Source: a virus
Reading direction: 5' to 3' (one strand)
Length of the DNA: 64,000 nt
Virus record (IMG/VR): IMGVR_UViG_3300044629_000131
Coordinates: 20,027-84,026 of that record
Shown here piece by piece: positions 1 through 64,000 of this stretch. Below the pieces are notes generated by a model. That model searched no databases. It was given only the letters and a program-made list of their open reading frames with translations, and had not been told where the DNA came from. The position numbers and the translations under genes are program-made. The stretch's first letter is position 1. Every line of letters starts with the position of its first letter.

Positions 1-1
1 T

Positions 2-3000
2 GGCGGTGCTTTTGCTAGCGATTCTCTGATTGCTACCCAAAAAGCAATTAGAGATTATATTGGTAATAATCTTGGACCATATCTCAACAAACCATATTCA
101 ACAAACGCTGTTCCAAGAGCTCTTGTTGAATTAACAGATTCTGGTAAGATATCACTAGATCAAATACCAGCACTACGACCATTCAGTGTATTTACTGTTG
201 ATGATTTATCCGCAAGATTAGCACTTGAAGGTCCATTAGCAGGCGATATTGCTATCCAAACAGATACAAATACATCATTCATTCTGAATAATGACCTTAC
301 TAGTCTATATCTTGGAATTCCTGTTGATAACTCATATACCTTTACGGTTGGATCTTTGGTTACTGGAGATTTAACAAATGGAATTCTTCAAGTTACCGAA
401 TATCGCAAAGGTGTAGTTTACGAAATTCAAATAACTGATTCTGGATCTGGTTATACTTCAGCACCAACAGTAACTGTTGGTGCTCCAGGAACTGGTGTTT
501 CCGCAACAGCTGTTGCTTCTATCGCAAATGGGGAAGTTGTTACTGTTACAATAACATTTAATAATGGATATATTGGTGGTTATGGATACACTACTGCTCC
601 AACAATTTCATTTAGTGCTCCTGGTGCTGGAGGAACTACTGCGGCTGCTAATGCTCTGATAGAATCAAGAGTTTATGGAGACATAGTTAATAGAATTAAG
701 ATATCAGATACTGATTCAGTATTAGATCATTCTGGAACACCAATTTCTGTTAATGTAACTAGGGTCATTAATACATCTGCATCAGATGCTAATAACTGGG
801 TTTCTCTCTCATCATCTTCTGTTTCTGCTCAAGATATTACTTCTGGTGTAATTTCAACATCAAGACTTGCTCAAAATTCATCTGAAGCAAATTCATTTAC
901 ATTCTTAGCTGGTGATCAAACATATAAACCAGTAACTCAAACAATCAAAGCACAAGAAAGAAGGTATTTCTTAAAAACAATTGCCACTTCAACAACTCCA
1001 TCGGCAGCATTAGTAGTTCAACCAGATTCTAGACTGTTAATAGGGCATGAAGTATTTGGTAATGGTATCGCAGAAAATACCACAATTTCCCAATTAATAA
1101 CTACAGAGGGAACAACTACTATTACATTAAGTTCTCCTATAACTCAAAATATTTCTAGTGGTTCTGTAATCACATTTAGAAGACCAGAGTCTGTAGTTCT
1201 ATTTGAGTCATCTTTCGTAAAGACAAACTATATTGATTCTATTATTATTCAAAGTGGTGGATCTGGATACACAAATGGTCAATACTTTGGTATCCCATTA
1301 ACTGGAGGAACTGGCACTGGATTAACAGCAAATATAGTTGTGTCTAGTGGAGAAGTTACTAGCATTACAGTAGCAGATGGTGGTGTTAATTATACGGAAG
1401 ATTTTGTTGTTGATGATGAACCCATCGTTCTTGGCGCTGGAGTTGGTCTAGTTTTACTGGCAAAATTAGCTGGAAGCACAAAAAATGCTGGTGTGATTGG
1501 TATGGATATTAAGAGAGTTGATGACAAAACTCTTAATGCTGATCCATATGGAAATGCTGGTGTTGCTAGATTCTTAAAATCCGATACTCCACTTGGAAGA
1601 ATTGGACAGTTTAGATTTTCTGCTGGTGGTGGTGTTTATATTGACCAAGGCCCAGATTCTGGATTTGATGCGGATAAACTCGATGGACAGCAGGGCAATT
1701 ATTACCTAAACGGTGCTAATTTCTTAGATGCTAGTATTTCCCCATCTAAGCTAACAAGTGGAACTTATAATATTGATATCAGTGGACAGTCTGGTAATAC
1801 ACTAAGACTAACTACACAAACAGGAAACCCAAATAATAGTGCGTTACCAAACGTATCTAATGTTGGTATAACATCAGATTGGAGAGCTAATACTGCTGAT
1901 GGATTAGTAGATCCGTTTAGACCAAGCGATCCAGATAGCGGATATCATGGAGTAATTACATTTAGACAATTTGGAAGTGCTAATGACCAAACTGGTGGTG
2001 GAGTAAGACAATTAGGATTTACGGATAAAAACAATTTATGGATTCGTGGATCTGGTGCTGGAGTTGCAAACTGGAGTGATTGGAGAGTTGTTTGGACTAG
2101 TGGAAATGATGGTGTGGATAGTGGTCTTGATGCTGACAGATTGGATGGAAAACAAGGATCCTTCTACCAAAATGCCCAAAACATAAACACTGGTGTGTTT
2201 GGAGCATACCACCTACCAACATTATTTGACACAACAAAAATACTCACAAATCTCTCTATTCAAAGTTATGATGGCAATCCATTCTATAACATCTATATTT
2301 CTGGAAAAGCATTAACAACATTCCCATTCCAGGTTAATCAAACTGTCAATCTTTATGATAGTAATCTACAGGGTGTTGGAAGTGTTTACATTAGTAATGT
2401 TACTGCTGATGGTACTAGTGCTGACTCAACAGATCATTATACAATCTTAGAGGTTAGATTGGATAATGGTGGATTTGGAAATGCTATAAGAATTGGTACA
2501 GCATCAATCAATGAAATCTTCCATGATTATACCCCCTCTACACAAACAGCGAGAGAGTATGCTTCCTTAACTTCTTCTGGTGGATCTGGAAGATTGCGTT
2601 TGGGTTCTTTAACTACATCATCTTCCCCAGTAGTAGACTTTAACTCAAGCGGAAATAATATCACATATGATGTAAGACTTCAAGCTACTGGTGGTAATTC
2701 ATCCAATGGCAATGGAGAACTCAATGTTATTGTTGCGAATACAAACTCACTTAAGGTTAATAATAATATTGTTTGGAATGCTGGAAATGTAACATTTAAT
2801 TCTGGTCTAAGTTCTGGAGCATATAATACTGCTGCCAATGGAACAGCTGTACTGAGAGATTCCACTGGCAATTTTGCTGCTAATTTTATAACAGCTTCGC
2901 TCATTGGTGCCGCTTCTCTAAACGTTCTCAAGACTGGTGACACAATGAGTGGCGATCTGACTGTTGGATCGGTTACTAGATCATCCAGTTCTTTTGTACG

Positions 3001-4309
3001 TGTATTGAGTAACGATTCAAATAGTGCTGGATTTGAAGCGTATGGGAACAACCAGGGAACTGGATACCTATACATTGGTCAGTCTAATGCTTATGGTGGT
3101 GGATTGTCATATAACGGTGATGGATCTCCAGCATATGCTACTGGAGAAATAGCAGATAACATTGCTTTCTATAGAACAGATAATGGCACAAGAACTGTTG
3201 TTTTCCAATATCCATATAACTCAAATACCGTAACTTTTGCTGGTGCTATTACAACTGGAGAAGCAATATTTAATGGTGGAACAAATAGTAATGGAAATGA
3301 TGCCACAGTTTACATAACAGCAACTAACAACAACGATTGGGGACTTATTGTTGACAAATACAATGGTTCCGCAACAGAATACGGAATTATGGTTGATGTT
3401 GGTTCTTCTGCTACTTATGCTTTAAGAGTTAGAGGAAATGACAGTGAAACCTTTAGAGTTGGTGGTAATGGTAATATTGTCGGTACTGGACTTGCTCTAG
3501 GAACTACTGGAGATATTACATCGGTAAGAACTATTACTTTATCGGGTAATATTTCACTAACCGCAAACTCAACAAGAATTCAACAAACTTCAACTTCTTC
3601 TTGGAGTGGTGACGCTGGAACAGGATTTGGTAAACTTGAATACCACTCAAACAGATGGTATATCAATGCTGGTTCTGATAGCACAGAAATTCTAAGAATT
3701 AGAAGAGGCGGAACTGATCAGGTAGTTATTGATAACAGTGGTAATACTTCTTTTGGTAATACTTCAACTGCTACAATTACAGCTGGTCTACTTCGCTTGG
3801 GATCTGGAGCATCAGATGGTATCCAAATTACTGGTTCGGCACCAACAATCTCATTTAGAGACACGGATCATAGAACTGCTTATGTTCATGTTAATAGTAA
3901 CATATTCTATGTTTTAGGTGGTGGGGTTAACGCAAATCCTGGAGCATGGTCACAAGTTGCTAATAGCAGATGGCCTCTACAAATTGATCTTACAAATAAC
4001 AATGCTCAATTTGGAGGTGATATTGATGCCAATACTGGTAACGTTTTTGCTAGAAGTTTCAGAACACCAGGAGCATCATTTGGTAGTGGTTCTGTTGGAA
4101 GTGATGCTAATAACAATAATTATGTTTTATACGCCAATGGAGATAGACAATGGTTGGATTCATTTGGGGTTGTCAAAGCAAATAGACAATCAATTGGAGA
4201 GAATTTAACAATACCAACAACACTCAATGCTTGTAGTTATGGACCAATCACGATTAATAATGGCGTTACTGTCTACATTGGAAACGGTGGGACGTGGACA
4301 ATTGTTTAA
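2..4309 (+). CDS. Large tail fibre protein, 5' end outside the window
   Basis: The reading frame is open from base 2, so the gene is 5'-truncated by the window edge; the TTG at 356 is internal and not a start. About 1435 residues are visible, rich in Gly, Ser, Thr and Asn, as in phage fibres. Two copies of a cyanophage fibre motif are present (DSGFDADKLDGQQGNYY near 1655-1706 and DSGLDADRLDGKQGSFY near 2117-2166). The visible N-terminal part has beta-rich GSGYT...PTV modules near 435-640 and 1249-1410, which recur in gp14. The C-terminus (GVTVYIGNGGTWTIV) looks like a fibre tip. Likely role: host recognition or a long distal tail fibre on the virion. Assignment as a fibre is firm; the exact T4 counterpart is unclear. 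Confidence 0.85.
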   Translation, partial: GGAFASDSLIATQKAIRDYIGNNLGPYLNKPYSTNAVPRALVELTDSGKISLDQIPALRPFSVFTVDDLSARLALEGPLAGDIAIQTDTNTSFILNNDLTSLYLGIPVDNSYTFTVGSLVTGDLTNGILQVTEYRKGVVYEIQITDSGSGYTSAPTVTVGAPGTGVSATAVASIANGEVVTVTITFNNGYIGGYGYTTAPTISFSAPGAGGTTAAANALIESRVYGDIVNRIKISDTDSVLDHSGTPISVNVTRVINTSASDANNWVSLSSSSVSAQDITSGVISTSRLAQNSSEANSFTFLAGDQTYKPVTQTIKAQERRYFLKTIATSTTPSAALVVQPDSRLLIGHEVFGNGIAENTTISQLITTEGTTTITLSSPITQNISSGSVITFRRPESVVLFESSFVKTNYIDSIIIQSGGSGYTNGQYFGIPLTGGTGTGLTANIVVSSGEVTSITVADGGVNYTEDFVVDDEPIVLGAGVGLVLLAKLAGSTKNAGVIGMDIKRVDDKTLNADPYGNAGVARFLKSDTPLGRIGQFRFSAGGGVYIDQGPDSGFDADKLDGQQGNYYLNGANFLDASISPSKLTSGTYNIDISGQSGNTLRLTTQTGNPNNSALPNVSNVGITSDWRANTADGLVDPFRPSDPDSGYHGVITFRQFGSANDQTGGGVRQLGFTDKNNLWIRGSGAGVANWSDWRVVWTSGNDGVDSGLDADRLDGKQGSFYQNAQNINTGVFGAYHLPTLFDTTKILTNLSIQSYDGNPFYNIYISGKALTTFPFQVNQTVNLYDSNLQGVGSVYISNVTADGTSADSTDHYTILEVRLDNGGFGNAIRIGTASINEIFHDYTPSTQTAREYASLTSSGGSGRLRLGSLTTSSSPVVDFNSSGNNITYDVRLQATGGNSSNGNGELNVIVANTNSLKVNNNIVWNAGNVTFNSGLSSGAYNTAANGTAVLRDSTGNFAANFITASLIGAASLNVLKTGDTMSGDLTVGSVTRSSSSFVRVLSNDSNSAGFEAYGNNQGTGYLYIGQSNAYGGGLSYNGDGSPAYATGEIADNIAFYRTDNGTRTVVFQYPYNSNTVTFAGAITTGEAIFNGGTNSNGNDATVYITATNNNDWGLIVDKYNGSATEYGIMVDVGSSATYALRVRGNDSETFRVGGNGNIVGTGLALGTTGDITSVRTITLSGNISLTANSTRIQQTSTSSWSGDAGTGFGKLEYHSNRWYINAGSDSTEILRIRRGGTDQVVIDNSGNTSFGNTSTATITAGLLRLGSGASDGIQITGSAPTISFRDTDHRTAYVHVNSNIFYVLGGGVNANPGAWSQVANSRWPLQIDLTNNNAQFGGDIDANTGNVFARSFRTPGASFGSGSVGSDANNNNYVLYANGDRQWLDSFGVVKANRQSIGENLTIPTTLNACSYGPITINNGVTVYIGNGGTWTIV

Positions 4310-4315
4310 TAAATA
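4308..4315 (+). promoter_or_regulatory. Late promoter motif AATAAATA
   Basis: The motif matches the T4-like late consensus NATAAATA and overlaps the TAA stop of the fibre gene. It lies 25 bases before the ATG at 4340, a normal distance for a short late leader. Confidence 0.55.
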
Positions 4316-4339
4316 AAGTATACAGAATTAAAAAATCCA

Positions 4340-4897
4340 ATGAGCACTGTAATAACTAATAATGTATTTTCTGTAGATGGAAGACCTCTTCTTTTTTCAT
4401 CTGGATCAATAGTTCAATGTACAGTTGTTCGCATGGATACGAGGACTGGAATATCTTGTTCAAATAGTGGAAATGGAACTGAAATTACTGGTCTACGATT
4501 ATTCATCACACCAAGGAGTGCTTCCAATAGAATTATTTGTAAATGGATGATGAATGGCGAATTTAGCAATGAAAACTGTGTTGTTACTATTTTCAGAAAT
4601 GGTGGATTAATTACAGATGGTGGCGCACAGGGATACAATGCTCAAGGCGGAAATACTAGGTGGTCTGGAGTATCTACATCAGTTTATGATCAGAATAATG
4701 ACTCAACTGGTCAAAATACCATAGTAACTTGGTCTGGAATAGCAAACACAACTTCTTCATTATTTTTTGCTCCTGCTGTAAGAAGTTCTAATAGTGGAAA
4801 CTACACGTTTTTTATTAATAGAACTGTTGCGTCAAATGGACAAAATGCTTATGAAACACCGTATTCAACTGGAGTGTGTTGGGAGGTAGCAGTATGA
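4340..4897 (+). CDS. Fibre-tip-like virion protein, paralog 1 of 3
   Basis: 185 residues. It is the first of three consecutive paralogs (with 4894 and 5466) that share an N-terminal pattern of a VN/VFS segment, a DG or TG turn and IVQ, then a Gly/Asn-rich stretch, an ITP(R/T)...RIIxxWMxxGE segment, a FRNGG motif and a C-terminal region with NYTFFINRT...GQNAYE. The beta-rich composition and position right after the large fibre suggest a fibre or fibre-tip adhesin on the virion. No catalytic motif is seen. Its stop is overlapped by the start of the next paralog. The start is the ATG after a late promoter motif. Confidence 0.75.
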   Translation: MSTVITNNVFSVDGRPLLFSSGSIVQCTVVRMDTRTGISCSNSGNGTEITGLRLFITPRSASNRIICKWMMNGEFSNENCVVTIFRNGGLITDGGAQGYNAQGGNTRWSGVSTSVYDQNNDSTGQNTIVTWSGIANTTSSLFFAPAVRSSNSGNYTFFINRTVASNGQNAYETPYSTGVCWEVAV

Positions 4898-5460
4898 GTA
4901 ATTTAAAAGTTAACAGTATTACAAATACAAGTGGTAAAAGATTATTGGATAGTACTGGAAATATAGTTCAAACAGTATATGTTAGAACTGATAGTAGAAG
5001 TGGTTGGTCTTCCAATAACAGATATCAATTTACTCCAATCACAGATTTAACACTTGAAATCACACCAAGAAATCCAGATAATATAATTGTCGTTCAATGT
5101 AAATTATTTGCTGAAATACACCATGATAATTTAATGACAATTCTGGCAGATTATGGTTCTGGTACATTGCCATATGGTGCTGTAGAAGGATATTCAATGG
5201 CAAACTTTAACCCAAGATACATTGGTATGATCGCAGGAGATTATACAGGTGCTGATAATAGTTCAACCTCCAGAGATTTCTTTATGCAGGGAATTTGGAG
5301 AGCAAATGGTACTAGTGCGATTAGGTTTATGCCAGGTTGTAAAGGTTCTGGGGGTGCTGATTATACACTCTTTCTCAATCGGACACAATCATCAACTGGT
5401 CAAGATTCATTTGAAGCTGGGATTTCTGATATGATTGCTTTTGAAGTTTCACAGAGGTAA
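4894..5460 (+). CDS. Fibre-tip-like virion protein, paralog 2 of 3
   Basis: 188 residues from the ATG at 4894, chosen because GGGAGG at 4881-4886 sits seven bases before it and because ATGA overlaps the previous stop. A TTG at 4876 would add six residues but has no ribosome site. It is paralogous to its two neighbours (ITPRNPDNIIVVQ, FLNRTQSSTGQDSFE) but more divergent in the middle, where the WMxxGE segment reads CKLFAEIHHDN. Probably a receptor-binding or fibre-tip component; the partner is unknown. Confidence 0.75.
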   Translation: MSNLKVNSITNTSGKRLLDSTGNIVQTVYVRTDSRSGWSSNNRYQFTPITDLTLEITPRNPDNIIVVQCKLFAEIHHDNLMTILADYGSGTLPYGAVEGYSMANFNPRYIGMIAGDYTGADNSSTSRDFFMQGIWRANGTSAIRFMPGCKGSGGADYTLFLNRTQSSTGQDSFEAGISDMIAFEVSQR

Positions 5461-5465
5461 AATTT

Positions 5466-6023
5466 ATGTCAATACTAAGAGTAAACACCGTTCAGACTAC
5501 TGCTGGACGAAATATATTAACCAATGACGGTCCAGTTATTCAGGTTAATACGAAAATGACCGATAAAAGAATTGACATATCATCTCCAAATGGTGGAAAT
5601 GGAACACCAATATATGAACTTGGGGTTGGCATTACACCAACATCTTCATCCAGTAGATTAATCATAGAGTGGATGATAATGGGTGAATTACACCAAGATA
5701 ATGTCTTTACAATTTATAGAAATGGTGGTTTAGCAACAACATCATTTGAAGAAGGATTCAATAGAGATGTAGGAAATCAAAGATGGTCTGGCATTGCTTC
5801 TGCTTGGTATGATAGGGATGAAAATTCCACACCTTCATGTTGGTATCTATTGTACCATTGTATTGCCAACACAACTTCATATACTTATTTTTATCCAGCT
5901 GTCAGGAGTTCTTCCACAGGAAACTATAATTTCTATTTAAATAGAACTCAAGGTTCATGGGGTCAAGAAAACTATGAGGTTGGTATTTCATCTGTTACAA
6001 TTTACGAATCAATCAGACCATAA
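5466..6023 (+). CDS. Fibre-tip-like virion protein, paralog 3 of 3
   Basis: 185 residues with an AGAGG ribosome site about eight bases before the ATG. It resembles the 4340 product most closely (GGNGTPIYELGVGITP, IIEWMIMGELHQDN, YRNGG, NRTQGSWGQENYE). Three linked copies with conserved ends and diverging middles suggest duplication of a host-range component, perhaps assembling as a hetero-oligomer. The function is inferred from position and composition only. Confidence 0.75.
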   Translation: MSILRVNTVQTTAGRNILTNDGPVIQVNTKMTDKRIDISSPNGGNGTPIYELGVGITPTSSSSRLIIEWMIMGELHQDNVFTIYRNGGLATTSFEEGFNRDVGNQRWSGIASAWYDRDENSTPSCWYLLYHCIANTTSYTYFYPAVRSSSTGNYNFYLNRTQGSWGQENYEVGISSVTIYESIRP

Positions 6024-6026
6024 ATA
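6019..6026 (+). promoter_or_regulatory. Late promoter motif CATAAATA
   Basis: NATAAATA motif overlapping the TAA stop of the preceding gene, 30 bases before the ATG at 6056. Confidence 0.55.
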
Positions 6027-6055
6027 AAGTAAGTTATCGTATTTAAAGAATTATC

Positions 6056-6379
6056 ATGCGTAGAAGAATGCCAGGTGCTCCAGATATTACGGATGCCTTA
6101 CATGCTCTATATCCAGAGGGTGCTTATTGGTCCGTTGATCAGGATGGAAATATTGAATGGATGGATTTGAATGAAAAACCGAAACCAGAGATTTCTGTAG
6201 TTCAAGCAAAATTAGATGAACTTACAGAAATTTATAATAGAGAGCAATTATACCAAAATCAAAGAGTTTCTGAATATCCAGAATATCACGAACAATTGGA
6301 TATGCTATTCAATCTTGGATATGATGGATGGAAAGCAGAGATTCAAAAAATTAAAGATAAGTACCCCAGACCAGAATAA
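6056..6379 (+). CDS. Small tail assembly chaperone-like protein
   Basis: 107 residues. The N-terminal half is a compact segment ending in a YWSVDQDGNIEWMD strand, followed by a helical part with many Glu, Lys and Tyr (VQAKLDELTEIYNREQ, QLDMLFNLGYDGWKAEIQK). This layout resembles small phage tail-fibre assembly and XkdW-type proteins that follow fibre genes. It sits directly after the fibre cluster and before the oxygenases. The assignment rests on architecture and place. Confidence 0.55.
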   Translation: MRRRMPGAPDITDALHALYPEGAYWSVDQDGNIEWMDLNEKPKPEISVVQAKLDELTEIYNREQLYQNQRVSEYPEYHEQLDMLFNLGYDGWKAEIQKIKDKYPRPE

Positions 6380-6393
6380 TTCCGACTTTTATT

Positions 6394-7083
6394 ATGATAG
6401 TGATTGATAATTGGTACGAAAATCCAGATGATATTAGAAATCTAGCTTTAAGTAAATTCAAAGATAGTGGTAAAGTAATATCTGGAAAATCAATAAAAAA
6501 AGATAATGGATTTGAAATGTACCCTGGCAATCGGGTTTTTTCTGATTTATCAAATTTAATAGAGAATAAAAAAATAATTGAAGAAAAATCTGGATTGAAA
6601 ATTGACCCAAAGAAATGGATTTTTACCGCGTCATGTAACTGGCAAGAGCAAATCAATTTGCTAGAATTTGATATTGAAAATTTATCTATGAAAATTATTG
6701 GAACAGATTTGTATTTAAATAATTTTTTAACTTTGGCAAATGGAAATTTTCAATATTGTCCCAAAGATTCCACACGCTGGATTCACACAGATAAAAAAAA
6801 TACTCACGCAGCTGTAGTTTATTTACATCCAAATCCAGTTATTGGTTCTGGCACTGGTTTCTTTAAGCACAAAGAAACTGAAAAATATTACGAAGATGGA
6901 GAAATATTTTCTTTTGAAGAATCTTCAGATTTTGATAAATGGAATATGATAGAATACGTAGAAAATCAATATAATAGATGTATTATTTTTGACGCAAAAC
7001 GTTGTCATTCTGCCACAAAATATTTTGGAGATACCCCAGAAAATTCTAGATTGACACAAGTATTCTTTTTTGACATTTTATGA
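6394..7083 (+). CDS. 2OG-Fe(II) oxygenase-like protein (first of two)
   Basis: 229 residues. A WIHTD segment around residue 128 supplies a plausible HxD iron site, a later CHSATKYFG supplies the distal His, and SRLTQVFFFDI supplies a 2-oxoglutarate-binding Arg. These are the expected order and spacing for a double-stranded beta-helix dioxygenase. The gene is AT-rich like its neighbours and overlaps the next gene by ATGA. Such oxygenases are common in cyanophages; the substrate is unknown (protein hydroxylation, nucleotide modification and nitrogen-stress signalling have been suggested for the group). Confidence 0.65.
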   Translation: MIVIDNWYENPDDIRNLALSKFKDSGKVISGKSIKKDNGFEMYPGNRVFSDLSNLIENKKIIEEKSGLKIDPKKWIFTASCNWQEQINLLEFDIENLSMKIIGTDLYLNNFLTLANGNFQYCPKDSTRWIHTDKKNTHAAVVYLHPNPVIGSGTGFFKHKETEKYYEDGEIFSFEESSDFDKWNMIEYVENQYNRCIIFDAKRCHSATKYFGDTPENSRLTQVFFFDIL

Positions 7084-7667
7084 TTGAAAATATTTTTAAA
7101 ATTCCTATAGGTAAATACTCAATAGATGACTGGGAAAATTTGAATAAGACTTATGCTCTAAGTCAATATGCCAATTCATTTATTGAAGAAATAAACAAGG
7201 AAAATATCTCGGAAGGAGATAATTTGTATACTGATTTTATGACCAACTCTAAAAATAATAGAGTTCCTCAGTATATTAATAATATGCTTGGTCTATTTAC
7301 AAAACCAGCTCAGAATTTTTTCAATGATATTTCTTCAATTTCTCCTCAAATTGGTTTATACAATTGGAGAGTAACATCAGCTTGGTTTGAAAAATTGACC
7401 AGCAATCAAATCCATGGTGCTCATAATCATGGAGCAATTGGATTTAGCGCAGTTTTATACATAGATTTTGATTTGGAATTTCATAGAGCAACAACCTTTC
7501 TGTCTCCATATGGAGATTTTATTGGTGGTGTTACTCAAATGTATACTCCCCCAGATATTAAATCTGGAGATGTAATATTTTTTCCGAGTTTCTTAAATCA
7601 TTATGCTCCCAAAAACAATTCAGAAAAAGAAAGGATAATTTTTTCTTGTAATTTTTCTCCATTTTAA
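7080..7667 (+). CDS. 2OG-Fe(II) oxygenase (second of two)
   Basis: 195 residues. The C-terminal half carries HGAHNHGAIGFSAVLYIDFD, a GDVIFFPSFLNHYAP segment with the distal His, and ERIIFSCNF with the Arg expected to bind 2-oxoglutarate. This is the usual form of the cyanophage putative 2OG-Fe(II) oxygenase family. Translationally coupled to the first oxygenase (ATGA at 7080), so both are probably made together late with fibre genes. Substrate not determinable from sequence. Confidence 0.75.
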   Translation: MIENIFKIPIGKYSIDDWENLNKTYALSQYANSFIEEINKENISEGDNLYTDFMTNSKNNRVPQYINNMLGLFTKPAQNFFNDISSISPQIGLYNWRVTSAWFEKLTSNQIHGAHNHGAIGFSAVLYIDFDLEFHRATTFLSPYGDFIGGVTQMYTPPDIKSGDVIFFPSFLNHYAPKNNSEKERIIFSCNFSPF

Positions 7668-7707
7668 TGAAACTAAATAACAATACACACCATTACTAGT
7701 GATAACT

Positions 7708-7899
7708 ATGGATACCGCACAACTCAAAAAGAATTTTGAAGAGCAACTTGCTACTACAGATAAGCAGATTGCCGAACTAGAAGAAAACCTCACTAAAGCA
7801 AAAGAATACAAGCTTAAGTTACAGGGTGGTCTAGAAACTCTAAGTCTTCTAGAAGAACCAGCAGCAGAAGAAGCACCTGCTGAAGTAGTAGCAGAATAA
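7708..7899 (+). CDS. Small acidic coiled-coil protein
   Basis: 63 residues from the ATG at 7708; a GTG at 7699 would add three residues. Residues 3-50 form an amphipathic helix with heptad-like spacing (LKKNFEEQLATTDKQIAELEENL) and the tail is Ala/Glu-rich. Small coiled-coil proteins of this form are common in marine T4-like phages but have no known role. The gene is closed by a strong terminator. Confidence 0.65.
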   Translation: MDTAQLKKNFEEQLATTDKQIAELEENLTKAKEYKLKLQGGLETLSLLEEPAAEEAPAEVVAE

Positions 7900-7905
7900 T
7901 CCCAG

Positions 7906-7941
7906 ATCCCTTCTTACTAAATATGTAAGAAGGGATTTTTT
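7906..7941 (+). terminator. Intrinsic terminator with a late-motif-like loop
   Basis: Perfect 12-bp stem (7906-7917 with 7925-7936), 7-base loop and a T run to 7941. The loop with the last stem base reads CTAAATA, so a late promoter-like element lies across the loop. The gp13 ATG follows at 7949. Confidence 0.85.
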
Positions 7942-7948
7942 GTGTCTA

Positions 7949-8749
7949 ATGGCATCTCCAAATAGTAGAGCCTCTCTTATCACATATTGTAAAAGACAAC
8001 TGGGAGAACCAGTTCTTCAAATCAATATTGATGATGAGCAGGTAAGCAACGTTATTGACGATACTATTCAGTTCTTTCAAGAGAACTGCTATAACGGTAT
8101 GGAGCGTTGCTATCTGCGTCACGAGATTACTTCTGCCGATAAGACAAGATTAGATGATAAAGTTACAACCACAAATGGAACTACAAACTGGGAGGAAGCA
8201 ACGAATTATATTCCAATCCCAGATCATATTGTGGGTGTTAGTAAAGTATTTGGAGTGGTTGGAAATAGCATTCGCAGCAATTTATTTGGTATCGAATATC
8301 AGATCTTCCTTAATGACCTCTACGCTTTCGGATCTCTTGATATTCTCAATTACTTCATGACTAAGCAATATCTAGAAACTCTAGATATGATTTTAAATAA
8401 CGGATCATTCCAACAGTTTAGATATACGATGCGCCGTGATCGTCTGTATCTAGATGTTGACAAGGACTTTCTACAAGAGGGTCAGTGGCTATTGATTGAG
8501 GCGCACCGTCTCGTCAATCCAAATGACGCAACAGAAATGTATAATGATATGTTTGTGAAACGTTATGCCACTGCTCTCATGAAGAAGCAATGGGGACAAA
8601 ATCTCATCAAATACAATAACGTTCAATTGCCTGGTGGTATCTCACTCAACGGCAGACAGTTGTATGAGGATGCGATTGGTGAGATTGAGAAGATTGAAAG
8701 TGAAGTCCTCAGTAAGTATGCCGAACCACCTATGGATATGATCGGATAA
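7949..8749 (+). CDS. gp13: Neck protein gp13
   Basis: 266 residues, starting at the ATG at 7949 (a TTG at 7940 lies in the terminator T run). Family-typical segments include SLITYCKRQLGEPVLQINID at the N-terminus, a long helical middle (NYFMTKQYLETLDMIL) and VKRYATALMKKQWGQNL near the end. In T4-like phages gp13 forms the collar with gp14 that closes the filled head and joins it to the tail. It heads the colinear run gp13-gp14-gp15-gp16. T4 gp13 is somewhat longer. Confidence 0.9.
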   Translation: MASPNSRASLITYCKRQLGEPVLQINIDDEQVSNVIDDTIQFFQENCYNGMERCYLRHEITSADKTRLDDKVTTTNGTTNWEEATNYIPIPDHIVGVSKVFGVVGNSIRSNLFGIEYQIFLNDLYAFGSLDILNYFMTKQYLETLDMILNNGSFQQFRYTMRRDRLYLDVDKDFLQEGQWLLIEAHRLVNPNDATEMYNDMFVKRYATALMKKQWGQNLIKYNNVQLPGGISLNGRQLYEDAIGEIEKIESEVLSKYAEPPMDMIG

Positions 8750-8750
8750 G

Positions 8751-9881
8751 ATGCCTACCAGTCCTTATTTTCCTACCTACTACCAAGGTCATCCTGGTGA
8801 GCAAAACCTCGCTCAGGATCTTGCTGACGAACAGATCAAACTGTTTGGAACAGATATCTATTATCTTCCAAGAACAATCTTGAAAGATAATACACTAGAT
8901 GATATTATCTATTCTAAGTATCAAGAGCAATTCCAGATTGAGATGCTTCTACAGAACGTGGAAGGTTTTGGTGAGCAGTCAGAATTTATCAGTAAATTTG
9001 GTGTCAAGATTACTGACGAAGTGAAGTTTATTGTTTCATCTAGAAGATGGGATCAAGCAGAAGCACAGTACAATCCAACCCTCACTGTTCCTGGAAGACC
9101 AAATGATGGAGATCTATTATACTTCCCACTCACTACAGATATCTACGAAATCAAATTTGTAGAAAGAGAAACTCCATTCTACCAGTTTGGTAAAATTCAA
9201 TTCTTTATTCTAACTGCTGAAATCTATGATGTCGGCAACGACAACCTTGAAACTGGAGTTCCAGAGATTGATGAGATTGAACAACTCTTCTCTAGTGCGT
9301 TCAAGCTTGTCATGGATCCTGGCGGTATTGGTAACTTTACAGTTGGAGAAGAGATCGTTGGAGATGAGTTCCTAGCAAAGGCAACATCATCAATTACTGG
9401 TGGTACTATAAGTGGAACAATAATCAGCGATGGTGGAGCATTCTACAATCCAGCAATTCCTCCAACTGTCACATTCTCGGCACCTCCAACAGGTGGTACT
9501 AGAGCTACTGGAACTGCCACGGTATCTTCAAATGGTATCGTGACTGGTATTTTCGTTACCAATCCTGGAAGTGGTTATACGTCTGCTCCTACAGTAACGA
9601 TTGACTACTCACCAAAAGATAACAGAGCAGAAGTCAAGTCCTGGAACCCAGCAACTCGCACTCTTGAAGTCATCAACAGAACTGGCACATTCACAACTGC
9701 TGAGACAATTACTGGTATCACATCTGGCGCTAAGTGGAGTCCATTCACTTTTGACACTCTAAATAATACCAACAGCGCCTACGATCAAAATAGAGAGATT
9801 GAGGATACCGCTGACGATATTGTGGATTGGACTGAAAGAAACCCATTCGGTGAATTTGGAAATTATACAGGTAGCATCTGA
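8751..9881 (+). CDS. gp14: Neck protein gp14 with an inserted beta module
   Basis: 376 residues, against 256 in T4. The N-terminus (SPYFPTYYQGHPGEQNLAQD) and the YYLPRT, FGVKITDEVKFIVS and YEIKFVE segments are typical of gp14, which works with gp13 in head completion and head-tail joining. The extra length comes mainly from residues about 216-288, a Gly/Thr/Pro-rich insert with ITGGTISGTIISDGG, a FSAPPTGGTRATG repeat and a NPGSGYTSAPTVTI module that also occurs in the fibre at the window start. It begins one base after the gp13 stop and overlaps gp15 by one base. Confidence 0.9.
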   Translation: MPTSPYFPTYYQGHPGEQNLAQDLADEQIKLFGTDIYYLPRTILKDNTLDDIIYSKYQEQFQIEMLLQNVEGFGEQSEFISKFGVKITDEVKFIVSSRRWDQAEAQYNPTLTVPGRPNDGDLLYFPLTTDIYEIKFVERETPFYQFGKIQFFILTAEIYDVGNDNLETGVPEIDEIEQLFSSAFKLVMDPGGIGNFTVGEEIVGDEFLAKATSSITGGTISGTIISDGGAFYNPAIPPTVTFSAPPTGGTRATGTATVSSNGIVTGIFVTNPGSGYTSAPTVTIDYSPKDNRAEVKSWNPATRTLEVINRTGTFTTAETITGITSGAKWSPFTFDTLNNTNSAYDQNREIEDTADDIVDWTERNPFGEFGNYTGSI

Positions 9882-10684
9882 TGTTAGGATCACATTTTTA
9901 TAACGAAATTACTCGCAAAAATATTATTGCTTTTGGTACACTCTTCAACAACATTACGTTGAGAAAGAAAGATCCAAATACAGGTGCTGTATTGGAAGAA
10001 GAGAAGGTCCAACTAGCATACGGTCCTAAGCAAAAGTTTCTTGCTCGCCTAGAACAAAACCCAGATGTTGGTAGAAAGGTTGGCATTACTTTGCCACGTA
10101 TTTACTTTGAGATGACTGGAATTGATTACGATCCTACCCGTAAAACATCACCAATTCAAAAATACAAAACGATCATTGCTGATAATGGTAATGAAGTCAG
10201 AGTTCAGTATGTTCCTGTTCCTTATAATATGAGTTTTGAATTGGGGATCATATCAAAATCACAAGATGATGCTCTACAAATTATTGAGCAGATCCTACCA
10301 TACTTCCAACCATCATTCTCAATCACTCTGAATATGATCCCAGAGATGGATGAGAAGAAGGATGTTGCGATTGTTCTTAACGATATCAATTATGAAGATG
10401 AATGGGAAGATGACTATATGCAGCGCAGATACGTTGTCTATACTCTAAGATTTACTGCCAAGACTTACTTCTACGGTCCTTACAGTCAGTCCGATATCAT
10501 CAAGAAAGCAATTGTCTATGAAACTCTTGGAGATGCTGCTGTCAACAGAAGAACGGTCAAGAGAACATACACTCCAGTTGCTATTCAAGATCAAGATGGA
10601 GATAATGATGTAGATGCGGCAGATACGGCAATTCTAACTGCTGATGATAATTTTGGTTTTAACGAAGGTATAGAATTCTATTGA
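9881..10684 (+). CDS. gp15: Tail sheath stabilizer / tail terminator gp15
   Basis: 267 residues, close to T4 gp15. The HFYNEITRKNIIAFGTLFNN start, the YGPKQKFLARLEQNP segment and the LPRIYFEMTGIDYDPTRK stretch are hallmarks. gp15 forms the hexameric ring on top of the contractile tail that binds the neck. The ATG overlaps the gp14 stop (TGATG), so translation is probably coupled. Confidence 0.92.
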   Translation: MLGSHFYNEITRKNIIAFGTLFNNITLRKKDPNTGAVLEEEKVQLAYGPKQKFLARLEQNPDVGRKVGITLPRIYFEMTGIDYDPTRKTSPIQKYKTIIADNGNEVRVQYVPVPYNMSFELGIISKSQDDALQIIEQILPYFQPSFSITLNMIPEMDEKKDVAIVLNDINYEDEWEDDYMQRRYVVYTLRFTAKTYFYGPYSQSDIIKKAIVYETLGDAAVNRRTVKRTYTPVAIQDQDGDNDVDAADTAILTADDNFGFNEGIEFY

Positions 10685-10685
10685 T

Positions 10686-11093
10686 ATGAGCTTAGAAGAG
10701 AACATGGAAGAACTACTCAATATTGAGGCAGAGGTTATTGATGAACCGAAGCCTGTGAAGGTTGAACGTGAAGGTGACAAGGAAGACAAGATCAAAGACT
10801 ACGAATATACACGAGGGGAATTATACAACCTCATCAGCAAGGGTCAGGAGGCGGTACAAGGCGCCTTAGAGGTCGCACAGGAGAGCGGACACCCTAGAGC
10901 GTATGAAGTCGCTGTGAACGCCATGAAGCAGGTAGCAGACATGACTGACAAGCTTGTAGATCTTCAGAAGAAGATGAAGGATTTAGATGCCGAGAATAAG
11001 AAAGTTACAAACGTTACAAATAATGCCATGTTTGTAGGCAGCACAACTGAGCTTCAGAAGATGCTGAAGCAGATGGGAGGAGGCAAAAGATAA
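10686..11093 (+). CDS. gp16: Terminase small subunit gp16
   Basis: 135 residues. An acidic N-terminus is followed by a helical core (YTRGELYNLISKGQEAVQGA, VAVNAMKQVADMTDKLVDLQ) and a Gly/Lys end, the layout of T4 gp16. gp16 recognises concatemeric DNA and regulates the gp17 packaging motor. Here gp17 lies about 4 kb downstream, separated by structural, nuclease and small genes, unlike T4 where they are adjacent. Confidence 0.85.
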   Translation: MSLEENMEELLNIEAEVIDEPKPVKVEREGDKEDKIKDYEYTRGELYNLISKGQEAVQGALEVAQESGHPRAYEVAVNAMKQVADMTDKLVDLQKKMKDLDAENKKVTNVTNNAMFVGSTTELQKMLKQMGGGKR

Positions 11094-11096
11094 ATA
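11089..11096 (+). promoter_or_regulatory. Late promoter motif GATAAATA
   Basis: NATAAATA motif overlapping the gp16 TAA stop, 32 bases before the ATG at 11121. Confidence 0.55.
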
Positions 11097-11120
11097 TTTT
11101 GTTGTCTCCATATTCAAGCG

Positions 11121-11222
11121 ATGGCAAAGTCACCTAATAAGAAGGGCAAAAACGGTTCTTCAAAGCAAAATCAAGGTAATGCTACTGCGAAGAAAGCAAA
11201 GAATGGGGGCAAGAAAAAATGA
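11121..11222 (+). CDS. Tiny Lys/Asn-rich basic protein
   Basis: 33 residues, starting MAKSPNKKGKNGSSKQNQGN and ending in a Lys run. It is extremely basic and probably unstructured, so DNA or RNA binding is plausible. A late promoter motif lies just upstream and its stop overlaps the next start (ATGA at 11219). Small basic proteins occur beside packaging genes in other cyanophages, but no function is known. Confidence 0.6.
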   Translation: MAKSPNKKGKNGSSKQNQGNATAKKAKNGGKKK

Positions 11223-11407
11223 CGCTCATAGCATTCGCAATCATGGGAATTGTTGAGGTAGCACCAAACGTCTGCCAAATTGATTACATGAGATATGTGG
11301 ATGTTGCGAGTGTTAAACTTCCTTGCGACGTTGTGAAACTAAATATTATTGATACGAAGTCGGAAGATGCCAGTTCCAGCAACCAACCTAAATTACATCA
11401 GAAATGA
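11219..11407 (+). CDS. Small hypothetical protein, N-terminal hydrophobic segment
   Basis: 62 residues, coupled to the preceding tiny gene by ATGA. The first 15 residues are hydrophobic (TLIAFAIMGIVEVAP), like a short signal or membrane segment; a CQIDYMRYVDV stretch follows. It overlaps the next gene by 41 bases. It fills an otherwise empty 144-base gap, which supports it, but no family is recognised. Confidence 0.5.
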   Translation: MTLIAFAIMGIVEVAPNVCQIDYMRYVDVASVKLPCDVVKLNIIDTKSEDASSSNQPKLHQK

Positions 11408-11645
11408 TGCGAACTGTGATCCACTAGCGACACAACCTGCTTCTACTACTGTAAATGTATTCAACGGAACAGAAGGTTGGACGGCATTTCAATACAAGGA
11501 CTTCAACGGTGATTATGTTCCAAGAAATTCCAACAATACTGTAAGAACTCCTGGAACATTTCAAGCAAGGAACTACGACAATACTACTAGAACTCCTGCT
11601 GATTATCAACGTTATGACACAACAAATAATCCAGTATTAGCATAA
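11367..11645 (+). CDS. Small virion-associated hypothetical protein
   Basis: 92 residues from the ATG at 11367, preceded by GGAAG; a TTG at 11349 is an alternative. Asn, Thr, Tyr and Pro are abundant, with a repeated T(P)..YQ/F pattern (VRTPGTFQARNYDNTTRTPADYQ). The stop overlaps the ATG of the 461-residue structural protein, suggesting joint expression. Probably structural or an assembly partner of that protein; unproven. Confidence 0.55.
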   Translation: MPVPATNLNYIRNDANCDPLATQPASTTVNVFNGTEGWTAFQYKDFNGDYVPRNSNNTVRTPGTFQARNYDNTTRTPADYQRYDTTNNPVLA

Positions 11646-13030
11646 TGGCACAGTATAGCAAACACTACGAGGATTTCCTACCACAGGAAAAAACAAACTT
11701 TGAGGTAGTCATGATTGCCGACGCAAACGGCAATGTTGGGCCTGGTAGTTCTGGTTCTTCTGTATCTTTTAGTGAAACAGCAGTAGATGCTTTTGGTCGT
11801 CTCAAAGTTACCGAACCATTCACTCTTGGTGATTACAAGCACCTTTATGCTATTGACCCAAACTTTTTAGATAACCTAACTAATGGTGGCACAGCAACAT
11901 ATAATATCAATAAGGCTTGTGCTACTTTAGCAACCACATCAAACACCACTTCTCGTGCTGTTCATCAAACTAAATTTTATCATCATTACCAGCCTGGTAA
12001 GTCACAGATGATTTACAGTTCGGTATGTTTTGGTTATGCTCAACAGAATGTAACCAAAAGAACTGGATACTTCGATGATAGAGATGGTATCTACTTTGAG
12101 CAAGTTGGTGGTGCTACTGCCAACGGAACAACCAATGGCACTCTAAACTTTGTTGTTCGTTCTTATGTTAGCGGCACTGCTAGCGAAGCAACATTAGGAA
12201 CTTACAAAAGAAGAGTTCCACAATCAGAATGGAACATTGATAAGTGTGATGGAACTGGTGTTTCTGGTTTCAACATCAATACTTCAAAAACACAACTAGT
12301 TTATATTGACTTCCAATGGTTGGGAGTTGGTAGAGTTCGTTGTGGTTTTGTTCATAATGGGCAACTTATTCTAGCACACCAATATTATTGTTCTAATGAA
12401 CTTGATGAAGTTTATATCGCAAATCCTAATCTACCAGTAAGATGTGAGATACTAAACACAGGTACAACATCTGGTGGTTCATTTGATCAGATTTGTTCCA
12501 CTGTTATGTCAGAAGGTGGATATGTTGAAAGTGGTATTGACTTCATGTATATGATGACAGCATCTAGGTCAGTTGCTGGTGGTGCTACTCTACCTGTTTT
12601 GGCAATTCGTTTGAAGAATACATTTCAAACTTACCCCAACAGAATTTCGGTTAGGTTAAATAATATTGCTTTGTATCCTTCTGGAGAAACATTTTCATTC
12701 CAAATTGTTAAATTACCAAGTCAATCAAACTTGACTGGCACACTTAATTGGACCGATGTTGATACCAATAGTGGCGTTCAATATTCAGTTGGTGCTACTG
12801 GTTATACGGCAGGAAGTGGCGATGCTTTATTTGGTGGTTTTGTAACTGCTGGTTCGTCACAGAACTCTTTGTCGTCTGCTTCGACAGGTTCTATTTCTGC
12901 TGCCAAGAAAAACATTATTGTTCAAAATTTTGACTCTACTTCATCAGAAGTATATGTTGTGTTAGCAACAAATATTGGTAATAACTCTGGAACAATTAGA
13001 GCAGCACTTCAATGGAGGGAAATCTACTAA
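11645..13030 (+). CDS. Virion structural protein, beta-rich
   Basis: 461 residues. After a short N-terminal tail, residues about 42-75 read FSETAVDAFGRLKVTEPFTL and related sequence, a module seen in capsid or fibre-associated proteins of several marine phages. The rest is beta-rich with aromatic and Gly motifs and ends AALQWREIY. It lies between gp16 and gp17, where many cyanophages encode an unnamed structural protein. Likely a head decoration or tail appendage; I cannot decide which. Confidence 0.65.
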   Translation: MAQYSKHYEDFLPQEKTNFEVVMIADANGNVGPGSSGSSVSFSETAVDAFGRLKVTEPFTLGDYKHLYAIDPNFLDNLTNGGTATYNINKACATLATTSNTTSRAVHQTKFYHHYQPGKSQMIYSSVCFGYAQQNVTKRTGYFDDRDGIYFEQVGGATANGTTNGTLNFVVRSYVSGTASEATLGTYKRRVPQSEWNIDKCDGTGVSGFNINTSKTQLVYIDFQWLGVGRVRCGFVHNGQLILAHQYYCSNELDEVYIANPNLPVRCEILNTGTTSGGSFDQICSTVMSEGGYVESGIDFMYMMTASRSVAGGATLPVLAIRLKNTFQTYPNRISVRLNNIALYPSGETFSFQIVKLPSQSNLTGTLNWTDVDTNSGVQYSVGATGYTAGSGDALFGGFVTAGSSQNSLSSASTGSISAAKKNIIVQNFDSTSSEVYVVLATNIGNNSGTIRAALQWREIY

Positions 13031-13461
13031 TGAAAAACTATAAAGAAATCAAACATCTTGCTGAAGAAGCAAAGAAAAAAGAGAAAGAAGAAAAGCGTTT
13101 CTGTAAGCTCTGCCAAAAACCAGAGACAAGAAAAGAATGTTCCTATGGCGAGAAAGCATGGGATCGTTTCGCAGTTCCAGTTCAATCTATCAAAAGAGAA
13201 GAAGTAGAACTAGACGAAGCTGCTTGGACTAAAAAGGAGGGACAGAATAAGAATGGCGGTCTCAACGAAAAAGGTAGAAAGTCATACGAAAGAGCTAATC
13301 CTGGAAGCGACCTTAAGGCACCTTCAAAGAAAGTTGGAAATCCCCGCAGGGCGTCATTTTGTGCCAGAATGAAAGGACTAAAAAGTAAATTGACAAGTAA
13401 AAAAACAGCAAGGGATCCCGACAGCAGAGTAAATAAAAGCTTGAGGGCTTGGAACTGTTAG
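13030..13461 (+). CDS. DUF6321-like conserved marine phage protein
   Basis: 143 residues from the ATG at 13030, with GGAGG at 13014-13018 upstream; a start at 13012 would put that site inside the gene. The N-terminal half is a charged helix followed by a CxxC...C segment (FCKLCQKPETRKEC). The C-terminal half carries the conserved block WTKKEGQNKNGGLN...RRASFCARMKGLKSKL...DPDSRVNKSLRAWNC, which I associate with DUF6321. It is very basic, so nucleic acid binding is plausible. Function unknown. Confidence 0.65.
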   Translation: MKNYKEIKHLAEEAKKKEKEEKRFCKLCQKPETRKECSYGEKAWDRFAVPVQSIKREEVELDEAAWTKKEGQNKNGGLNEKGRKSYERANPGSDLKAPSKKVGNPRRASFCARMKGLKSKLTSKKTARDPDSRVNKSLRAWNC

Positions 13462-13463
13462 AT

Positions 13464-13510
13464 TTCATACCTTTTCATTCTTATAAATAGTAGTAATGAA
13501 AAGGTATGAA
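13464..13510 (+). repeat. 16-bp perfect inverted repeat enclosing a late promoter
   Basis: The arms 13464-13479 and 13495-13510 are exact reverse complements. The 15-base loop contains TATAAATA. The right arm contains the AAGG ribosome site of the next gene. See the matching finding. Confidence 0.9.
13482..13489 (+). promoter_or_regulatory. Consensus late promoter TATAAATA in a hairpin loop
   Basis: Exact T4 late consensus. The expected start, about six bases downstream, is near 13495, the first base of the right arm, so late transcripts would lack the left arm and leave the ribosome site free. Confidence 0.75.
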
Positions 13511-13511
13511 A

Positions 13512-13922
13512 ATGTCAGAGAAAATTTGTACTAGGTGTAAGAATTCAAAACCAAGAACACCAGAATATTTCCCACTTCACAATAAATGTAAAGATGGTTT
13601 AGATAGTTGGTGTAGAGCTTGTAGAGCGTCTTATCGTAGTGAAATAAACAGAGGAAAATTTAGAGGACAACTTACTGATGATGAGGTAAGAAAACTGAAG
13701 CAACAAATCACATGTGATATATGTGGTAAAGAAGATACTGGTGGATCCAAGAACAATAAACATCTAGGCAAAGTAAAATCTTTGGTTATGGATCATGACC
13801 ACCACACTGGAAAATTTAGAGGAATGTTATGTAACCACTGTAATAGAGGATTGGGCAACTTTTTTGATAATGTAAATACTTTGGAAAATGCCATTTTGTA
13901 CCTAAAAAAGTGGAATTGCTGA
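13512..13922 (+). CDS. Endonuclease VII-type HNH nuclease with zinc-binding N-terminus
   Basis: 136 residues from the ATG at 13512, seven bases after AAGG; an in-frame ATG at 13506 is too close to that site. The N-terminal CTRCKNSKPRTPEYFP...WCRACR is a CxxC/CxxC zinc module. The C-terminal half has CDICGKED...MDHDHHTGKFRGMLCNHCN, the His/Asn and Cys pattern of the recombination endonuclease VII family. T4 endonuclease VII (gp49) resolves branched DNA for packaging; many phage relatives are homing-like nucleases. It may be either. The hairpin over its ribosome site suggests late-only translation. Confidence 0.85.
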   Translation: MSEKICTRCKNSKPRTPEYFPLHNKCKDGLDSWCRACRASYRSEINRGKFRGQLTDDEVRKLKQQITCDICGKEDTGGSKNNKHLGKVKSLVMDHDHHTGKFRGMLCNHCNRGLGNFFDNVNTLENAILYLKKWNC

Positions 13923-13976
13923 CAAAAACCTGCCAAAAAATTTGTTGTTATTATAATTAGTTTTGAGGTTTCCATT

Positions 13977-14132
13977 ATGATAATGAGACTGAAAGAAGAA
14001 GATATCACACGACTTATTCTTGCTTGCGAACTTTACAAGAACTCAACTGGATCAGAGTATATCTGGGATCAGTATGAAGAACTTATAAAGACACTTAAAA
14101 CTTACCTTGAACAATACTCTACCGATGACTAA
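13977..14132 (+). CDS. Small acidic cyanophage protein
   Basis: 51 residues with GAGG at 13965-13968 as ribosome site. The sequence is helical and charged (RLKEEDITRLILACELYKNS, YIWDQYEELIKTLKTYLEQY). A TATAAT hexamer at 13952-13957 lies just upstream, but no good -35 element is seen. Similar short proteins occur at the same place in other cyanophages; role unknown. Confidence 0.65.
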   Translation: MIMRLKEEDITRLILACELYKNSTGSEYIWDQYEELIKTLKTYLEQYSTDD

Positions 14133-14214
14133 TACACTTATAAGTGCTGTGCTAATTTTTTCAAGCATAGCACTTTTCATTTATTGGGGGTTGAATAATG
14201 CTTACCCTAGTTGA
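14125..14214 (+). CDS. Tiny single-pass membrane peptide
   Basis: 29 residues, mostly one hydrophobic helix (LISAVLIFSSIALFIYWGL). It overlaps the end of the previous gene by eight bases and the start of the next by 17. The nested overlaps and common hydrophobic character suggest a co-translated set of membrane peptides. Confidence 0.45.
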   Translation: MTNTLISAVLIFSSIALFIYWGLNNAYPS

Positions 14215-14311
14215 ACACTTAGCATCAAGTCCAATTTGGTTAGGACTTTGTGGATTTGGTATTATTGTCCTACCTATTATAGGAATACAATACATACACA
14301 AAGATAAATGA
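14198..14311 (+). CDS. Small single-pass membrane protein
   Basis: 37 residues with GGGGG just upstream. The hydrophobic core WLGLCGFGIIVLPIIGIQYI is followed by a short basic tail. Second in the run of overlapping membrane ORFs; its stop overlaps the next ATG (ATGA). Confidence 0.5.
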   Translation: MLTLVEHLASSPIWLGLCGFGIIVLPIIGIQYIHKDK

Positions 14312-14433
14312 TACATGATTTTCCTTGGGGAGTAATCACAATACTAGGTTGTGGTCTTTTATTTACTTTGTATGTCATCTACTACATATTACGGATGGCA
14401 AACGAGGAAATGAAAGACCATGGCAGACACTAA
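14308..14433 (+). CDS. Small single-pass membrane protein
   Basis: 41 residues, ATGA-coupled to the previous ORF. It has one membrane helix (WGVITILGCGLLFTLYVIYY) and a charged C-terminus (ANEEMKDHGRH). The form is familiar from other cyanophages at this position. It overlaps the nuclease start at 14420. Role unknown; envelope interaction is possible. Confidence 0.6.
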   Translation: MIHDFPWGVITILGCGLLFTLYVIYYILRMANEEMKDHGRH

Positions 14434-14857
14434 AGATCCATATATCTACCGCATCAAATCAGTTGGTAAGGTTGTAGATGGAGACACTATTGACGCTGAT
14501 ATTGATTTGGGTTTTGATATTAGCCTCACTAAACGAATTCGCTTGGCGGGTATTGATACACCAGAAAGCCGCACGGCAGATCCATACGAAAAGAAACTCG
14601 GACTTCAAGCAAAAGATTGGTTGAAGAGCAGATTAGAATTTGCTAAGGATATTATCATCAAGACTGAACTTCCAGACAGCACAGAGAAGTATGGTCGCAT
14701 CATCGGACACCTGTATATTAACGGAGAAGAAGTCTCTGTCAATAACCAGATGATCGCTGAAGGTCATGCCTGGGGGTATGATGGCGGCACTAAAGCTAAG
14801 GATTTTAACATCCTAAAGGAAATCCGAATTGCTAAAGGAACCTGGAAAGAAGTATAA
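14420..14857 (+). CDS. Thermonuclease-like (SNase) nuclease
   Basis: 145 residues. Family motifs in order: VVDGDTIDADIDLG with the metal-binding Asp, IRLAGIDTPESR with catalytic Arg and Glu, and EKYGRIIGHLYINGE with the second catalytic Arg. The fold is complete and near the usual domain length, without a signal peptide, so it probably acts inside the host, on host DNA or RNA or during DNA processing. The start overlaps the membrane ORF before it. Confidence 0.88.
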   Translation: MADTKDPYIYRIKSVGKVVDGDTIDADIDLGFDISLTKRIRLAGIDTPESRTADPYEKKLGLQAKDWLKSRLEFAKDIIIKTELPDSTEKYGRIIGHLYINGEEVSVNNQMIAEGHAWGYDGGTKAKDFNILKEIRIAKGTWKEV

Positions 14858-14913
14858 TTTATAAGCATGTAAAGATATACTTATTAAATCGTAACATATT
14901 GTAACACTTTTTT

Positions 14914-14943
14914 CTGCTACATAGCTTATAATAAATGTAGCAG
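14914..14943 (+). repeat. 9-bp inverted repeat with a -10-like loop
   Basis: The arms 14914-14922 and 14935-14943 are exact complements. The 12-base loop contains TATAAT at 14927-14932. The ATG of the next gene is at 14954. The layout echoes the hairpin at 13464. Confidence 0.7.
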
Positions 14944-14953
14944 AGAGTTACAT

Positions 14954-15166
14954 ATGTACGGGACTTATTTTATTGTTGTGTTCTTTGCGATCCTGATAGC
15001 ATATGCTGGGGTCGAAGAAACTATGAAACTCTTTGTCTATGCTGATCTCCAATTACGCTATGCGTTTGTAAGAGTTCAGATGAAATGGATGGGTTGGAAA
15101 CTCAAGAGGCAACTTGTAAGAGATACAACCGATTTCAAAAAGTTTCTCAAGGAGTATGACAAATGA
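14954..15166 (+). CDS. Small membrane protein
   Basis: 70 residues. An N-terminal membrane helix (YFIVVFFAILIAYAGVEE) is followed by a basic, aromatic amphipathic tail (YAFVRVQMKWMGWKLKRQ). The overall form is conserved at this position before gp17 in cyanophages. It is preceded by the 14914-14943 hairpin and overlaps the next gene by ATGA. Function unknown. Confidence 0.65.
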   Translation: MYGTYFIVVFFAILIAYAGVEETMKLFVYADLQLRYAFVRVQMKWMGWKLKRQLVRDTTDFKKFLKEYDK

Positions 15167-15375
15167 ACACAAAGACTTGTCCTAAGTGTGGTGCTAATTG
15201 GATTGACGGACAGCACTACTGGACTGGAACAAATAAACCTGGGAATGAACTAGACCTCGCAGGATTAGTTTGTAATAAACTAGGTGATGATACTTGTATC
15301 AATCCCTGCCGTGGTAAAGAAGGTGGTGTTACCTGGGAGAAGAGATTGAAGGAGTTGGAAGAAGACCACCCCTAA
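15163..15375 (+). CDS. Small putative zinc-binding protein
   Basis: 70 residues, ATGA-coupled to the membrane protein. A CPKCGANW motif near the start and later Cys residues (VCNKLGDDTCINPC) could form a zinc site. Trp and Gly are abundant (WIDGQHYWTGTNKPGNELDL). No family recognised. It lies directly before the terminase gene. Confidence 0.6.
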   Translation: MNTKTCPKCGANWIDGQHYWTGTNKPGNELDLAGLVCNKLGDDTCINPCRGKEGGVTWEKRLKELEEDHP

Positions 15376-15378
15376 ATA
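15372..15378 (+). promoter_or_regulatory. Possible late promoter CTAAATA before gp17
   Basis: CTAAATA variant of the late motif overlapping the previous stop, about 23 bases before the gp17 GTG. Confidence 0.35.
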
Positions 15379-15400
15379 CCAGTAGTGACTAGGTTTTATT

Positions 15401-17053
15401 GTGGCAGCTGGTACTGATGTATATTTGGGTAATCCTAATCTAAAGAAAGCGGGAACCCAAATATCATTTACAAAAAAACAAATCAACGAATGGATCAAGT
15501 GTAAAAATGATCCAGTCTATTTTGCTGAAAATTATATTAAGATTATCTCACTAGACGAAGGTTTGGTGCCATTTGAGATGTATGATTTCCAGAAGAAGAT
15601 TTTACAAGACTTCCATGAAAACAGATTTAACATCGCAAAGCTCCCAAGACAAACTGGAAAATCCACTACGGTTGTTGCTTATCTGCTTTATTACGCAATA
15701 TTCTTTGATAGCGTTAATATTGGTATTCTCGCTAACAAAGCTTCAACATCTAGGGAACTCCTAAGCAGACTTCAACTAGCATATGAAAATCTACCAAAGT
15801 GGATGCAGCATGGTGTAGTTGTTTGGAACAAAGGTAATGTCGAACTTGAAAACGGATCAAAAATTCTGGCATCTTCTACATCTGCGTCTGCTGTCAGAGG
15901 CATGTCGTTTAATATCCTCTTCCTCGACGAATTCGCTTTCGTTCCAAACCATGTTGCAGAGCAATTCTTTGCCTCTGTTTATCCTACTATTACTTCTGGT
16001 AAGAGCACGAAAGTCATAATCATCTCAACACCAAATGGTATGAACCACTTCTACAAGATGTGGATTGATGCCAAGAACGGCAAGAATGGTTATGTAATGA
16101 ATGAGGTTCATTGGTCTCAGGTTCCTGGTAGAGATGCGAAGTGGAAAGAAGAGACCCTTAAGAATACTTCTGCCAGACAGTTCGCACAAGAATTTGAATG
16201 TGACTTTCTTGGTTCTGCTGATACCCTAATCAGTCCAGCAAAACTTCAAAATATACCATTTACTGACCCAATTACATCCAATGCAGGACTTGATATCCAC
16301 GAAAGAGTACAAAAAGATCACGAATACATTATTACTGTTGATGTTGCCAGAGGAATTGGTGGCGACTATAGTGCTTTCGTCGTGTTTGATATCACCACAC
16401 TGCCGTATAAGATCGTGGCAAAGTACAGAAATAATGAAATTAAACCTGTACTGTTTCCCTCGGTAATTTTACAGGTAGCGAAAGAATATAATTTACCATA
16501 TATCCTAGTAGAAGTCAACGATATTGGTGATAGTATTGCCGCCACTTTGAACTATGATCTAGAATATCCTAACGTATTAATGTGTGCGATGCGTGGCAGA
16601 GCAGGGCAAATTGTTGGTACAGGTTTCTCTGGAATGAAAACTCAACTTGGTGTCAAGATGAGTGTGACGGTTAAGAAATTGGGTTGCGCTAATCTCAAAG
16701 CAATTATCGAAGAAGATAAACTAACTTTTGGTGACTTCGAAATTCTACAAGAGCTCACCACGTTCATTCAGAAAAAGATGGCATGGGAAGCTGACGAGGG
16801 ATATCATGATGACCTTGTGATGTGTTTGGTTCTCTTTGCATGGTTAGTCATGCAAGAATACTTCAAAGAGATGACAGATCAGGATGTTCGTCGTCGCATC
16901 TACGAAGAACAAAGAAATCAAATCGAACAAGATATGGCGCCATTTGGTTTTGTTGACGATGGACTTGGCGATGATAGTTTTATAGATGCCGATGGATCTT
17001 TATGGGAGTATGGAAATACTCAAGAAGAAGTAAGTTATATGTGGAATTACTAA
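15401..17053 (+). CDS. gp17: Terminase large subunit gp17
   Basis: 550 residues. The packaging ATPase has Walker A in KLPRQTGKSTT near residue 87, Walker B in ILFLDEFAF near residue 173 and the coupling motif IISTPNG near 209. The C-terminal RNase H-like nuclease begins around TVDVARGIGGDYSAF and includes YHDDLVMCL. It cuts concatemers and pumps DNA into the prohead through gp20. The start is GTG at 15401, the only credible one after the previous stop. Slightly shorter than T4 gp17 (610). Confidence 0.95.
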   Translation: MAAGTDVYLGNPNLKKAGTQISFTKKQINEWIKCKNDPVYFAENYIKIISLDEGLVPFEMYDFQKKILQDFHENRFNIAKLPRQTGKSTTVVAYLLYYAIFFDSVNIGILANKASTSRELLSRLQLAYENLPKWMQHGVVVWNKGNVELENGSKILASSTSASAVRGMSFNILFLDEFAFVPNHVAEQFFASVYPTITSGKSTKVIIISTPNGMNHFYKMWIDAKNGKNGYVMNEVHWSQVPGRDAKWKEETLKNTSARQFAQEFECDFLGSADTLISPAKLQNIPFTDPITSNAGLDIHERVQKDHEYIITVDVARGIGGDYSAFVVFDITTLPYKIVAKYRNNEIKPVLFPSVILQVAKEYNLPYILVEVNDIGDSIAATLNYDLEYPNVLMCAMRGRAGQIVGTGFSGMKTQLGVKMSVTVKKLGCANLKAIIEEDKLTFGDFEILQELTTFIQKKMAWEADEGYHDDLVMCLVLFAWLVMQEYFKEMTDQDVRRRIYEEQRNQIEQDMAPFGFVDDGLGDDSFIDADGSLWEYGNTQEEVSYMWNY

Positions 17054-17277
17054 TGGACTTAGAAGATCAGTTTTCTTTAGAACATCTTATCTTTAAAGAG
17101 AGAAAGTGTAGAACTTGTCACAAAGAAAAAGACCTTCTTACAGATTTCTATTTGATTAGAAAAAACAAAAGACCATTTCCGTCAGCATATTCATACGAAT
17201 GTAAAGCATGTACGGTCAAAAGAATTATCGAAGCAAGAAAAAAAGATCATACAAATTGGTCATATCCAGATTGGTAG
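17053..17277 (+). CDS. Small zinc-finger protein after gp17
   Basis: 74 residues from the ATG at 17053, overlapping the gp17 stop by one base (TAATG). Its CRTCHKEKDLLTDFY...YECKACTVKRIIEARKK is a CxxC/CxxC module resembling the N-terminal zinc module of the endonuclease VII-type protein at 13512, but without a nuclease domain. A DNA or protein adaptor is plausible. Its position after gp17 suggests a packaging-related role; unproven. Confidence 0.65.
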   Translation: MDLEDQFSLEHLIFKERKCRTCHKEKDLLTDFYLIRKNKRPFPSAYSYECKACTVKRIIEARKKDHTNWSYPDW

Positions 17278-17318
17278 TATGTTCATGCATTGTTTCCCCC
17301 TCTGAACATCACTAATTT

Positions 17319-17325
17319 CTAAATA
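17319..17325 (+). promoter_or_regulatory. Possible late promoter CTAAATA before gp18
   Basis: CTAAATA lies about 36 bases before the sheath gene, with a second AT-rich GATAAAT at 17332. The ribosome site AGAGG precedes the gp18 ATG. Confidence 0.35.
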
Positions 17326-17360
17326 GATTTAGATAAATTTGATATCTAAGAGGTAAACAA

Positions 17361-19544
17361 ATGGCAAGTCAAGTCTCGCCTGGTGTTGTTATTAAGGAGC
17401 GTGATTTATCCAATGCTGTAGTAACTGGAGCACTCGCTATTCGCGCTGCTTTTGCCACTACATTTCGCACTGGACCAGTAGGCAAAGTAATTAACGTCAA
17501 TTCTGAAAGAGAATTAATTGACACCTTCGGAACACCAGCTGAGGCAAATGCTTCCGATTGGTTAGTGGGAGCAGAATTCCTACGTTACGGTGGACAATTA
17601 GCAGTTCTCCGCGCAGAAACAACCGTAAAGAACGCAACTAAGAGTGGCACTGGAGTTCTAATCGCTGATAAAGAAGCTTTTGATGCTGGTGTTACAACAG
17701 AAAAATTCGCTGCTCGTTACGCAGGAACCGAAGGTAATTACTATCGTGTAGTTATCGTTGATCGTGGTGCTGATTACAAAGTAGCAAAAGTAGGTCACGG
17801 TCTCTCGGTTGGTGGTACTTTCACAGATAACGCTGGTGTTACTCACGAAGTTTATGACGTTGTTGATAACGACAACTTCACAATCGTAAAGGGAAGCGCA
17901 GTACCAACATCAATTCCAACAGGAAAAATCCTAACAACCAATTCGGTTAGCGGAACTGCTGCCACTGGATCTGCTTCATATACTAGCGTTGCTTACACAA
18001 CTAACAGTGCTGCTGGAACAGGAGCAACATTCAATGTTTCTCGTGCTGGTGGAACTTACACAGTTACAGTTTCTGGTGGTGGATCTGGTTATGTTGCTGG
18101 AGATACTTTCACAATTCTTGGAACTGCTTTAGGTGGAACTTCCCCAACAAACGACTTAACATTCAATGCTGCTACCGTTGTTACCGTAGCATCAACGGTT
18201 TCCGCATACACCAACTCAGATTGGAACGCAGAACTAATTGGATCAACTGGTCTATCATTCAAGGCAATTGGTCCTCGTCCTGGTACTTCACCTTGGGCAG
18301 CAGAGCGTTATCTTTCATATGATGAAGTTCATGTTGCTGTAATTGACGAAAGAGATAATACTGTTGTTGAGCGTTTCCCATATCTTTCAAAGATCTCTGA
18401 TGCTAAGTCACCAGAAGGAAATTCAACATACTGGAAGTCAGCAATCAATGAGTTTTCAAACTACATCTATGCTGGTCAAGAATTGACTTCTGCTGAAATC
18501 ACAACTGCTGGTGAAAATCCTGGTGGAACTGCTGCTTCATACGCAGCAACTTCAGGTGCTCCAAAAGAATTGTCAAGAATTCTTCAAACTGCTGGCGGAA
18601 CTCTATCAGGTGGTCTTGATGATTATGCTTACACTGCTGGAGAAATTCAAGCAGCATATGATACTTTCCTTGATACAGAAGAAACCCAAATTGACTTTGT
18701 TCTAATGGGTGGTTCAATGAGTAATGAAGTTGATACAATTGCTAAGGCACAAGCAGTTGCTGCTGTCGCAAATAGCAGAAAAGATTGTGTCGCTTTCCTC
18801 TCACCATATGTTGGTAATCAGGTAGCTACTTCTGGAGGTGCTGCTATTACAGCATCTACCCAACTTTCAAATACCATCGCTTTCTTTGACAACATTGCTT
18901 CTAGCTCCTATGTTGTTTTAGATAGTGGTATCAAATACACCTATGATCGTTTCAACGATAAGTATCGTTACATCGGTTGTAACGGTGATGTTGCTGGACT
19001 TTGTGTTTCAACCTCGGCAATTCTAGATGACTGGTTCTCACCAGCTGGTCTAAATCGTGGGGGTGTTCAAAATGTTGTGAAGCTTGCTTTCAATCCAAAC
19101 AAAGCAGCAAGAGATGATCTCTACAGCAACAGAATTAACCCAATCGTTTCACTTCCTGGTTCTGGTCCTGTTCTCTTTGGAGACAAGACTGGTCTTGCTT
19201 CACCTTCCGCATTTGATAGAATTAACGTTCGTCGTTTGTTCCTCAATGTTGAGAAGAGAGCAAAAGCACTTGCTGAAGGAGTACTCTTTGAGCAAAACGA
19301 TAGCACCACTCGTTCAAACTTCACCGCTTCAATTTCTTCTTACTTAGCAGAAGTTCAAGCACGTAGAGGTGTCACTGACTTCCTTGTTGTTTGCGATGAA
19401 ACAAACAATACCCCAGAAGTCATTGATAGAAATGAGTTTGTGGCTGAACTCTACCTCAAGCCAACCCGCTCAATCAACTATGTAACGGTTACCGTAACGG
19501 CAACCAGAACGGGCGTTTCCTTCTCGGAAGTCGTTGGTAGATAA
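17361..19544 (+). CDS. gp18: Tail sheath protein gp18 with an inserted beta module
   Basis: 727 residues, longer than T4 gp18 (659). The N-terminus (SQVSPGVVIKERDLSNAV) and C-terminal half (DRINVRRLFLNVEKRAKALA, FVAELYLKPTRSINYVTVT) are typical of contractile sheath subunits. Residues about 195-280 contain an inserted domain with RAGGTYTVTVSGGGSGYVAG and TILGTALGG, closely similar to part of the 54462 product. The insert probably decorates the outer surface of the sheath. AGAGG ribosome site; expressed with gp19. Confidence 0.95.
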   Translation: MASQVSPGVVIKERDLSNAVVTGALAIRAAFATTFRTGPVGKVINVNSERELIDTFGTPAEANASDWLVGAEFLRYGGQLAVLRAETTVKNATKSGTGVLIADKEAFDAGVTTEKFAARYAGTEGNYYRVVIVDRGADYKVAKVGHGLSVGGTFTDNAGVTHEVYDVVDNDNFTIVKGSAVPTSIPTGKILTTNSVSGTAATGSASYTSVAYTTNSAAGTGATFNVSRAGGTYTVTVSGGGSGYVAGDTFTILGTALGGTSPTNDLTFNAATVVTVASTVSAYTNSDWNAELIGSTGLSFKAIGPRPGTSPWAAERYLSYDEVHVAVIDERDNTVVERFPYLSKISDAKSPEGNSTYWKSAINEFSNYIYAGQELTSAEITTAGENPGGTAASYAATSGAPKELSRILQTAGGTLSGGLDDYAYTAGEIQAAYDTFLDTEETQIDFVLMGGSMSNEVDTIAKAQAVAAVANSRKDCVAFLSPYVGNQVATSGGAAITASTQLSNTIAFFDNIASSSYVVLDSGIKYTYDRFNDKYRYIGCNGDVAGLCVSTSAILDDWFSPAGLNRGGVQNVVKLAFNPNKAARDDLYSNRINPIVSLPGSGPVLFGDKTGLASPSAFDRINVRRLFLNVEKRAKALAEGVLFEQNDSTTRSNFTASISSYLAEVQARRGVTDFLVVCDETNNTPEVIDRNEFVAELYLKPTRSINYVTVTVTATRTGVSFSEVVGR
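17967..18197 (+). other. Inserted beta domain in gp18 shared with the 54462 product
   Basis: Encodes residues about 203-279 of gp18. Most positions match residues 153-228 of the virion protein at 54462, including RAGG(T/V)YTVTV, GSGY and TILG(T/S)ALGG, although the DNA has diverged. Confidence 0.8.
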
Positions 19545-19581
19545 TTAGTAGTATAAGAAAAAATCACAGAGGTAACCACTA

Positions 19582-20169
19582 ATGGCATCGTCAAACGTAA
19601 GTCAGTTCCTACAAACTATCGGTCAGGGCGTGAAGCCCAACATGTTCCTGATTGATGTTCAGTTTCCTGCCACGCTATCAAAGCAGTCAGAAGATCAAAA
19701 TCTTACAAATCTACTTTGTAAGTCAGCAGCACTCCCAGGTTCAAACCTAGGTGTTATCGAAGTTCCTTTCCGTGGAAGAACAGTTAAGATCGCAGGTGAT
19801 CGCACCTTTGATACTTGGACTGCCACCTTCTTCAACGATAAGGACTTCAAACTACGCTCATTCTTTGAGCAGTGGGCAAATAGCATCAACACTCACGAGG
19901 GCAACACTGCTCCTCTCTTTACTCCAAACAATTCGTCTGGTTATATGGCTGACCTTGGAGTTAAGCAACTAGAGAAAGATGCTAGCGAAGAAGGTGCTAT
20001 CTTGAGAACATACTCACTCAAGTATTGCTTCCCAACCAATGTTTCTCAAATTGATGTTGCTTATGATAGCAATGATCAAATTGAAGAATTCACAGTTGAG
20101 TTCCAATATTCGTACTTCACTGCCGAGGCAGGAACCAGACAGGGCGTATCTTCACTCCCAGTAGTCTGA
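19582..20169 (+). CDS. gp19: Tail tube protein gp19
   Basis: 195 residues. Recognised by SNVSQFLQTIGQGVKPNMFL, the AALPGSNLGVIEVPFRGR segment and the central FDTWTATFFNDKDF stretch. It forms the inner tube through which DNA is ejected and lies inside the gp18 sheath. An AGAGG ribosome site precedes the ATG. T4 gp19 is 163 residues. Confidence 0.93.
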   Translation: MASSNVSQFLQTIGQGVKPNMFLIDVQFPATLSKQSEDQNLTNLLCKSAALPGSNLGVIEVPFRGRTVKIAGDRTFDTWTATFFNDKDFKLRSFFEQWANSINTHEGNTAPLFTPNNSSGYMADLGVKQLEKDASEEGAILRTYSLKYCFPTNVSQIDVAYDSNDQIEEFTVEFQYSYFTAEAGTRQGVSSLPVV

Positions 20170-20175
20170 TAAATA
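20168..20175 (+). promoter_or_regulatory. Late promoter motif GATAAATA before gp20
   Basis: NATAAATA motif overlapping the gp19 TGA stop, 37 bases before the gp20 ATG. Confidence 0.6.
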
Positions 20176-20204
20176 GTTGGAAGCAGTAATTTGAATATCT
20201 AATC

Positions 20205-21914
20205 ATGAGTCAACTATTTGGCTTCCAAATTAATCGAAAGGAGGCACAGAAGGGTCAGTCCCCTGTGCCTCCTTCTGCTGACGAACCGATTGCGGTTGCG
20301 GCAGGTGGTTATTATGGAACATATGTAGAAACGGATAATGCTTCTCAAGCTCGTAATGAGTTTGAGTTGATCCGTCGTTATCGTGACATGGCACTTCACC
20401 CAGAAGTTGATAGTGCTATTGATGAAGTTGTGAATGAATTTGTAGTAAGTGATGCTAACGATAGTCCAGTAGAAATCAACTTAGATAATCTAGATGTTGG
20501 ATCTGGAGTAAAAAATAAAATTAGAAATGAATTTGATTATATCAAAAGACTTTTAAATTTTGATAATCGCGCACATGAGATTGTGCGTAACTGGTATATT
20601 GATGGTAGAGTATTCTACCACAAAGTAATTGATCTAGACAACCCAAAGAAAGGTATTACGGAACTTCGTTATATTGATCCGATGAAGATCAAGAAGGTTC
20701 GTCAAAAGATTGATGATAAACCAAAAGATTCTCTTGCTCGTGCTGCCATCAAAGGAACAGCACTTGAGTATGAGTACGGAACATTTGTAGATTATTATTT
20801 GTTCAATCCAAAAGGTTTCTATCAAGGTGGTGTCCTAGGACCAATTGGTGACATGTCACTTTCACAAGGAGTGAAGATGGCAGTTGATAGCGTCACCTTT
20901 ATTCCTTCTGGACTACAAGATCTCAATAAGCGTATGACGCTGAGCTTCCTCCATAAGGCAATCAAATCTCTCAATCAGCTGAGAATGATTGAAGATAGTT
21001 TGGTAATCTACAGATTGTCACGCGCACCAGAACGTAGAATTTTTTATATTGATGTAGGCAATCTTCCAAAGGTAAAAGCAGAGCAATACCTCCGCGATGT
21101 AATGTCTCGTTACAGAAATAAACTTGTATATGATTCTTCAACTGGAGAGATGCGTGATGATAAAAAGCATATGTCTATGCTTGAAGATTTCTGGTTACCT
21201 CGTCGTGAAGGCGGTAGAGGAACTGAGATCACTACACTCCCAGGCGGTCAAAACCTTGGCGAACTCAAGGACGTTGAGTATTTCAAAAAGAAACTTTACA
21301 ACTCACTAAACCTACCACCTTCCCGCCTTACGGATGACAACAAAGGGTTTAATCTTGGTAAGACCACAGAGGTTCTCAGGGATGAACTCAAATTTGCTAA
21401 GTTCATCGGTCGTCTCCGCAAGCGTTTCAGCGAACTATTCCAGGATATTCTCAAGACACAACTAATTCTCAAGGGTATCATCTCACCAGAAGATTGGGAT
21501 GATATGAAAGAGCATATCCAATACGACTTCTTATTTGATAATCATTTCAACGAACTGAAAGAAATTGAAATGATGACACAGCGTATTGCTATTGTCACAC
21601 AGATGGATCCTTTTGCTGGCAAATACTTCTCTGTTGAATATATCCGTAAGCATATCCTCAATCAAACTGAAAAAGAATTCAAGGAAATTGATAAGCAGAT
21701 GAAGGGAGAGATCGCATCTGGTCTTGCGATTGATCCAGCACAGACAAATATGCTGGATACTATGTCACAGCAAAACACAGCATTTAGTCCAGAAATTTCA
21801 AATATTCAGGCACAAGATAGTGCTGCTAGAGAGCAAGAAGCTGCGGACGCAAATCTAGATCGAGAGATGGAAAAGATGAAGGCGCAACCTAAACCTACGC
21901 CAAAGTCTAAATAA
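20205..21914 (+). CDS. gp20: Portal vertex protein gp20
   Basis: 569 residues (T4: 524). Typical stretches include NEFELIRRYRDMALHPEVDS, IRNWY-like ERIVRNWYIDGRVFYHK, VTFIPSGL, PERRIFYIDVGNLPKVKAEQ and the FNLGKTTEVLRDELKFAKF helix region. gp20 makes the dodecameric portal at the special capsid vertex and docks the terminase. The C-terminus is Gln/Ala/Lys-rich. g20 is the standard cyanomyovirus diversity marker, so this gene allows lineage placement. Confidence 0.95.
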   Translation: MSQLFGFQINRKEAQKGQSPVPPSADEPIAVAAGGYYGTYVETDNASQARNEFELIRRYRDMALHPEVDSAIDEVVNEFVVSDANDSPVEINLDNLDVGSGVKNKIRNEFDYIKRLLNFDNRAHEIVRNWYIDGRVFYHKVIDLDNPKKGITELRYIDPMKIKKVRQKIDDKPKDSLARAAIKGTALEYEYGTFVDYYLFNPKGFYQGGVLGPIGDMSLSQGVKMAVDSVTFIPSGLQDLNKRMTLSFLHKAIKSLNQLRMIEDSLVIYRLSRAPERRIFYIDVGNLPKVKAEQYLRDVMSRYRNKLVYDSSTGEMRDDKKHMSMLEDFWLPRREGGRGTEITTLPGGQNLGELKDVEYFKKKLYNSLNLPPSRLTDDNKGFNLGKTTEVLRDELKFAKFIGRLRKRFSELFQDILKTQLILKGIISPEDWDDMKEHIQYDFLFDNHFNELKEIEMMTQRIAIVTQMDPFAGKYFSVEYIRKHILNQTEKEFKEIDKQMKGEIASGLAIDPAQTNMLDTMSQQNTAFSPEISNIQAQDSAAREQEAADANLDREMEKMKAQPKPTPKSK

Positions 21915-21933
21915 AATATATTGTTATCTTATC

Positions 21934-22143
21934 ATGACTGAAACTAATAACGAAATGGGTGCCGTTGATATTGTTGGCAAGATCAGCGATAACGACAGAG
22001 CATCTGCGATTGACGCAATCCACGACATGCTATTTGCTAAAGCATCTGATGCTATGGCGCAATATAAGCAAGTAGTGGCAAACACATTCTTTGACGAACC
22101 AACCGAAACCGAAACCGATGAAACTGATAACGGAACAGATTGA
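21934..22143 (+). CDS. Small acidic protein at the gp67/gp68 position
   Basis: 69 residues: a helical part (AIDAIHDMLFAKASDAMAQY) and an acidic Glu/Thr/Asp tail. In T4 the genes between portal and protease encode prohead core proteins gp67 and gp68; this gene holds that place and has the expected small, charged, helical form. A CTAAATA motif lies across the gp20 stop. It overlaps gp21 by 26 bases. The core-protein role is inferred from position. Confidence 0.65.
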   Translation: MTETNNEMGAVDIVGKISDNDRASAIDAIHDMLFAKASDAMAQYKQVVANTFFDEPTETETDETDNGTD

Positions 22144-22762
22144 GGACGTAAAAGTTCTCACAGAAGAAAAGAACGGAAAGAAACTTCTTTATATTGAAGG
22201 AGTTTTTCTTCAGTCTGAACTCAAGAACCGCAACGGTCGTATGTATCCTTTCGATGTTCTCAACCGCGAGGTTCAGAGATACAACGAAGAATATGTAAAG
22301 TCAAAGAGAGCTCTTGGAGAACTAGGACACCCAGACGGTCCTACTATCAATCTTGATAGAGTGTCACATAGAATTGTTGAACTCCGCGCAGAAGGACACA
22401 ACTTCTATGGCAAGGCACAAATTCTAGATACTCCCATGGGACAGATTGCTAAGTCACTTCTTGGTGAAGGAGTACAACTTGGTGTTTCTTCTCGTGGCAT
22501 GGGAAGTATTGACAAGAGAGAGGATATCTCGATTGTCCGCGATGACTTCTTCCTAACCACCGCTGCTGATATTGTAGCAGATCCTTCCGCACCAGATGCT
22601 TTTGTAAATGGCATCATGGAAGGAAAAGAGTGGATTTGGGACAACGGAATTCTAAAGGAAGCGAAAGTAGATAAATATCGCAAGTATATTGATGAGGCAA
22701 CTCGTCAAAATATGGAAGCGAGAACGCTCAAAGTGTTTGAGCATTTTCTCTCAAATCTTTGA
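22118..22762 (+). CDS. gp21: Prohead protease gp21
   Basis: 214 residues from the ATG at 22118 (MKLITEQIEDVKVL); a TTG at 22091 is upstream but unlikely. A GELGHPDGP segment supplies the active-site His and LGVSSRGMGS the Ser, as in the S78 family of prohead serine proteases. It cleaves the core proteins and the capsid N-terminus before DNA packaging. It sits between portal and scaffold as in T4. Confidence 0.93.
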   Translation: MKLITEQIEDVKVLTEEKNGKKLLYIEGVFLQSELKNRNGRMYPFDVLNREVQRYNEEYVKSKRALGELGHPDGPTINLDRVSHRIVELRAEGHNFYGKAQILDTPMGQIAKSLLGEGVQLGVSSRGMGSIDKREDISIVRDDFFLTTAADIVADPSAPDAFVNGIMEGKEWIWDNGILKEAKVDKYRKYIDEATRQNMEARTLKVFEHFLSNL

Positions 22763-22765
22763 TTT

Positions 22766-22773
22766 CATAAATA
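22766..22773 (+). promoter_or_regulatory. Late promoter motif CATAAATA before gp22
   Basis: NATAAATA motif 41 bases before the gp22 ATG; a GAGG ribosome site lies between them. Confidence 0.6.
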
Positions 22774-22813
22774 AACTTAGAATAATTATACGGAAATTAC
22801 GAGGTAAACTCAA

Positions 22814-23974
22814 ATGTCAGATATGCTAAACGAAAAGTTTGAAGAGTTCGTTACCGAGCAAAAGGTGATTCTTGAAGCTGGCGATCCTATGCCAACTGTT
22901 CAAGCTTCTGTAATTCCTGGCTCTGGAAGCGACCCTTCACAGGTTTCTGACGTTCAGACTGCGAAGGCTGGCGGCAAAGATCCTGCTCCTACCGTCCAAC
23001 CTTCTGTTGCGATCGGTCAATCAGCTCCTGCTGATCTAGGCGGTTCAACCTCCGCGCCTCTTCATTCTAATGACGAAGATGGTGAAGAGAACCCAGGTGC
23101 GAAAGCAGCAGCACCTATCTCGCAAATTTCTGGTGATCCTCAGTTCGCAGCAAAGAAAGATGCTGGCGATCAAGGAACTCAACCAACAGTAAATGTTGCC
23201 GCAGCATACGGCATCACTAAGATGGGCGGAAATGTCACTTATCCAATTAAAGCTGGATTTGAAATTGACATGACCGACGACGTAAATGCTCTCCTTGAGG
23301 GCACCGAACTCTCAGAAGAGTTTGCTGAGAAAGCAAAGACAATCTTTGAAGCAGCAGTAACAGCAAAACTCAACTCAGAGTATGACAAGCTTGTAGAGCA
23401 CTTTGCCAACGAACTAGATAAGCAAGTTGAAGCAATCAAGAACGAACTTGCTGAAGAAGTTAATGGCACCGTGACCTACGCCATCGGTCAATGGATGGAA
23501 GAGAACCAAGTAGCTATTGACCGTGGTATCAGAAATGAGATTACCGAAGACTTCATCGCAGGTCTTAAGGGTCTCTTTGAAGAGCACTACATTTCGATCC
23601 CCGACGACAAGGTTGATGTGGTCGAAGGTATGGCTGAATCAATTCGTGAAATGGAAGAGCGCCTCGACGAACAGGTTAAGGCTAATGTGAAACTACAAAA
23701 TCGTCTGAATGAGACTGCCAAAATCAACATTCTGAACACTGTTTCGGAAGGACTAGCAGATACTCAGAAAGAAAAACTAGCAGCACTTGCTGAAGGTCTA
23801 GAGTTTGTCTCAGAAGAGTCATTCGCCGCGAAGGTAAAAACCATCAAGGAGTCTTACTTTAAAGAGTCAATCGCTACCCCAGTAGAGACTGTAGATGAAA
23901 CTCCAGTAGAGGGTCAGGAAGTATCACCAGCAATGGCAGCATACCTCCAAGCACTCAACCGCTGGGGTAACTGA
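22814..23974 (+). CDS. gp22: Prohead core scaffold gp22
   Basis: 386 residues, acidic and largely helical. The N-terminal part is Ala/Pro/Gly/Ser-rich and low in structure (residues about 20-140), followed by long helices with FAEKAKTIFEAAVTAKLNSE, a central coiled coil (MAESIREMEERLDEQVKANV) and a C-terminal AAYLQALNRW. This is the layout of the T4 scaffold, which is degraded by gp21 during maturation. T4 gp22 is 269 residues, so this form is longer at the N-terminus. Confidence 0.9.
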   Translation: MSDMLNEKFEEFVTEQKVILEAGDPMPTVQASVIPGSGSDPSQVSDVQTAKAGGKDPAPTVQPSVAIGQSAPADLGGSTSAPLHSNDEDGEENPGAKAAAPISQISGDPQFAAKKDAGDQGTQPTVNVAAAYGITKMGGNVTYPIKAGFEIDMTDDVNALLEGTELSEEFAEKAKTIFEAAVTAKLNSEYDKLVEHFANELDKQVEAIKNELAEEVNGTVTYAIGQWMEENQVAIDRGIRNEITEDFIAGLKGLFEEHYISIPDDKVDVVEGMAESIREMEERLDEQVKANVKLQNRLNETAKINILNTVSEGLADTQKEKLAALAEGLEFVSEESFAAKVKTIKESYFKESIATPVETVDETPVEGQEVSPAMAAYLQALNRWGN

Positions 23975-24012
23975 TAATTCGTTAACACCTATTTTTCAAA
24001 CGGAGCAAACAA

Positions 24013-25440
24013 ATGTTTAACGCACAAGCTCTAACCGAAAAGTGGTCACCTGTTCTAGGTCATGAAGGCGCTGGCGCTATCAAGGACAATTATAGAAAGG
24101 CTGTTACCGCTGTTCTGTTAGAAAACACAGAAAAGGCACTACGCGAAGAGCGTGGTATGATCAACGAAGCATCCAACACAGTTGGTGCTATTGGTTCCAA
24201 CGCACTTTCGGGTAGCGCACTAGGAACCCAAACTGGTGGTCTCGCAGGTTTCGATCCTGTTATGATCTCCCTAATCCGCAGAGCAATGCCTAACCTCGTT
24301 GCTTATGACATCTGCGGTGTTCAACCAATGAGCGGTCCTACTGGACTAATCTTTGCGATGAAGTATCACTATCAAGAAAATGGTTCAGCTCTTCGTGCTG
24401 GTCCAGAAGCTCTCTACAACGAGCCTGATAGCAACTTCTCTGCTTCTTCAACTGGTGCTGGTGTATATAACCAGACCAACGCTGCTGGTGGCGATGACAC
24501 CCACCCAAGAGGCGATGGTGGCACTACTGATGCTAACCCTGGTCTCCTAAATGACAGCGGCACTTATGAGCGCGGTTCAACTGCTATTCCTCGTGAGACT
24601 GCTGAAATTCTAGGTTCAGGCGCTGGTGCTCTCTTCAACGAAATGAGCTTCAGCATCGAGAAGACTTCGGTACAAGCACGTACCAGAGCACTCAAGGCTG
24701 AGTACACTCTAGAACTCGCACAAGACCTTAAGGCAATCCACGGTCTTGATGCTGAGCAGGAACTTGCTAACCTACTCTCCAGCGAAATCCTTGCTGAGAT
24801 CAACCGTGAAGTTGTAAGAACCGTTTATACCGTTGCTAAGCCTGGTGCTCAGAACAACGTTGCTAACGCTGGTATCTTCGACCTCGACGTTGACTCAAAC
24901 GGTCGCTGGTCAGTTGAGAAGTTCAAGGGTCTCATGTTCCAAGTTGAGCGCGATGCTAACGCTATTGCTCAGCAAACCCGTCGTGGTAAGGGCAACTTCA
25001 TCATCACTTCTGCTGATGTTGCTTCTGCTCTCGCTATGAGCGGCACCCTTGATTATTCTTCAGGTCTATCAGGCGCTGGTGGTCCTTCCATCGGTGAAGT
25101 TGATGACACTGGCAACCTCCTAGTAGGAACCATGAACGGTCGTATCAAGGTCTATGTTGATCCTTATTCGGCAAACGTTTCCAGCAACCACTACTACGTT
25201 GTTGGTTATAAGGGTTCTTCACCATATGACGCAGGACTATTCTACTGCCCATATGTTCCCCTCCAGATGCTACGCAGCATTGATCCTAACACCTTCCAAC
25301 CTAAGATTGGCTTTAAGACCCGTTACGGAATGGTTGCTAACCCATTTGTCACCCAGTCAAATGGAACCCCAGATGCTGAGACCCTCACAGCAAACCGCAA
25401 CCAGTACTACAGAAGAGTACTTGTTAAGAACCTCATGTGA
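24013..25440 (+). CDS. gp23: Major capsid protein gp23
   Basis: 475 residues, HK97-fold T4-type capsid. Family segments: EKWSPVLGHEGAGAIKDNYR at the N-terminus, DPVMISLIRRAMPNLVAYDI, GVQPMSGPTGLIFAM and AEYTLELAQDLKAIHGLDAE. In T4-like phages gp21 removes an N-terminal propeptide during maturation. A GGAGC ribosome site precedes the ATG, and a strong terminator follows, as expected for the most abundant late transcript. Confidence 0.97.
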   Translation: MFNAQALTEKWSPVLGHEGAGAIKDNYRKAVTAVLLENTEKALREERGMINEASNTVGAIGSNALSGSALGTQTGGLAGFDPVMISLIRRAMPNLVAYDICGVQPMSGPTGLIFAMKYHYQENGSALRAGPEALYNEPDSNFSASSTGAGVYNQTNAAGGDDTHPRGDGGTTDANPGLLNDSGTYERGSTAIPRETAEILGSGAGALFNEMSFSIEKTSVQARTRALKAEYTLELAQDLKAIHGLDAEQELANLLSSEILAEINREVVRTVYTVAKPGAQNNVANAGIFDLDVDSNGRWSVEKFKGLMFQVERDANAIAQQTRRGKGNFIITSADVASALAMSGTLDYSSGLSGAGGPSIGEVDDTGNLLVGTMNGRIKVYVDPYSANVSSNHYYVVGYKGSSPYDAGLFYCPYVPLQMLRSIDPNTFQPKIGFKTRYGMVANPFVTQSNGTPDAETLTANRNQYYRRVLVKNLM

Positions 25441-25461
25441 TCCATTCACAATTCAACACAC

Positions 25462-25488
25462 AGGGGACCCGAAAGGGTCCTTTTTTTT
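25462..25488 (+). terminator. Intrinsic terminator after gp23
   Basis: The stem GGACCC/GGGTCC (25465-25470 with 25475-25480) has a GAAA tetraloop and extends by further G-T and A-T pairs; eight T residues follow. Confidence 0.92.
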
Positions 25489-25518
25489 GTAAATAGTAAA
25501 TAGCATTTTTGTTACGTT

Positions 25519-25683
25519 ATGCCAAGAGGAATGATGAGTAAGGTTGACATGCTCGCAAGAGTATATAAAATGAAGACAGCATTACATGATGGTATTTTTG
25601 CTGATAGAGGTAAGGATTGGAATGATGGTGCTAATTACACTTTAGATAGAATTTTAGACATTCTAAACGAATATCACAAATGA
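25519..25683 (+). CDS. Small cyanophage protein after gp23
   Basis: 54 residues (MPRGMMSKVDMLARVYKMKT...), helical and basic at the N-terminus. Its stop overlaps the next ATG (ATGA). Similar short proteins follow gp23 in related phages; function unknown. Confidence 0.65.
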   Translation: MPRGMMSKVDMLARVYKMKTALHDGIFADRGKDWNDGANYTLDRILDILNEYHK

Positions 25684-25865
25684 ATCAATCTTCTATTATA
25701 TTACTATTATGCTTGTCACCGTTAGCGGTGATCTTTTTAGTTATGAAGGTAGCACTTTGGATAGGAGAAACAGCATCATTTGCGGCAAAAACTAAAGAGT
25801 TAGAAAAAATGCAGCATGGTCCATATATTGTCTGGGATGAAGAGGAGGAAGATGAATGGTCTTAG
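25680..25865 (+). CDS. Small membrane protein with an acidic tail
   Basis: 61 residues: an N-terminal hydrophobic helix (SIILLLCLSPLAVIFLVMKV) and a strongly acidic C-terminus (WDEEEEDEW). Coupled to its neighbours by overlaps on both sides. Probably inserted in the host membrane; role unknown. Confidence 0.6.
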   Translation: MNQSSIILLLCLSPLAVIFLVMKVALWIGETASFAAKTKELEKMQHGPYIVWDEEEEDEWS

Positions 25866-26026
25866 ATGATTTGTATAGAAGAGTAGCAAGAGCAAAAATA
25901 AACATCTTGATGGAAGAACCATGCCCAATGTATGAACCAGAATGGGAAAACAATTATGGCACATCGTATGAAAAAATTATCACCAGAAAAACTAGTAACA
26001 CAGAAAGAATGTCAGGAGATGATTGA
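25856..26026 (+). CDS. Small hypothetical protein
   Basis: 56 residues, overlapping the previous gene by ten bases and the next by 71. The N-terminal half is a charged helix (LDDLYRRVARAKINILMEE) followed by PCPMYEPEWENN. The conserved-looking start and the coupling support it; the long overlap with 25956 is unusual, so one of the two could be spurious. Confidence 0.5.
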   Translation: MVLDDLYRRVARAKINILMEEPCPMYEPEWENNYGTSYEKIITRKTSNTERMSGDD

Positions 26027-26174
26027 TGCTGCTATACGACAGCACAATCGAAATGCTTCCATTATTTCTATGTGCGTTGGTTGGGTGGTTCTTGCTTTAT
26101 TTGCTGAAGGACTTCTAAGACTTATTGGCGTCATTCCCCCACTACTACCATGGCTCAACATTACCCTGAAATAA
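25956..26174 (+). CDS. Small membrane protein
   Basis: 72 residues from the ATG at 25956 (an ATG at 25932 would add eight). A charged N-terminus (LSPEKLVTQKECQEMIDAAI) is followed by a membrane helix (SMCVGWVVLALFAEGLLRLI). It overlaps the genes on both sides. The QKECQEMID segment may be a cytoplasmic helix. Confidence 0.55.
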   Translation: MAHRMKKLSPEKLVTQKECQEMIDAAIRQHNRNASIISMCVGWVVLALFAEGLLRLIGVIPPLLPWLNITLK

Positions 26175-26329
26175 TAGGAATAGTTTTGTTGTTAGTGTTT
26201 GCTTCAACTATGTTCTATCAAGGAACATGTATCCTCAAAGGAAAACGCGGATATTCTTTGAGAGATTATATGAAGCAGGAAAGCACTAACATGCGTCACA
26301 GAATAGAAGAACTACTCAAGGATAAATAA
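26150..26329 (+). CDS. Small membrane protein
   Basis: 59 residues: an N-terminal membrane helix (IIGIVLLLVFASTMFYQGT) and a basic/charged tail (LRDYMKQESTNMRHRIEELL). Overlaps its upstream neighbour by 25 bases; its TAA stop forms part of the late promoter motif at 26321. Confidence 0.55.
   Translation: MAQHYPEIIGIVLLLVFASTMFYQGTCILKGKRGYSLRDYMKQESTNMRHRIEELLKDK
26321..26328 (+). promoter_or_regulatory. Late promoter motif GATAAATA before gp3
   Basis: NATAAATA motif overlapping the TAA stop of the previous gene, 30 bases before the ATG at 26351. Confidence 0.6.
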
Positions 26330-26350
26330 CTAGTAGCTTGGGAAGTTGAC

Positions 26351-26869
26351 ATGACCGCTGAGTGGTACAAGGATCAACCAAGGAATAGGAATTTTCTAAA
26401 TCCAGTTGGTTATCTTTTGAAATTAGATAAATTTGAAGGAACGGATTTCTTTTGTCAAAGAGCAAACGTTCCTGATATCACTATGCCAACAACAGAGTTT
26501 GCGACAAGATTTCGCAACCTACCTATTATCCCTGGAGGTGGTGTCACCTTTGGGGATTTTACTGTTCAATTTATTGTTGATGAAGATCTAAAGAATTATT
26601 ATTCAATTCATAAGTGGATGCGTCAGAATGGCAGAGCAGATGATGATGCCGATACTCCACCAAAAGAAGAATATAGTAATGCTCAACTACACATTGTAAC
26701 TTCATCATACAATCCCGCATTTATTGTATCGTTTGAGAATATTTTTCCAGTGTCATTGTCTGGTCTAGAATTCAATGCTACAATGACAGATGTAGAATAT
26801 ATTACTGCTGAAGTTACATTTAAGCATCAGCGATTTTTTATCCTTGACAAAAATATGAAACCCCTATGA
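26351..26869 (+). CDS. gp3: Tail completion / tube terminator gp3
   Basis: 172 residues, close to T4 gp3 (176). It has a tail-tube-like pattern: LNPVGYLLKLDKFEGTDFFC with a NVPDITMPTTEF segment, then NIFPVSLSGLEFNATMTDVE and a final strand YITAEVTFKHQRFFIL. The position between gp23 and uvsY is where cyanophages usually carry gp3. A gp19/gp54-like tube protein is the main alternative, since these share a fold. Its stop overlaps the uvsY start (ATGA). Confidence 0.72.
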   Translation: MTAEWYKDQPRNRNFLNPVGYLLKLDKFEGTDFFCQRANVPDITMPTTEFATRFRNLPIIPGGGVTFGDFTVQFIVDEDLKNYYSIHKWMRQNGRADDDADTPPKEEYSNAQLHIVTSSYNPAFIVSFENIFPVSLSGLEFNATMTDVEYITAEVTFKHQRFFILDKNMKPL

Positions 26870-27339
26870 ATTTTGAAACTCTTCGTAATAAATTTGATCA
26901 ACTACGTGAAGAATGGGCAGAAGATAGCGCGGTAGATTTCCAGTTCAAGAACAAACAGTATACCACAGATCTTGGACAACTTGCGTTAGACATCCCTTTC
27001 CAACACAATAAATACTTAAACCATTACACTGATATCTCACAGATCAAAACTTCTCTGGAGTTTGAAATCAGAAAACTTGTAAAAGAAAAACGCGAATACT
27101 ACAGCGGTGAAGCTGATGCTCGTGTTTACGCAGAAAAACCTTTTGGCGGAAGAATTCAAACTTCCGAAAAAATGAAGACTTACCTAGAGAGTGATGATGA
27201 GATTATCAATCTTGAGGCGAAGATCAAGTATCTAGACCAGATGTTGTACTGGTTGGATCAGGTTATGCGACAGATTTCAAATAGAGGGTTTCAGATCAAG
27301 AGTGCCATTGAATGGGAGAAATTTATTAATGGACAATAA
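26866..27339 (+). CDS. uvsY: Recombination mediator UvsY
   Basis: 157 residues (T4: 137). Charged and helical, with KNKQYTTDLGQLALDIPFQH, HYTDISQIKTSLEFEIRKLV and a C-terminal MLYWLDQVMRQISNRGFQIK helix. UvsY loads the UvsX recombinase on gp32-coated single-stranded DNA. ATGA overlap with gp3 and a one-base overlap with uvsW. Confidence 0.88.
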   Translation: MNFETLRNKFDQLREEWAEDSAVDFQFKNKQYTTDLGQLALDIPFQHNKYLNHYTDISQIKTSLEFEIRKLVKEKREYYSGEADARVYAEKPFGGRIQTSEKMKTYLESDDEIINLEAKIKYLDQMLYWLDQVMRQISNRGFQIKSAIEWEKFINGQ

Positions 27340-28808
27340 TGACACTCCTTTCTGTTAAAAAGAAAAACGAAGTATACGTCACCATTCAGTCCGCAGAGCC
27401 CCATGTTCATATGGAGCTTTCGGACTATTTTACTTTTGAGGTTCCAGAAGCAAAGTTCTTAAAGAAAAATCCTCGTTACAAATACTGGGATGGAACTATT
27501 CGTCTGTATTCTCCTGGTACTGGCGAACTGTATGGTGGTTTAATGAAACACCTTGAGGTGTGGGCAGCGGAGCGTCAGTACACAATACAATACGAAAAGA
27601 ATGATTGGTATGGCGATGTTCAAGAAACTAACGACTTTGTTTCTCCTGCTGGTATCAAAACATTTATGGACAAAATCACCAGAGAAGGAATTACTCCAAG
27701 AGAGTATCAATACCGTGCTGTCTACGAAGCAATAAAGAATAATCGCAAATTACTTCTTTCTCCTACGGGGTCGGGGAAATCTCTGATGATCTATTCCCTC
27801 GTCAGATACTATACTGCTACCAACAAGCAAACGTTGATCATCGTCCCTACTACGTCCCTGGTAGAACAGATGGTTAATGACTTTAAAGATTACGGGTGGA
27901 ATGCTGATGAGCATGTTCATAAAATTTACTCTGGTAAAGATAAGAATACTGATAAACCGATCATCATTTCCACCTGGCAATCAATCTATAAGTTTCCCAA
28001 GAGATACTTTGATGATTTTGATTGCGTGATTGGTGATGAAGCACACCTGTTTAAGTCTAAATCACTTACTGGTATTATGACAAAGCTTCATAATGCGAAG
28101 TATAGATTTGGTTTTACTGGAACCCTTGATGGTAGTAAGACACACAAGTGGGTATTAGAAGGTTTGTTTGGTGATTGTGAGCGTGTAACAAAAACTGATG
28201 ATCTTATTCGTGAAGGACATCTATCTAAATTTAGGATCAAAGTTTTACTTTGTAAACATGCTCCACAATATTTTGATACATATCATGATGAAATTGATTA
28301 TCTTGTCAATCATAAAGGAAGAAATAATTTAATCAAAAATCTTGTTAAAGATATTGATGGCAATACACTCGTGTTATTCAACTATGTGGAGAAGCATGGA
28401 GAACCACTTTTTGATCTAATAAATAACACAATAGATCCCACAAGAAAAATATTCTTTGTTCATGGTGGGACTGACGTTGAAGACAGAGAAGAAGTACGAC
28501 AAATTACCGAGAGTGAAAACAATGCTGTGATCATTGCTTCATACGGTACTTTCTCAACTGGCATCAACATCAAAAGATTACACAATATTATTTTTGCTTC
28601 ACCCAGTAAGTCACGTATACGTAATTTACAGTCCATCGGAAGGGTCCTACGTAAAGGTGAAGGAAAGGACATCGCAACCTTATATGATATTGCTGATGAT
28701 ATAGGTGGTCAAAATTATACACTAAAACATCTGAATGAAAGGGTTAATATTTACAACGAAGAAAACTTTAAGTATGAGGTTATTAAAGTAAATTTACGCG
28801 CAAGTTAA
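27339..28808 (+). CDS. uvsW: ATP-dependent helicase UvsW
   Basis: 489 residues (T4: 587). Superfamily 2 motifs in order: Q-like ITPREYQYRAV, motif I LLSPTGSGKSLMIYSL, Ia VPTTSLVEQM, II GDEAHLFKS, III GFTGTLDG and VI IGRVLRKGEGKD. It unwinds R-loops and branched DNA and drives the switch from origin to recombination-dependent replication. Adjacent to uvsY as in T4. The shorter length mainly reflects a reduced N-terminal region. Confidence 0.93.
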   Translation: MTLLSVKKKNEVYVTIQSAEPHVHMELSDYFTFEVPEAKFLKKNPRYKYWDGTIRLYSPGTGELYGGLMKHLEVWAAERQYTIQYEKNDWYGDVQETNDFVSPAGIKTFMDKITREGITPREYQYRAVYEAIKNNRKLLLSPTGSGKSLMIYSLVRYYTATNKQTLIIVPTTSLVEQMVNDFKDYGWNADEHVHKIYSGKDKNTDKPIIISTWQSIYKFPKRYFDDFDCVIGDEAHLFKSKSLTGIMTKLHNAKYRFGFTGTLDGSKTHKWVLEGLFGDCERVTKTDDLIREGHLSKFRIKVLLCKHAPQYFDTYHDEIDYLVNHKGRNNLIKNLVKDIDGNTLVLFNYVEKHGEPLFDLINNTIDPTRKIFFVHGGTDVEDREEVRQITESENNAVIIASYGTFSTGINIKRLHNIIFASPSKSRIRNLQSIGRVLRKGEGKDIATLYDIADDIGGQNYTLKHLNERVNIYNEENFKYEVIKVNLRAS

Positions 28809-28809
28809 T

Positions 28810-29208
28810 ATGGAAGAAGAATTTTATGCGACACTAAAATTAGTTTCTGGGGAAGAGATAGTAGCAAGGGTTTGCTATCTTCCAGATGAAGACAAACTTA
28901 TGTTGGATAAACCATTAGCAGTTGAAACAGCAAAACAAAAAAAGGGTCACATGGAAGTGACTGGGTTTACTTTAAAAGAATGGATCTCAGCTACATTTGA
29001 TGATATGTTTATTATCAAACGAGATCACATTCTTACGATGACAGAATTGGATGAAACAATTGAAGAGTTCTATATAAAAACAGTTCAAAAAATTGAAAGC
29101 GCCAAAACGCTAATCGGTAGAGGAAACAAACTTCCCAGAAGAGCTGGTTATCTCGGGTCTATTAAGGAAGTGAAAAAATCTTTAGAAGATATCTATAAGA
29201 AAAGTTAA
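28810..29208 (+). CDS. Sm-like-fold cyanophage protein
   Basis: 132 residues. The core FYATLKLVSGEEIVARVCYL...LMLDKPLAVE...MFIIKRDHILTM has the same plan as the proteins at 42939, 43264 and 43613: a GE/GD turn, a P-hydrophobic strand and a DxI strand, ending in a Y/F-x-K helix. A cyanophage-derived Sm-like protein has been described structurally, and this plan fits. RNA binding or post-transcriptional control is possible but not shown. The C-terminus (GNKLPRRAGYLGSIKEVKKS) is an extra basic tail. Confidence 0.6.
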   Translation: MEEEFYATLKLVSGEEIVARVCYLPDEDKLMLDKPLAVETAKQKKGHMEVTGFTLKEWISATFDDMFIIKRDHILTMTELDETIEEFYIKTVQKIESAKTLIGRGNKLPRRAGYLGSIKEVKKSLEDIYKKS

Positions 29209-29276
29209 GAGCTCTATTTCCCTTGAACCCCTGACAGAGTTATTGTACTGGGTTTCTGAGGTCATGTCAAGCCCCC

Positions 29277-29305
29277 TTTACAATTGAACGATACGATGCT
29301 ATACT
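29277..29305 (+). promoter_or_regulatory. Host-type sigma70 promoter before gp55
   Basis: TTTACA at 29277-29282, a 17-base spacer and TATACT at 29300-29305. Each hexamer is one base from consensus. It lies in a 136-base gap that otherwise shows no gene, 40 bases before the gp55 ATG at 29345. Confidence 0.65.
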
Positions 29306-29344
29306 TGATACAAATCATGTGAGACAACCGTGACATTCGCAGTA

Positions 29345-29839
29345 ATGACAAGAAAAAAACAGACAGAAAATTACGTCAATAACAAAGAGTTTCTTGCTGC
29401 GATCAGTGAGTACCGATCTAAGGTTATTGCTGCGAAGGAAGCTGGTAAACCTCGCCCCCGAGTAACAAACTACTTGGGGGAATGCTTCCTAAAAATTGCC
29501 ACACATCTTTCTTACAAACCAAACTTTGTCAACTACATGTTCCGTGAGGACATGATTTGTGACGGTATTGAAAACTGCTTACAGTATATTGATAACTTTG
29601 ATCCAGAGAAATCAACTAACCCGTTTGCCTATTTCACTCAAATTATCTACTACGCTTTTCTCCGCCGTATACAAAAGGAAAAGAAACAGCTTGAAATTAA
29701 AGGAAAAATTCTTGAACGATCAGGATATGACGAAGTGATGCACACAGACACATTTGATGGTACAATGTCTGGTATGAACGCTTCCTATTCTGACATGGGA
29801 ACTATCAAAGAAAGTATTGAAACCCGAATGAACCGATGA
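29345..29839 (+). CDS. gp55: Late-transcription sigma factor gp55
   Basis: 164 residues from the ATG at 29345 (TRKKQTENYVNNKEFLAAIS); a GTG at 29330 would add five. The core has LGECFLKIATHLSYKPNF, the ENCLQYIDNFDPEKSTNPFA segment and YFTQIIYYAFLRRIQKEKK, which correspond to sigma region 2. gp55 directs host RNA polymerase to NATAAATA late promoters, with the gp45 clamp as activator in T4. It therefore connects to the late motifs listed here. The host-type promoter upstream suits early or middle expression. Confidence 0.92.
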   Translation: MTRKKQTENYVNNKEFLAAISEYRSKVIAAKEAGKPRPRVTNYLGECFLKIATHLSYKPNFVNYMFREDMICDGIENCLQYIDNFDPEKSTNPFAYFTQIIYYAFLRRIQKEKKQLEIKGKILERSGYDEVMHTDTFDGTMSGMNASYSDMGTIKESIETRMNR

Positions 29840-30048
29840 ATGATTATGAGTGGATTGATGAATGTTTCCGTGTCGAACAGAAACGCTTTGGAACTTGGTC
29901 TAGCTACGATAAAGAAGGTAAGGGCATCCTCACCACACTTAGTAAGGAACACCTTATCGCTTCGACCCGTTGGTATCTACGAGCAAAACAAGAAGGGTTC
30001 TCTGAACCAACTATTCAATACGATGGAACTGTTGGAGGTAAACTATGA
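29836..30048 (+). CDS. Small conserved cyanophage protein
   Basis: 70 residues (MNDYEWIDECFRVEQKRFGT, ILTTLSKEHLIASTRWYLRA). ATGA overlap with gp55 and with gp47 downstream, so it belongs to the gp55-gp47-gp46 transcription unit. No domain recognised. Confidence 0.7.
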   Translation: MNDYEWIDECFRVEQKRFGTWSSYDKEGKGILTTLSKEHLIASTRWYLRAKQEGFSEPTIQYDGTVGGKL

Positions 30049-31085
30049 AGATCGCTCTAATTACTGACCAGCATCTTGATGGACGCAAAGGATCTCTGGC
30101 ATTCTGGAATTACTTTCAGAAGTTTTATGATGAAGTATTTTTTCCTATACTAGAAAAGAAAAAAGTTACTCACATTATTGACCTTGGAGATACATTTGAC
30201 AATCGTAAGTCAATGGACTTCAATACATTTCATCGTGTGAAGGAGCATTACTTTGACAAACTACAAGGTTACAAAGTTCATATGCTTCTTGGTAATCATT
30301 GTACTTATTACAAAAATACCAACCGTATCAACTCACCTGAACTCTTACTGGAACAGTATTCAAACATCCGCATTTATTCTTCACCAGAGCATCTTACAAT
30401 AGGTAGTAAGAAGTTCCTGATGTTGCCTTGGATCAACGCAGAGAACCGTGATGATGTCTTAAAGCTACTTGAAACTTCTGATGCTGATATTTGTTGCGGT
30501 CACCTTGAACTTACTGGATTTGAAGTTACGCCTGGTATGATGATGGATCATGGTATGGATCCAAAACTATTCCATCGTTTCAACCGTGTCTGGTCTGGAC
30601 ATTTTCATCATCGTTCAAAGAAAGGGAATATTCAGTATCTTGGCAATCCTTATCAAATGTATTGGAATGATTACAAGGACACCCGTGGATTTCATATTTA
30701 CGATACTCAAAGTGATAAACTTGAGTTTATCCCTAACCCGTTCGAGATCTTCGAAAAGATTATCTACGACGACACAAAGGCAGACTACAACAAACAAGAT
30801 GTGTCTGATTATAAAGACAAGTACATCAAGATCGTCGTTGATGAAAAGAAAGACTACCAAATGTTTGAAACGTTGGTTGATCGTCTTTACAACGTAGGAG
30901 TTCATGATGTAAAGATTATTGAAAATCTTGTTGGCGAAGACAGCAAAACCGACATCGAAATGTCCGCAAAAGATACATTAACACTTCTGAATGAGTATAT
31001 TGATGAAGTAGAAATGACCGTCAGTAAATCAGATCTTAAGACACTTATGAGATCTCTATATATTGAGAGCTGTAACGTTGTCTAA
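30045..31085 (+). CDS. gp47: Recombination endonuclease subunit gp47 (Mre11-like)
   Basis: 346 residues (T4: 339). Metallophosphoesterase motifs in order: ITDQHLD, DLGDTFDNR, LLGNHC, CGHLEL and WSGHFHHR. With gp46 it forms the Mre11-Rad50-like complex that resects DNA ends for recombination and degrades host DNA. The start is the ATG within ATGA at 30045. gp46 follows after one small gene. Confidence 0.94.
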   Translation: MKIALITDQHLDGRKGSLAFWNYFQKFYDEVFFPILEKKKVTHIIDLGDTFDNRKSMDFNTFHRVKEHYFDKLQGYKVHMLLGNHCTYYKNTNRINSPELLLEQYSNIRIYSSPEHLTIGSKKFLMLPWINAENRDDVLKLLETSDADICCGHLELTGFEVTPGMMMDHGMDPKLFHRFNRVWSGHFHHRSKKGNIQYLGNPYQMYWNDYKDTRGFHIYDTQSDKLEFIPNPFEIFEKIIYDDTKADYNKQDVSDYKDKYIKIVVDEKKDYQMFETLVDRLYNVGVHDVKIIENLVGEDSKTDIEMSAKDTLTLLNEYIDEVEMTVSKSDLKTLMRSLYIESCNVV

Positions 31086-31086
31086 T

Positions 31087-31350
31087 ATGTACATCGTAAC
31101 TTTGGAAGATCACCCAGATGGCGTATACTCTGTCTTTGATGAACAAGAAGACAGAGTAATTCCTATCTTTCAAGAAGAAGATGATGCTGACCGTTACCTT
31201 ATGATGTTAGAAGAAGACCCAGACTATCCACCAATGCAGATAGTTGAGGTTGACGACCATGTTATAATAGGAGCATGTCAAGAGAGAGGACATAGGTTCT
31301 CAATCATAACTCCTGATGACTTTTTGATCCCACCCGATGATTTAGAATGA
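31087..31350 (+). CDS. DUF3110-like protein of cyanobacterial type
   Basis: 87 residues from the ATG at 31087, just after the gp47 stop. The pattern YIVTLEDHPDGVYSVFDEQE, then VIPIFQEEDDADRYLMML, EVDDHVI and FLIPPDDLE closely follows cyanobacterial DUF3110 proteins (a compact alpha/beta domain ending in a LIPP motif). It is set between gp47 and gp46 with ATGA coupling to gp46. A host-derived accessory gene seems likely; its function is unknown. Confidence 0.65.
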   Translation: MYIVTLEDHPDGVYSVFDEQEDRVIPIFQEEDDADRYLMMLEEDPDYPPMQIVEVDDHVIIGACQERGHRFSIITPDDFLIPPDDLE

Positions 31351-33077
31351 TTATTTTTAAAAAGATCCGATGGAAAAACTTTCTCTCTACTGGGAATGTT
31401 TTTAGTGAAGTTGATTTACAAGCAGCAAAAACAAATCTGATCATCGGTTCCAACGGAGCTGGTAAGAGTACCATTTTGGATGCTCTTACTTTTTCTTTGT
31501 TTGGCAAACCATTTCGTAAGATCAACAAGCCTCTGCTGGTTAATAGTATCAACGAAAAAGACTGTCTTACCGAAATTGAATTTAGCATCGGCAAGAATGA
31601 TTACAAAGTGGTTCGTGGGATCAAACCAAACAAATTTGAGATCTATTGTAACGATCAGTTGTGGAACCAAGAAAGCACGGTTGTAGATCAGCAAAAGAAC
31701 TTCGAACAAAACGTTCTCAAACTGAACTACAAATCATTCACTCAGATTGTAGTGCTTGGTTCTTCAACTTTCGTTCCATTTATGCGTTTGCCTCTGGCAC
31801 AACGCAGAGAGATCATCGAAGATATCCTTGATATTCAAGTATTCTCTACGATGAATATTCTTCTCAAAGATAAAGTCCGAGAGAATAATGAAGAGATCAA
31901 GAACCTTGACTATGAACTTCACCTCCTGGGAGAGAAGATTGATATTCAGAAGAAGTATATGCTTGAACTGGAGAAAAAGACAAAGGAAGAGATTGACCGT
32001 AAGCAAAATAAAATTGCTGTATTGTTAGAAGATGAAAACACACAGCATCATGAGATTGCGCGTCTGACTTCTGAAGTCGAAAAACATTCTAAAGAAATGG
32101 AAGCACTCTCAAATTCTTCTTCTAAGTTAAAGAAGTTAAACACCTTTCTCTTTAAAATCCAATCAAAACTTTCATCATGTCAAAAAGAACACCAGTTCTT
32201 TACTGACAATCATGTGTGTCCTACCTGTACTCAAGACCTGAGTGAAGATTTTAGACAGAGTAAGATTGCTGAGGGAGAGGGTGAATTAAATAATCTCCAG
32301 ACTGGTATTGAAGATCTGCTAGATGCCATCGCAAAAGAAGAGGAGCGAGAAAATGAATTCGCAAGACTATCAAAAATTATACTTGGCTTCAACTCTTCTA
32401 TTACTCAAGCGAATTATCAGATTACTTCCATACGAAAAACAATCGGTGATATAGAAACCGAGATTAAAGAACTGGAAGAAACTAACCCAGACAAGAAAGC
32501 AGAGTTTGTCAAACTTGAAGGACTTGTTACGAATAAAAAAGATTTGGGCAAGACCTTTGCCGAATACAAGAAAGATCGTGATACACTATTGGTGGCATCG
32601 CAGTTGTTGAAAGACAACGGGATCAAGACCAGGATTATCAAAACCTATCTCCCAGCGATGAACCAACTGATCAATCAATATCTTCAGCGTATGGATTTCT
32701 ATGTGAATTTTACGTTGAATGAGAACTTTGAAGAGATCATCAAATCCAGATATCGTGATGTGTTTTCTTATGATAGTTTCAGCGAAGGAGAGAAAGCTAG
32801 GATTGATATTGCTTTGTTGCTTACTTGGAGAGCTATTGCTAAGCTCAAGAATAGCGTGGATACTAACCTCCTTATTCTAGATGAGATCTTTGATAGTTCT
32901 TTGGATCAGCAAGGTGGCAGCGATCTCGGTTGGATCCTAAGAAACTTTGATGATAATACAAATGTATATGTCATCAGTCATCGAGAACAACTAGAAGGAA
33001 AGTTTGATAGAACAATTACAGCGGTGAAGGAAAAGAATTTCTCCGTCATCCAGCAGACAGTTTCTGAACTGGACTAG
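31347..33077 (+). CDS. gp46: Recombination endonuclease subunit gp46 (Rad50-like)
   Basis: 576 residues (T4: 560). SMC-type ATPase: Walker A in LIIGSNGAGKSTILDAL near residue 34, zinc hook CPTCTQD near 291 within long coiled coils (about 175-450), signature FSEGEKARIDIALL near 479 and Walker B LLILDEIFDSSLD near 509. Partner of gp47. A terminator hairpin overlaps its stop. Confidence 0.95.
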   Translation: MIIFKKIRWKNFLSTGNVFSEVDLQAAKTNLIIGSNGAGKSTILDALTFSLFGKPFRKINKPLLVNSINEKDCLTEIEFSIGKNDYKVVRGIKPNKFEIYCNDQLWNQESTVVDQQKNFEQNVLKLNYKSFTQIVVLGSSTFVPFMRLPLAQRREIIEDILDIQVFSTMNILLKDKVRENNEEIKNLDYELHLLGEKIDIQKKYMLELEKKTKEEIDRKQNKIAVLLEDENTQHHEIARLTSEVEKHSKEMEALSNSSSKLKKLNTFLFKIQSKLSSCQKEHQFFTDNHVCPTCTQDLSEDFRQSKIAEGEGELNNLQTGIEDLLDAIAKEEERENEFARLSKIILGFNSSITQANYQITSIRKTIGDIETEIKELEETNPDKKAEFVKLEGLVTNKKDLGKTFAEYKKDRDTLLVASQLLKDNGIKTRIIKTYLPAMNQLINQYLQRMDFYVNFTLNENFEEIIKSRYRDVFSYDSFSEGEKARIDIALLLTWRAIAKLKNSVDTNLLILDEIFDSSLDQQGGSDLGWILRNFDDNTNVYVISHREQLEGKFDRTITAVKEKNFSVIQQTVSELD

Positions 33078-33104
33078 GGGTGCCTCTAAGGGGGTGCCCC
33101 TTTT
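33076..33104 (+). terminator. Terminator hairpin after gp46
   Basis: AGGGG (33076-33080) pairs with CCCCT (33097-33101), continued inward by G-C and G-T pairs around a CTAAGG loop; TTTT follows. The stem contains wobble pairs, so efficiency is uncertain. Confidence 0.6.
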
Positions 33105-33112
33105 GCTATGCT
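33104..33112 (+). promoter_or_regulatory. Possible extended -10 promoter
   Basis: TGCTATGCT matches the extended -10 form TGnTATnnT. It lies right after the gp46 terminator and 22 bases before the next ATG. No good -35 element is visible. Confidence 0.35.
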
Positions 33113-33133
33113 TACCACATCAGCAAAAAACCC

Positions 33134-35293
33134 ATGACCCGCCAAGAAATCAAGGGCAACCTCGCCCGCCTACTCGCTACTGAGAACCTCGTTGTAGAGC
33201 ACCGTAACTGCCCTACAGCGTGCTTCAACGTTGAGACCCGTGTACTGACCCTCCCGAACTGGGACCGTGCTTCCAGCACCGTATACGATATGCTGGTGGG
33301 TCATGAAGTGGGACACGCTCTCTTTACTCCCAACGAAGACTGGACTGCCAAGGTAGATTGCCCCAAAGACTTCATCAACGTGATTGAGGATGCGCGTATC
33401 GAGAAGCTGATGAAGCGTAAGTATCCTGGTCTGCGTAAGTCTTTTGCTGGTGGGTATCAAGAACTGAATGCCCAAGATTTCTTTGGCATCAAAGGTGATG
33501 ATCTGAATACTTATAGTTTGATTGACCGTATCAATCTTCACTTCAAGGTTGGTGCTGGTGCCTTCATTCCTTTCTCTGTTGATGAGCAAGTGTTTGTTGC
33601 TCGTACTGAGGAAGCAGAAAGCTTTGATGAAGTGCTCCAGATTGCTGTTGATGTTTATAACTTCAGCAAGCAAGAGAAAGAACTTGAGCAAGTTGATGCT
33701 AATGTTAATATTGACCAGACTACTCAAGGTGGGGGTGGTTCCACTCAATTTGGGGGTGATAATGAACCAGAAGAAGGTGATGCTGATGAAGATCAACCTT
33801 CTGGTGGCGCTGATCAGCAAGGTCAGCAAACTGGTGGTGCCACTCAACCGAAAGGTGAAGATGCTGATGCTGCTGGTGATGAAGGTGATGAAGAGAGTTC
33901 TAAAACTCAAGATGCGTTTGATCGTGCTTCTGAGCGCCTGACTAATACTTTCTCTGGTGGTAATACTTACTATGTTGAGATCCCAGACAGTGTGGTTCTT
34001 GATGAGTATGTTGCTGACTGGACTGAAGTCCATGACTGGATTGATGAGCAGCGTGAAGGTCTTAATGATATTCTGCTTGAGACTGCTTACGACGGTGTTG
34101 ATGCTGACTATCAATCTTTCCGTAAGCAATCTCAGAAAGAAGTAAATTATCTGGTAAAAGAGTTTGAGTGTCGCAAATCTGCTGATGCTTATGCTCGTGC
34201 TGGTCAATCCAAGACTGGTGTGCTTGACACTACCAAGATTCACACGTATCTTTACAACGAAGATATCTTCAAGAAAGTTACTGTTCTTCCTGACGGTAAG
34301 AACCATGGTCTGCTGTTCCTTCTGGACTGGTCTGGTTCGATGCAGCGTGAGATCTTTGCTACTGTCAAACAGCTTCTGAACCTTACTGCCTTCTGTAAGA
34401 AAGTTCAGATCCCGTTTGAGGTGTATGCTTTCACGAACGATTACTTCCCTGTTCGTCGTGCCAAGGAAGGTAAATCTCCGTATGTTTCTAATGATGAATA
34501 CTTTGCCGCTAATGGTTGCCATGATGGCAAAGTGTATCTCCAGAAAGGTATGTTCCATCTGGTGAATTTTGTTTCTTCTCGTTCTAACGGCAAAGACTAT
34601 GAGCGTATGTGCCGTAATCTTTTCCGAGAAGCATACACCTATACCTACCACACTTACTATGGTGCCACTACTGGTCTTGGTTTGTCTGGCACTCCTCTGA
34701 ACGAGGGTATCGTGATGCTCAACTACATCATTCCTCAGTTCAAGAAACAGAACGATCTTCAGAAAGTAAATGTCTGTATTCTTTCTGATGGTGAAGCTTG
34801 CCAGACTTCCTATGGTCGTAAGTTGTATGATGAATACCGTGATAGGAACTATGTTCGTCCTCGCCGTCTAGACAACAGCACTTGTTTGCGTGATCGTCAA
34901 ACTGGTCGTGTCTACAAACCGTTTGAAGGTTGGGATGGTAACACCAATACGTTCATTCAACAACTGCGTGACCGTAATCCTGGCGTGAATGTGTTGGGTT
35001 TCCGTATTCTTTCTGGTTCCCAACTCTCCAACTTCGTCTGCTCCTATGCTGACATTGATTATTATGGAGAAGTTCAGAAGCAGTGGAAGAAAGAGAAGTC
35101 TGCTATCATCCCGCATCCCAAAGCATTCACCGCTTTGTATGCCATCAGTAACAGTTCTCTTGACGAGAGTTCTGTGTTTGATGTAGAGTCTGGTGCCAAC
35201 AAGGGTGACATTACCAAAGCATTCAAAAAGATGCTGAATTCTAAAACCACCAACAAAAAACTTCTTAATTCTTTCGTGGAGTATGTCGCATGA
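33134..35293 (+). CDS. Metalloprotease-VWA protein, CobT-like partner of CobS
   Basis: 719 residues from the ATG at 33134; an earlier frame opening at 33080 lies in the terminator. Residues 57-61 are HEVGH, a zinc-protease HExxH motif, with FINVIEDARIE (possible third ligand) about 25 residues later. Residues about 198-260 are an acidic Gly/Gln/Asp linker. Residues about 390-690 form a VWA domain with the MIDAS motif DWSGSM near 400 and a later LSDGEA. The acidic linker plus VWA resembles CobT of the cobaltochelatase; cobS follows two genes later. Known MoxR/VWA pairs act as chaperones or remodelers. Its codons almost lack TTA, CTA and TCA, unlike the fibre genes. Confidence 0.75.
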   Translation: MTRQEIKGNLARLLATENLVVEHRNCPTACFNVETRVLTLPNWDRASSTVYDMLVGHEVGHALFTPNEDWTAKVDCPKDFINVIEDARIEKLMKRKYPGLRKSFAGGYQELNAQDFFGIKGDDLNTYSLIDRINLHFKVGAGAFIPFSVDEQVFVARTEEAESFDEVLQIAVDVYNFSKQEKELEQVDANVNIDQTTQGGGGSTQFGGDNEPEEGDADEDQPSGGADQQGQQTGGATQPKGEDADAAGDEGDEESSKTQDAFDRASERLTNTFSGGNTYYVEIPDSVVLDEYVADWTEVHDWIDEQREGLNDILLETAYDGVDADYQSFRKQSQKEVNYLVKEFECRKSADAYARAGQSKTGVLDTTKIHTYLYNEDIFKKVTVLPDGKNHGLLFLLDWSGSMQREIFATVKQLLNLTAFCKKVQIPFEVYAFTNDYFPVRRAKEGKSPYVSNDEYFAANGCHDGKVYLQKGMFHLVNFVSSRSNGKDYERMCRNLFREAYTYTYHTYYGATTGLGLSGTPLNEGIVMLNYIIPQFKKQNDLQKVNVCILSDGEACQTSYGRKLYDEYRDRNYVRPRRLDNSTCLRDRQTGRVYKPFEGWDGNTNTFIQQLRDRNPGVNVLGFRILSGSQLSNFVCSYADIDYYGEVQKQWKKEKSAIIPHPKAFTALYAISNSSLDESSVFDVESGANKGDITKAFKKMLNSKTTNKKLLNSFVEYVA

Positions 35294-35799
35294 ACATTTT
35301 TGTCACCTCGCCATTTCCTGCCGAGAGTGCCATTTGTTTGCCAGATAAACATATCGTAAAGATGCCACTTGAGTGTTGCCAGATGTTATCCATCGTGGCA
35401 TCCAAGTGGTATCATAATTATGGTCCTATTCATAAAGCAGATGGTATCGCATATCGCACAGAAAAGGGTGCGTTTCGCAATCACCCATGTACTAAGTGGG
35501 CATCTGAAACTATTGATAATGCCTATTGGTTGATTAAGTGGGGCATGAACTTGTGTGATGAATACTCTGTTCGTTATGGTAAGTTTCATTCTTGCTACAA
35601 CACTTTGCTGGAAGCATATTATCTTTTCCCCAAAGGTAAGATCACAGAGGTGACACCATTTGCTCGTGCGATGCCTGATGAATATAAATTAGACACCAGT
35701 ATTGACACCTTCACGGCATACAAAATGTATATTGCCAGCAAGCCATGGGTGGCATCCAACTACCTGCGTATGCCACTTCGCAAACCGTCCTGGGTCTGA
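35290..35799 (+). CDS. Conserved cyanophage protein, unknown function
   Basis: 169 residues, ATGA-coupled to the VWA protein. Several Trp, Cys and His residues are spread along it (NKHIVKMPLECC-type start as DKHIVKMPLECCQMLSIVAS, RNHPCTKWASE, NAYWLIKWGMNLCDEY, SCYNTLLEAYY). The pattern HPCxxWxxxxxxNxxWL recurs in proteins of other cyanophages at similar places. The Cys/His could bind metal. I do not recognise a characterised family. Confidence 0.65.
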   Translation: MNIFVTSPFPAESAICLPDKHIVKMPLECCQMLSIVASKWYHNYGPIHKADGIAYRTEKGAFRNHPCTKWASETIDNAYWLIKWGMNLCDEYSVRYGKFHSCYNTLLEAYYLFPKGKITEVTPFARAMPDEYKLDTSIDTFTAYKMYIASKPWVASNYLRMPLRKPSWV

Positions 35800-35842
35800 C
35801 GCCAAACCGCCCTGCCTGCCCTATACTAAGTACATCAACGAA

Positions 35843-36982
35843 ATGACCCAAATGCCTGCCAAATCTGACGTTACTACCGAGCAACTGACTTCTTATCTGT
35901 CCAACAACTTTGGCAACGATATCAACGCCGCTCAGGTTCAGGATGCTTGTGGTGTCTTTGGTATCACTTATGCTACTGCTACCAAGCGACTGCGTGATTT
36001 CTATGTGAAGCGTGGCACTTGGAACCTGACTGTTCAGGAGCGACTTGAGCAAACCTATCAAGCTCCTGCTGCTGCTCCTGCTGTTGGTGTTACCGTTCGG
36101 GAAGAACAGAACCTTATTCCTACCAAAGATCGTAATTATGTCCCGTTCGGGAACTTCTCGGATGTGAAAAAGATTATCCAATCTGGTCTGTTCTACCCTA
36201 CTTTCATTACTGGTCTGTCTGGTAACGGTAAGACTTTCTCTGTTGAACAAGCATGTGCTCAACTCAAGCGTGAATTGATCCGTGTGAACATCACTATTGA
36301 GACTGACGAGGATGACCTGATCGGTGGTTTCCGTCTTGTCAACGGTGAGACTGTGTGGCATAACGGTCCTGTGATCGAAGCTCTTGAGCGTGGCGCTATT
36401 CTTCTTCTTGATGAGGTTGACCTCGCTAGCAATAAGATCCTGTGCCTCCAATCTATCCTTGAAGGCAAAGGTGTCTTCCTGAAGAAGATTGGTAAGTTTG
36501 TTCAACCTGCTGCTGGTTTCAACATCTTCGCTACTGCCAATACCAAAGGTAAGGGTTCTGAAGATGGACGCTTCATCGGCACCAACGTTCTGAACGAAGC
36601 TTTCCTTGAGCGTTTTGCTCTGACCTTTGAGCAAGACTATCCTACGGTGACTGTTGAGACCAATATTCTCAAGAAAGCAGCTGCTTCTTTGAATATTGAT
36701 GACGAAGAGTTTTGTGTAAATCTTGCCAACTGGGCAGATATCATCCGTAAAACTTTCAAGGATGGTGGTATTGACGAGGTGATTTCCACCCGCCGTCTGG
36801 TTCATATCATCCGTGCCTATGCTATCTGGCAGGATCGTATGAAGTCTATTAAGGTCTGTGTCAATCGTTTTGATGATGAGACCAAGCAATCTTTCATCGA
36901 ACTGTATGATAAGATTGATGCTAAGGTAGAAACCAAGGAAGAAACTAAGGAGGAAGGTATCCATGTCGAATACGAACTTTGA
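35843..36982 (+). CDS. cobS: CobS-like AAA+ ATPase
   Basis: 379 residues from the ATG at 35843; an in-frame ATG at 35852 is possible. A short N-terminal helical domain precedes an AAA+ module with Walker A GLSGNGKTF near residue 126, Walker B AILLLDEVDLA near 186, sensor FATANTKGKGSEDGRF and arginine finger region LNEAFLERFALTF. It is MoxR/CobS-like. Cyanophage cobS is a core gene, long linked to cobalamin synthesis, but no CobN is seen here; pairing with the VWA protease suggests protein remodeling instead. Codon use matches the VWA gene. Confidence 0.88.
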   Translation: MTQMPAKSDVTTEQLTSYLSNNFGNDINAAQVQDACGVFGITYATATKRLRDFYVKRGTWNLTVQERLEQTYQAPAAAPAVGVTVREEQNLIPTKDRNYVPFGNFSDVKKIIQSGLFYPTFITGLSGNGKTFSVEQACAQLKRELIRVNITIETDEDDLIGGFRLVNGETVWHNGPVIEALERGAILLLDEVDLASNKILCLQSILEGKGVFLKKIGKFVQPAAGFNIFATANTKGKGSEDGRFIGTNVLNEAFLERFALTFEQDYPTVTVETNILKKAAASLNIDDEEFCVNLANWADIIRKTFKDGGIDEVISTRRLVHIIRAYAIWQDRMKSIKVCVNRFDDETKQSFIELYDKIDAKVETKEETKEEGIHVEYEL

Positions 36983-37139
36983 TAAGTTCCACGGGTATGT
37001 AAATCATCTTGCCGTCCTTGATGGCGGCAAGACCGTGAAGATCCTAGGTGGCGAGGGTCTGAAGTTATTTGTCAAAGACCTTGACGGCAACGTTCAAGAA
37101 TGCTACCATAGTAATATTCAAATGATCTGGAACAAGTGA
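36963..37139 (+). CDS. Small cyanophage protein
   Basis: 58 residues (FDKFHGYVNHLAVLDGGKTV, LKLFVKDLDGNVQECYHSNI). It overlaps the cobS end by 20 bases and stops one base before the next gene. The beta-like alternation with DGG and DGN turns suggests a small beta domain. Function unknown. Confidence 0.6.
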   Translation: MSNTNFDKFHGYVNHLAVLDGGKTVKILGGEGLKLFVKDLDGNVQECYHSNIQMIWNK

Positions 37140-37140
37140 A

Positions 37141-37428
37141 ATGAATTTCAAATATAATGAAGACGCAATCATTAGTGAGTTGCGTGACTACATCGTGAAT
37201 ACCTACAAACAACATTACTCTGCTGGTGATGACAAAATCCAAACGCTGGATCTGATTGAAGCATGTGGTGATGGTGAAGCTTTCTGTCGTAGCAACATCC
37301 TGAAGTATGCTTCTCGCTACGATAAGAAAGGTAGTGCTCGCATGGACATCATGAAAGTGCTACACTATGCCGTGCTTCTAATGCATTTCAACGATAAAAA
37401 CGCTACCCGTGAAGATTACAACCGATGA
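37141..37428 (+). CDS. DUF3310-like protein
   Basis: 95 residues. The core IEACGDGEAFCRSNILKYAS, then RMDIMKVLHYAVLL, matches the DUF3310 phage pattern (a helix with an acidic patch, then a KY-R segment and a D-K-x-HY helix). Such proteins are sometimes labelled nucleotide kinase-like, without proof. It overlaps the clamp gene by ATGA. Confidence 0.65.
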   Translation: MNFKYNEDAIISELRDYIVNTYKQHYSAGDDKIQTLDLIEACGDGEAFCRSNILKYASRYDKKGSARMDIMKVLHYAVLLMHFNDKNATREDYNR

Positions 37429-38090
37429 GTAAAGTAACCCTATCTAAAAAGACTTTTGATGTCCTCAAAAATTTCTCCAGTATCAATTCCTCCATCGTAT
37501 TCCGACAGGGAAGCACAGTACGCACTATTAGCAATGCGGAGAACATCCTGGCAGCGTTCTCTAGTGAAGAAGTATTCCCTATGGACTTCGCAATTTATGA
37601 TCTCAGTCAGTTTCTTTCTGGGATCTCTCTGTTTAACAATCCTGAACTGGAGTTTTCATCTAGCGATTTTGTCAGCATCCGTGGCGGTGGTAAGTCTGCT
37701 CGCTACTATTTTTCTGATCCTGAAATCACCCTTAAGTCTGCGCCAGAAAAGAATGTAAAGTTTCCTGGTGCTGATATTCAGTTCAACATTACTGGTGAAG
37801 ATCTGCTTTCACTTCAAAAAGCATCTGCTGTTTATAGTCTTCCTGATCTGACTTTCCAGAGCGAAGACAACCAAATCAAACTCATCCTTCGTGACAAAGA
37901 GAATGATACCAGCAATACTTACGAGCAATCCATTTCTGGTGATTGTACTGGCGACTATTCACTGGATGTTAAAATTGAAAACATCCGTCTGTTCCCTGGT
38001 GATTATGTTGTCAAAGTATCTAAACATCTGATTTCGGAATGGACAAATCAAAATCTTGACCTTAAATACTACATCGCTTTGGAGCCGTAA
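37425..38090 (+). CDS. gp45: Sliding clamp gp45
   Basis: 221 residues (T4: 228). Typical features: TLSKKTFDVLKNFSSINSSI near the N-terminus, FPMDFAIYDLSQFLSGISLF in domain 1 and a C-terminal half (VVKVSKHLISEWTNQNLDLK). The trimeric ring tethers gp43 polymerase and in T4-like phages also activates gp55-dependent late transcription. Next to clamp-loader genes, with speD in between. Confidence 0.93.
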   Translation: MSKVTLSKKTFDVLKNFSSINSSIVFRQGSTVRTISNAENILAAFSSEEVFPMDFAIYDLSQFLSGISLFNNPELEFSSSDFVSIRGGGKSARYYFSDPEITLKSAPEKNVKFPGADIQFNITGEDLLSLQKASAVYSLPDLTFQSEDNQIKLILRDKENDTSNTYEQSISGDCTGDYSLDVKIENIRLFPGDYVVKVSKHLISEWTNQNLDLKYYIALEP

Positions 38091-38093
38091 CTA

Positions 38094-38429
38094 TTGAAAC
38101 ACATTCTTTTTACCCTGAAGGGGTGTGCCGCTGATGATCTAGATGATGAAGGTTTTATCAGAGATATTCTTTATCAAGCATCTATCTGGTGTAAATCTAC
38201 TTTACTAAGTTTGAAATCACATAAATTTGAACCTCAAGGTGTTACAGCTGTTGCTCTGCTTGCTGAAAGTCATATCAGCATTCACACTTGGCCAGAGAAT
38301 GGCACAGCAGTTTGTGACATCTTTACTTGTGGAGATCACACTAGACCAGAAGACGGTGTAGAATACATGCGGGCAGAATTAAATGCCACTGATATTGTGA
38401 AACAAACTATTTTGAGAGAGTTGGAATGA
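38094..38429 (+). CDS. speD: S-adenosylmethionine decarboxylase SpeD
   Basis: 111 residues. The start is TTG at 38094 with GGAG at 38081-38084 upstream. The self-cleavage and active-site residues are all present with bacterial spacing: Ser59 in LLAESHISIHTWPE, His64 and Cys79 in DIFTCG. The enzyme makes decarboxylated SAM for polyamine (spermidine) synthesis and processes itself to a pyruvoyl form. A common cyanophage auxiliary gene, here placed inside the clamp/clamp-loader operon with ATGA overlap into gp44. Confidence 0.92.
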   Translation: MKHILFTLKGCAADDLDDEGFIRDILYQASIWCKSTLLSLKSHKFEPQGVTAVALLAESHISIHTWPENGTAVCDIFTCGDHTRPEDGVEYMRAELNATDIVKQTILRELE

Positions 38430-39370
38430 GTAAAGAGTTTTTGTGGGTTGAGAAGTATCGTCCTTCCATCGTGGAGGATTGTATCCTTCCAGAAAATATC
38501 AAAGACGTATTCAAAGGATTTGTCGCACAAGAAGAGATCCCTAACCTTTTACTTACTGGCACTGCTGGTGTCGGAAAGACCACAATTGCCAAAGCATTGT
38601 GTAATGAGATCGGGGCATCCTATATTGTCATTAACGGTTCGGACGAGGGGCGCTTCCTCGATACGGTCCGCAACCGTGTCAGGCAATTCGCCACAACTGT
38701 CTCATTGACCTCTGGTGCCTCCCACAAGGTCGTCATAATTGACGAGGCAGACAACACCACCAACGACGTTCAACTGTCCCTCAGGACCGCCGTGGAGGAG
38801 TTCCATGGCAACTGCCGCTTCATCTTCACTTGTAACTTCATCAACAAGATTATTGAACCTCTCCATTCCCGCTGTACGGTCGTGGATTTCAGGATCAAAC
38901 CAGACCAGGCAGTTCAACTTCAAGGTGAGTTCTTCACTCGCCTGAAAACTATTCTGACCCACGAACAGGTACAGTATGAAGATAAAGTCCTCGCAAAACT
39001 TGTCAAGCGATACTATCCAGACTGGCGCCGACTTATCAACGAATGTCAGCGTTATGCTGCGACTGGCGCTATCAGTTCCGCTATTCTTGTTGATGTCGCT
39101 GATGTCAATTTGGATGCTCTACTCACTTCGCTGAAGAAGAAAGAATTTACTACTGTGAAGAACTGGGTTGTTCAGCATCTTGATAATGACCCCAGCATGA
39201 TGATGCGTAAGGTTTATGACAGTCTGTATGATGTTCTTAAACCAGCTTCTATTCCCGAGGCAGTATTAATCATCGCAAAATATATGCGTGACATCACAAT
39301 TGTCCCAGATCAGGAAGTAAATATGTTAGCGTGTCTAACAGAACTGATGATGAGTTGTGAATTCAAATGA
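38426..39370 (+). CDS. gp44: Clamp loader ATPase gp44
   Basis: 314 residues (T4: 319). WVEKYRPSIVEDCILP start, Walker A LLTGTAGVGKTTIAKAL near residue 41, Walker B VVIIDEADNTTNDVQ near 105 and the SRC-type LHSRCTVVDF. It loads gp45 with gp62. The gp62 gene lies about 2.2 kb downstream, separated by five other genes. Confidence 0.94.
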   Translation: MSKEFLWVEKYRPSIVEDCILPENIKDVFKGFVAQEEIPNLLLTGTAGVGKTTIAKALCNEIGASYIVINGSDEGRFLDTVRNRVRQFATTVSLTSGASHKVVIIDEADNTTNDVQLSLRTAVEEFHGNCRFIFTCNFINKIIEPLHSRCTVVDFRIKPDQAVQLQGEFFTRLKTILTHEQVQYEDKVLAKLVKRYYPDWRRLINECQRYAATGAISSAILVDVADVNLDALLTSLKKKEFTTVKNWVVQHLDNDPSMMMRKVYDSLYDVLKPASIPEAVLIIAKYMRDITIVPDQEVNMLACLTELMMSCEFK

Positions 39371-40257
39371 AAACTTGGATGCTAGCAAATCGTAAAACAA
39401 AAGAAGTTTACGAAAGAGATAGATTTTTAGAAGAAGCAGAACAACTTGGAATTGATTTCAAGATTGTCTATGCTGATGAAATTGACCTTATTGTTTCTCG
39501 TGATGACAGAAAATCAATCCGTTACCAAAATGAGATCGTTAGCCTCCCAGATGTTCTACTCGCTAGGACAGGCTCTGCTACTGGTAACTATAACTTGTCC
39601 GTCTTGCGGCAGTTCGAAAGACTGAATGTTCCTACTTTGCCAAACTCTGATGCGATCATCGCAGCAAAAGATAAGATGTATGCCAATCAGATTTTGGCAC
39701 AGGCAGGACTTCCTATTCCCAAAACCATGCTTACTCGCTTTCCAAGTGATTGTGATTTAGTTGAAAAACAAGTAGGTTTTCCTTGTGTAGTCAAAGTGAT
39801 TACTGGATCACATGGAGCTGGGGTCTATCTCTGTGAGAATAAAAAACAATTTGCTGACTTGTCAGAATTGATTTCTGCCCTAGACTTTAAGAACAGTATG
39901 ATCGTCCAAGAATATGTACAATATACAGAGGGACGTGATCTTCGTGTTATCGTTATTGGTGGCAGGGTCGTTGGTGCTATGCTTCGCCAAAGTACCGATG
40001 GATCCTTTAAAGCAAACATATCCCGTGGAGGTAAAGGAGTAGCTTATGATGTTGATGAAAAAATGGAACTACTTGCCATTCAAACAGCAAAAGTTCTTGA
40101 TCTTGACATCGCTGGTGTTGATCTTCTTTTCCACGAAGATGGATACAGGATCTGTGAAGCAAATTCCTCGCCAGGATTTTACGGTTTCGAGAACGCTTTG
40201 GGTATAAACATCCCAGGAAAAATATTTGAATATGCTAAAATGCGTTGTGGTGAATAA
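39367..40257 (+). CDS. RimK-like ATP-grasp ligase
   Basis: 296 residues. The order matches RimK: an N-terminal domain with LPDVLLARTGSATG, an ALPNSD-like VPTLPNSDAIIAAKDKMYAN, the ATP-binding FPCVVKVITGSHGAGVYLCE, QEYVQYTEGRDLRVIVIGG, and the metal-binding ICEANSSPGFYGFE. RimK adds glutamates to the C-terminus of ribosomal protein S6; relatives make other amide bonds. The phage copy could modify a host or phage protein or make a small peptide. ATGA overlap with gp44 shows it is part of the replication operon. Length is normal and all key motifs appear intact. Confidence 0.82.
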   Translation: MKTWMLANRKTKEVYERDRFLEEAEQLGIDFKIVYADEIDLIVSRDDRKSIRYQNEIVSLPDVLLARTGSATGNYNLSVLRQFERLNVPTLPNSDAIIAAKDKMYANQILAQAGLPIPKTMLTRFPSDCDLVEKQVGFPCVVKVITGSHGAGVYLCENKKQFADLSELISALDFKNSMIVQEYVQYTEGRDLRVIVIGGRVVGAMLRQSTDGSFKANISRGGKGVAYDVDEKMELLAIQTAKVLDLDIAGVDLLFHEDGYRICEANSSPGFYGFENALGINIPGKIFEYAKMRCGE

Positions 40258-40496
40258 TGTTTCCAAAAATTAATAAGTGGGACCTATATGATGTCCCAGT
40301 AAAGACAACTCCTGATAATGTGAGAGAGGCAAACGAAGCTCTCTTTCGTGCTAGAATGACCCTACCTGCTGCTGCCAAACACTGTGGTATGACGCAGAAG
40401 GAAATGAAACTAACGTTCTTTGAGTATCTTAAATATCATGCCCCAGACTATGAAATCCCTGAAAACTCCATTACGTTACCCAGGGGGGAAGAGTAG
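40257..40496 (+). CDS. Small conserved cyanophage protein with HTH-like helix
   Basis: 79 residues, overlapping the RimK-like stop by one base (TAATG). The middle part (LFRARMTLPAAAKHCGMTQK) looks like a helix-turn-helix: an Ala-rich helix, a G turn and a second helix. A DNA-binding role is therefore possible. The 3' end overlaps the methylase start by 47 bases. Confidence 0.6.
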   Translation: MFPKINKWDLYDVPVKTTPDNVREANEALFRARMTLPAAAKHCGMTQKEMKLTFFEYLKYHAPDYEIPENSITLPRGEE

Positions 40497-41277
40497 AGCA
40501 CTTCCTAAGATCTTTCAATACATGCCTAACCTGAAGAACTTTCATGAGTTTCGGGAACCTTTTATTGGTGGTGGATCTGTAGCACTTGAAGTGACTAAGC
40601 GGTATCCTGGCATTCAAATCTGGGTGAATGATCTGTACAATCCTCTATACACTTTCTGGTCTATCCTTCGTGATGAACCAGAAGAATTACATCGTTGTAT
40701 CAAAGGTTATAAAGAAGATTACGACACTCCAGAACTTGCTCGACAACTCTTCAATGAGATGAAGATTCAACTTAATCATCCTGAAGCAGAAGACTTCTAC
40801 CGTGCTGTTGCTTTCTACATTATCAATAAGTGTTCTTTCTCTGGTCTGACTGAAAGCTCTTCTTTCTCAGCACAAGCAAGTGTTAGTAACTTCTCTATGA
40901 ATGGTATCGAGAAGATCCCTGAGTATGGTAAGTTGATCAAAGACTGGTACATCACTAACTGGTCATACGAAGATATGCTGACCGATCAGAAAAATGTATT
41001 TGTTTATCTTGATCCTCCTTATGACATTAAGGACAACCTCTATGGGCGTAAGGGATCAATGCACAAAGGATTTGATCACGATAAGTTTGCTGCTGATTGT
41101 GATCGCCATCTTTGTCCTCAACTAGTTTCATACAACAATTCCAACCTCGTCAAGGAGCGGTTCCAGGGGTGGACAGTTGGAGAATTTGCACATACCTACA
41201 CCATGCGGTCGGTTGGGTCGTATACAATAGATCAAGCAGAACGCAAGGAACTCGTCCTTTACAACTATGAAAATTAA
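40450..41277 (+). CDS. DNA adenine methylase (D12 class)
   Basis: 275 residues from the ATG at 40450 (MKSLKTPLRYPGGKSRALPK). SAM-binding FREPFIGGGSVALEV near residue 33 and catalytic VYLDPPYDIKDNL near 179 are the two hallmarks, with the PLRYPGGKS N-terminal motif. It methylates adenine N6, probably to shield phage DNA or alter its expression. No partner restriction enzyme is visible, so it is an orphan. Length is typical of the class. Confidence 0.93.
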   Translation: MKSLKTPLRYPGGKSRALPKIFQYMPNLKNFHEFREPFIGGGSVALEVTKRYPGIQIWVNDLYNPLYTFWSILRDEPEELHRCIKGYKEDYDTPELARQLFNEMKIQLNHPEAEDFYRAVAFYIINKCSFSGLTESSSFSAQASVSNFSMNGIEKIPEYGKLIKDWYITNWSYEDMLTDQKNVFVYLDPPYDIKDNLYGRKGSMHKGFDHDKFAADCDRHLCPQLVSYNNSNLVKERFQGWTVGEFAHTYTMRSVGSYTIDQAERKELVLYNYEN

Positions 41278-41410
41278 AGTTCAACTCTACGTTGCTGGTC
41301 GTCTCTTTGATGAGATTGTTGAGGCAGCAAACTACCAGGATGCTCGCCAGACTGCCCTTGCTCGCAATCCTACTGCTAAAGTCGTAAATGTTACTGCTGT
41401 ATTCAAATAA
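41267..41410 (+). CDS. Small basic cyanophage protein
   Basis: 47 residues (MKIKVQLYVAGRLFDEIVEA, NYQDARQTALARNPTAKVVN). Starts within the end of the methylase gene and its stop overlaps the next ATG (TAATG). A beta-alpha-beta-like pattern; function unknown. Confidence 0.65.
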   Translation: MKIKVQLYVAGRLFDEIVEAANYQDARQTALARNPTAKVVNVTAVFK

Positions 41411-41619
41411 TGTGGCGTCTATGGTGTAAAGCACTCGGGGAAAAAGCATCCGATGATAAACGAGAAGCAGACAACATTGCTCATATACGGACTATTATAT
41501 TCTGTACTTATTTCATTACTAATTTATTCATTATCGCGGGGGTCGTAAGACACTGGAATGACATACCAACTGAAAGATTACCTATACAGCATCAATCAGT
41601 CCAAGAAAAATATTCTTGA
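41410..41619 (+). CDS. Small membrane protein
   Basis: 69 residues. MWRLWCKALGEKASDDKREA at the N-terminus is familiar from cyanophage proteins; a membrane helix follows (IIFCTYFITNLFIIAGVV). It overlaps gp62 by 62 bases. Function unknown. Confidence 0.6.
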   Translation: MWRLWCKALGEKASDDKREADNIAHIRTIIFCTYFITNLFIIAGVVRHWNDIPTERLPIQHQSVQEKYS

Positions 41620-41944
41620 AGATGATGTTGATGCTGAGAAAGCATATCCACCTTATATTATTAATCGCTGCCTGAGTTCATTCACAGATACAATCTTGTT
41701 TGTGAACGAGATGAACAAGAATTGTCATCTTCCAAAAAAGCTTCAATATGATTTTCTTCTAAATAGTATCAAACCAAGGAAAAGATTTTCTCCTTGGGCG
41801 AAAAAAGATTCTATTGATTATCTTGAAGTAGTCAAAGAGTATTATGGTTATAATGACGATAAAGCACTCCAGGCACTCAGGGTTCTCACCAAGGATCAGT
41901 TAGATCATATTACAAAGGTACTGAATAAAGGTGGAAGAAAATGA
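41558..41944 (+). CDS. gp62: Clamp loader small subunit gp62
   Basis: 128 residues, shorter than T4 gp62 (187). Recognised by MTYQLKDYLYSINQSKKNIL, YPPYIINRCLSSFTDTILFV and RKRFSPWAKK. It works with gp44 to load gp45. ATGA overlap with regA, matching the T4 gene order 44-62-regA-43, although accessory genes intervene here. Confidence 0.9.
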   Translation: MTYQLKDYLYSINQSKKNILEDDVDAEKAYPPYIINRCLSSFTDTILFVNEMNKNCHLPKKLQYDFLLNSIKPRKRFSPWAKKDSIDYLEVVKEYYGYNDDKALQALRVLTKDQLDHITKVLNKGGRK

Positions 41945-42363
41945 GTGTTGAAACTGAAATCCAGTGGAAGCAAGCTGACATGGTAGAAGTCATTCTGAAC
42001 GAACCAGATGACTTCTTAAAAGTGAGGGAAACCCTGACAAGAATTGGTGTAGCTTCTCGTAAAGAAAAGAAGATCTATCAATCTTGTCACATTCTGCATA
42101 AGCAGGGTAAGTACTATATTGTTCATTTCAAGGAGTTGTTTGCTCTTGATGGAAAGAACACCAATCTTTCACTGAATGATGTACAACGCCGCAATCGTAT
42201 TATTCAACTGTTGAGTGACTGGGGATTAATTACGATCGTAACTCCAGAAAAGATTGCTGATCTTGCTCCACTAAATCAAATCAAGGTGCTTGCTTTCAAA
42301 GAAAAAGATGAATGGACTTTGGAAAGCAAATATAATATTGGAAGAAAAAAATCGGTTGAGTAA
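41941..42363 (+). CDS. regA: Translational repressor RegA
   Basis: 140 residues (T4: 122). Recognised by VEVILNEPDDFLKVRETLTR, GVASRKEKKIYQSCHIL and a DVQRRNRIIQLLSDWGLI helix. RegA binds early mRNAs near their start codons and represses translation. It lies between gp62 and the polymerase block, as in T4, and is followed by a terminator. Confidence 0.92.
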   Translation: MSVETEIQWKQADMVEVILNEPDDFLKVRETLTRIGVASRKEKKIYQSCHILHKQGKYYIVHFKELFALDGKNTNLSLNDVQRRNRIIQLLSDWGLITIVTPEKIADLAPLNQIKVLAFKEKDEWTLESKYNIGRKKSVE

Positions 42364-42375
42364 ACCGTAGTATTC

Positions 42376-42403
42376 ATGGGGGTTTTCATCACCCCCATTT
42401 TTT
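42376..42403 (+). terminator. Intrinsic terminator after regA
   Basis: The 8-bp stem ATGGGGGT/ACCCCCAT (42376-42383 with 42391-42398) has a 7-base loop and is followed by a T run. Confidence 0.9.
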
Positions 42404-42413
42404 ATGCGAAGTG

Positions 42414-42419
42414 TATAAT
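42414..42419 (+). promoter_or_regulatory. -10-like TATAAT before hsp20
   Basis: Perfect -10 hexamer right after the regA terminator and 51 bases before the hsp20 ATG. No matching -35 is seen, which is common for phage middle promoters. Confidence 0.45.
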
Positions 42420-42469
42420 TATTATTGTGATGCCTTACGGGTCACATGTAAACGTCGCTTTTTAGGACA

Positions 42470-42874
42470 ATGGTAACATTTAATTTAGAAACATATACCC
42501 CCTATTCAATTGGTTTTGATGAAACATTCAGAAGACTGGAAGCTATTGCAGGAAATGGATCTAGTTATCCTCCGTACAATGTGGTTAACGGAGACGATGG
42601 CAGAACCATACTTGAGGTCGCTCTGGCTGGATTTACAAGTGAAGATATTGAAGTCACGACTGAACGACATCTTCTGACGGTATCAGCAAATAAATCAAAA
42701 GAAGATAAAGAACGCAAATATCAGCACAAGGGAATTTCTCAAAGATCATTTACTCGCAACTGGGAAATGTCAGAAGACGTTGAAGTAGAGAGTGTTGAAT
42801 TTAAAGATGGTTTATTGAGTATTGTGTTGAGGAAAGAACTTCCAGAGAAACAGAAAAGGAAGAAGTGGTTCTAA
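42470..42874 (+). CDS. hsp20: Small heat shock protein Hsp20
   Basis: 134 residues. The alpha-crystallin domain spans about 38-122: TILEVALAGFTSEDIEVTTE, LLTVSANK, SQRSFTRNWEMSEDVEVESV and the conserved FKDGLLSIVLRKELP. It is an ATP-independent chaperone that holds unfolding proteins and is a core gene of cyanomyoviruses. Terminators on both sides make it a single-gene unit with its own -10-like element. Confidence 0.93.
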   Translation: MVTFNLETYTPYSIGFDETFRRLEAIAGNGSSYPPYNVVNGDDGRTILEVALAGFTSEDIEVTTERHLLTVSANKSKEDKERKYQHKGISQRSFTRNWEMSEDVEVESVEFKDGLLSIVLRKELPEKQKRKKWF

Positions 42875-42880
42875 ATATTC

Positions 42881-42905
42881 GGGGCACTTGACGGTGCCCC
42901 TTTTT
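42881..42905 (+). terminator. Intrinsic terminator after hsp20
   Basis: The 7-bp GC-rich stem GGGGCAC/GTGCCCC (42881-42887 with 42894-42900) has a 6-base loop and is followed by five T residues. Confidence 0.92.
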
Positions 42906-42938
42906 GATGCTAAACTAATATCAAACATATAATATCCT

Positions 42939-43286
42939 ATGGCAGTATCAATCGTTACACTAAAGACGGGTGATCGTGTCATCACTGAACTTAAAGAAGT
43001 CTTCGATGGTGAAGATGATAATAAAAAAGGTATTTGTCTTTTGATGGAAGAACCTTATGTTTTAAGTCTTGATGGCGCCACCCCACAATTTCTAACAGAA
43101 GCACATGGTATGGAATATCAGGTTCGCTTTAGTAAGTGGAATCCATATTCTCCAGATACAATGTTTAAAATTCCGTATGATTGTATTATGACAATCAGTA
43201 GTCCAGAACCTGGATTACAAAAAGCCTATGAAAATAAAATTACTCAAAAGAGGGAACTAGGAAATGGATCTGAAAACCAATCATAA
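42939..43286 (+). CDS. Sm-like protein, first of three in a row
   Basis: 115 residues. IVTLKTGDRVITELKEVFDG, then GICLLMEEPYVLSL, a W-PYSP motif (SKWNPYSPDTMFKIPYDCIM) and a final SPEPGLQKAYENKI helix. The beta strand order suits a small Sm-like barrel. It overlaps the next paralog by 23 bases. RNA binding is possible. Confidence 0.65.
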   Translation: MAVSIVTLKTGDRVITELKEVFDGEDDNKKGICLLMEEPYVLSLDGATPQFLTEAHGMEYQVRFSKWNPYSPDTMFKIPYDCIMTISSPEPGLQKAYENKITQKRELGNGSENQS

Positions 43287-43650
43287 TATTCGTATTGTTA
43301 CACTAGTAACATCTGAACGCATTCTATGTTTGTTTGGAGAAGTTCGCAGTGAAGAAGATAAAGTGATTGGATACAAATTGGTATATCCTTTTGTTCTAAC
43401 TCTTTCTGATCCAAATGAAGATGGAACCATTCCAATTTCTTACAAACGTTGGTGTCCATATAGTCCCATCGAAGAACATCGTATTAGCGGAGATCATATT
43501 ATTAGCGTTGTTTATCCAGATAATAATATCCTTGATAACTATATCAACAAATTATCAGAAGCTGGAATTACAGAAGATCAATTATTTTATGAAGTAAAGG
43601 AAGAACAACCAAATGGAGATAGCAGCGAACCTACTGAAGCTGGCGAATGA
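43264..43650 (+). CDS. Sm-like protein, second of three in a row
   Basis: 128 residues. RIVTLVTSERILCLFGEVRS, LVYPFVLTLSDP, YKRWCPYSPIEEHRISGDHI and a terminal DNNILDNYINKL segment follow the 42939 product step by step, including the W-PYSP motif. The C-terminal tail is acidic (KEEQPNGDSSEPTEAGE). It overlaps 43613 by 38 bases. Confidence 0.65.
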   Translation: MDLKTNHNIRIVTLVTSERILCLFGEVRSEEDKVIGYKLVYPFVLTLSDPNEDGTIPISYKRWCPYSPIEEHRISGDHIISVVYPDNNILDNYINKLSEAGITEDQLFYEVKEEQPNGDSSEPTEAGE

Positions 43651-43885
43651 GTGGATCATCGCGCAGGTCGAAGAGATTGAGGGTGCCACTTCGATAGGTG
43701 ACCCCGATTGTGTCCTACGCGATCCATACGTGGTAGAATGTGATGGGGAGATCAACCAATGGCCTCCCCATTCAAATGATCGTGAGGTGATCGTTAGGTC
43801 TTCTGACATCACCACACTTGTCAATCCAAGCACCAAACTTCTTGCTGCTTATCTACTTAAAGTTGATCCGCCAAAATCTGAATGA
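43613..43885 (+). CDS. Sm-like protein, third and most divergent
   Basis: 90 residues. LLKLANEWIIAQVEEIEG, CVLRDPYVVECDG, a Trp-Pro-Pro-His in place of W-PYSP, VRSSDITTLVNP and STKLLAAYLLKV keep the family plan. ATGA overlap with the polymerase gene suggests a role near polymerase expression. Function unknown. Confidence 0.6.
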   Translation: MEIAANLLKLANEWIIAQVEEIEGATSIGDPDCVLRDPYVVECDGEINQWPPHSNDREVIVRSSDITTLVNPSTKLLAAYLLKVDPPKSE

Positions 43886-46371
43886 AGTTTTATACTAATG
43901 TTGAACAAGCTGGCAACCGTTTGCTAGTCCGTGGTTATGAAAATGGCAATCGCTACAGCGTGAAGGTTCCCTTCAACCCCACGCTGTACTTGCCTACAAA
44001 GAACTATTCTGAATGGCGCACTCTTGAGGGAGATTGTGTGGAACCACATAAGTTTGGTTCTATTACTGAGGCACGAGATTTTGTAAAGCAATACAAAGAA
44101 GTAGAAGACTTTGAGATCTATGGCAATACTAGATTTCTTTATCAATACATTGCTGAAGAACACCCAGAGGAAGAAGTCAAGTTTGACAGCAGTAAGATCC
44201 GTGTATTTACGATTGACATTGAAACCGCTGCCGAAAACGGTTTCCCTGACATTGAAACTGCCGATCAGGAGATCCTTGCCATCTCTATCAAAGACAGCTT
44301 CACTGGTCGAATTACTGTGTTCGGGGCACGACCATTCAATAACAAAGATCCCATGGTGGACTACATGCATTTCCGCCATGAAGAAAGCATGTTGGGAGCA
44401 TTCCTCGAATTCTGGCAAGCAAACTTTCCAGATGTGATTACTGGTTGGAACGTACAGTTGTTTGACATGCCGTACATCCACAATCGCATTGATCGTATCC
44501 TCGGGGAAAAATTTACAAAGGTTCTTTCTCCATGGAAACTTGTATCAAAGCGTGAGATCTTCATCAAAGGTCGCAAGCAGTTTGCGATTGATACTCTTGG
44601 CATCTCCACGCTAGACTATCTTGAGTTGTATAAGAAATTTACTTATACAAATCAGGAGAGTTACCGTTTGGATCATATCTGTAACGTAGAACTTGGTGCC
44701 AAGAAACTGGATCACAGTGAGTTTGATACCTTCAAAGAGTTCTATGAGAATGACTGGCAGAAGTTTATTGAATATAACATTCATGACGTTCGCCTGGTGG
44801 ATCAACTAGACGACAAGATGAAGTTGCTCGAACTTGCGTTCACTATGGCATATGACGCCAAGGTGAATTATGAAGATGTGTTTAGTCAAGTTCGGATGTG
44901 GGATAACTACATATATGTGGAGCTATTGAAACGTAAAGTCGCTATTCCTCCCAAGAAAGAAGCAACTAAAACGGAGAAGTATGCGGGGGCATATGTTAAG
45001 GAACCGATACCTGGGTTTTACAATTGGGTGGTCAGTTTTGATCTCAATAGTCTGTATCCTCATCTTATTATGCAGTACAACATCTCGCCAGAGACACTCA
45101 CCGAACGGCGCCATCCCAGCGCAAATGTTGAAGGGTTCCTGAATAAAGAGATTGAACTGGATACTGAGTATTGTGTTGCCGCTAACGGCGCACAGTATCG
45201 TAAAGACATTCATGGTTTCCTGCCTCAGATGATGCAGAAAATGTATGATGGTCGTGTCATCTACAAGAAGAAAATGCTTGCTGCCAAACAGCAGTATGAG
45301 AAGACACCTACCGTGGAACTCATGAAGGATATTGCCAGATACAATAACATTCAGATGGCAAAGAAGATTTCTCTGAACTCTGCTTATGGTGCTATTGGTA
45401 ACGAGCACTTCCGTTATTACAAGTTGGCAAATGCTGAAGCGATCACTTTGTCTGGTCAGCTCTCTATCCGTTGGATTGAGAACAAAATGAACCAGTATCT
45501 AAATAAGGTGTTGAAGACTGGTGACGTTGATTATGTGATTGCTTCTGATACTGATAGCATCTATCTGTGTCTTGATGCTCTTGTTCAAAATGTCTTTGGT
45601 GATAAATTGCCAGAGAAAGCAAAGATTGTTTCTTTTCTGGATAAAGCATGTCAGTCACAGATTGAACCTTTTATTGAAAAGTCCTATCAAGAACTGGCAG
45701 ATTATGTGAATGCTTATGATCAGAAGATGCAGATGAAACGGGAGAATATTGCCGACCGTGGCATCTGGACAGCAAAGAAGCGTTACATTTTGAATGTATG
45801 GGATAGCGAAGGTGTGCGATATGCCGATCCCAAGATGAAAATTATGGGACTTGAAACTGCTAGGTCTTCTACACCAGCATATTTCCGAGACAAATTATAT
45901 GAAGCCTTCAAAATCATTATCGGCAAAACAAATGATGAACTCATCAGTTTCATCAATGATGTCCGCAATGAAACCAGAAAGCGACCCTACAACGAAGTTG
46001 CTTTCCCCAGAGGCGTCAACAATTTGGCAAAGTATAGACACCCCCACGAAATCTACCAGAAGGCAACCCCCATTCATGTAAGGGGAGCACTACTCTATAA
46101 TCATTACATCAAGAAGTACAATATTGAGAACAAACATCCTCTTATTCAAGAGGGTGAGAAAATCAAGTTCATGTATTTGAAAACTCCTAATCCAATTCAT
46201 GAGAACTGTATTAGTTTCTTTGGTGACCTTCCCCAGGAGTTTGGACTGGAGAAGTACGTGGATTATCAGACACAATTTGAAAAGTCGTTCCTCGAACCTC
46301 TCAAAAATGTGCTACAATGTATTGGATGGACACACGAGAAAAAAATTTCTATCGGGAGTTTCTTTGAATGA
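43882..46371 (+). CDS. gp43: DNA polymerase gp43 (family B)
   Basis: 829 residues (T4: 898). Exonuclease motifs: FTIDIETAAENG near residue 111, ITGWNVQLFDMPYI near 188 and YNIHDVRLV near 298. Polymerase motifs: A, SFDLNSLYPHLIMQ near 386; B, KKISLNSAYGAIGN near 494; C, IASDTDSIYL near 554. The C-terminus ends FFGDLPQEFGLEKY...[10 protein letters not shown], where the clamp-binding peptide is expected. Complete and uninterrupted. Confidence 0.97.
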   Translation: MKFYTNVEQAGNRLLVRGYENGNRYSVKVPFNPTLYLPTKNYSEWRTLEGDCVEPHKFGSITEARDFVKQYKEVEDFEIYGNTRFLYQYIAEEHPEEEVKFDSSKIRVFTIDIETAAENGFPDIETADQEILAISIKDSFTGRITVFGARPFNNKDPMVDYMHFRHEESMLGAFLEFWQANFPDVITGWNVQLFDMPYIHNRIDRILGEKFTKVLSPWKLVSKREIFIKGRKQFAIDTLGISTLDYLELYKKFTYTNQESYRLDHICNVELGAKKLDHSEFDTFKEFYENDWQKFIEYNIHDVRLVDQLDDKMKLLELAFTMAYDAKVNYEDVFSQVRMWDNYIYVELLKRKVAIPPKKEATKTEKYAGAYVKEPIPGFYNWVVSFDLNSLYPHLIMQYNISPETLTERRHPSANVEGFLNKEIELDTEYCVAANGAQYRKDIHGFLPQMMQKMYDGRVIYKKKMLAAKQQYEKTPTVELMKDIARYNNIQMAKKISLNSAYGAIGNEHFRYYKLANAEAITLSGQLSIRWIENKMNQYLNKVLKTGDVDYVIASDTDSIYLCLDALVQNVFGDKLPEKAKIVSFLDKACQSQIEPFIEKSYQELADYVNAYDQKMQMKRENIADRGIWTAKKRYILNVWDSEGVRYADPKMKIMGLETARSSTPAYFRDKLYEAFKIIIGKTNDELISFINDVRNETRKRPYNEVAFPRGVNNLAKYRHPHEIYQKATPIHVRGALLYNHYIKKYNIENKHPLIQEGEKIKFMYLKTPNPIHENCISFFGDLPQEFGLEKYVDYQTQFEKSFLEPLKNVLQCIGWTHEKKISIGSFFE

Positions 46372-46538
46372 ATGTCTGGGTTGTGAGTTGGACCAATCAT
46401 GTTGTAGGGCAGATTGGTCCAGATAACATCAAATGTTTTGACGAGTATGAGACCGCCAGGGCATTTGCTAAACTGATGAGTAACAATTACTCGTATGTAA
46501 ACATGTATGAAGATGAGGTAAAACAATGGGATTCCTAG
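46368..46538 (+). CDS. Small cyanophage protein between gp43 and uvsX
   Basis: 56 residues ([40 protein letters not shown]). Starts at the ATGA of the polymerase stop and overlaps uvsX by 13 bases. A compact beta-alpha pattern; no family recognised. Confidence 0.65.
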
Positions 46539-47539
46539 ATACTATAGTCAAAGAAAGCGGTAATGAGTTTGCTGGTTTTGTTAGCGACGGGGTTGCTGCT
46601 GGCGACATTACATCTTACGTTGATACTGGCTCTTATATTTTTAACGCCCTCGTTAGTGGTTCGTTGTTTGGAGGTCTTCCTTCCAACAAGGTTACTGCCC
46701 TGGCAGGAGAATCAAGCACGGGAAAGACTTTCTTTGCTCTTTCTGTCGTTCGTAATTTCCTTGCTGCTAATCCTACTGGTGGCGTCATTTACTTTGAAAG
46801 TGAATCAGCAATTTCTCGTGACATGATTGAAAGTCGTGGGATTGATTCTAGACGCATGATCATCATGCCTGTGGGAACGATTGAAGAATTCAGGACACAA
46901 GCTTGTCGTATCCTCGACAAGTATATGAAAGAACCAAAGGATGAGCGTGTGCCCATGCTATTTGTTCTGGATAGTCTTGGTATGCTTTCCACCAGCAAAG
47001 AGATGGAAGATGTTGCCAACGACAAGCAAGTTCGTGACATGACTAAATCGCAACTGATCAAAGGTGCCTTCCGAGTGCTTACCCTGAAACTGGGTCAGGC
47101 AAATGTTCCTATGATCGTAACCAACCACACTTATGATGTGATTGGATCCTATGTTCCAACTAAAGAAATGGGTGGTGGAACTGGACTGAAGTATGCCGCT
47201 TCCACGATCATCTATCTTGGTAAAAAGAAAGAGAAGGATGGAACGGAAGTTGTTGGTAATATCATCAAGTGTGAAGCTAAAAAATCCCGTCTAACGAAGG
47301 AAGGTAGTAAAGTTGAAACCAGACTCTATTTTGATGAACGTGGATTGGATCGCTATTACGGACTACTGGAACTGGGTGAGGAGCACGGAGTATTCACTCG
47401 CAAGGGCAATCGTATCGTTGTTGGTGAATCCTCTGTTTATCCTTCCGTTATTCTTGCTGATCCCGAGAAGTACTTTACCGAAGAAGTAATGGCACAACTT
47501 GAAGAAGCAGCACGTAAAGAATTCTCCTATGGCAATTGA
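46526..47539 (+). CDS. uvsX: RecA-like recombinase UvsX
   Basis: 337 residues (T4: 391). Walker A in [16 protein letters not shown] near residue 58, catalytic Glu region [12 protein letters not shown], Walker [14 protein letters not shown] near 145 and the IVTNHTYD segment. It catalyses strand exchange for recombination-dependent replication together with UvsY and gp41. Confidence 0.95.
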
Positions 47540-48917
47540 ACGTATCGAAGAAACTATCTTGCGTAATCTTCTCTTCAACGAGGAGTATTACCGCAAGGTA
47601 GTTCCCTTTCTAAAAGCAGATTATTTCAACGAATATCATGAACGCATCTTATTTGAAGAGGTTGCTGACTTCGCCAGTAAGTATGACAAAGTACCTACTC
47701 AAGAAGTTCTCTCAATCAACCTCCAATCTAGAAACGATCTTACAGAAGACACATTCCAGAGTTCGTTATCTACCCTCAAGTCCCTTGGAGACGAGTGGGT
47801 TGATTTCAACTGGCTCCTCGATGCCACAGAAAAGTGGTGTCAAGACAGAGCAATCTATCTCGCTCTCATGCGGTCCATCAAGATCGCAGATGGAGGTGAT
47901 AAAAAACTATCAAAGGATGCGATCCCCAGTATCTTACAAGAGGCCCTGGCAGTATCGTTTGACGAACACATAGGACACGACTATATTGAACAAGCAGAAG
48001 ACCGCTATGATTTCTACCACCGCAAAGAAGAAAAGATCCCGTTTGACCTTGATAAATTTAACTTCATTACGAAAGGTGGTCTCCCTAACAAAACTCTCAA
48101 CATCGCTCTTGCTGGTACGGGCGTCGGGAAGTCTCTATTCATGTGCCATGTGGCTGCTGCCGCCCTCACTCAGAACTACAACGTTCTCTACATTACATGT
48201 GAAATGGCAGAGGAGAAAATTGCTGAGCGAATTGACGCAAACCTATTGAATGTAAATGTCAAAGATATTGCTGAACTGCCTGAAGTTCTCTTTACTTCTA
48301 AGGTACAAGAGATCGCTAGAAAAACTAGAGGCAAACTTATCATCAAAGAGTACCCAACAGCGTCTGCTCACGTCGGACACTTCAAGGCATTACTCTCAGA
48401 TCTTTCCTTGAAAAAAGATTTCAAACCTGATATAATCTTTGTGGATTATCTAAACATTTGTGCGAGCGCGAGGTATAAGGGTGCGATTGTTAATTCTTAC
48501 ACGTATGTCAAAGCGATTGCTGAAGAGCTGCGCGGTCTTGCTGTGGAACATAATGTACCAATTGTCTCTGCTACTCAAACTACTCGTAGTGGTTACGGTA
48601 ATAGTGACCCTGACCTTACCGATACTTCTGAGTCTTTTGGTCTTCCTGCCACTGCTGACTTTATGTTTGCCCTTATCTCTACTGAGGAGCTTGAACAACA
48701 AGGTCGCCTCATGGTCAAACAACTTAAAAACCGATACAACGACCCAACTGCCTCTAGAAAATTCATGGTGGGAATTGACAGAGCGAAGATGAAGCTGTAT
48801 GATGTAGCAGACGATGCTTCCGCTATCAGCATTGATAGTGAAGACCCTGGCGAAGAGTTCGCCCAATTTGCCCAAACCCAAAACCGTTTATCTAAATTTG
48901 CTGAGTGGAATGTATGA
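47529..48917 (+). CDS. gp41: Replicative helicase gp41
   Basis: 462 residues from the ATG at 47529 ([20 protein letters not shown]); a TTG or upstream start at 47499 would lie further inside uvsX. DnaB-like: Walker [15 protein letters not shown] near residue 198, [20 protein letters not shown], Walker [11 protein letters not shown] near 303 and a QLKNRYNDP segment (H4-like). It unwinds DNA at the fork and works with gp61 primase, encoded about 8 kb downstream. Overlaps uvsX by 11 bases. Confidence 0.94.
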
Positions 48918-49318
48918 CTATTGATTTTGCCCGTTATGAAAAGTTTGTGGATGCTGTTACTTCAGACGCTTCTACAGACTTTGTTGCCCTTTCTGATCGT
49001 CTCGTTGAGCTGGATCGTAAGGGTGCCAATATTGAACGACTGCTTACTGCTGGCGTCGGTATTAATGCTGAAGGTGGTGAGTTTCTTGAGATCATTAAGA
49101 AAATGATTTTCCAGGGCAAACCTTTCAACGAAGATAACCGAGAGCATATGATTATTGAACTTGGTGATCTCCTGTGGTATGTTGCTCAAGCAACTCAAGC
49201 ACTTGGAGTTTCTTTTGAAGAGGTGCTCGAACGAAATGTTAAGAAGCTTGAAAAGCGATATCCTGGTGGTCAGTTTGATATCTACTATAGTGAAAACCGA
49301 GAAGAGGGTGACCTCTGA
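48914..49318 (+). CDS. mazG: MazG-like nucleotide pyrophosphohydrolase
   Basis: 134 residues from the ATG at 48914, ATGA-coupled to gp41. Metal-binding ExxE in EGGEFLEIIKK and ExxD in IELGDLLWYV are present. Cyanophage MazG was proposed to lower ppGpp, but its substrate preference is for dGTP/dCTP-type nucleotides in reported work; from sequence only the pyrophosphohydrolase class is certain. Terminator follows. Confidence 0.92.
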   Translation: MTIDFARYEKFVDAVTSDASTDFVALSDRLVELDRKGANIERLLTAGVGINAEGGEFLEIIKKMIFQGKPFNEDNREHMIIELGDLLWYVAQATQALGVSFEEVLERNVKKLEKRYPGGQFDIYYSENREEGDL

Positions 49319-49323
49319 TTATC

Positions 49324-49357
49324 AACCTCCCTCTAAATACTAGCAGGGAGGTTTTTT
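49324..49357 (+). terminator. Terminator with a late-motif-like loop
   Basis: Perfect 9-bp stem AACCTCCCT/AGGGAGGTT (49324-49332 with 49345-49353), then a T run. The 12-base loop begins CTAAATA, placing a late promoter-like motif in the loop, upstream of the ATG at 49361. Confidence 0.88.
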
Positions 49358-49360
49358 CTT

Positions 49361-50860
49361 ATGACTAAACAATTAGATTTATCTGGATTTGGTGCTGAAT
49401 ATAAAAAAGCAATTCGTGATATTATGGATACTTTGGGAGATGAAAATTTCTCTTTCTATAATTTTGACGTAACAAAAATTGCCGACCCTACAGGCAGATC
49501 AAAAATTTTCTTTGCTCTTAAAGTAATTGTTCCGAGAGCAAAGAGAACAAAAGCAGCATCTATGATCGCGCAAAATGTTGCTAGTAAGGGTTATAGTGCT
49601 GTTGATACCAAAGGAACTGGCAACCAATTAGATATTGCTGTTGGCAGTAAAACTTTAAGAATTGATATTAAACCAGAAGGTGGTGGATCAGGAGGAGGAG
49701 CTGCTGAAACAGCAAGAAATGAAGCGGCACAATGTCTTTATGCTGCCCTTGCTTTCAATGTATACAGAGGAGAAATAGATGAAGATCATCCCATTTCTTT
49801 GAGTGATTTTGAGAAAGCATCAAGAACAATTGATGTTGATGTGCCTTTTGAGCAATTGCTCCCAGATGAATTATCAAGAGAATGGCAAATATCTTCCATC
49901 AGAGGAGCAAACAAATTGTGGCAAACCTTTCATAATTCTGGTAAGAATTATATTTTTTGTAGAGGTGGTGGACCAGACGATAAAGAAATTAAAAAAGCAT
50001 ATCAACGGGCTAGAAGAAGCATGATGAAAGATCCCAATGTTAGGGTAATCTTTTCTTCCGAAGATAAATGGAATCCAGCAGATATCTGGATGGTATCATC
50101 TACATTCAATCCCAGTGATTTGGATAAGCATAAAACTGTTGACACAATAAACGAATTTATAAAAGAAAAATATGAACAAAGAGAACTAATTGGTGTTTCT
50201 CTGAAAAAAATAAAAGGGCCAGCAAAACTAAAAGTTTTGAACTATGATCCAAATGATAAGATGAAAGAACTGGAGGATGTTAAGTGGGGACAATATTGGG
50301 TAAAGTTCAAAGATACTAGATTAGTTGGTGGTGAAGATGCTTTCCCGATGGATGTCTATCTTTATTGGAAAAAAGGTGGCGGAGACGCAGATAGATTTCA
50401 ATCAAGAAATTTTGGTGGGGCATCATCTCCTTCTTGGCAGATAGAAAAGAAAGGAGCATCTGCGGCGCAGGGTCGTTGTGGTGGTGGAAGTATTGTTGAA
50501 ATTTTAAAATCTCTCGATGTATCTTATACTGGTATTACAACTGGTTGGAACAATAGAACATTTTGGGCTGATTGTAAACCAACAAATAAATCCAAGAAGG
50601 ATCGTATTAATGATGAACTAGTTGAATTACTTGGTAAATATTGTGGCACAAATACAAAAACAGGATATCCTGGAGATGTACAAGCAAGAGCTGAAGTTGC
50701 TAATCAAACTCAATCTTACAGATATAGTAAATTGATGGGTCTTCGGTTATTGGATTGTATTTTAACTTCTGGAAAAGCAGATGAAATTATGAAAGCACTA
50801 TATTGCTATGCTGGATCTCAAACTGACAAATCATCAGTTCATGTAAAACTTATGGACTGA
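49361..50860 (+). CDS. Unknown 499-residue protein with nuclease-like motifs
   Basis: 499 residues. I do not recognise a named family. Residues 90-104 read LDIAVGSKTLRIDIK, then a Gly/Ser-rich loop and a TARNEAAQCLYAALAFNVY helix, resembling a PD-(D/E)xK core (Asp, then DxK). Residues 236-243 are KWNPADIW and 276-283 are LIGVSLKK, a second possible Asp...S/ExK pair. The C-terminal part is basic with RYSKLMGLRLLDCIL. It stands between terminators or hairpins and is AT-richer than mazG before it, as if acquired separately. A phage nuclease or defence-related protein is one possibility. Confidence 0.55.
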   Translation: MTKQLDLSGFGAEYKKAIRDIMDTLGDENFSFYNFDVTKIADPTGRSKIFFALKVIVPRAKRTKAASMIAQNVASKGYSAVDTKGTGNQLDIAVGSKTLRIDIKPEGGGSGGGAAETARNEAAQCLYAALAFNVYRGEIDEDHPISLSDFEKASRTIDVDVPFEQLLPDELSREWQISSIRGANKLWQTFHNSGKNYIFCRGGGPDDKEIKKAYQRARRSMMKDPNVRVIFSSEDKWNPADIWMVSSTFNPSDLDKHKTVDTINEFIKEKYEQRELIGVSLKKIKGPAKLKVLNYDPNDKMKELEDVKWGQYWVKFKDTRLVGGEDAFPMDVYLYWKKGGGDADRFQSRNFGGASSPSWQIEKKGASAAQGRCGGGSIVEILKSLDVSYTGITTGWNNRTFWADCKPTNKSKKDRINDELVELLGKYCGTNTKTGYPGDVQARAEVANQTQSYRYSKLMGLRLLDCILTSGKADEIMKALYCYAGSQTDKSSVHVKLMD

Positions 50861-50861
50861 T

Positions 50862-50881
50862 GGACAGTTTTGGAACTGTCC
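50862..50881 (+). other. 8-bp perfect hairpin after the 49361 gene
   Basis: GGACAGTT/AACTGTCC with a TTGG loop begins two bases after the stop. No T run follows, so termination is doubtful. Confidence 0.6.
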
Positions 50882-50923
50882 TGTGCTTCCTCCTAACCAA
50901 CCAAAATTGTGTATTATAGATAG

Positions 50924-52129
50924 ATGGCAAACATCAAGCAACTCAAGCACTTAGAACACCTTGAAGACGAGATGCTCAACTATGGGGTTGAGGGTTGTGA
51001 GGCAGCTGTATCTTTCCTTAAGGAATTGAGAAAGATGTTAGGACAGCAAGAGAGCACTGGGTTTATGCAGACCAAATGGGATGGAGCTCCTTCTGTTGTG
51101 TGTGGTGTGGATCCTTTATCTGGAGTATTTTTTGTTGGTACTAAATCAGTATTTAATAAAACTGAACCAAAACTGTGCGCTACAGAAAAAGCAGTTGATT
51201 CTTATTATGAAGGTGATCTCGCAGAGAAACTGAAATACTCTTTACGTTATTTCAGTAAGTTGGGCATTAAAGGTGTCATCCAAGGTGACTTACTTTTTAC
51301 GGATTCTACTAGGCACACGGAGACGGTAGATGGAGAACAACTCTATACATTTAGACCAAACACTATTACTTATGGCATCCCTACTGACCACGATATTGGT
51401 AAAGAAGTTGGTAGAGCAAAAATTGGTGTAGTATTTCATACTCACTACACTGGAGATTCGCTCGCAGAAATGCAAGCACGAGCTGGTGCTCCTATCAATA
51501 CGTTCAACAAAGTTCCTGAAGTAGCGGTGATTGCCAATGATACTCCAATGAATAGAGTGGGGTTTTCTAGGTCAGAAATGGCGCGGTTTGATAGGTATGT
51601 TGCTAAGATTGAACGTATGTCTCAGTTATGTGGAGACTTCTTGGACGATCTTGTTAGTAACTTTGGAACTACAGGAGATGCTAAGTTTCACATCTCTTCT
51701 TATCTAAAACAGTTCTTCAACAGTGAGATCAAGAATGCTCGTAGTATCAGTAACATTGATGAGACTATCAACGAGTTAGTAAATTTCTATCATGATAAGA
51801 TGAGTAAAGAACTTGCCAAGATCAAGACAGTTGATAACTTGACAAAGAAACGTAATCTTGTTTACAAGAGTGAGAACTATCTTCTTGATAATGTTTATAA
51901 ATTCAAGACCATGATTGCTCTATACAAAGAACTACAAGCAGTCAAACAAATGGTTATAGATAAGTTAGACCATCTTGAAGAGTTTAGAACTTTTGTTCAG
52001 ACCGAGAAAGGATATAAGGTCACAACTCCTGAAGGATATGTTCTTCATAAAGACGGTAGTATGATTAAGTTTGTCAATCGTCTGGAGTTTGCTTACAACA
52101 ACTTCACTCTACAAAAGCAATGGCGATAG
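50924..52129 (+). CDS. Ligase-like nucleotidyltransferase (DUF6267-like)
   Basis: 401 residues. The order of motifs fits the covalent nucleotidyltransferase (DNA/RNA ligase) superfamily: motif I K51-W-D-G in MQTKWDGAPSVV, a motif III-like GVIQGDLLFT near 117-126, a motif IIIa-like KIGVVFHTHYTG near 166-177, motif IV EGYVLH at 370-375 and motif V MIKFVN with K382. A long helical insert (about 195-355) lies between IIIa and IV. It may ligate or cap nucleic acid, or transfer a nucleotide to protein. It overlaps the NMNAT-like gene by ten bases. Most annotations leave this family unnamed. Confidence 0.65.
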   Translation: MANIKQLKHLEHLEDEMLNYGVEGCEAAVSFLKELRKMLGQQESTGFMQTKWDGAPSVVCGVDPLSGVFFVGTKSVFNKTEPKLCATEKAVDSYYEGDLAEKLKYSLRYFSKLGIKGVIQGDLLFTDSTRHTETVDGEQLYTFRPNTITYGIPTDHDIGKEVGRAKIGVVFHTHYTGDSLAEMQARAGAPINTFNKVPEVAVIANDTPMNRVGFSRSEMARFDRYVAKIERMSQLCGDFLDDLVSNFGTTGDAKFHISSYLKQFFNSEIKNARSISNIDETINELVNFYHDKMSKELAKIKTVDNLTKKRNLVYKSENYLLDNVYKFKTMIALYKELQAVKQMVIDKLDHLEEFRTFVQTEKGYKVTTPEGYVLHKDGSMIKFVNRLEFAYNNFTLQKQWR

Positions 52130-52680
52130 GAAAGACTTGCTACTTTACGTTTGGTAGGTTCCAACCACCAACGACTGGACACAAAGAAAACTTTGATGGT
52201 GTAAAGCAAGCAGCTGGCCAGCATGACTATCGCATCTACATCTCACAAACTGTAGATACGAAAGGCACTAATCCTTTGCCACCAGATGTGAAGCTTAGTT
52301 ACATGAACAAGATGTTTCCAGAACATAAAGGTAAAATACATTCTGGTCCTAAACAACCAGTCGAAATTTTACAAGACCTAATGCTAGCAGGATATGATGA
52401 AGTGGTATTTCTTGTGGGGTCTGATCGGGTCAGCGCCATGCAATTCCTCCATAAATACAACGGAAAAGACTTTTCTTTCAGAAACATTGAGATCCAATCT
52501 TCTGGAAGTAGAGATGCTGACGGTGATACATTCGCCATCTCAGGGACAAAAATGAGGAGAGCAGCATTTGCTGGCGACTTCAAAACATTTCGTTCTGGTA
52601 TTCCTAGAGCTTTGAACGATAAAGAATGTATGAATTTGATGAACGAAATCAAGAGTAGGTTACCAAAAACATTTAAATGA
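52120..52680 (+). CDS. NMN adenylyltransferase-like nucleotidyltransferase
   Basis: 186 residues. The N-terminal YFTFGRFQPPTTGHKEN carries the GRFxPxxxGH motif and the C-terminal part has FAISGTKMRRAAF, the (I)SGTxxR motif of the HxGH nucleotidyltransferases such as NadM. A DEVVFLVGSDR segment supplies another nucleotide contact. The likely reaction joins NMN or a related phosphate to ATP, but cytidylyltransfer cannot be excluded. Coupled to the ligase-like gene before it and to the small gene after it (ATGA). Confidence 0.75.
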   Translation: MAIGKTCYFTFGRFQPPTTGHKENFDGVKQAAGQHDYRIYISQTVDTKGTNPLPPDVKLSYMNKMFPEHKGKIHSGPKQPVEILQDLMLAGYDEVVFLVGSDRVSAMQFLHKYNGKDFSFRNIEIQSSGSRDADGDTFAISGTKMRRAAFAGDFKTFRSGIPRALNDKECMNLMNEIKSRLPKTFK

Positions 52681-52904
52681 AAGACTTTAAGAAACTACGT
52701 GAAGAAGCCCTGCGTCAACAGCAAAGACAGCAGGAAGTTTTCAAAGAAGGTGATACTGTAATGTCTTCACGCAACGGTGAGAAAGGAACCATTCATCGTG
52801 TTGGTGGAAACTATGCCATCATCATTACAGAAGATGGTGAGATGTTCCGAGAGTGGATCAAGAATATCAGGACTATAAATAATACGAGAAGAACTTTACC
52901 ATAA
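52677..52904 (+). CDS. Small KOW-like basic protein
   Basis: 75 residues. A charged helix (FKKLREEALRQQQRQQEVFK) precedes GDTVMSSRNGEKGTIHRVGG and NYAIIITEDGEMFREWIKNI, a small beta domain with the Gly turn typical of KOW or SH3-like folds. Probably binds nucleic acid or protein. The 3' end contains a late promoter motif. Confidence 0.6.
   Translation: MKDFKKLREEALRQQQRQQEVFKEGDTVMSSRNGEKGTIHRVGGNYAIIITEDGEMFREWIKNIRTINNTRRTLP
52874..52881 (+). promoter_or_regulatory. Consensus late promoter TATAAATA
   Basis: Exact late consensus inside the 3' end of the small gene, 33 bases before the ATG at 52907. It marks the return to late genes after the replication block. Confidence 0.65.
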
Positions 52905-52906
52905 AG

Positions 52907-53650
52907 ATGAAGTACCAGAAACCAATTAATTCAATTCAAAACAGCGACGAGTTTTCATCTAATTTGATGGAAGCATACGGCAGGTGGATGGGAGGTGATT
53001 GCTTCCAGAATACTCAACCAGTAGATCTTCACCTTGTTGAAGCATTTGATGGTATGGATCCTCAATCACACGGCGCAGAGATTGAGCACACTACCACCAA
53101 GAAAAAGACTGCCAAGAAAGAAAGTCCAAAGGCACAGTTGGCAACCAAGGAAGAGTATGAGGTTCTAGAAACTGAAGAGTACGAAATTGATGGTGTCATC
53201 TATGTTCTTGAGAAAGTCAAGATGGATGGCAAAGATGACAACGGTTTCAAAACTTGCTGGAAAGGATATAAGAAGCAAGGTACTAAGGTAAAGGGTGATA
53301 AGGAAGTCAATAACTGCGTCAAGGCTGGTCTTGAGTATGAAGGTGAGGAAGACCTTGCTGAGGTTGCCCCTCCTGGTGCTAAGTCGGAGCGTATGGTCAA
53401 GCACATCAAGAAATCATATTCTAAAGATGGTGAGCTAACCGATAAAGAAAAGTCAATTGCTTATGCTACTGCTTGGAAGCATAAGAACAAGATGAAGAAG
53501 GAAGAAGTTGAACTTTCTGAGAAGATGGATCCTGTCGGCAAGGAAGATGGAGATATTGATAACGACGGTGATAAGGATAAGTCAGATAAGTACCTACATG
53601 CTCGTCGTAAGAAGATCAGCAAAATCATGGCGATGAAGAAAAAGTCATGA
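52907..53650 (+). CDS. Conserved marine phage protein with EF-hand-like loop
   Basis: 247 residues. Modules in order: an N-terminal FSSNLMEAYGRWMGGDCFQN, a middle GFKTCWKGYKKQGTKVKGDK with NNCVKAGLEYEG, a helical AYATAWKHKNKMKK and a C-terminal EDGDIDNDGDKDKSDKYLHA. The last one has the Asp spacing of an EF-hand or dockerin calcium loop. Very charged and probably extended. It follows a consensus late promoter, so it may be a virion or morphogenesis protein. ATGA overlap with the next gene. Confidence 0.6.
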   Translation: MKYQKPINSIQNSDEFSSNLMEAYGRWMGGDCFQNTQPVDLHLVEAFDGMDPQSHGAEIEHTTTKKKTAKKESPKAQLATKEEYEVLETEEYEIDGVIYVLEKVKMDGKDDNGFKTCWKGYKKQGTKVKGDKEVNNCVKAGLEYEGEEDLAEVAPPGAKSERMVKHIKKSYSKDGELTDKEKSIAYATAWKHKNKMKKEEVELSEKMDPVGKEDGDIDNDGDKDKSDKYLHARRKKISKIMAMKKKS

Positions 53651-54039
53651 AATCCTTTAGACAGTTCTGCGAAGAGTGCGGTTGCGAAAAGAAAGAACGT
53701 AAAGGTAAGAAGAAAGCAACTGTTGAAGTGATGCCAACTGTTAAGGATGGTGTCAAGGGTATGACCACAAAAGTTACCAACGAAAACTTTGCTGGTAACT
53801 ATCCTGGACCACTCTATGCTCCTCACCCAGATATCAAAAGAGAAAACTATGATAAGGGTGAGTATGATTATGAAGGAGATATGGCAAAGACCCAACTAAA
53901 AGGTATTGCTAGAAATGCTCAAGAACTTCATGATATGCTACAACCTGCTGACAATCTACCAGAGTGGGTACAATCCAAGATAACCCTTGCGGCGGATTAC
54001 ATCCAGACGGCAAACGATTACATGAAGAGTAAGGGTTGA
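53647..54039 (+). CDS. Conserved marine phage protein
   Basis: 130 residues. A Cys/Lys-rich N-terminus (FRQFCEECGCEKKERKGKKK) precedes a linker and a conserved C-terminal helix pair (MAKTQLKGIARNAQELHDML, LPEWVQSKITLAADYIQTAN). The C-terminal block occurs in many marine myophages. Likely late and possibly structural; function unknown. Confidence 0.65.
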   Translation: MKSFRQFCEECGCEKKERKGKKKATVEVMPTVKDGVKGMTTKVTNENFAGNYPGPLYAPHPDIKRENYDKGEYDYEGDMAKTQLKGIARNAQELHDMLQPADNLPEWVQSKITLAADYIQTANDYMKSKG

Positions 54040-54045
54040 TAAATA
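54038..54045 (+). promoter_or_regulatory. Late promoter motif GATAAATA
   Basis: NATAAATA motif overlapping the TGA stop at 54037-54039, 33 bases before the ATG at 54071. Confidence 0.6.
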
Positions 54046-54070
54046 GCTCTGTTCCATTCAGAGTAGAACC

Positions 54071-54244
54071 ATGGGCGCAGTAGTAGCGGTTGTAAAACCA
54101 ATTCTTCTTCAGATTGCTACACATCCAGCAGTAAAGAACCTTGTTCTTGAACTTCTTGGTAAGTATGTAAAATCAACGGACAACAGTATTGATGATGTAG
54201 TTTATGAATTAGTTAAAGATAAACTTTTTAAACCACAGGCATGA
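54071..54244 (+). CDS. Small hydrophobic-helix protein
   Basis: 57 residues (AVVAVVKPILLQIATHPAVK, LVLELLGKYVKSTDNSIDDV). The N-terminal part is hydrophobic and amphipathic, suggesting membrane association. Coupled to the next small membrane gene by ATGA. No family recognised. Confidence 0.55.
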   Translation: MGAVVAVVKPILLQIATHPAVKNLVLELLGKYVKSTDNSIDDVVYELVKDKLFKPQA

Positions 54245-54405
54245 TTACCTGCTTAGTAACTAACTGGGGTGTAACCATAGTCCTAGGTCTTCTGCTAACT
54301 GCTTCTGAGTGGTTGGCAAAAACAAAAAGATTTGAGGAAAATGGATTGCTAGATTTAATTACAAATTTCTTAAAAATTCTATTGCGTAAGGGAGACCATA
54401 AATAG
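54241..54405 (+). CDS. Small membrane protein, possible holin-like partner
   Basis: 54 residues: one membrane helix (WGVTIVLGLLLTASEWLAKT) and a basic amphipathic tail (LLDLITNFLKILLRKGDHK). Its TAG stop lies in the loop of the terminator. Size and form fit a holin-type peptide, but it is far from the lytic enzymes, so this is only a suggestion. Confidence 0.5.
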   Translation: MITCLVTNWGVTIVLGLLLTASEWLAKTKRFEENGLLDLITNFLKILLRKGDHK

Positions 54406-54419
54406 GGTCTCCCTTTTTT
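54388..54419 (+). terminator. Terminator with a late motif in its loop
   Basis: Stem AAGGGAGACC/GGTCTCCCTT (54388-54397 with 54406-54415) and a T run to 54419. CATAAATA at 54397-54404 spans the loop. Confidence 0.9.
54397..54404 (+). promoter_or_regulatory. Late motif CATAAATA in the terminator loop
   Basis: The motif starts at the last stem base and fills the loop. Initiation near 54410 would fall in the right arm. It also contains the TAG stop of the preceding gene's reading frame. Confidence 0.45.
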
Positions 54420-54426
54420 ATAAATA
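54419..54426 (+). promoter_or_regulatory. Consensus late promoter TATAAATA
   Basis: Exact late consensus immediately after the terminator T run and 36 bases before the ATG at 54462, giving a tandem arrangement with the motif in the loop. Confidence 0.7.
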
Positions 54427-54461
54427 AATTTTAGAAATCGGTAAATATTTGGAGTGTATCC

Positions 54462-55376
54462 ATGACCCTGTATAGTCGCGCTGAAACAAACGCACAAAGC
54501 TTGACAGTCCTAAACACCACAGAGAAGAACTCTGTTGATAAGTATGACTGGGATAATACCCTGATTGTTGATGGTGACAGCACAGTTGCTGGTGCTCAGG
54601 GTTATGCTACTGCTGCTCGCAGAACTGTTTATATTGATGACGTAGAAGCAACCCTTGCTGAAAACAGAGAGCGTGGTTTAACTGCTCCTGGTTGGTGGGA
54701 GTATATGACTTATGTTGATTCTGATGGTAAGACCCGCCACAAAGCACAGCACCTAGTAGCATTCAAAGATGCTCCTGTTAATACTGCTGACCTTGATGAC
54801 GTTGTTGCTGCTGACGTAGCATCTGCTATCACTATCTCGGTACAACCTGCTAACCAGTCAACACAAACACCTGCTGGTGGAATTCTTACTGTTACTCGCG
54901 CAGGAACAGCAGCATCTGGTACAGCTTCATACACGGGAGTAACTGGTACGGCTTCTGGTTCTGGAACTAACGCTACATTTACTGTAGCAAGAGCTGGTGG
55001 AGTTTACACTGTAACAGTAACCGCCGCTGGTTCTGGTTATGCTGCTTCTGAAACTATCACTATTCTTGGTAGTGCTCTGGGTGGTGTTGATACAACCAAC
55101 GATCTTACAATTACAGTTGCTACTGTTGCTACTGCTGCTGCTACATTCTCGGTTACTGCTGCTGCTTCAACTGGTTCTCTTACTTACCAATGGCAGCGTA
55201 AGACAAGCAGCACCGCTCGCTGGACAAATGTTTCTGGTGCTACGAGTTCTTCACTCGCTCTCACTGGACTTACCACAGCAGCTAATGGTTATGAGTATCG
55301 TGTCAAACTTACATCATCTGCTGGTGCCGAAGAAGTTATCTCTGACGCAGCAACACTAACAGTAACTGCGGCATGA
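54462..55376 (+). CDS. Ig-like virion protein sharing a domain with gp18
   Basis: 304 residues. The N-terminal domain (about 1-110) has DKYDWDNTLIVDGDSTVAGA, a ARRTVYIDDVEATL segment and GWWEYMTYVDSDGKTRHKAQ. Residues 153-228 form a beta module nearly matching the insert in gp18 (RAGGVYTVTVTAAGSGY, TITILGSALGG). Residues about 229-304 look like an Ig-like domain (TGSLTYQWQRKTSSTARWTN, YEYRVKLTSSAGAEEVISDA). A surface decoration protein, analogous in idea to T4 Hoc, is the best guess. Two late motifs precede it. Confidence 0.7.
   Translation: MTLYSRAETNAQSLTVLNTTEKNSVDKYDWDNTLIVDGDSTVAGAQGYATAARRTVYIDDVEATLAENRERGLTAPGWWEYMTYVDSDGKTRHKAQHLVAFKDAPVNTADLDDVVAADVASAITISVQPANQSTQTPAGGILTVTRAGTAASGTASYTGVTGTASGSGTNATFTVARAGGVYTVTVTAAGSGYAASETITILGSALGGVDTTNDLTITVATVATAAATFSVTAAASTGSLTYQWQRKTSSTARWTNVSGATSSSLALTGLTTAANGYEYRVKLTSSAGAEEVISDAATLTVTAA
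54918..55145 (+). other. Beta domain shared with the gp18 insert
   Basis: Encodes residues 153-228 of the 54462 product; counterpart of 17967-18197. The protein is strongly similar while the DNA differs at many third positions. Confidence 0.8.
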
Positions 55377-55381
55377 TCTAA

Positions 55382-55738
55382 ATGAACATTAGTGAATTGA
55401 ACCATGAGAATTGGTTATTCTTTGCCATTCAAAACTACAACAACCCGTCGTCAGTAACTTATAGTGATTTTGAAGAAGACTTAAAACGCTTCAAATATAT
55501 TAAAAGATTACTCAAGAGATACGAAACGACGGGTGAATTGAAAACCCATCTCATTCTAAATCATGTGATTGTACTTTATAATGTGTTTGATGACGCAGCA
55601 ACACCGCTGCTTTTTTATAAAACTGAAGCAACTTACTGGCCTCAAATCAAGGCATTCATGTTGTTTCTAAATAGATTACCATCTTCTCTTACTAAGGATT
55701 TTGACCAGGAATGTCTGAAAAGTCTGAACCTAATATGA
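55382..55738 (+). CDS. DUF7207-like conserved phage protein
   Basis: 118 residues, helical, with NISELNHENWLFFAIQNYNN, FEEDLKRFKYIKRLLKRYET, LKTHLILNHVIVLYNVFDDA and YWPQIKAFMLFLNRLP. These blocks match a widespread small protein of T4-like marine phages (DUF7207). Role unknown. Overlaps the next gene by 28 bases. Confidence 0.7.
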   Translation: MNISELNHENWLFFAIQNYNNPSSVTYSDFEEDLKRFKYIKRLLKRYETTGELKTHLILNHVIVLYNVFDDAATPLLFYKTEATYWPQIKAFMLFLNRLPSSLTKDFDQECLKSLNLI

Positions 55739-56418
55739 ATGAAATGATGAATGTTGCTGGATCTGGTGAAGGTCTAGCACTACCACCCGCTTTTGTTATG
55801 GTAAATCCAAGACAAAATCGTAAGTATAAAAAATCTGAGAAAGTAGATGGTCGCACCAAAGGTGCTCGTGCTCTTTTCAATCGTATCCAACGCAGAAAAA
55901 TGAAAGAAGAATTAGAAACACAAATTGATGAGGCGCTTGTGTCCGATACTGAAAGGGCGCAGAAGCAAATCCAGCAACAGAAAAAACTCAATCGCTCAAA
56001 AGATCTTCAGAAGAAGCGCAAGGAAGCGAAAGAGAAGATGATGAACAAGACAAGAGAGATGGACACTCTCATGAAAGCTCGTCTCTCTGACTTCAAAAAG
56101 AAGGCATCAGAGCAGCAGAAAAAAGTTCAAAAAAACTCAGTTGAATTTGAAGGTAATGTTATGATGGAAGGACAAGATGTAATCCAAGTTGCTCTCGATG
56201 TAGCAACTTCTGAACTCAACCCAAGCGGCGAAGCATCATTCGCAAAGATCCAATTTGCTGACGGCGGTGTTCAGAACCTAGACAATTTCTCAGCAAAGCG
56301 CATCGCTGCTTGTTATGCTCAACTTGATGATGAGCACAAGCAACAGTTCCAGTATCTGCTAAACAAAGATGCGTCATCTTATCAGGCAGCACTGAACTTC
56401 GCAGTTCGTAACGTCTGA
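55711..56418 (+). CDS. Coiled-coil cyanophage protein
   Basis: 235 residues. A Pro/Gly N-terminal part (GSGEGLALPPAFVMVNPRQN) is followed by a long, very charged helix from about 45 to 150 with many Lys, Glu and Gln (QKQIQQQKKLNRSKDLQKKR), then a compact C-terminal domain ending DKDASSYQAALNF-like (NKDASSYQAALNFAVRNV). Long helices of this kind occur in tail or scaffold-type proteins. No family recognised. Confidence 0.6.
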   Translation: MSEKSEPNMNEMMNVAGSGEGLALPPAFVMVNPRQNRKYKKSEKVDGRTKGARALFNRIQRRKMKEELETQIDEALVSDTERAQKQIQQQKKLNRSKDLQKKRKEAKEKMMNKTREMDTLMKARLSDFKKKASEQQKKVQKNSVEFEGNVMMEGQDVIQVALDVATSELNPSGEASFAKIQFADGGVQNLDNFSAKRIAACYAQLDDEHKQQFQYLLNKDASSYQAALNFAVRNV

Positions 56419-56429
56419 TAGAGGAAGTC

Positions 56430-56825
56430 ATGTTCGGATTTGGCAGAGATCTAGAAATATTAGAAGCAAAATTTCAAATATATGAAGATCTCTCCAAAGA
56501 GATGCTTGACAAACTTGAAAGAGCAGTAGATAAAATTAGTGAGAGCAACCAGAACGTTGCTCTTATCCTAGAGCGTCATGAGAATAGACTAGAACAGAAT
56601 GACCGAAATGATAATGCGATCATGGAACTAATCAGAGATATCAAAGATCGTATTGAGAAAGTAGAAAACAGAGTAAATGATCTTGCCACGTTTAGGTGGA
56701 TCTCTGTTGGTATTGGCACCGCAGCAGTCTTTATTATTGGTTCTGCCACGTTCTTCGGAAACATCTTGACAGTCGGGAACAACGGTGCTACCATAGGTGG
56801 AGGTACGCCAGCACAAACTAAGTGA
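56430..56825 (+). CDS. Coiled-coil membrane protein, XhlA/holin-like form
   Basis: 131 residues. A coiled coil spans about 10-85 (LERAVDKISESNQNVALILE, IRDIKDRIEKVENRVNDLAT), then one membrane helix (WISVGIGTAAVFIIGSATFF) and a Gly/Asn tail. This form resembles hemolysin XhlA and some phage lysis accessory proteins. The stop overlaps the gp61 GTG. A lysis or membrane-anchor role is inferred from architecture only. Confidence 0.55.
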   Translation: MFGFGRDLEILEAKFQIYEDLSKEMLDKLERAVDKISESNQNVALILERHENRLEQNDRNDNAIMELIRDIKDRIEKVENRVNDLATFRWISVGIGTAAVFIIGSATFFGNILTVGNNGATIGGGTPAQTK

Positions 56826-57823
56826 GTTCTTTTATTGATGTAAAATATATCCAACTAGTGTCTTCGCGCCTAGTTCTCTTTGCCCGCAAGAAGGCAGACC
56901 TGTATAACTTCAGGTGCCCATATTGTGGAGATAGTCAGAAGCGTAGGAACAAAGCACGAGGATATCTCTTCAAGGTAAAGAATGACTTTGTGTTTAAGTG
57001 TCACAACTGTGGCATGGGTAGAACCCTGGCGAACTTCATCAAGGACCAAGATACTTTCCTTCATGATCAATATGTCATGGAGAAATTTAAAGATGGTAAA
57101 ACTGGCAAAGGGACTACAGTTCCAAACCCAGTCTTCAATTTTCAGGAACCAAAGTTTTTCAGCAAACCTGAAAATTCCATTGGTCTTAAAAAAGTATCAG
57201 ACCTAAATATTTCTCACCCAGCGAGAGAATATCTTGAGCAACGAGGCATCAAAGATCTAGATTACTTTTATTACTGTCCAAAGTTCAAAGAATGGACAAA
57301 CAACCAAAAGAAAATCTTTGATAATCTTAAACAAGATAGTCCCAGGATTATCATTCCATTCAAAGACAAAGAAGGCAACCTTTTCGGATACCAAGGCAGA
57401 TCGCTAGCCCCAAAGGCAAAGATTAGATACATTACGATCATGCTGGACGAGGAACAACCCAAGATCTTTGGATTAGACAGAATTAATACAACCGAACCAG
57501 TTTATATTGTAGAGGGACCATTTGATGCGACGTTCATTAAAAACTCTGTTGCTATGGCTGGGTCCGATGCTGATATTAGGACGTTTGGTTGGAGCAATTA
57601 TATTTGGATTTTTGATAATGAACCACGTAACAGAGAGATCGTCGCCAGGATCTCCAAAGTCATTGACCGAGGAGACAAGGTAGTATTGTGGCCAAGTAAA
57701 ATCAAAGAGAAAGATATTAACGACATGTTCCTTGCTGGACATGATGTTCAAAGTCTGGTAGAATGTAATGTCTACAGTGGTTTAGAAGCAAAACTTAAAT
57801 TTAACGATTGGAAGAAAGTATGA
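56822..57823 (+). CDS. gp61: DNA primase gp61
   Basis: 333 residues (T4: 342), starting with GTG at 56822 overlapping the previous TGA. The zinc ribbon FRCPYCGDSQK...FKCHNCGMGRT lies at about 30-66. The TOPRIM-like core includes PRIIIPFKDKEGNLFGYQGR, VYIVEGPFDATFIKN with catalytic Glu and IWIFDNEPRNREIV with Asp. It makes primers with gp41 helicase. It is far from gp41 here and immediately before nrdA. Confidence 0.93.
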   Translation: MSSFIDVKYIQLVSSRLVLFARKKADLYNFRCPYCGDSQKRRNKARGYLFKVKNDFVFKCHNCGMGRTLANFIKDQDTFLHDQYVMEKFKDGKTGKGTTVPNPVFNFQEPKFFSKPENSIGLKKVSDLNISHPAREYLEQRGIKDLDYFYYCPKFKEWTNNQKKIFDNLKQDSPRIIIPFKDKEGNLFGYQGRSLAPKAKIRYITIMLDEEQPKIFGLDRINTTEPVYIVEGPFDATFIKNSVAMAGSDADIRTFGWSNYIWIFDNEPRNREIVARISKVIDRGDKVVLWPSKIKEKDINDMFLAGHDVQSLVECNVYSGLEAKLKFNDWKKV

Positions 57824-60132
57824 CAAACGGACATGGTATCAAAGTTCGCAAGCGCAGCGGGTCTGTGGAACCCCTCAACCTCGATAAGATCCACAAGATG
57901 GTGGAGGAGGCTTGCGAGGGTCTAGGGAGCGGTGTGAGCGCCTCTCAGGTGGAGATGAACTCGGGTCTCCAGTTCTTTGACGGGATCGAGACGAAGGACA
58001 TCCAGGAGATCCTGGTGCGCTCTGCGAGCGACCTTATCAGCCTGGAGAACCCCAACTATCAATTCGTTGCTGCTCGCCTGCTGCTGTTCGGACTTCGCAA
58101 GCAGGTGTTTGGATCTGATTGGGTGAATGGGCATCCTACTGTTCTGGACCATGCTTTTAAGTGTGCCACGAACGGTGTCTATGACAAAGAAGTTCTTGGT
58201 AAATATACTAAGGAAGAGTGGGACAAGATTGACAGCTTTATTGATCATGACCGTGATTTTCTATTCACTTATGCTGGTCTTCGTCAGATCGTTGATAAGT
58301 ACCTAGTACAAGATAGGAGCACAGGTGCGGTTTATGAAACCCCACAATACATGTACATGATGATTGCTGCGACCTTGTTCCAAAACTATACAAAGGATCG
58401 TCTAGAATATGTCAGGAGATACTACAACGCAATCTCAAAGCACAAAATCAACATCCCAACGCCAATCATGGCAGGAGTGCGAACACCACTTAGACAATTT
58501 GCTAGTTGTGTTCTTGTTGATGTTGATGACACCCTCGATAGTATCTTTAGCTCTGATATGGCTATTGGCAGATATGTCTCACAGAGGGCGGGTATCGGCA
58601 TCAACGCAGGTCGCATCCGTGGCATCAACAGTAAAATCAGAGGGGGAGAAGTTACGCATACTGGCGTTATACCGTTTCTCAAAAAGTTTGAAGCGACTGT
58701 CAGATGTTGTACGCAAAATGGCATACGAGGTGGATCCGCGACAGTACATTTCCCAATCTGGCACAGAGAAATAGAAGATATCCTAGTACTAAAGAATAAT
58801 AAAGGAACTGAAGATAACCGTGTTCGTAAGTTAGACTACTCTATTCAAATTAGCAAACTGTTCTATGAACGTTTCATCCAAGACGCAGAAATCTCACTCT
58901 TCTCACCACACGACGTTCCTGGTCTGTATGATGCTTTTGGGACTGATAGATTTGACGATTTGTATGTGGATTACGAACGAGATACAACTGTTCCACGAAA
59001 AACTATTGGAGCTCAAGAACTCATTCTGGACCTCCTGAAGGAGCGAGCAGAGACTGGTCGTGTTTATATCATGAATATTGATCATTGTAACTCTCACTCT
59101 TCCTTCCTTGACAAAGTAAATATGTCAAACCTCTGTCAGGAGATCACACTTCCTACAGACCCTATCCAACATATTGATGGTGAAGGTGAGATTGCCCTGT
59201 GTATTCTTTCTGCTATCAACGTGGGTAAGATACATAAACTGGATGACCTTGAAGAACTTTGTGATCTTGCTGTTCGTGGATTGGAAGAACTGATTGATTA
59301 TCAGCAATATCCAGTAAAGGCAGCAAGACTTTCAACTCTCAATCGTCGTTCTTTGGGTATCGGTTATATCGGTCTAGCACATTATCTCGCAAAGCAAGGA
59401 GAACACTATGATGATCCACGAGCCTGGCAACTCGTCCATGACCTTACTGAAGCTTTCCAGTACTATCTCCTCAAGTCTTCCAACGCAATCGCTAAGGAGA
59501 AGGGCGCCTGTGGATACTTCAATCGAACCAAGTATTCTCAAGGCATCTTGCCAATTGATACCTACAAGCGAGATGTTGATGAACTCTGCGACCCCACGTT
59601 GAAATATGATTGGGAAACTCTACGTTCCGAGATACAAACATTTGGACTACGACATTCAACGTTGTCCGCACAAATGCCATCGGAAAGCAGTTCCGTTGTG
59701 TCAAACGCAACCAACGGAATTGAACCCCCTAGAGATTACTTGTCCGTTAAGAAGTCGAAGAAGGGTCCTCTCAAGCAAGTTGTTCCCCAGTATCAAACTC
59801 TTAAGAACAACTATACGCTTCTTTGGGATATGCCTGACAATACTGGTTATATCAATATTGTTGCTGTTATGCAAAAGTTCTTTGATCAAGCGATATCTGG
59901 AAACTGGTCGTATAATCCAGAAAATTATGCCGATAATGAAGTTCCTGTGTCGGTGATGGCTCAAGACTTCCTCAATACTTACAAGTACGGATGGAAGACA
60001 TCTTACTATCAGAATACATACGATATCAAACAAGACGAACCAATTACTCAAGAACAAAAGAAAAGCATAGAAGATTTACTCAACGATATTTTCAGCACGG
60101 AGGAAGAAGACTGTGACAGTTGTAAGATTTAG
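57820..60132 (+). CDS. nrdA: Ribonucleotide reductase alpha subunit NrdA
   Basis: 770 residues from the ATG at 57820; a TTG at 57808 is less likely. An ATP-cone precedes the barrel (GIKVRKRSGSVEPLNLDKIH). Catalytic Cys residues are visible in FASCVLVDVDDTLDS and EGEIALCILSAINVG, with NLCQEITLPT and the CxxC end DCDSCKI for thioredoxin or glutaredoxin reduction. Class Ia enzyme making deoxynucleotides for phage DNA. Paired with nrdB. Confidence 0.96.
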   Translation: MTNGHGIKVRKRSGSVEPLNLDKIHKMVEEACEGLGSGVSASQVEMNSGLQFFDGIETKDIQEILVRSASDLISLENPNYQFVAARLLLFGLRKQVFGSDWVNGHPTVLDHAFKCATNGVYDKEVLGKYTKEEWDKIDSFIDHDRDFLFTYAGLRQIVDKYLVQDRSTGAVYETPQYMYMMIAATLFQNYTKDRLEYVRRYYNAISKHKINIPTPIMAGVRTPLRQFASCVLVDVDDTLDSIFSSDMAIGRYVSQRAGIGINAGRIRGINSKIRGGEVTHTGVIPFLKKFEATVRCCTQNGIRGGSATVHFPIWHREIEDILVLKNNKGTEDNRVRKLDYSIQISKLFYERFIQDAEISLFSPHDVPGLYDAFGTDRFDDLYVDYERDTTVPRKTIGAQELILDLLKERAETGRVYIMNIDHCNSHSSFLDKVNMSNLCQEITLPTDPIQHIDGEGEIALCILSAINVGKIHKLDDLEELCDLAVRGLEELIDYQQYPVKAARLSTLNRRSLGIGYIGLAHYLAKQGEHYDDPRAWQLVHDLTEAFQYYLLKSSNAIAKEKGACGYFNRTKYSQGILPIDTYKRDVDELCDPTLKYDWETLRSEIQTFGLRHSTLSAQMPSESSSVVSNATNGIEPPRDYLSVKKSKKGPLKQVVPQYQTLKNNYTLLWDMPDNTGYINIVAVMQKFFDQAISGNWSYNPENYADNEVPVSVMAQDFLNTYKYGWKTSYYQNTYDIKQDEPITQEQKKSIEDLLNDIFSTEEEDCDSCKI

Positions 60133-60163
60133 AACTAACGATAATCACATGAACGTAGAAGGA

Positions 60164-61294
60164 ATGACAGTATTCAATACTAACAAAGTAGATAATACTA
60201 AACAAAAAATGTTCTTTGGACCCCCTCTTGGGGTCCAACGTTACGATAAGTTTAAGTATCCTGTGTTTGATAAACTGACACAGCAACAACTTGGATACTT
60301 TTGGAGACCTGAAGAGGTCTCCCTTCAGAAAGATCGTGCTGATTATCAAACTCTAAACGCAGCACAAAAGCACATCTTTACTTCTAATCTGAAGTATCAA
60401 ATCCTTCTCGATAGTGTTCAGGGTCGTGGTCCTGGTATGGCTTTCATGCCATACTGTTCCCTTCCTGAACTAGAAGGTGCTATGAATATCTGGCAGACTA
60501 TGGAGATGGTCCATAGTCGTTCTTATACACATATTATAAAAAATGTGTATGCTGATCCGTCTGAGGTGTTTGATACAATCCTTGAGGATGACAAGATCCT
60601 TCAACGTGCTCGTTCTGTAACTCGTTCATATGATGAATTCCTCCAAGCAGCAACAGAATGGGGAGCAGGAAACCAGTGGCGGCATGAATTGGAAGGAACA
60701 CCAGCAGCAAAAGAAACATTGTATGACCTCAAAAGAAAACTATATCGAGCGGTTGCTAACGTATATATCCTCGAAGGAATTCGGTTCTACGTATCGTTTG
60801 CCTGCTCTTTCGCTTTTGGTGAACTTAAACTCTTGGAAGGAAGTGCCAAAATCATCGGACTTATCGCAAGAGACGAAAGCCAACACATGACAATCACTCA
60901 GAACATTCTAAACAAATGGAAGGAGGGTGATGATCCTGACATGGTGGAAATTGCCAAGGAAGAAGAAGAGAACGTCTATCAGATGTTCCGTGATTGTGTT
61001 GATGAAGAGAAACTCTGGGCAGAATATCTGTTCAAGGATGGATCTATCATCGGTCTAAATGATAAACTACTTGCTAAGTATGTTGAATGGACTGCTAATC
61101 GTCGTCTCAAGTCTATTGGTCTCAAGGCAATCTTTGATACTCCTATTACAAACAATCCTCTGCCATGGACAGAACATTGGTTGTCTTCTAAGGGAATGCA
61201 AGTTGCTCCTCAAGAGACGGAGGTTGAGAGTTATTTAATTGGGAGCATTAAACAAGATGTTAAGAAAGATACTTTCGCTGGTTTTAAACTGTGA
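60164..61294 (+). CDS. nrdB: Ribonucleotide reductase beta subunit NrdB
   Basis: 376 residues from the ATG at 60164 (MTVFNTNKVDNTKQ), which suits the family start; an ATG at 60149 is possible, and a frame opening at 60113 lies inside nrdA. Diiron ligands are in LPELEGAMNIWQTMEMVHSR and the later RDESQHMTITQ, with a central LEGIRFYVSFAC. The radical-generating partner of NrdA. Two perfect hairpins lie in its first 160 bases. Confidence 0.95.
   Translation: MTVFNTNKVDNTKQKMFFGPPLGVQRYDKFKYPVFDKLTQQQLGYFWRPEEVSLQKDRADYQTLNAAQKHIFTSNLKYQILLDSVQGRGPGMAFMPYCSLPELEGAMNIWQTMEMVHSRSYTHIIKNVYADPSEVFDTILEDDKILQRARSVTRSYDEFLQAATEWGAGNQWRHELEGTPAAKETLYDLKRKLYRAVANVYILEGIRFYVSFACSFAFGELKLLEGSAKIIGLIARDESQHMTITQNILNKWKEGDDPDMVEIAKEEEENVYQMFRDCVDEEKLWAEYLFKDGSIIGLNDKLLAKYVEWTANRRLKSIGLKAIFDTPITNNPLPWTEHWLSSKGMQVAPQETEVESYLIGSIKQDVKKDTFAGFKL
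60216..60238 (+). repeat. 9-bp hairpin near the nrdB start
   Basis: TTGGACCCC/GGGGTCCAA with a CTCTT loop, inside the coding region and not followed by a T run. Confidence 0.8.
60303..60322 (+). repeat. 8-bp hairpin in early nrdB
   Basis: GGAGACCT/AGGTCTCC with a GAAG loop, in the coding region. Its right arm plus following bases (GGTCTCCCTT) repeats the right arm of the terminator at 54388. Confidence 0.8.
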
Positions 61295-61413
61295 GAAAAA
61301 GAGAGATAGAAAAACTGGAGAAACTTCTAAAGGAGGGTCCGAAGAGTCTATCTCAAGCGTGGATACTCGCCGCCCTCAAGCGAAAATTCCAGACCCCTGG
61401 TACAACTGAATAG
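61291..61413 (+). CDS. Tiny basic protein
   Basis: 40 residues with a GTG start overlapping the nrdB stop (GTGA). Helical and basic (RKREIEKLEKLLKEGPKSLS, WILAALKRKFQTPGTTE). Coupling and lack of other content support it, but no family is recognised. Its TAG stop overlaps the late motif at 61413. Confidence 0.5.
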   Translation: MRKREIEKLEKLLKEGPKSLSQAWILAALKRKFQTPGTTE

Positions 61414-61420
61414 ATAAATA
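61413..61420 (+). promoter_or_regulatory. Late promoter motif GATAAATA
   Basis: NATAAATA motif overlapping the preceding TAG stop by one base and touching the left arm of the next hairpin, 25 bases before the ATG at 61445. Confidence 0.6.
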
Positions 61421-61441
61421 CCTCCGTGATGGAGGTTTTTT
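61420..61441 (+). terminator. Small terminator hairpin
   Basis: The 6-bp stem ACCTCC/GGAGGT (61420-61425 with 61431-61436) has a GTGAT loop and a T run. Confidence 0.7.
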
Positions 61442-61444
61442 ATT

Positions 61445-61783
61445 ATGAAGGTACAGTCAGCAAAAGCAAAAGGTCGTCGTCTCCAACAGTGGGTCAGAGA
61501 AAAACTGATTGAGATGCTTGAAGTTCATCCAGAAGATATTGAAAGTAGATCTATGGGTGCTGGTGGTGAGGATCTCATCATGGCTCGTGCTGCCAGATCA
61601 AAATTTCCACATAGTATTGAGTGTAAAAATGTGGAGAAGCTAAATATCTGGGATGCCTATGAGCAGGCATCGGCCAACTGCGGTGACTATGAACCTCTCG
61701 TTGTTATTAAAAAGAATGGTAAAAAACCATTGGCAGTTATAGACGCAGAGTATTTCATTAGTTTATTCGGAGACAGAAAATGA
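61445..61783 (+). CDS. Small PD-(D/E)xK-like nuclease
   Basis: 112 residues. SAKAKGRRLQQWVREKLIEM is a basic first helix; SMGAGGEDLIMARAARSKFP supplies a Glu/Asp, and HSIECKNVEKLNIWDAYEQA has the (D/E)xK motif as ECK. This is the arrangement of small phage Holliday-junction or branch nucleases. It overlaps the peptidase gene by ATGA. May help resolve DNA for packaging; an endonuclease of unknown specificity is the safe reading. Confidence 0.7.
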   Translation: MKVQSAKAKGRRLQQWVREKLIEMLEVHPEDIESRSMGAGGEDLIMARAARSKFPHSIECKNVEKLNIWDAYEQASANCGDYEPLVVIKKNGKKPLAVIDAEYFISLFGDRK

Positions 61784-62451
61784 CGTTAGATCTTCATAAC
61801 TTTTTCAAGTATTATGATGATGGTAATTCAAACCATGTGGCAGCAGTTCAGTGGTTAGAAGATAACCTACCAGAACAGTTCATGGATGACGCAGAGACTG
61901 ATTGGATTGGTATTTTTAGAACAAAACCACCCACTCCAGCAGTACTCGATGTTCCATACTTTAACCAAGTAGATAACTACAGAGATGCACATAGAACTTG
62001 TAACAGTTCATCGTGCGCTATGTGTCTTGCTTTCCTCAAGCCAGGCAGTATCAAGGGCGATGATGAATATGTCAAGAAAGTGTTTGCTATTGGTGACACA
62101 ACTGACCATGCCGTACAGACGAAAGTTCTCGCAGGTTATGGTATTAAGTCACACTTTAGCTATAATCTTTCTTTTGCTGACATTGATAAGAGCCTTGATA
62201 GAGGCAAACCCGTTGTTATTGGTATTCTCCACAGGGGTTCTTTATCTGCTCCTACTGGTGGGCACATGTGTGTAGTGATTGGTAAGACACCAGATGGCAA
62301 GGGATATTATGTTAATGATCCATATGGTTCTCTCAACGATAACTATACTGGTCCAGTAACAAATGGTAAGAAGACCATTTACACCAAAGCAGTTCTCAAG
62401 CATCGCTGGTGCCCAGGTGGCAACGATGGTTGGGGTCGTATTTTTGACTGA
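61780..62451 (+). CDS. C39-like peptidase with shared lytic N-domain
   Basis: 223 residues. Residues about 3-47 (LDLHNFFKYYDDGNSNHVAA, VQWLEDNLPEQF) match the N-terminus of the next lysozyme. The rest is a C39-like cysteine peptidase: LDVPYFNQVDNYRDAHRTCN with likely nucleophile C74, GGHMCVVIGK with H162 and YYVNDPYGSL with D180. Such enzymes in phages can cut peptidoglycan cross-bridge peptides. No signal peptide, so export would need a holin. It lies directly before the lysozyme gene. Confidence 0.75.
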   Translation: MTLDLHNFFKYYDDGNSNHVAAVQWLEDNLPEQFMDDAETDWIGIFRTKPPTPAVLDVPYFNQVDNYRDAHRTCNSSSCAMCLAFLKPGSIKGDDEYVKKVFAIGDTTDHAVQTKVLAGYGIKSHFSYNLSFADIDKSLDRGKPVVIGILHRGSLSAPTGGHMCVVIGKTPDGKGYYVNDPYGSLNDNYTGPVTNGKKTIYTKAVLKHRWCPGGNDGWGRIFD

Positions 62452-62469
62452 TAATAAAGGAGAACAACA

Positions 62470-63144
62470 ATGGCAAGAGTAGATTTACACAATTTCTTCA
62501 AATTCTATGATGAGAAGAACCCCAACCATGTGAAAGCAGTTCAGTGGTTGGAAGATAACCTCCCAGTCAAGTTCCTTGAGGACAATGTAGATTGGGCGGA
62601 AATTTACAGAGGAAAAAAGACTAGTGCTGGATCAGCCCCTGCTGCTCCAGCTGCTTCTGCTCCAGTAGCGGGCGGCGATGACATGCCTATGATGGGCATT
62701 AAGTTAATCAAAGAGTTTGAAGGATGCCATCTCAAGGCATATCCAGATCCTCTAACTGGTGGTCTGCCAATCACTATTGGTTGGGGATCTACCCGTAAGA
62801 AGGATGGTTCAGCATTCAAACTTGGTGATCAAATCACTCAACAAGAAGCAGATGATCTGCTAATCAGTCAGTGTAAGAACCAGTTTCTTCCTGCCCTTCG
62901 TAAGATCCCACATTGGAATGAAATGTCAGATGGAAAAAGAGGCGCTCTGCTCAGCTTTGCTTATAATCTCGGCGCTGGTTTCTACGGTGGCGATAACTTT
63001 AATACTATTACTAAACGCCTGAAGAATAAAGAGTGGGACCTAGTGCCCGATGCTCTCTATCTCTACAGAAATCCTGGATCTAATGTAGAAGCAGGACTTG
63101 CTCGTAGAAGAAAAGCAGAAGGTGATGCTTGGAAGAAGGGTTGA
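62470..63144 (+). CDS. GH24 lysozyme (endolysin) with shared N-domain
   Basis: 224 residues with AAAGGAGAA upstream as ribosome site. The N-terminal domain (about 3-49, VDLHNFFKFYDEKNPNHVKA) is the same as in the peptidase before it. An Ala/Pro linker (about 53-68) joins a T4-lysozyme-like GH24 domain: catalytic E84 in IKEFEGCHLKAYPDP, D93 and T102 in LPITIGWGST, then GALLSFAYNLGAG. It hydrolyses the glycan strand of peptidoglycan. Probably the main endolysin. Confidence 0.9.
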   Translation: MARVDLHNFFKFYDEKNPNHVKAVQWLEDNLPVKFLEDNVDWAEIYRGKKTSAGSAPAAPAASAPVAGGDDMPMMGIKLIKEFEGCHLKAYPDPLTGGLPITIGWGSTRKKDGSAFKLGDQITQQEADDLLISQCKNQFLPALRKIPHWNEMSDGKRGALLSFAYNLGAGFYGGDNFNTITKRLKNKEWDLVPDALYLYRNPGSNVEAGLARRRKAEGDAWKKG

Positions 63145-63169
63145 CACCCAGCTAAATAAGTGATATCAT
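63141..63169 (+). promoter_or_regulatory. Strong sigma70 promoter before the last lysozyme
   Basis: TTGACA at 63141-63146 (overlapping the lysozyme stop), a 17-base spacer and TATCAT at 63164-63169. The expected start is near 63176. Confidence 0.65.
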
Positions 63170-63171
63170 GA

Positions 63172-63257
63172 AGACCCACCCCTAAAAAGGTGGGTCTCAC
63201 ATTATGAGAAGGTGATGTGACAATTTGTGCCCAGGAGATTGCCCCTTGAGAAAGGGG
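63172..63257 (+). other. Structured leader with two perfect hairpins
   Basis: The 156-base gap 63145-63300 holds no credible gene. It contains AGACCCACC/GGTGGGTCT (63172-63180 with 63189-63197, no T run) and CCCCTT/AAGGGG (63242-63247 with 63252-63257) closed by a GAGA tetraloop. Confidence 0.7.
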
Positions 63258-63300
63258 AAGTGCGCTTTCTCTATTGGGATGTAGAGTTCAATAACTATTA

Positions 63301-63942
63301 ATGCCAAACACTTTTACACTTGTAGCCCTGCCCCTTTTGGCAACGGTTACAACCACCTCGGCAACACTGCCCGTGTTTCCACCTCCTCCTGTTCAGGGTC
63401 CTCCCCCATTTGCTATTATCAAGGAGTTTGAAACAAAGACAGCGACCAAAGCGGTTGCTCCCGAAAAACCAAAAGAGAAAAGGCTAATTTGTAAGGGGTG
63501 TTCTGACAACGAGAACATTGCTCTCAATTATTTCCAGGACGCTGGAATTAAAGACAGAAACGCCCTTGCTACTATTCTAGGTAATATTAGACAAGAATCT
63601 ACATTCGTGCCTAATATTTGCGAAGGTGGTAGCAGGACCAGTTATCATGGCTGCCGTTTAGGTGGTTATGGTCTGATCCAATGGACATCTGCCGATCGTT
63701 ATCATGGATTGGGTGATTTTGCTAAGAGGTATGGTGGTTCTCCATCAACACTTCCTACGCAACTTCGTTATCTAACGACTGAGGTTCAATGGAAACGAAT
63801 TGAAAACAGGATGAAAACTCCTGGTAAATCTATCAATCGTTACATGGACTATGCGTATAGTTGGATTGGCTGGGGCATTCATGGTGCTCGTACATCATAT
63901 GCCCATGATTATGCTTCCAGACTGATCACGGTAGAAGTTTGA
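63301..63942 (+). CDS. Secreted tail-lysozyme-like protein
   Basis: 213 residues. An N-terminal hydrophobic segment (FTLVALPLLATVTTTSATLP) looks like a signal or membrane anchor, then a Pro-rich spacer with FPPPPVQGPPPF. The catalytic domain from about 65 has ALATILGNIRQESTFVPNIC with likely catalytic Glu, GGYGLIQWTSADRYHGLGDF and WIGWGIHGARTS, as in phage tail lysozymes (Phage_lysozyme2). A third, different muramidase-type enzyme in the same cassette; it may act from the periplasm or on the virion. Confidence 0.8.
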   Translation: MPNTFTLVALPLLATVTTTSATLPVFPPPPVQGPPPFAIIKEFETKTATKAVAPEKPKEKRLICKGCSDNENIALNYFQDAGIKDRNALATILGNIRQESTFVPNICEGGSRTSYHGCRLGGYGLIQWTSADRYHGLGDFAKRYGGSPSTLPTQLRYLTTEVQWKRIENRMKTPGKSINRYMDYAYSWIGWGIHGARTSYAHDYASRLITVEV

Positions 63943-63949
63943 CAAACTG

Positions 63950-63957
63950 AATAAATA
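63950..63957 (+). promoter_or_regulatory. Late promoter motif AATAAATA at the window end
   Basis: NATAAATA motif eight bases after the last stop, pointing out of the window. Confidence 0.5.
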
Positions 63958-64000
63958 GGGGGGTGCTGATCTCTCGGGGGCGGCGCCCCCCCCCCCCCGG

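Follow-up and report, generated by a model that had tools for sequence, protein, structure and literature searches.

Three homing endonuclease genes of T4-type phages offer the closest described parallel to the locus reported here. For I-TevI and segB of T4 and for mobE of the Aeromonas phage Aeh1, the ribosome-binding site (RBS) is hidden by a hairpin on readthrough RNA, and a late promoter gives rise to a translatable RNA (PMC2988022). I-TevI is also grouped with the T4 genes e, soc and 49 among the cases of masked starts; for these last three the start region is sequestered on long RNAs and, in the case of e, freed on late RNAs (PMC3014915). A further point of reference is the cyanophage enzyme F-CphI, which targets psbA and from which the DHHRN homing family was defined, and whose endonuclease VII (Endo VII) motif is C-terminal; across this group of proteins the motif is mostly N-terminal in resolvases and mostly C-terminal in homing and restriction enzymes (PMC6083498). 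The late promoter consensus of cyanophages has been given as NATAAATA (PMC2984593), and a leader hairpin has been reported for a different gene, psbA, in S-PM2d (PMC5931967).

The locus described here lies in a stretch of 64,000 nucleotides (the window) taken from an 84,026-base IMG/VR virus record with T4-like genes for terminase subunits, a tail sheath stabiliser and gp55, the last of these found in the same record as the hairpin that concerns us. The region is matched at the DNA level by 393 phage records, whose names are nearly all those of cyanophages. Like T4 I-TevI and segB and Aeh1 mobE, it combines a probable homing endonuclease gene with an RBS hairpin and a late promoter box at the hairpin. 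Unlike those genes, which belong to the GIY-YIG and HNH families and whose hairpins have been described on early and middle gene transcripts (PMC2988022), the window gene carries an Endo VII motif and is surrounded by virion and packaging genes, in a structural gene cluster, and its hairpin, box and coding sequence stay together at several insertion sites.

The hairpin and its endonuclease gene

On the + strand of the window, the sequence and a repeat search reveal a perfect inverted repeat at positions 13463–13511, whose left arm (13463–13479) and right arm (13495–13511) are complementary over 17 of 17 base pairs and enclose a 15-nt loop (an earlier note on this DNA had the perfect pairing and the loop length right, and gave the stem as 16 bp). 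A word search places the late-promoter box TATAAATA, which matches the cyanophage late consensus, at 13482–13489 within the loop, while the right arm holds the ribosome site AAGG (13501–13504) and an in-frame ATG at 13506, both box and ribosome site as the earlier note had read them. A second in-frame ATG of the endonuclease, at 13512, follows directly beyond the right arm.

The 17-bp repeat is the longest perfect one in the window (the runner-up has 12 bp), and in 150 first-order Markov surrogates of the window the longest perfect repeat had 15 bp, with none of 17 bp. Folding of the 101 nt around the hairpin gave −26.4 kcal/mol (z −3.42), a value equalled by 0 of 200 shuffles, and the hairpin score at ATAAATA sites was 18.5 here against a surrogate maximum of 13.5 (60 surrogates, 888 sites). 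An Rfam scan at E values up to 1 listed two matches, both of them to microRNA models and far under the gathering scores.

The word TATAAATA is not over-represented in the window (3 observed, 3.35 expected). The NATAAATA sites, 17 in number, all lie on the + strand, a raw count uncontrolled for strand composition, and 11 of the 17 fall 24–65 nt 5′ of a mechanically called ORF start. The distance from the box in the hairpin is 24 nt to 13506 and 30 nt to 13512; for seven further sites of the window it is 30–37 nt. Taking the geometry of T4 promoters (PMC2988020), we assume 13495 as the 5′ end of the late RNA; the box is so placed that an RNA started near this predicted position would be without the left arm. 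Elsewhere in the window, at 54388–54426, a terminator-like hairpin with ATAAATA in its loop is followed by TATAAATA 43 nt before the ORF at 54462, the same terminator-plus-late-box layout as at F-CphI.

The gene itself occupies 13512–13922 on the + strand, or begins at the in-frame start at 13506. Translated from 13506, the ORF matches Endonuclease_7 (PF02945, E 1.2e-15, residues 65–135 of 138), in line with its earlier description as an endonuclease VII-type gene. Close inspection reveals the conserved D, H, H, R and N residues and two CX2C pairs of a DHHRN enzyme: D94, H95, H97, R103, C107, C110 and N111 are invariant across the 15 sequences of alignment A1, the window protein included, as are C68 and C71 across the 16 sequences of alignment A3. 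The Endo VII motif lies at the C terminus, which is also its position in the DHHRN endonuclease clade (PMC6083498), and the gene is optional, as in the homing family of that name, being absent from close relatives (L190, L191, L194 and L198; labels of this form denote compared loci or contigs). The best match among solved structures is Hpy99I (E 5.2e-10, residues 4–134), and PADLOC labels the protein a type II restriction enzyme; the match to T4 Endo VII covers a core stretch only (query residues 89–119, E 0.18). The AlphaFold model has a mean pLDDT of 55.8. Because of the C-terminal layout of the motif and the D, H, H, R and N residues, we file the protein as a probable DHHRN-type endonuclease with putative cleavage activity. 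Its setting differs from that of Hpy99I, a Helicobacter restriction enzyme found beside a methylase (PMC6083498), in that the window gene is a phage insertion.

These features speak against the parallel with T4 gene 49 that the earlier note had drawn. Equivalence to the gp49 resolvase is rejected on account of the C-terminal motif, of Hpy99I as the best structural match and of the insertion described below: the gene 49 product is a junction resolvase with an N-terminal motif (PMC6083498), no full-length alignment to T4 Endo VII with the motif at the N terminus was obtained, and e, soc and 49 are resident phage genes, whereas the window gene is an insertion. On the same grounds, I-TevI, segB and mobE are the apt comparison. 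Across the 84-kb record, possibly a fragment, there is no further PF02945 match, and ~210 nt separate its gp55 and gp47 genes. In S-SRM01, a second Endo VII-motif gene located between gp55 and gp47 is preceded by a perfect 11-bp hairpin whose loop carries TATAAATA (L183 42259–42300, equal to S-SRM01 142259–142300); this hairpin has a score of 11, within the reach of chance, and there is no such match in the record of the window phage.

F-CphI of cyanophage S-PM2 resembles the window protein in its C-terminal motif (PMC6083498) and in having its own TATAAATA directly upstream. It differs in its target, psbA (PMC6083498), the window cassette being located at the end of a gene with a DUF6321 domain, and in the position of the box, which follows a terminator-like hairpin after psbA, whereas the window box lies inside an RBS-masking hairpin. 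Both at S-PM2 F-CphI (L270 544–577) and at its S-SRM01 homologue (L185 9793–9826), the T run of the terminator-like hairpin leads into TATAAATA. The window protein aligns with the S-SRM01 homologue only over the catalytic end, where 27 of 48 residues are identical. Each of the two endonucleases thus has its own late box and a hairpin that separates it from the upstream gene, seemingly a transcriptional barrier for F-CphI and a translational one in the window. In the psbA region of S-SRM01, an annotated endonuclease start between the two psbA pieces is located inside a hairpin whose loop begins with TATAAATA (L185 7727–7771), an arrangement that recalls the layout of I-TevI and may form part of an intron fold.

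Insertion at the end of the DUF6321 gene

The gene upstream of the hairpin (13012–13461, + strand) has a C-terminal DUF6321 domain (PF19846, 1.2e-21; PHROG families of unknown function) and ends ...RAWNC stop. At the empty sites L190, L191, L194 and L198, this gene is joined straight to the sequence found downstream of the endonuclease in the window. The window resumes the empty-site sequence at 13911 with 12 nt, TGGAATTGCTGA, that are the same at all four sites, and from 13920 the downstream flank is identical to theirs in 84–89 of 95 nt. The endonuclease therefore closes (13911–13922, + strand) with codons and a stop that were the native 3′ end of the DUF6321 gene and have been displaced; a near-copy of them, TGGAACTGTTAG, forms the present end of that gene at 13450–13461. 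Judged by these junctions, the endonuclease gene was inserted where the DUF6321 gene ends, at its 3′ side. Immediately 3′ of the cassette, a sigma-70-like match (CTGCCA, 16 nt, TATAAT) at 13930–13957 is largely present at the empty sites too, so the promoter of the downstream gene may have been spared by the insertion; the frequency of such matches in the promoter scan was not above chance.

The cassette is preceded by a replaced stretch of its recipient gene (13366–13461, + strand) that, compared with the empty sites, encodes nearly the same protein in different DNA. Window and L190 are identical in 191 of 192 nt before this tail and in only 60 of the last 96 nt, of which 30 of 32 codon products (stop included) are nevertheless equal; the empty sites L191 and L190 agree with each other in 89 of the 96. 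Since the window tail is nearer to those of other cassettes (81/96 for L010, 77/96 for L008) than to those of five empty sites (60–63/96), it looks like a co-conversion tract, and the 96-nt tail appears to have arrived together with the cassette. Co-conversion of flanking sequence is a recognised hallmark of homing (PMC2988022).

The same right junction is found in another context in L010 and L011 (with L222 and L223 as empty sites), and in L028–L030 a 27-residue remnant of the DUF6321 end follows the endonuclease. By eye, a DUF6321-like gene end precedes 28 of 31 distinct loci, the exceptions being L015 and L144, which have another tail in common, and L123, where there is no open frame; when ten sampled tails were checked against Pfam, eight passed the cut-off, L137 fell below it and L015 gave no match. 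The captured native end (TGGAA...) is clear only in the window lineage and in L010/L011, and the S-SRM01-type and terminase-side copies of the endonuclease have different ends. The tail comparison used 82 of 160 DUF6321 loci, three of them with an endonuclease and on contigs already known. For the terminase-side context (tails ...GERGLAARRRWKC), the median identities over 96 nt were 90 between cassettes, 83 between cassette and empty sites and 81 between empty sites (10, 27 and 11 pairs, each pair sharing 26 or more of 32 residues, and with L351 and L352 counted as empty yet remnant-like), and a recoding contrast between cassette and empty tails is unclear there. The corresponding medians in the S-SRM01-type context were 81, 70 and 80 (36, 508 and 1530 pairs, uncorrected for relatedness).

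Conservation and linkage of the hairpin

Relatives of the endonuclease were collected by a protein search, which gave 33 loci in viral contigs, and by an alignment search, which gave 78 loci, many on shared contigs (14 of the 78, namely L151–L154, L156–L159, L165, L167–L169, L175 and L176, were left out). The phage collection contributed one close relative, S-SRM01, in two records. The close clade comprises 28 distinct upstream regions, with duplicates counted once and L019 dropped because its start is cut off. A matching hairpin precedes the gene in 21 of these 28; the hairpin of the earlier note, with the late box inside it and the ribosome site that it masks, is thus kept as a unit in relatives. 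ATAAATA is found in or at the loop of 18 of the 21 distinct hairpins (L013, L018 and L025 deviate), and AAATA is invariant in all of them although loop length differs; in the cultured phage S-SRM01, which infects Synechococcus sp. KCZYC6, the stem reaches 20 bp (hairpin at L001 4012–4066). The right arm includes the start ATG itself in 16 of the 21 hairpins, where ribosome site and start would both be masked.

Seven regions are without the hairpin: that of L008 is decayed, L028, L122 and L142 have the box and the right arm without the left arm, and L024, L123 and L137 have none of these elements. At the position of the start codon, L011 reads ATA (688), L027 ATT (1001) and L142 ATC (3001), which suggests decay or unusual starts.

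Counted over all hairpins, 365 arm cells comprise 345 Watson-Crick pairs, 6 G-U pairs and 14 mismatches, and 9 of the 21 hairpins are fully Watson-Crick in the register counted. The paired fraction is 0.962 for a hairpin's own arms, 0.958 when arms are swapped within a length class and 0.772 when they are swapped across the two arm-length classes, which were assigned by us. Covariation by substitution between the arms is nearly nil across the 21 hairpins, and absent within an arm-length class. The length of a run of 4 or 5 nt is concordant between the arms in all 21, and an outer pair of the stem is T-A, A-T or G-C, depending on the locus. The concerted run length and the few compensated pairs, rather than rich covariation, argue for pairing of the arms as such. 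The earlier expectation that the arms stay complementary in relatives thus stands for 21 of the 28 regions, with seven lacking the hairpin and base-by-base covariation nearly absent.

In the tree, hairpin loci fall on both sides of the clade, which makes losses the simpler reading, albeit with few strongly supported branches (6 of 28 inner branches). Further out, ATAAATA was absent in 22 distant or partial upstream regions, some with guessed starts, among 34 regions inspected, and two regions of the distant set, L150 and L163, have other hairpins, with scores of 16.0 and 11.5.

The hairpin is tied to the endonuclease gene. Scanned for the exact paired-arm pattern, viral contigs yielded 12 stretches, all on contigs known for this endonuclease, and a scan for single arms returned 56, one of which (L034) is itself an endonuclease locus; of the 55 others checked, 48 were without a partner arm and the seven with one were all on endonuclease contigs already known. 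Because the complete hairpin was never found without the gene in either scan, we reject the idea that it is an independent repeat. Neither S-H9-1 nor S-RSM4 has the left arm behind the stop of this same gene for DUF6321, and it is missing at the empty sites L190, L191, L194 and L198 as well. Behind the DUF6321 gene of L273 (after 1488), the left arm and box are kept, the right arm is decayed and there is a trace of the endonuclease start, and behind that of L351 (after 1518) what seem to be the last codons of the endonuclease are kept; judged by sequence, both are apparent cassette remnants.

Control of the endonuclease start

We give a probability of roughly 70% to the reading that this is a homing-type cassette with its own late promoter and an RBS lock that entered a T4-like cyanophage at the 3′ end of its DUF6321 gene. 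On RNA reading through from the DUF6321 gene, the 17-nt arms would pair and bury the ribosome site, and the endonuclease would be poorly translated. From TATAAATA in the loop, the late sigma (gp55) complex would initiate a transcript near 13495 that, missing the left arm, would be translated. The protein would then cut DUF6321 genes at their native 3′ end; we infer that the replaced end would shield the carrier.

Computed folding is consistent with such a lock: at 25 °C, opening the start region would cost 20.1 kcal/mol on readthrough RNA against 4.0 kcal/mol on RNA assumed to begin at 13495. Across 20 of the 21 hairpin loci (L011 was left out), the cost is 8.4–27.2 kcal/mol on readthrough RNA and 1.3–5.1 kcal/mol on the late RNA as modelled. 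For eight loci that lack a sound hairpin, the cost on readthrough RNA is 3.6–12.2 kcal/mol, a range (L024 8.8, L008 12.2) with which the weakest hairpin loci (8.4 and 10.5) overlap. By sequence and computed folding, the RBS and/or the start codon would thus be masked on the long RNA.

The earlier note's proposal that the readthrough fold hides the ribosome site is in keeping with these values; its idea of gating between early and late expression is weakened. Given the virion and packaging neighbours and a further NATAAATA upstream of the cassette at 11089, the readthrough RNA may itself be late, and the lock may therefore insulate the gene from late readthrough rather than divide early from late. 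Most likely, the lock insulates the endonuclease from its late polycistronic message, and its own promoter is the main source of translatable RNA.

Of the competing explanations, translational coupling survives best, unlikely as we consider it. On this view the hairpin keeps the endonuclease off until a ribosome, on completing the DUF6321 gene, opens the left arm; expression would then track that gene, with a secondary role for the loop box. The DUF6321 stop codon (13459–13461) almost touches the left arm in the window, with 1 nt between them, and with a ribosome held at this stop, and the bases after it kept open, the computed cost drops from 20.1 to 3.8 kcal/mol, no higher than that on the late RNA; translation of the DUF6321 gene may therefore undo the lock. 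Moreover, in the distant relatives L139–L141 (~50% identity) the start of the endonuclease lies at the DUF6321 stop or within it, and such a hairpin is missing. Coupling does not, however, account for the ATAAATA kept in 18 of 21 loops, for a box placed 30 nt before the start as at other sites in the window, or for L028, L122 and L142, in which the left arm is gone and the box and right arm are retained. In several relatives, in addition, the start would still be costly with a ribosome at the stop, at up to 13.9 kcal/mol (the range across the 20 loci is 3.6–13.9).

It is less probable still that the dyad acts mainly as DNA, being an operator or recognition site of the endonuclease or a cruciform, with the enzyme repressing its own promoter as I-TevI represses its own late promoter via an operator (PMC2988022). 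Such a role would fit the conserved arm sequences and their near lack of covariation. It sits poorly with the three loci that lost the left arm yet kept the box and right arm, and a 15-nt loop disfavours cruciform extrusion. The least credible proposal is that the hairpin is a 3′ stem-loop of the upstream mRNA (a stability element or a terminator) that contains a late box by chance: it does lie directly 3′ of the DUF6321 stop codon, but it was found in 0 of 77 related DUF6321 loci among the matches listed (a ranked list of 80 minus L205, L208 and L232, hence not a frequency; three of the 77 have the short GGTATGA string only), and, as regards a terminator, no T run follows the hairpin on either strand and the terminator scan did not include it.

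Taken one by one, the elements proposed here for the locked cassette (control principle, endonuclease family, co-conversion) are already known. Among the matches listed in the open-access literature, excluding the original F-CphI and S-PM2 antisense papers, we found no such lock on a cyanophage or DHHRN endonuclease. A bolder reading, which we hold tentatively and at slightly short of even odds, is that the ~545-bp unit at 13366–13910 is a self-contained homing cassette that comprises a near-synonymously rewritten target end, its own late promoter, an insulating RBS lock and, in the window lineage, an open end capturing the last codons and stop of the target; it would be the natural equivalent of a gene drive with recoded rescue, present at several DUF6321 sites. 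If this is true, the rewritten target end would restore the protein and remove the cut site. Related phages offer this locus in filled, empty, decayed and hairpin-less form, so that what the lock does, and what the rewritten gene end does, can be put to a direct test.

Taken together, these findings suggest that the lock of T4-type homing endonucleases, a hairpin combined with a late promoter, also occurs on an Endo VII-motif endonuclease of cyanophages, and that it travels with the endonuclease gene, which apparently jumps between related cyanobacterial viruses. The comparison with F-CphI further suggests that such endonucleases separate themselves from the host operon via differing hairpin solutions.
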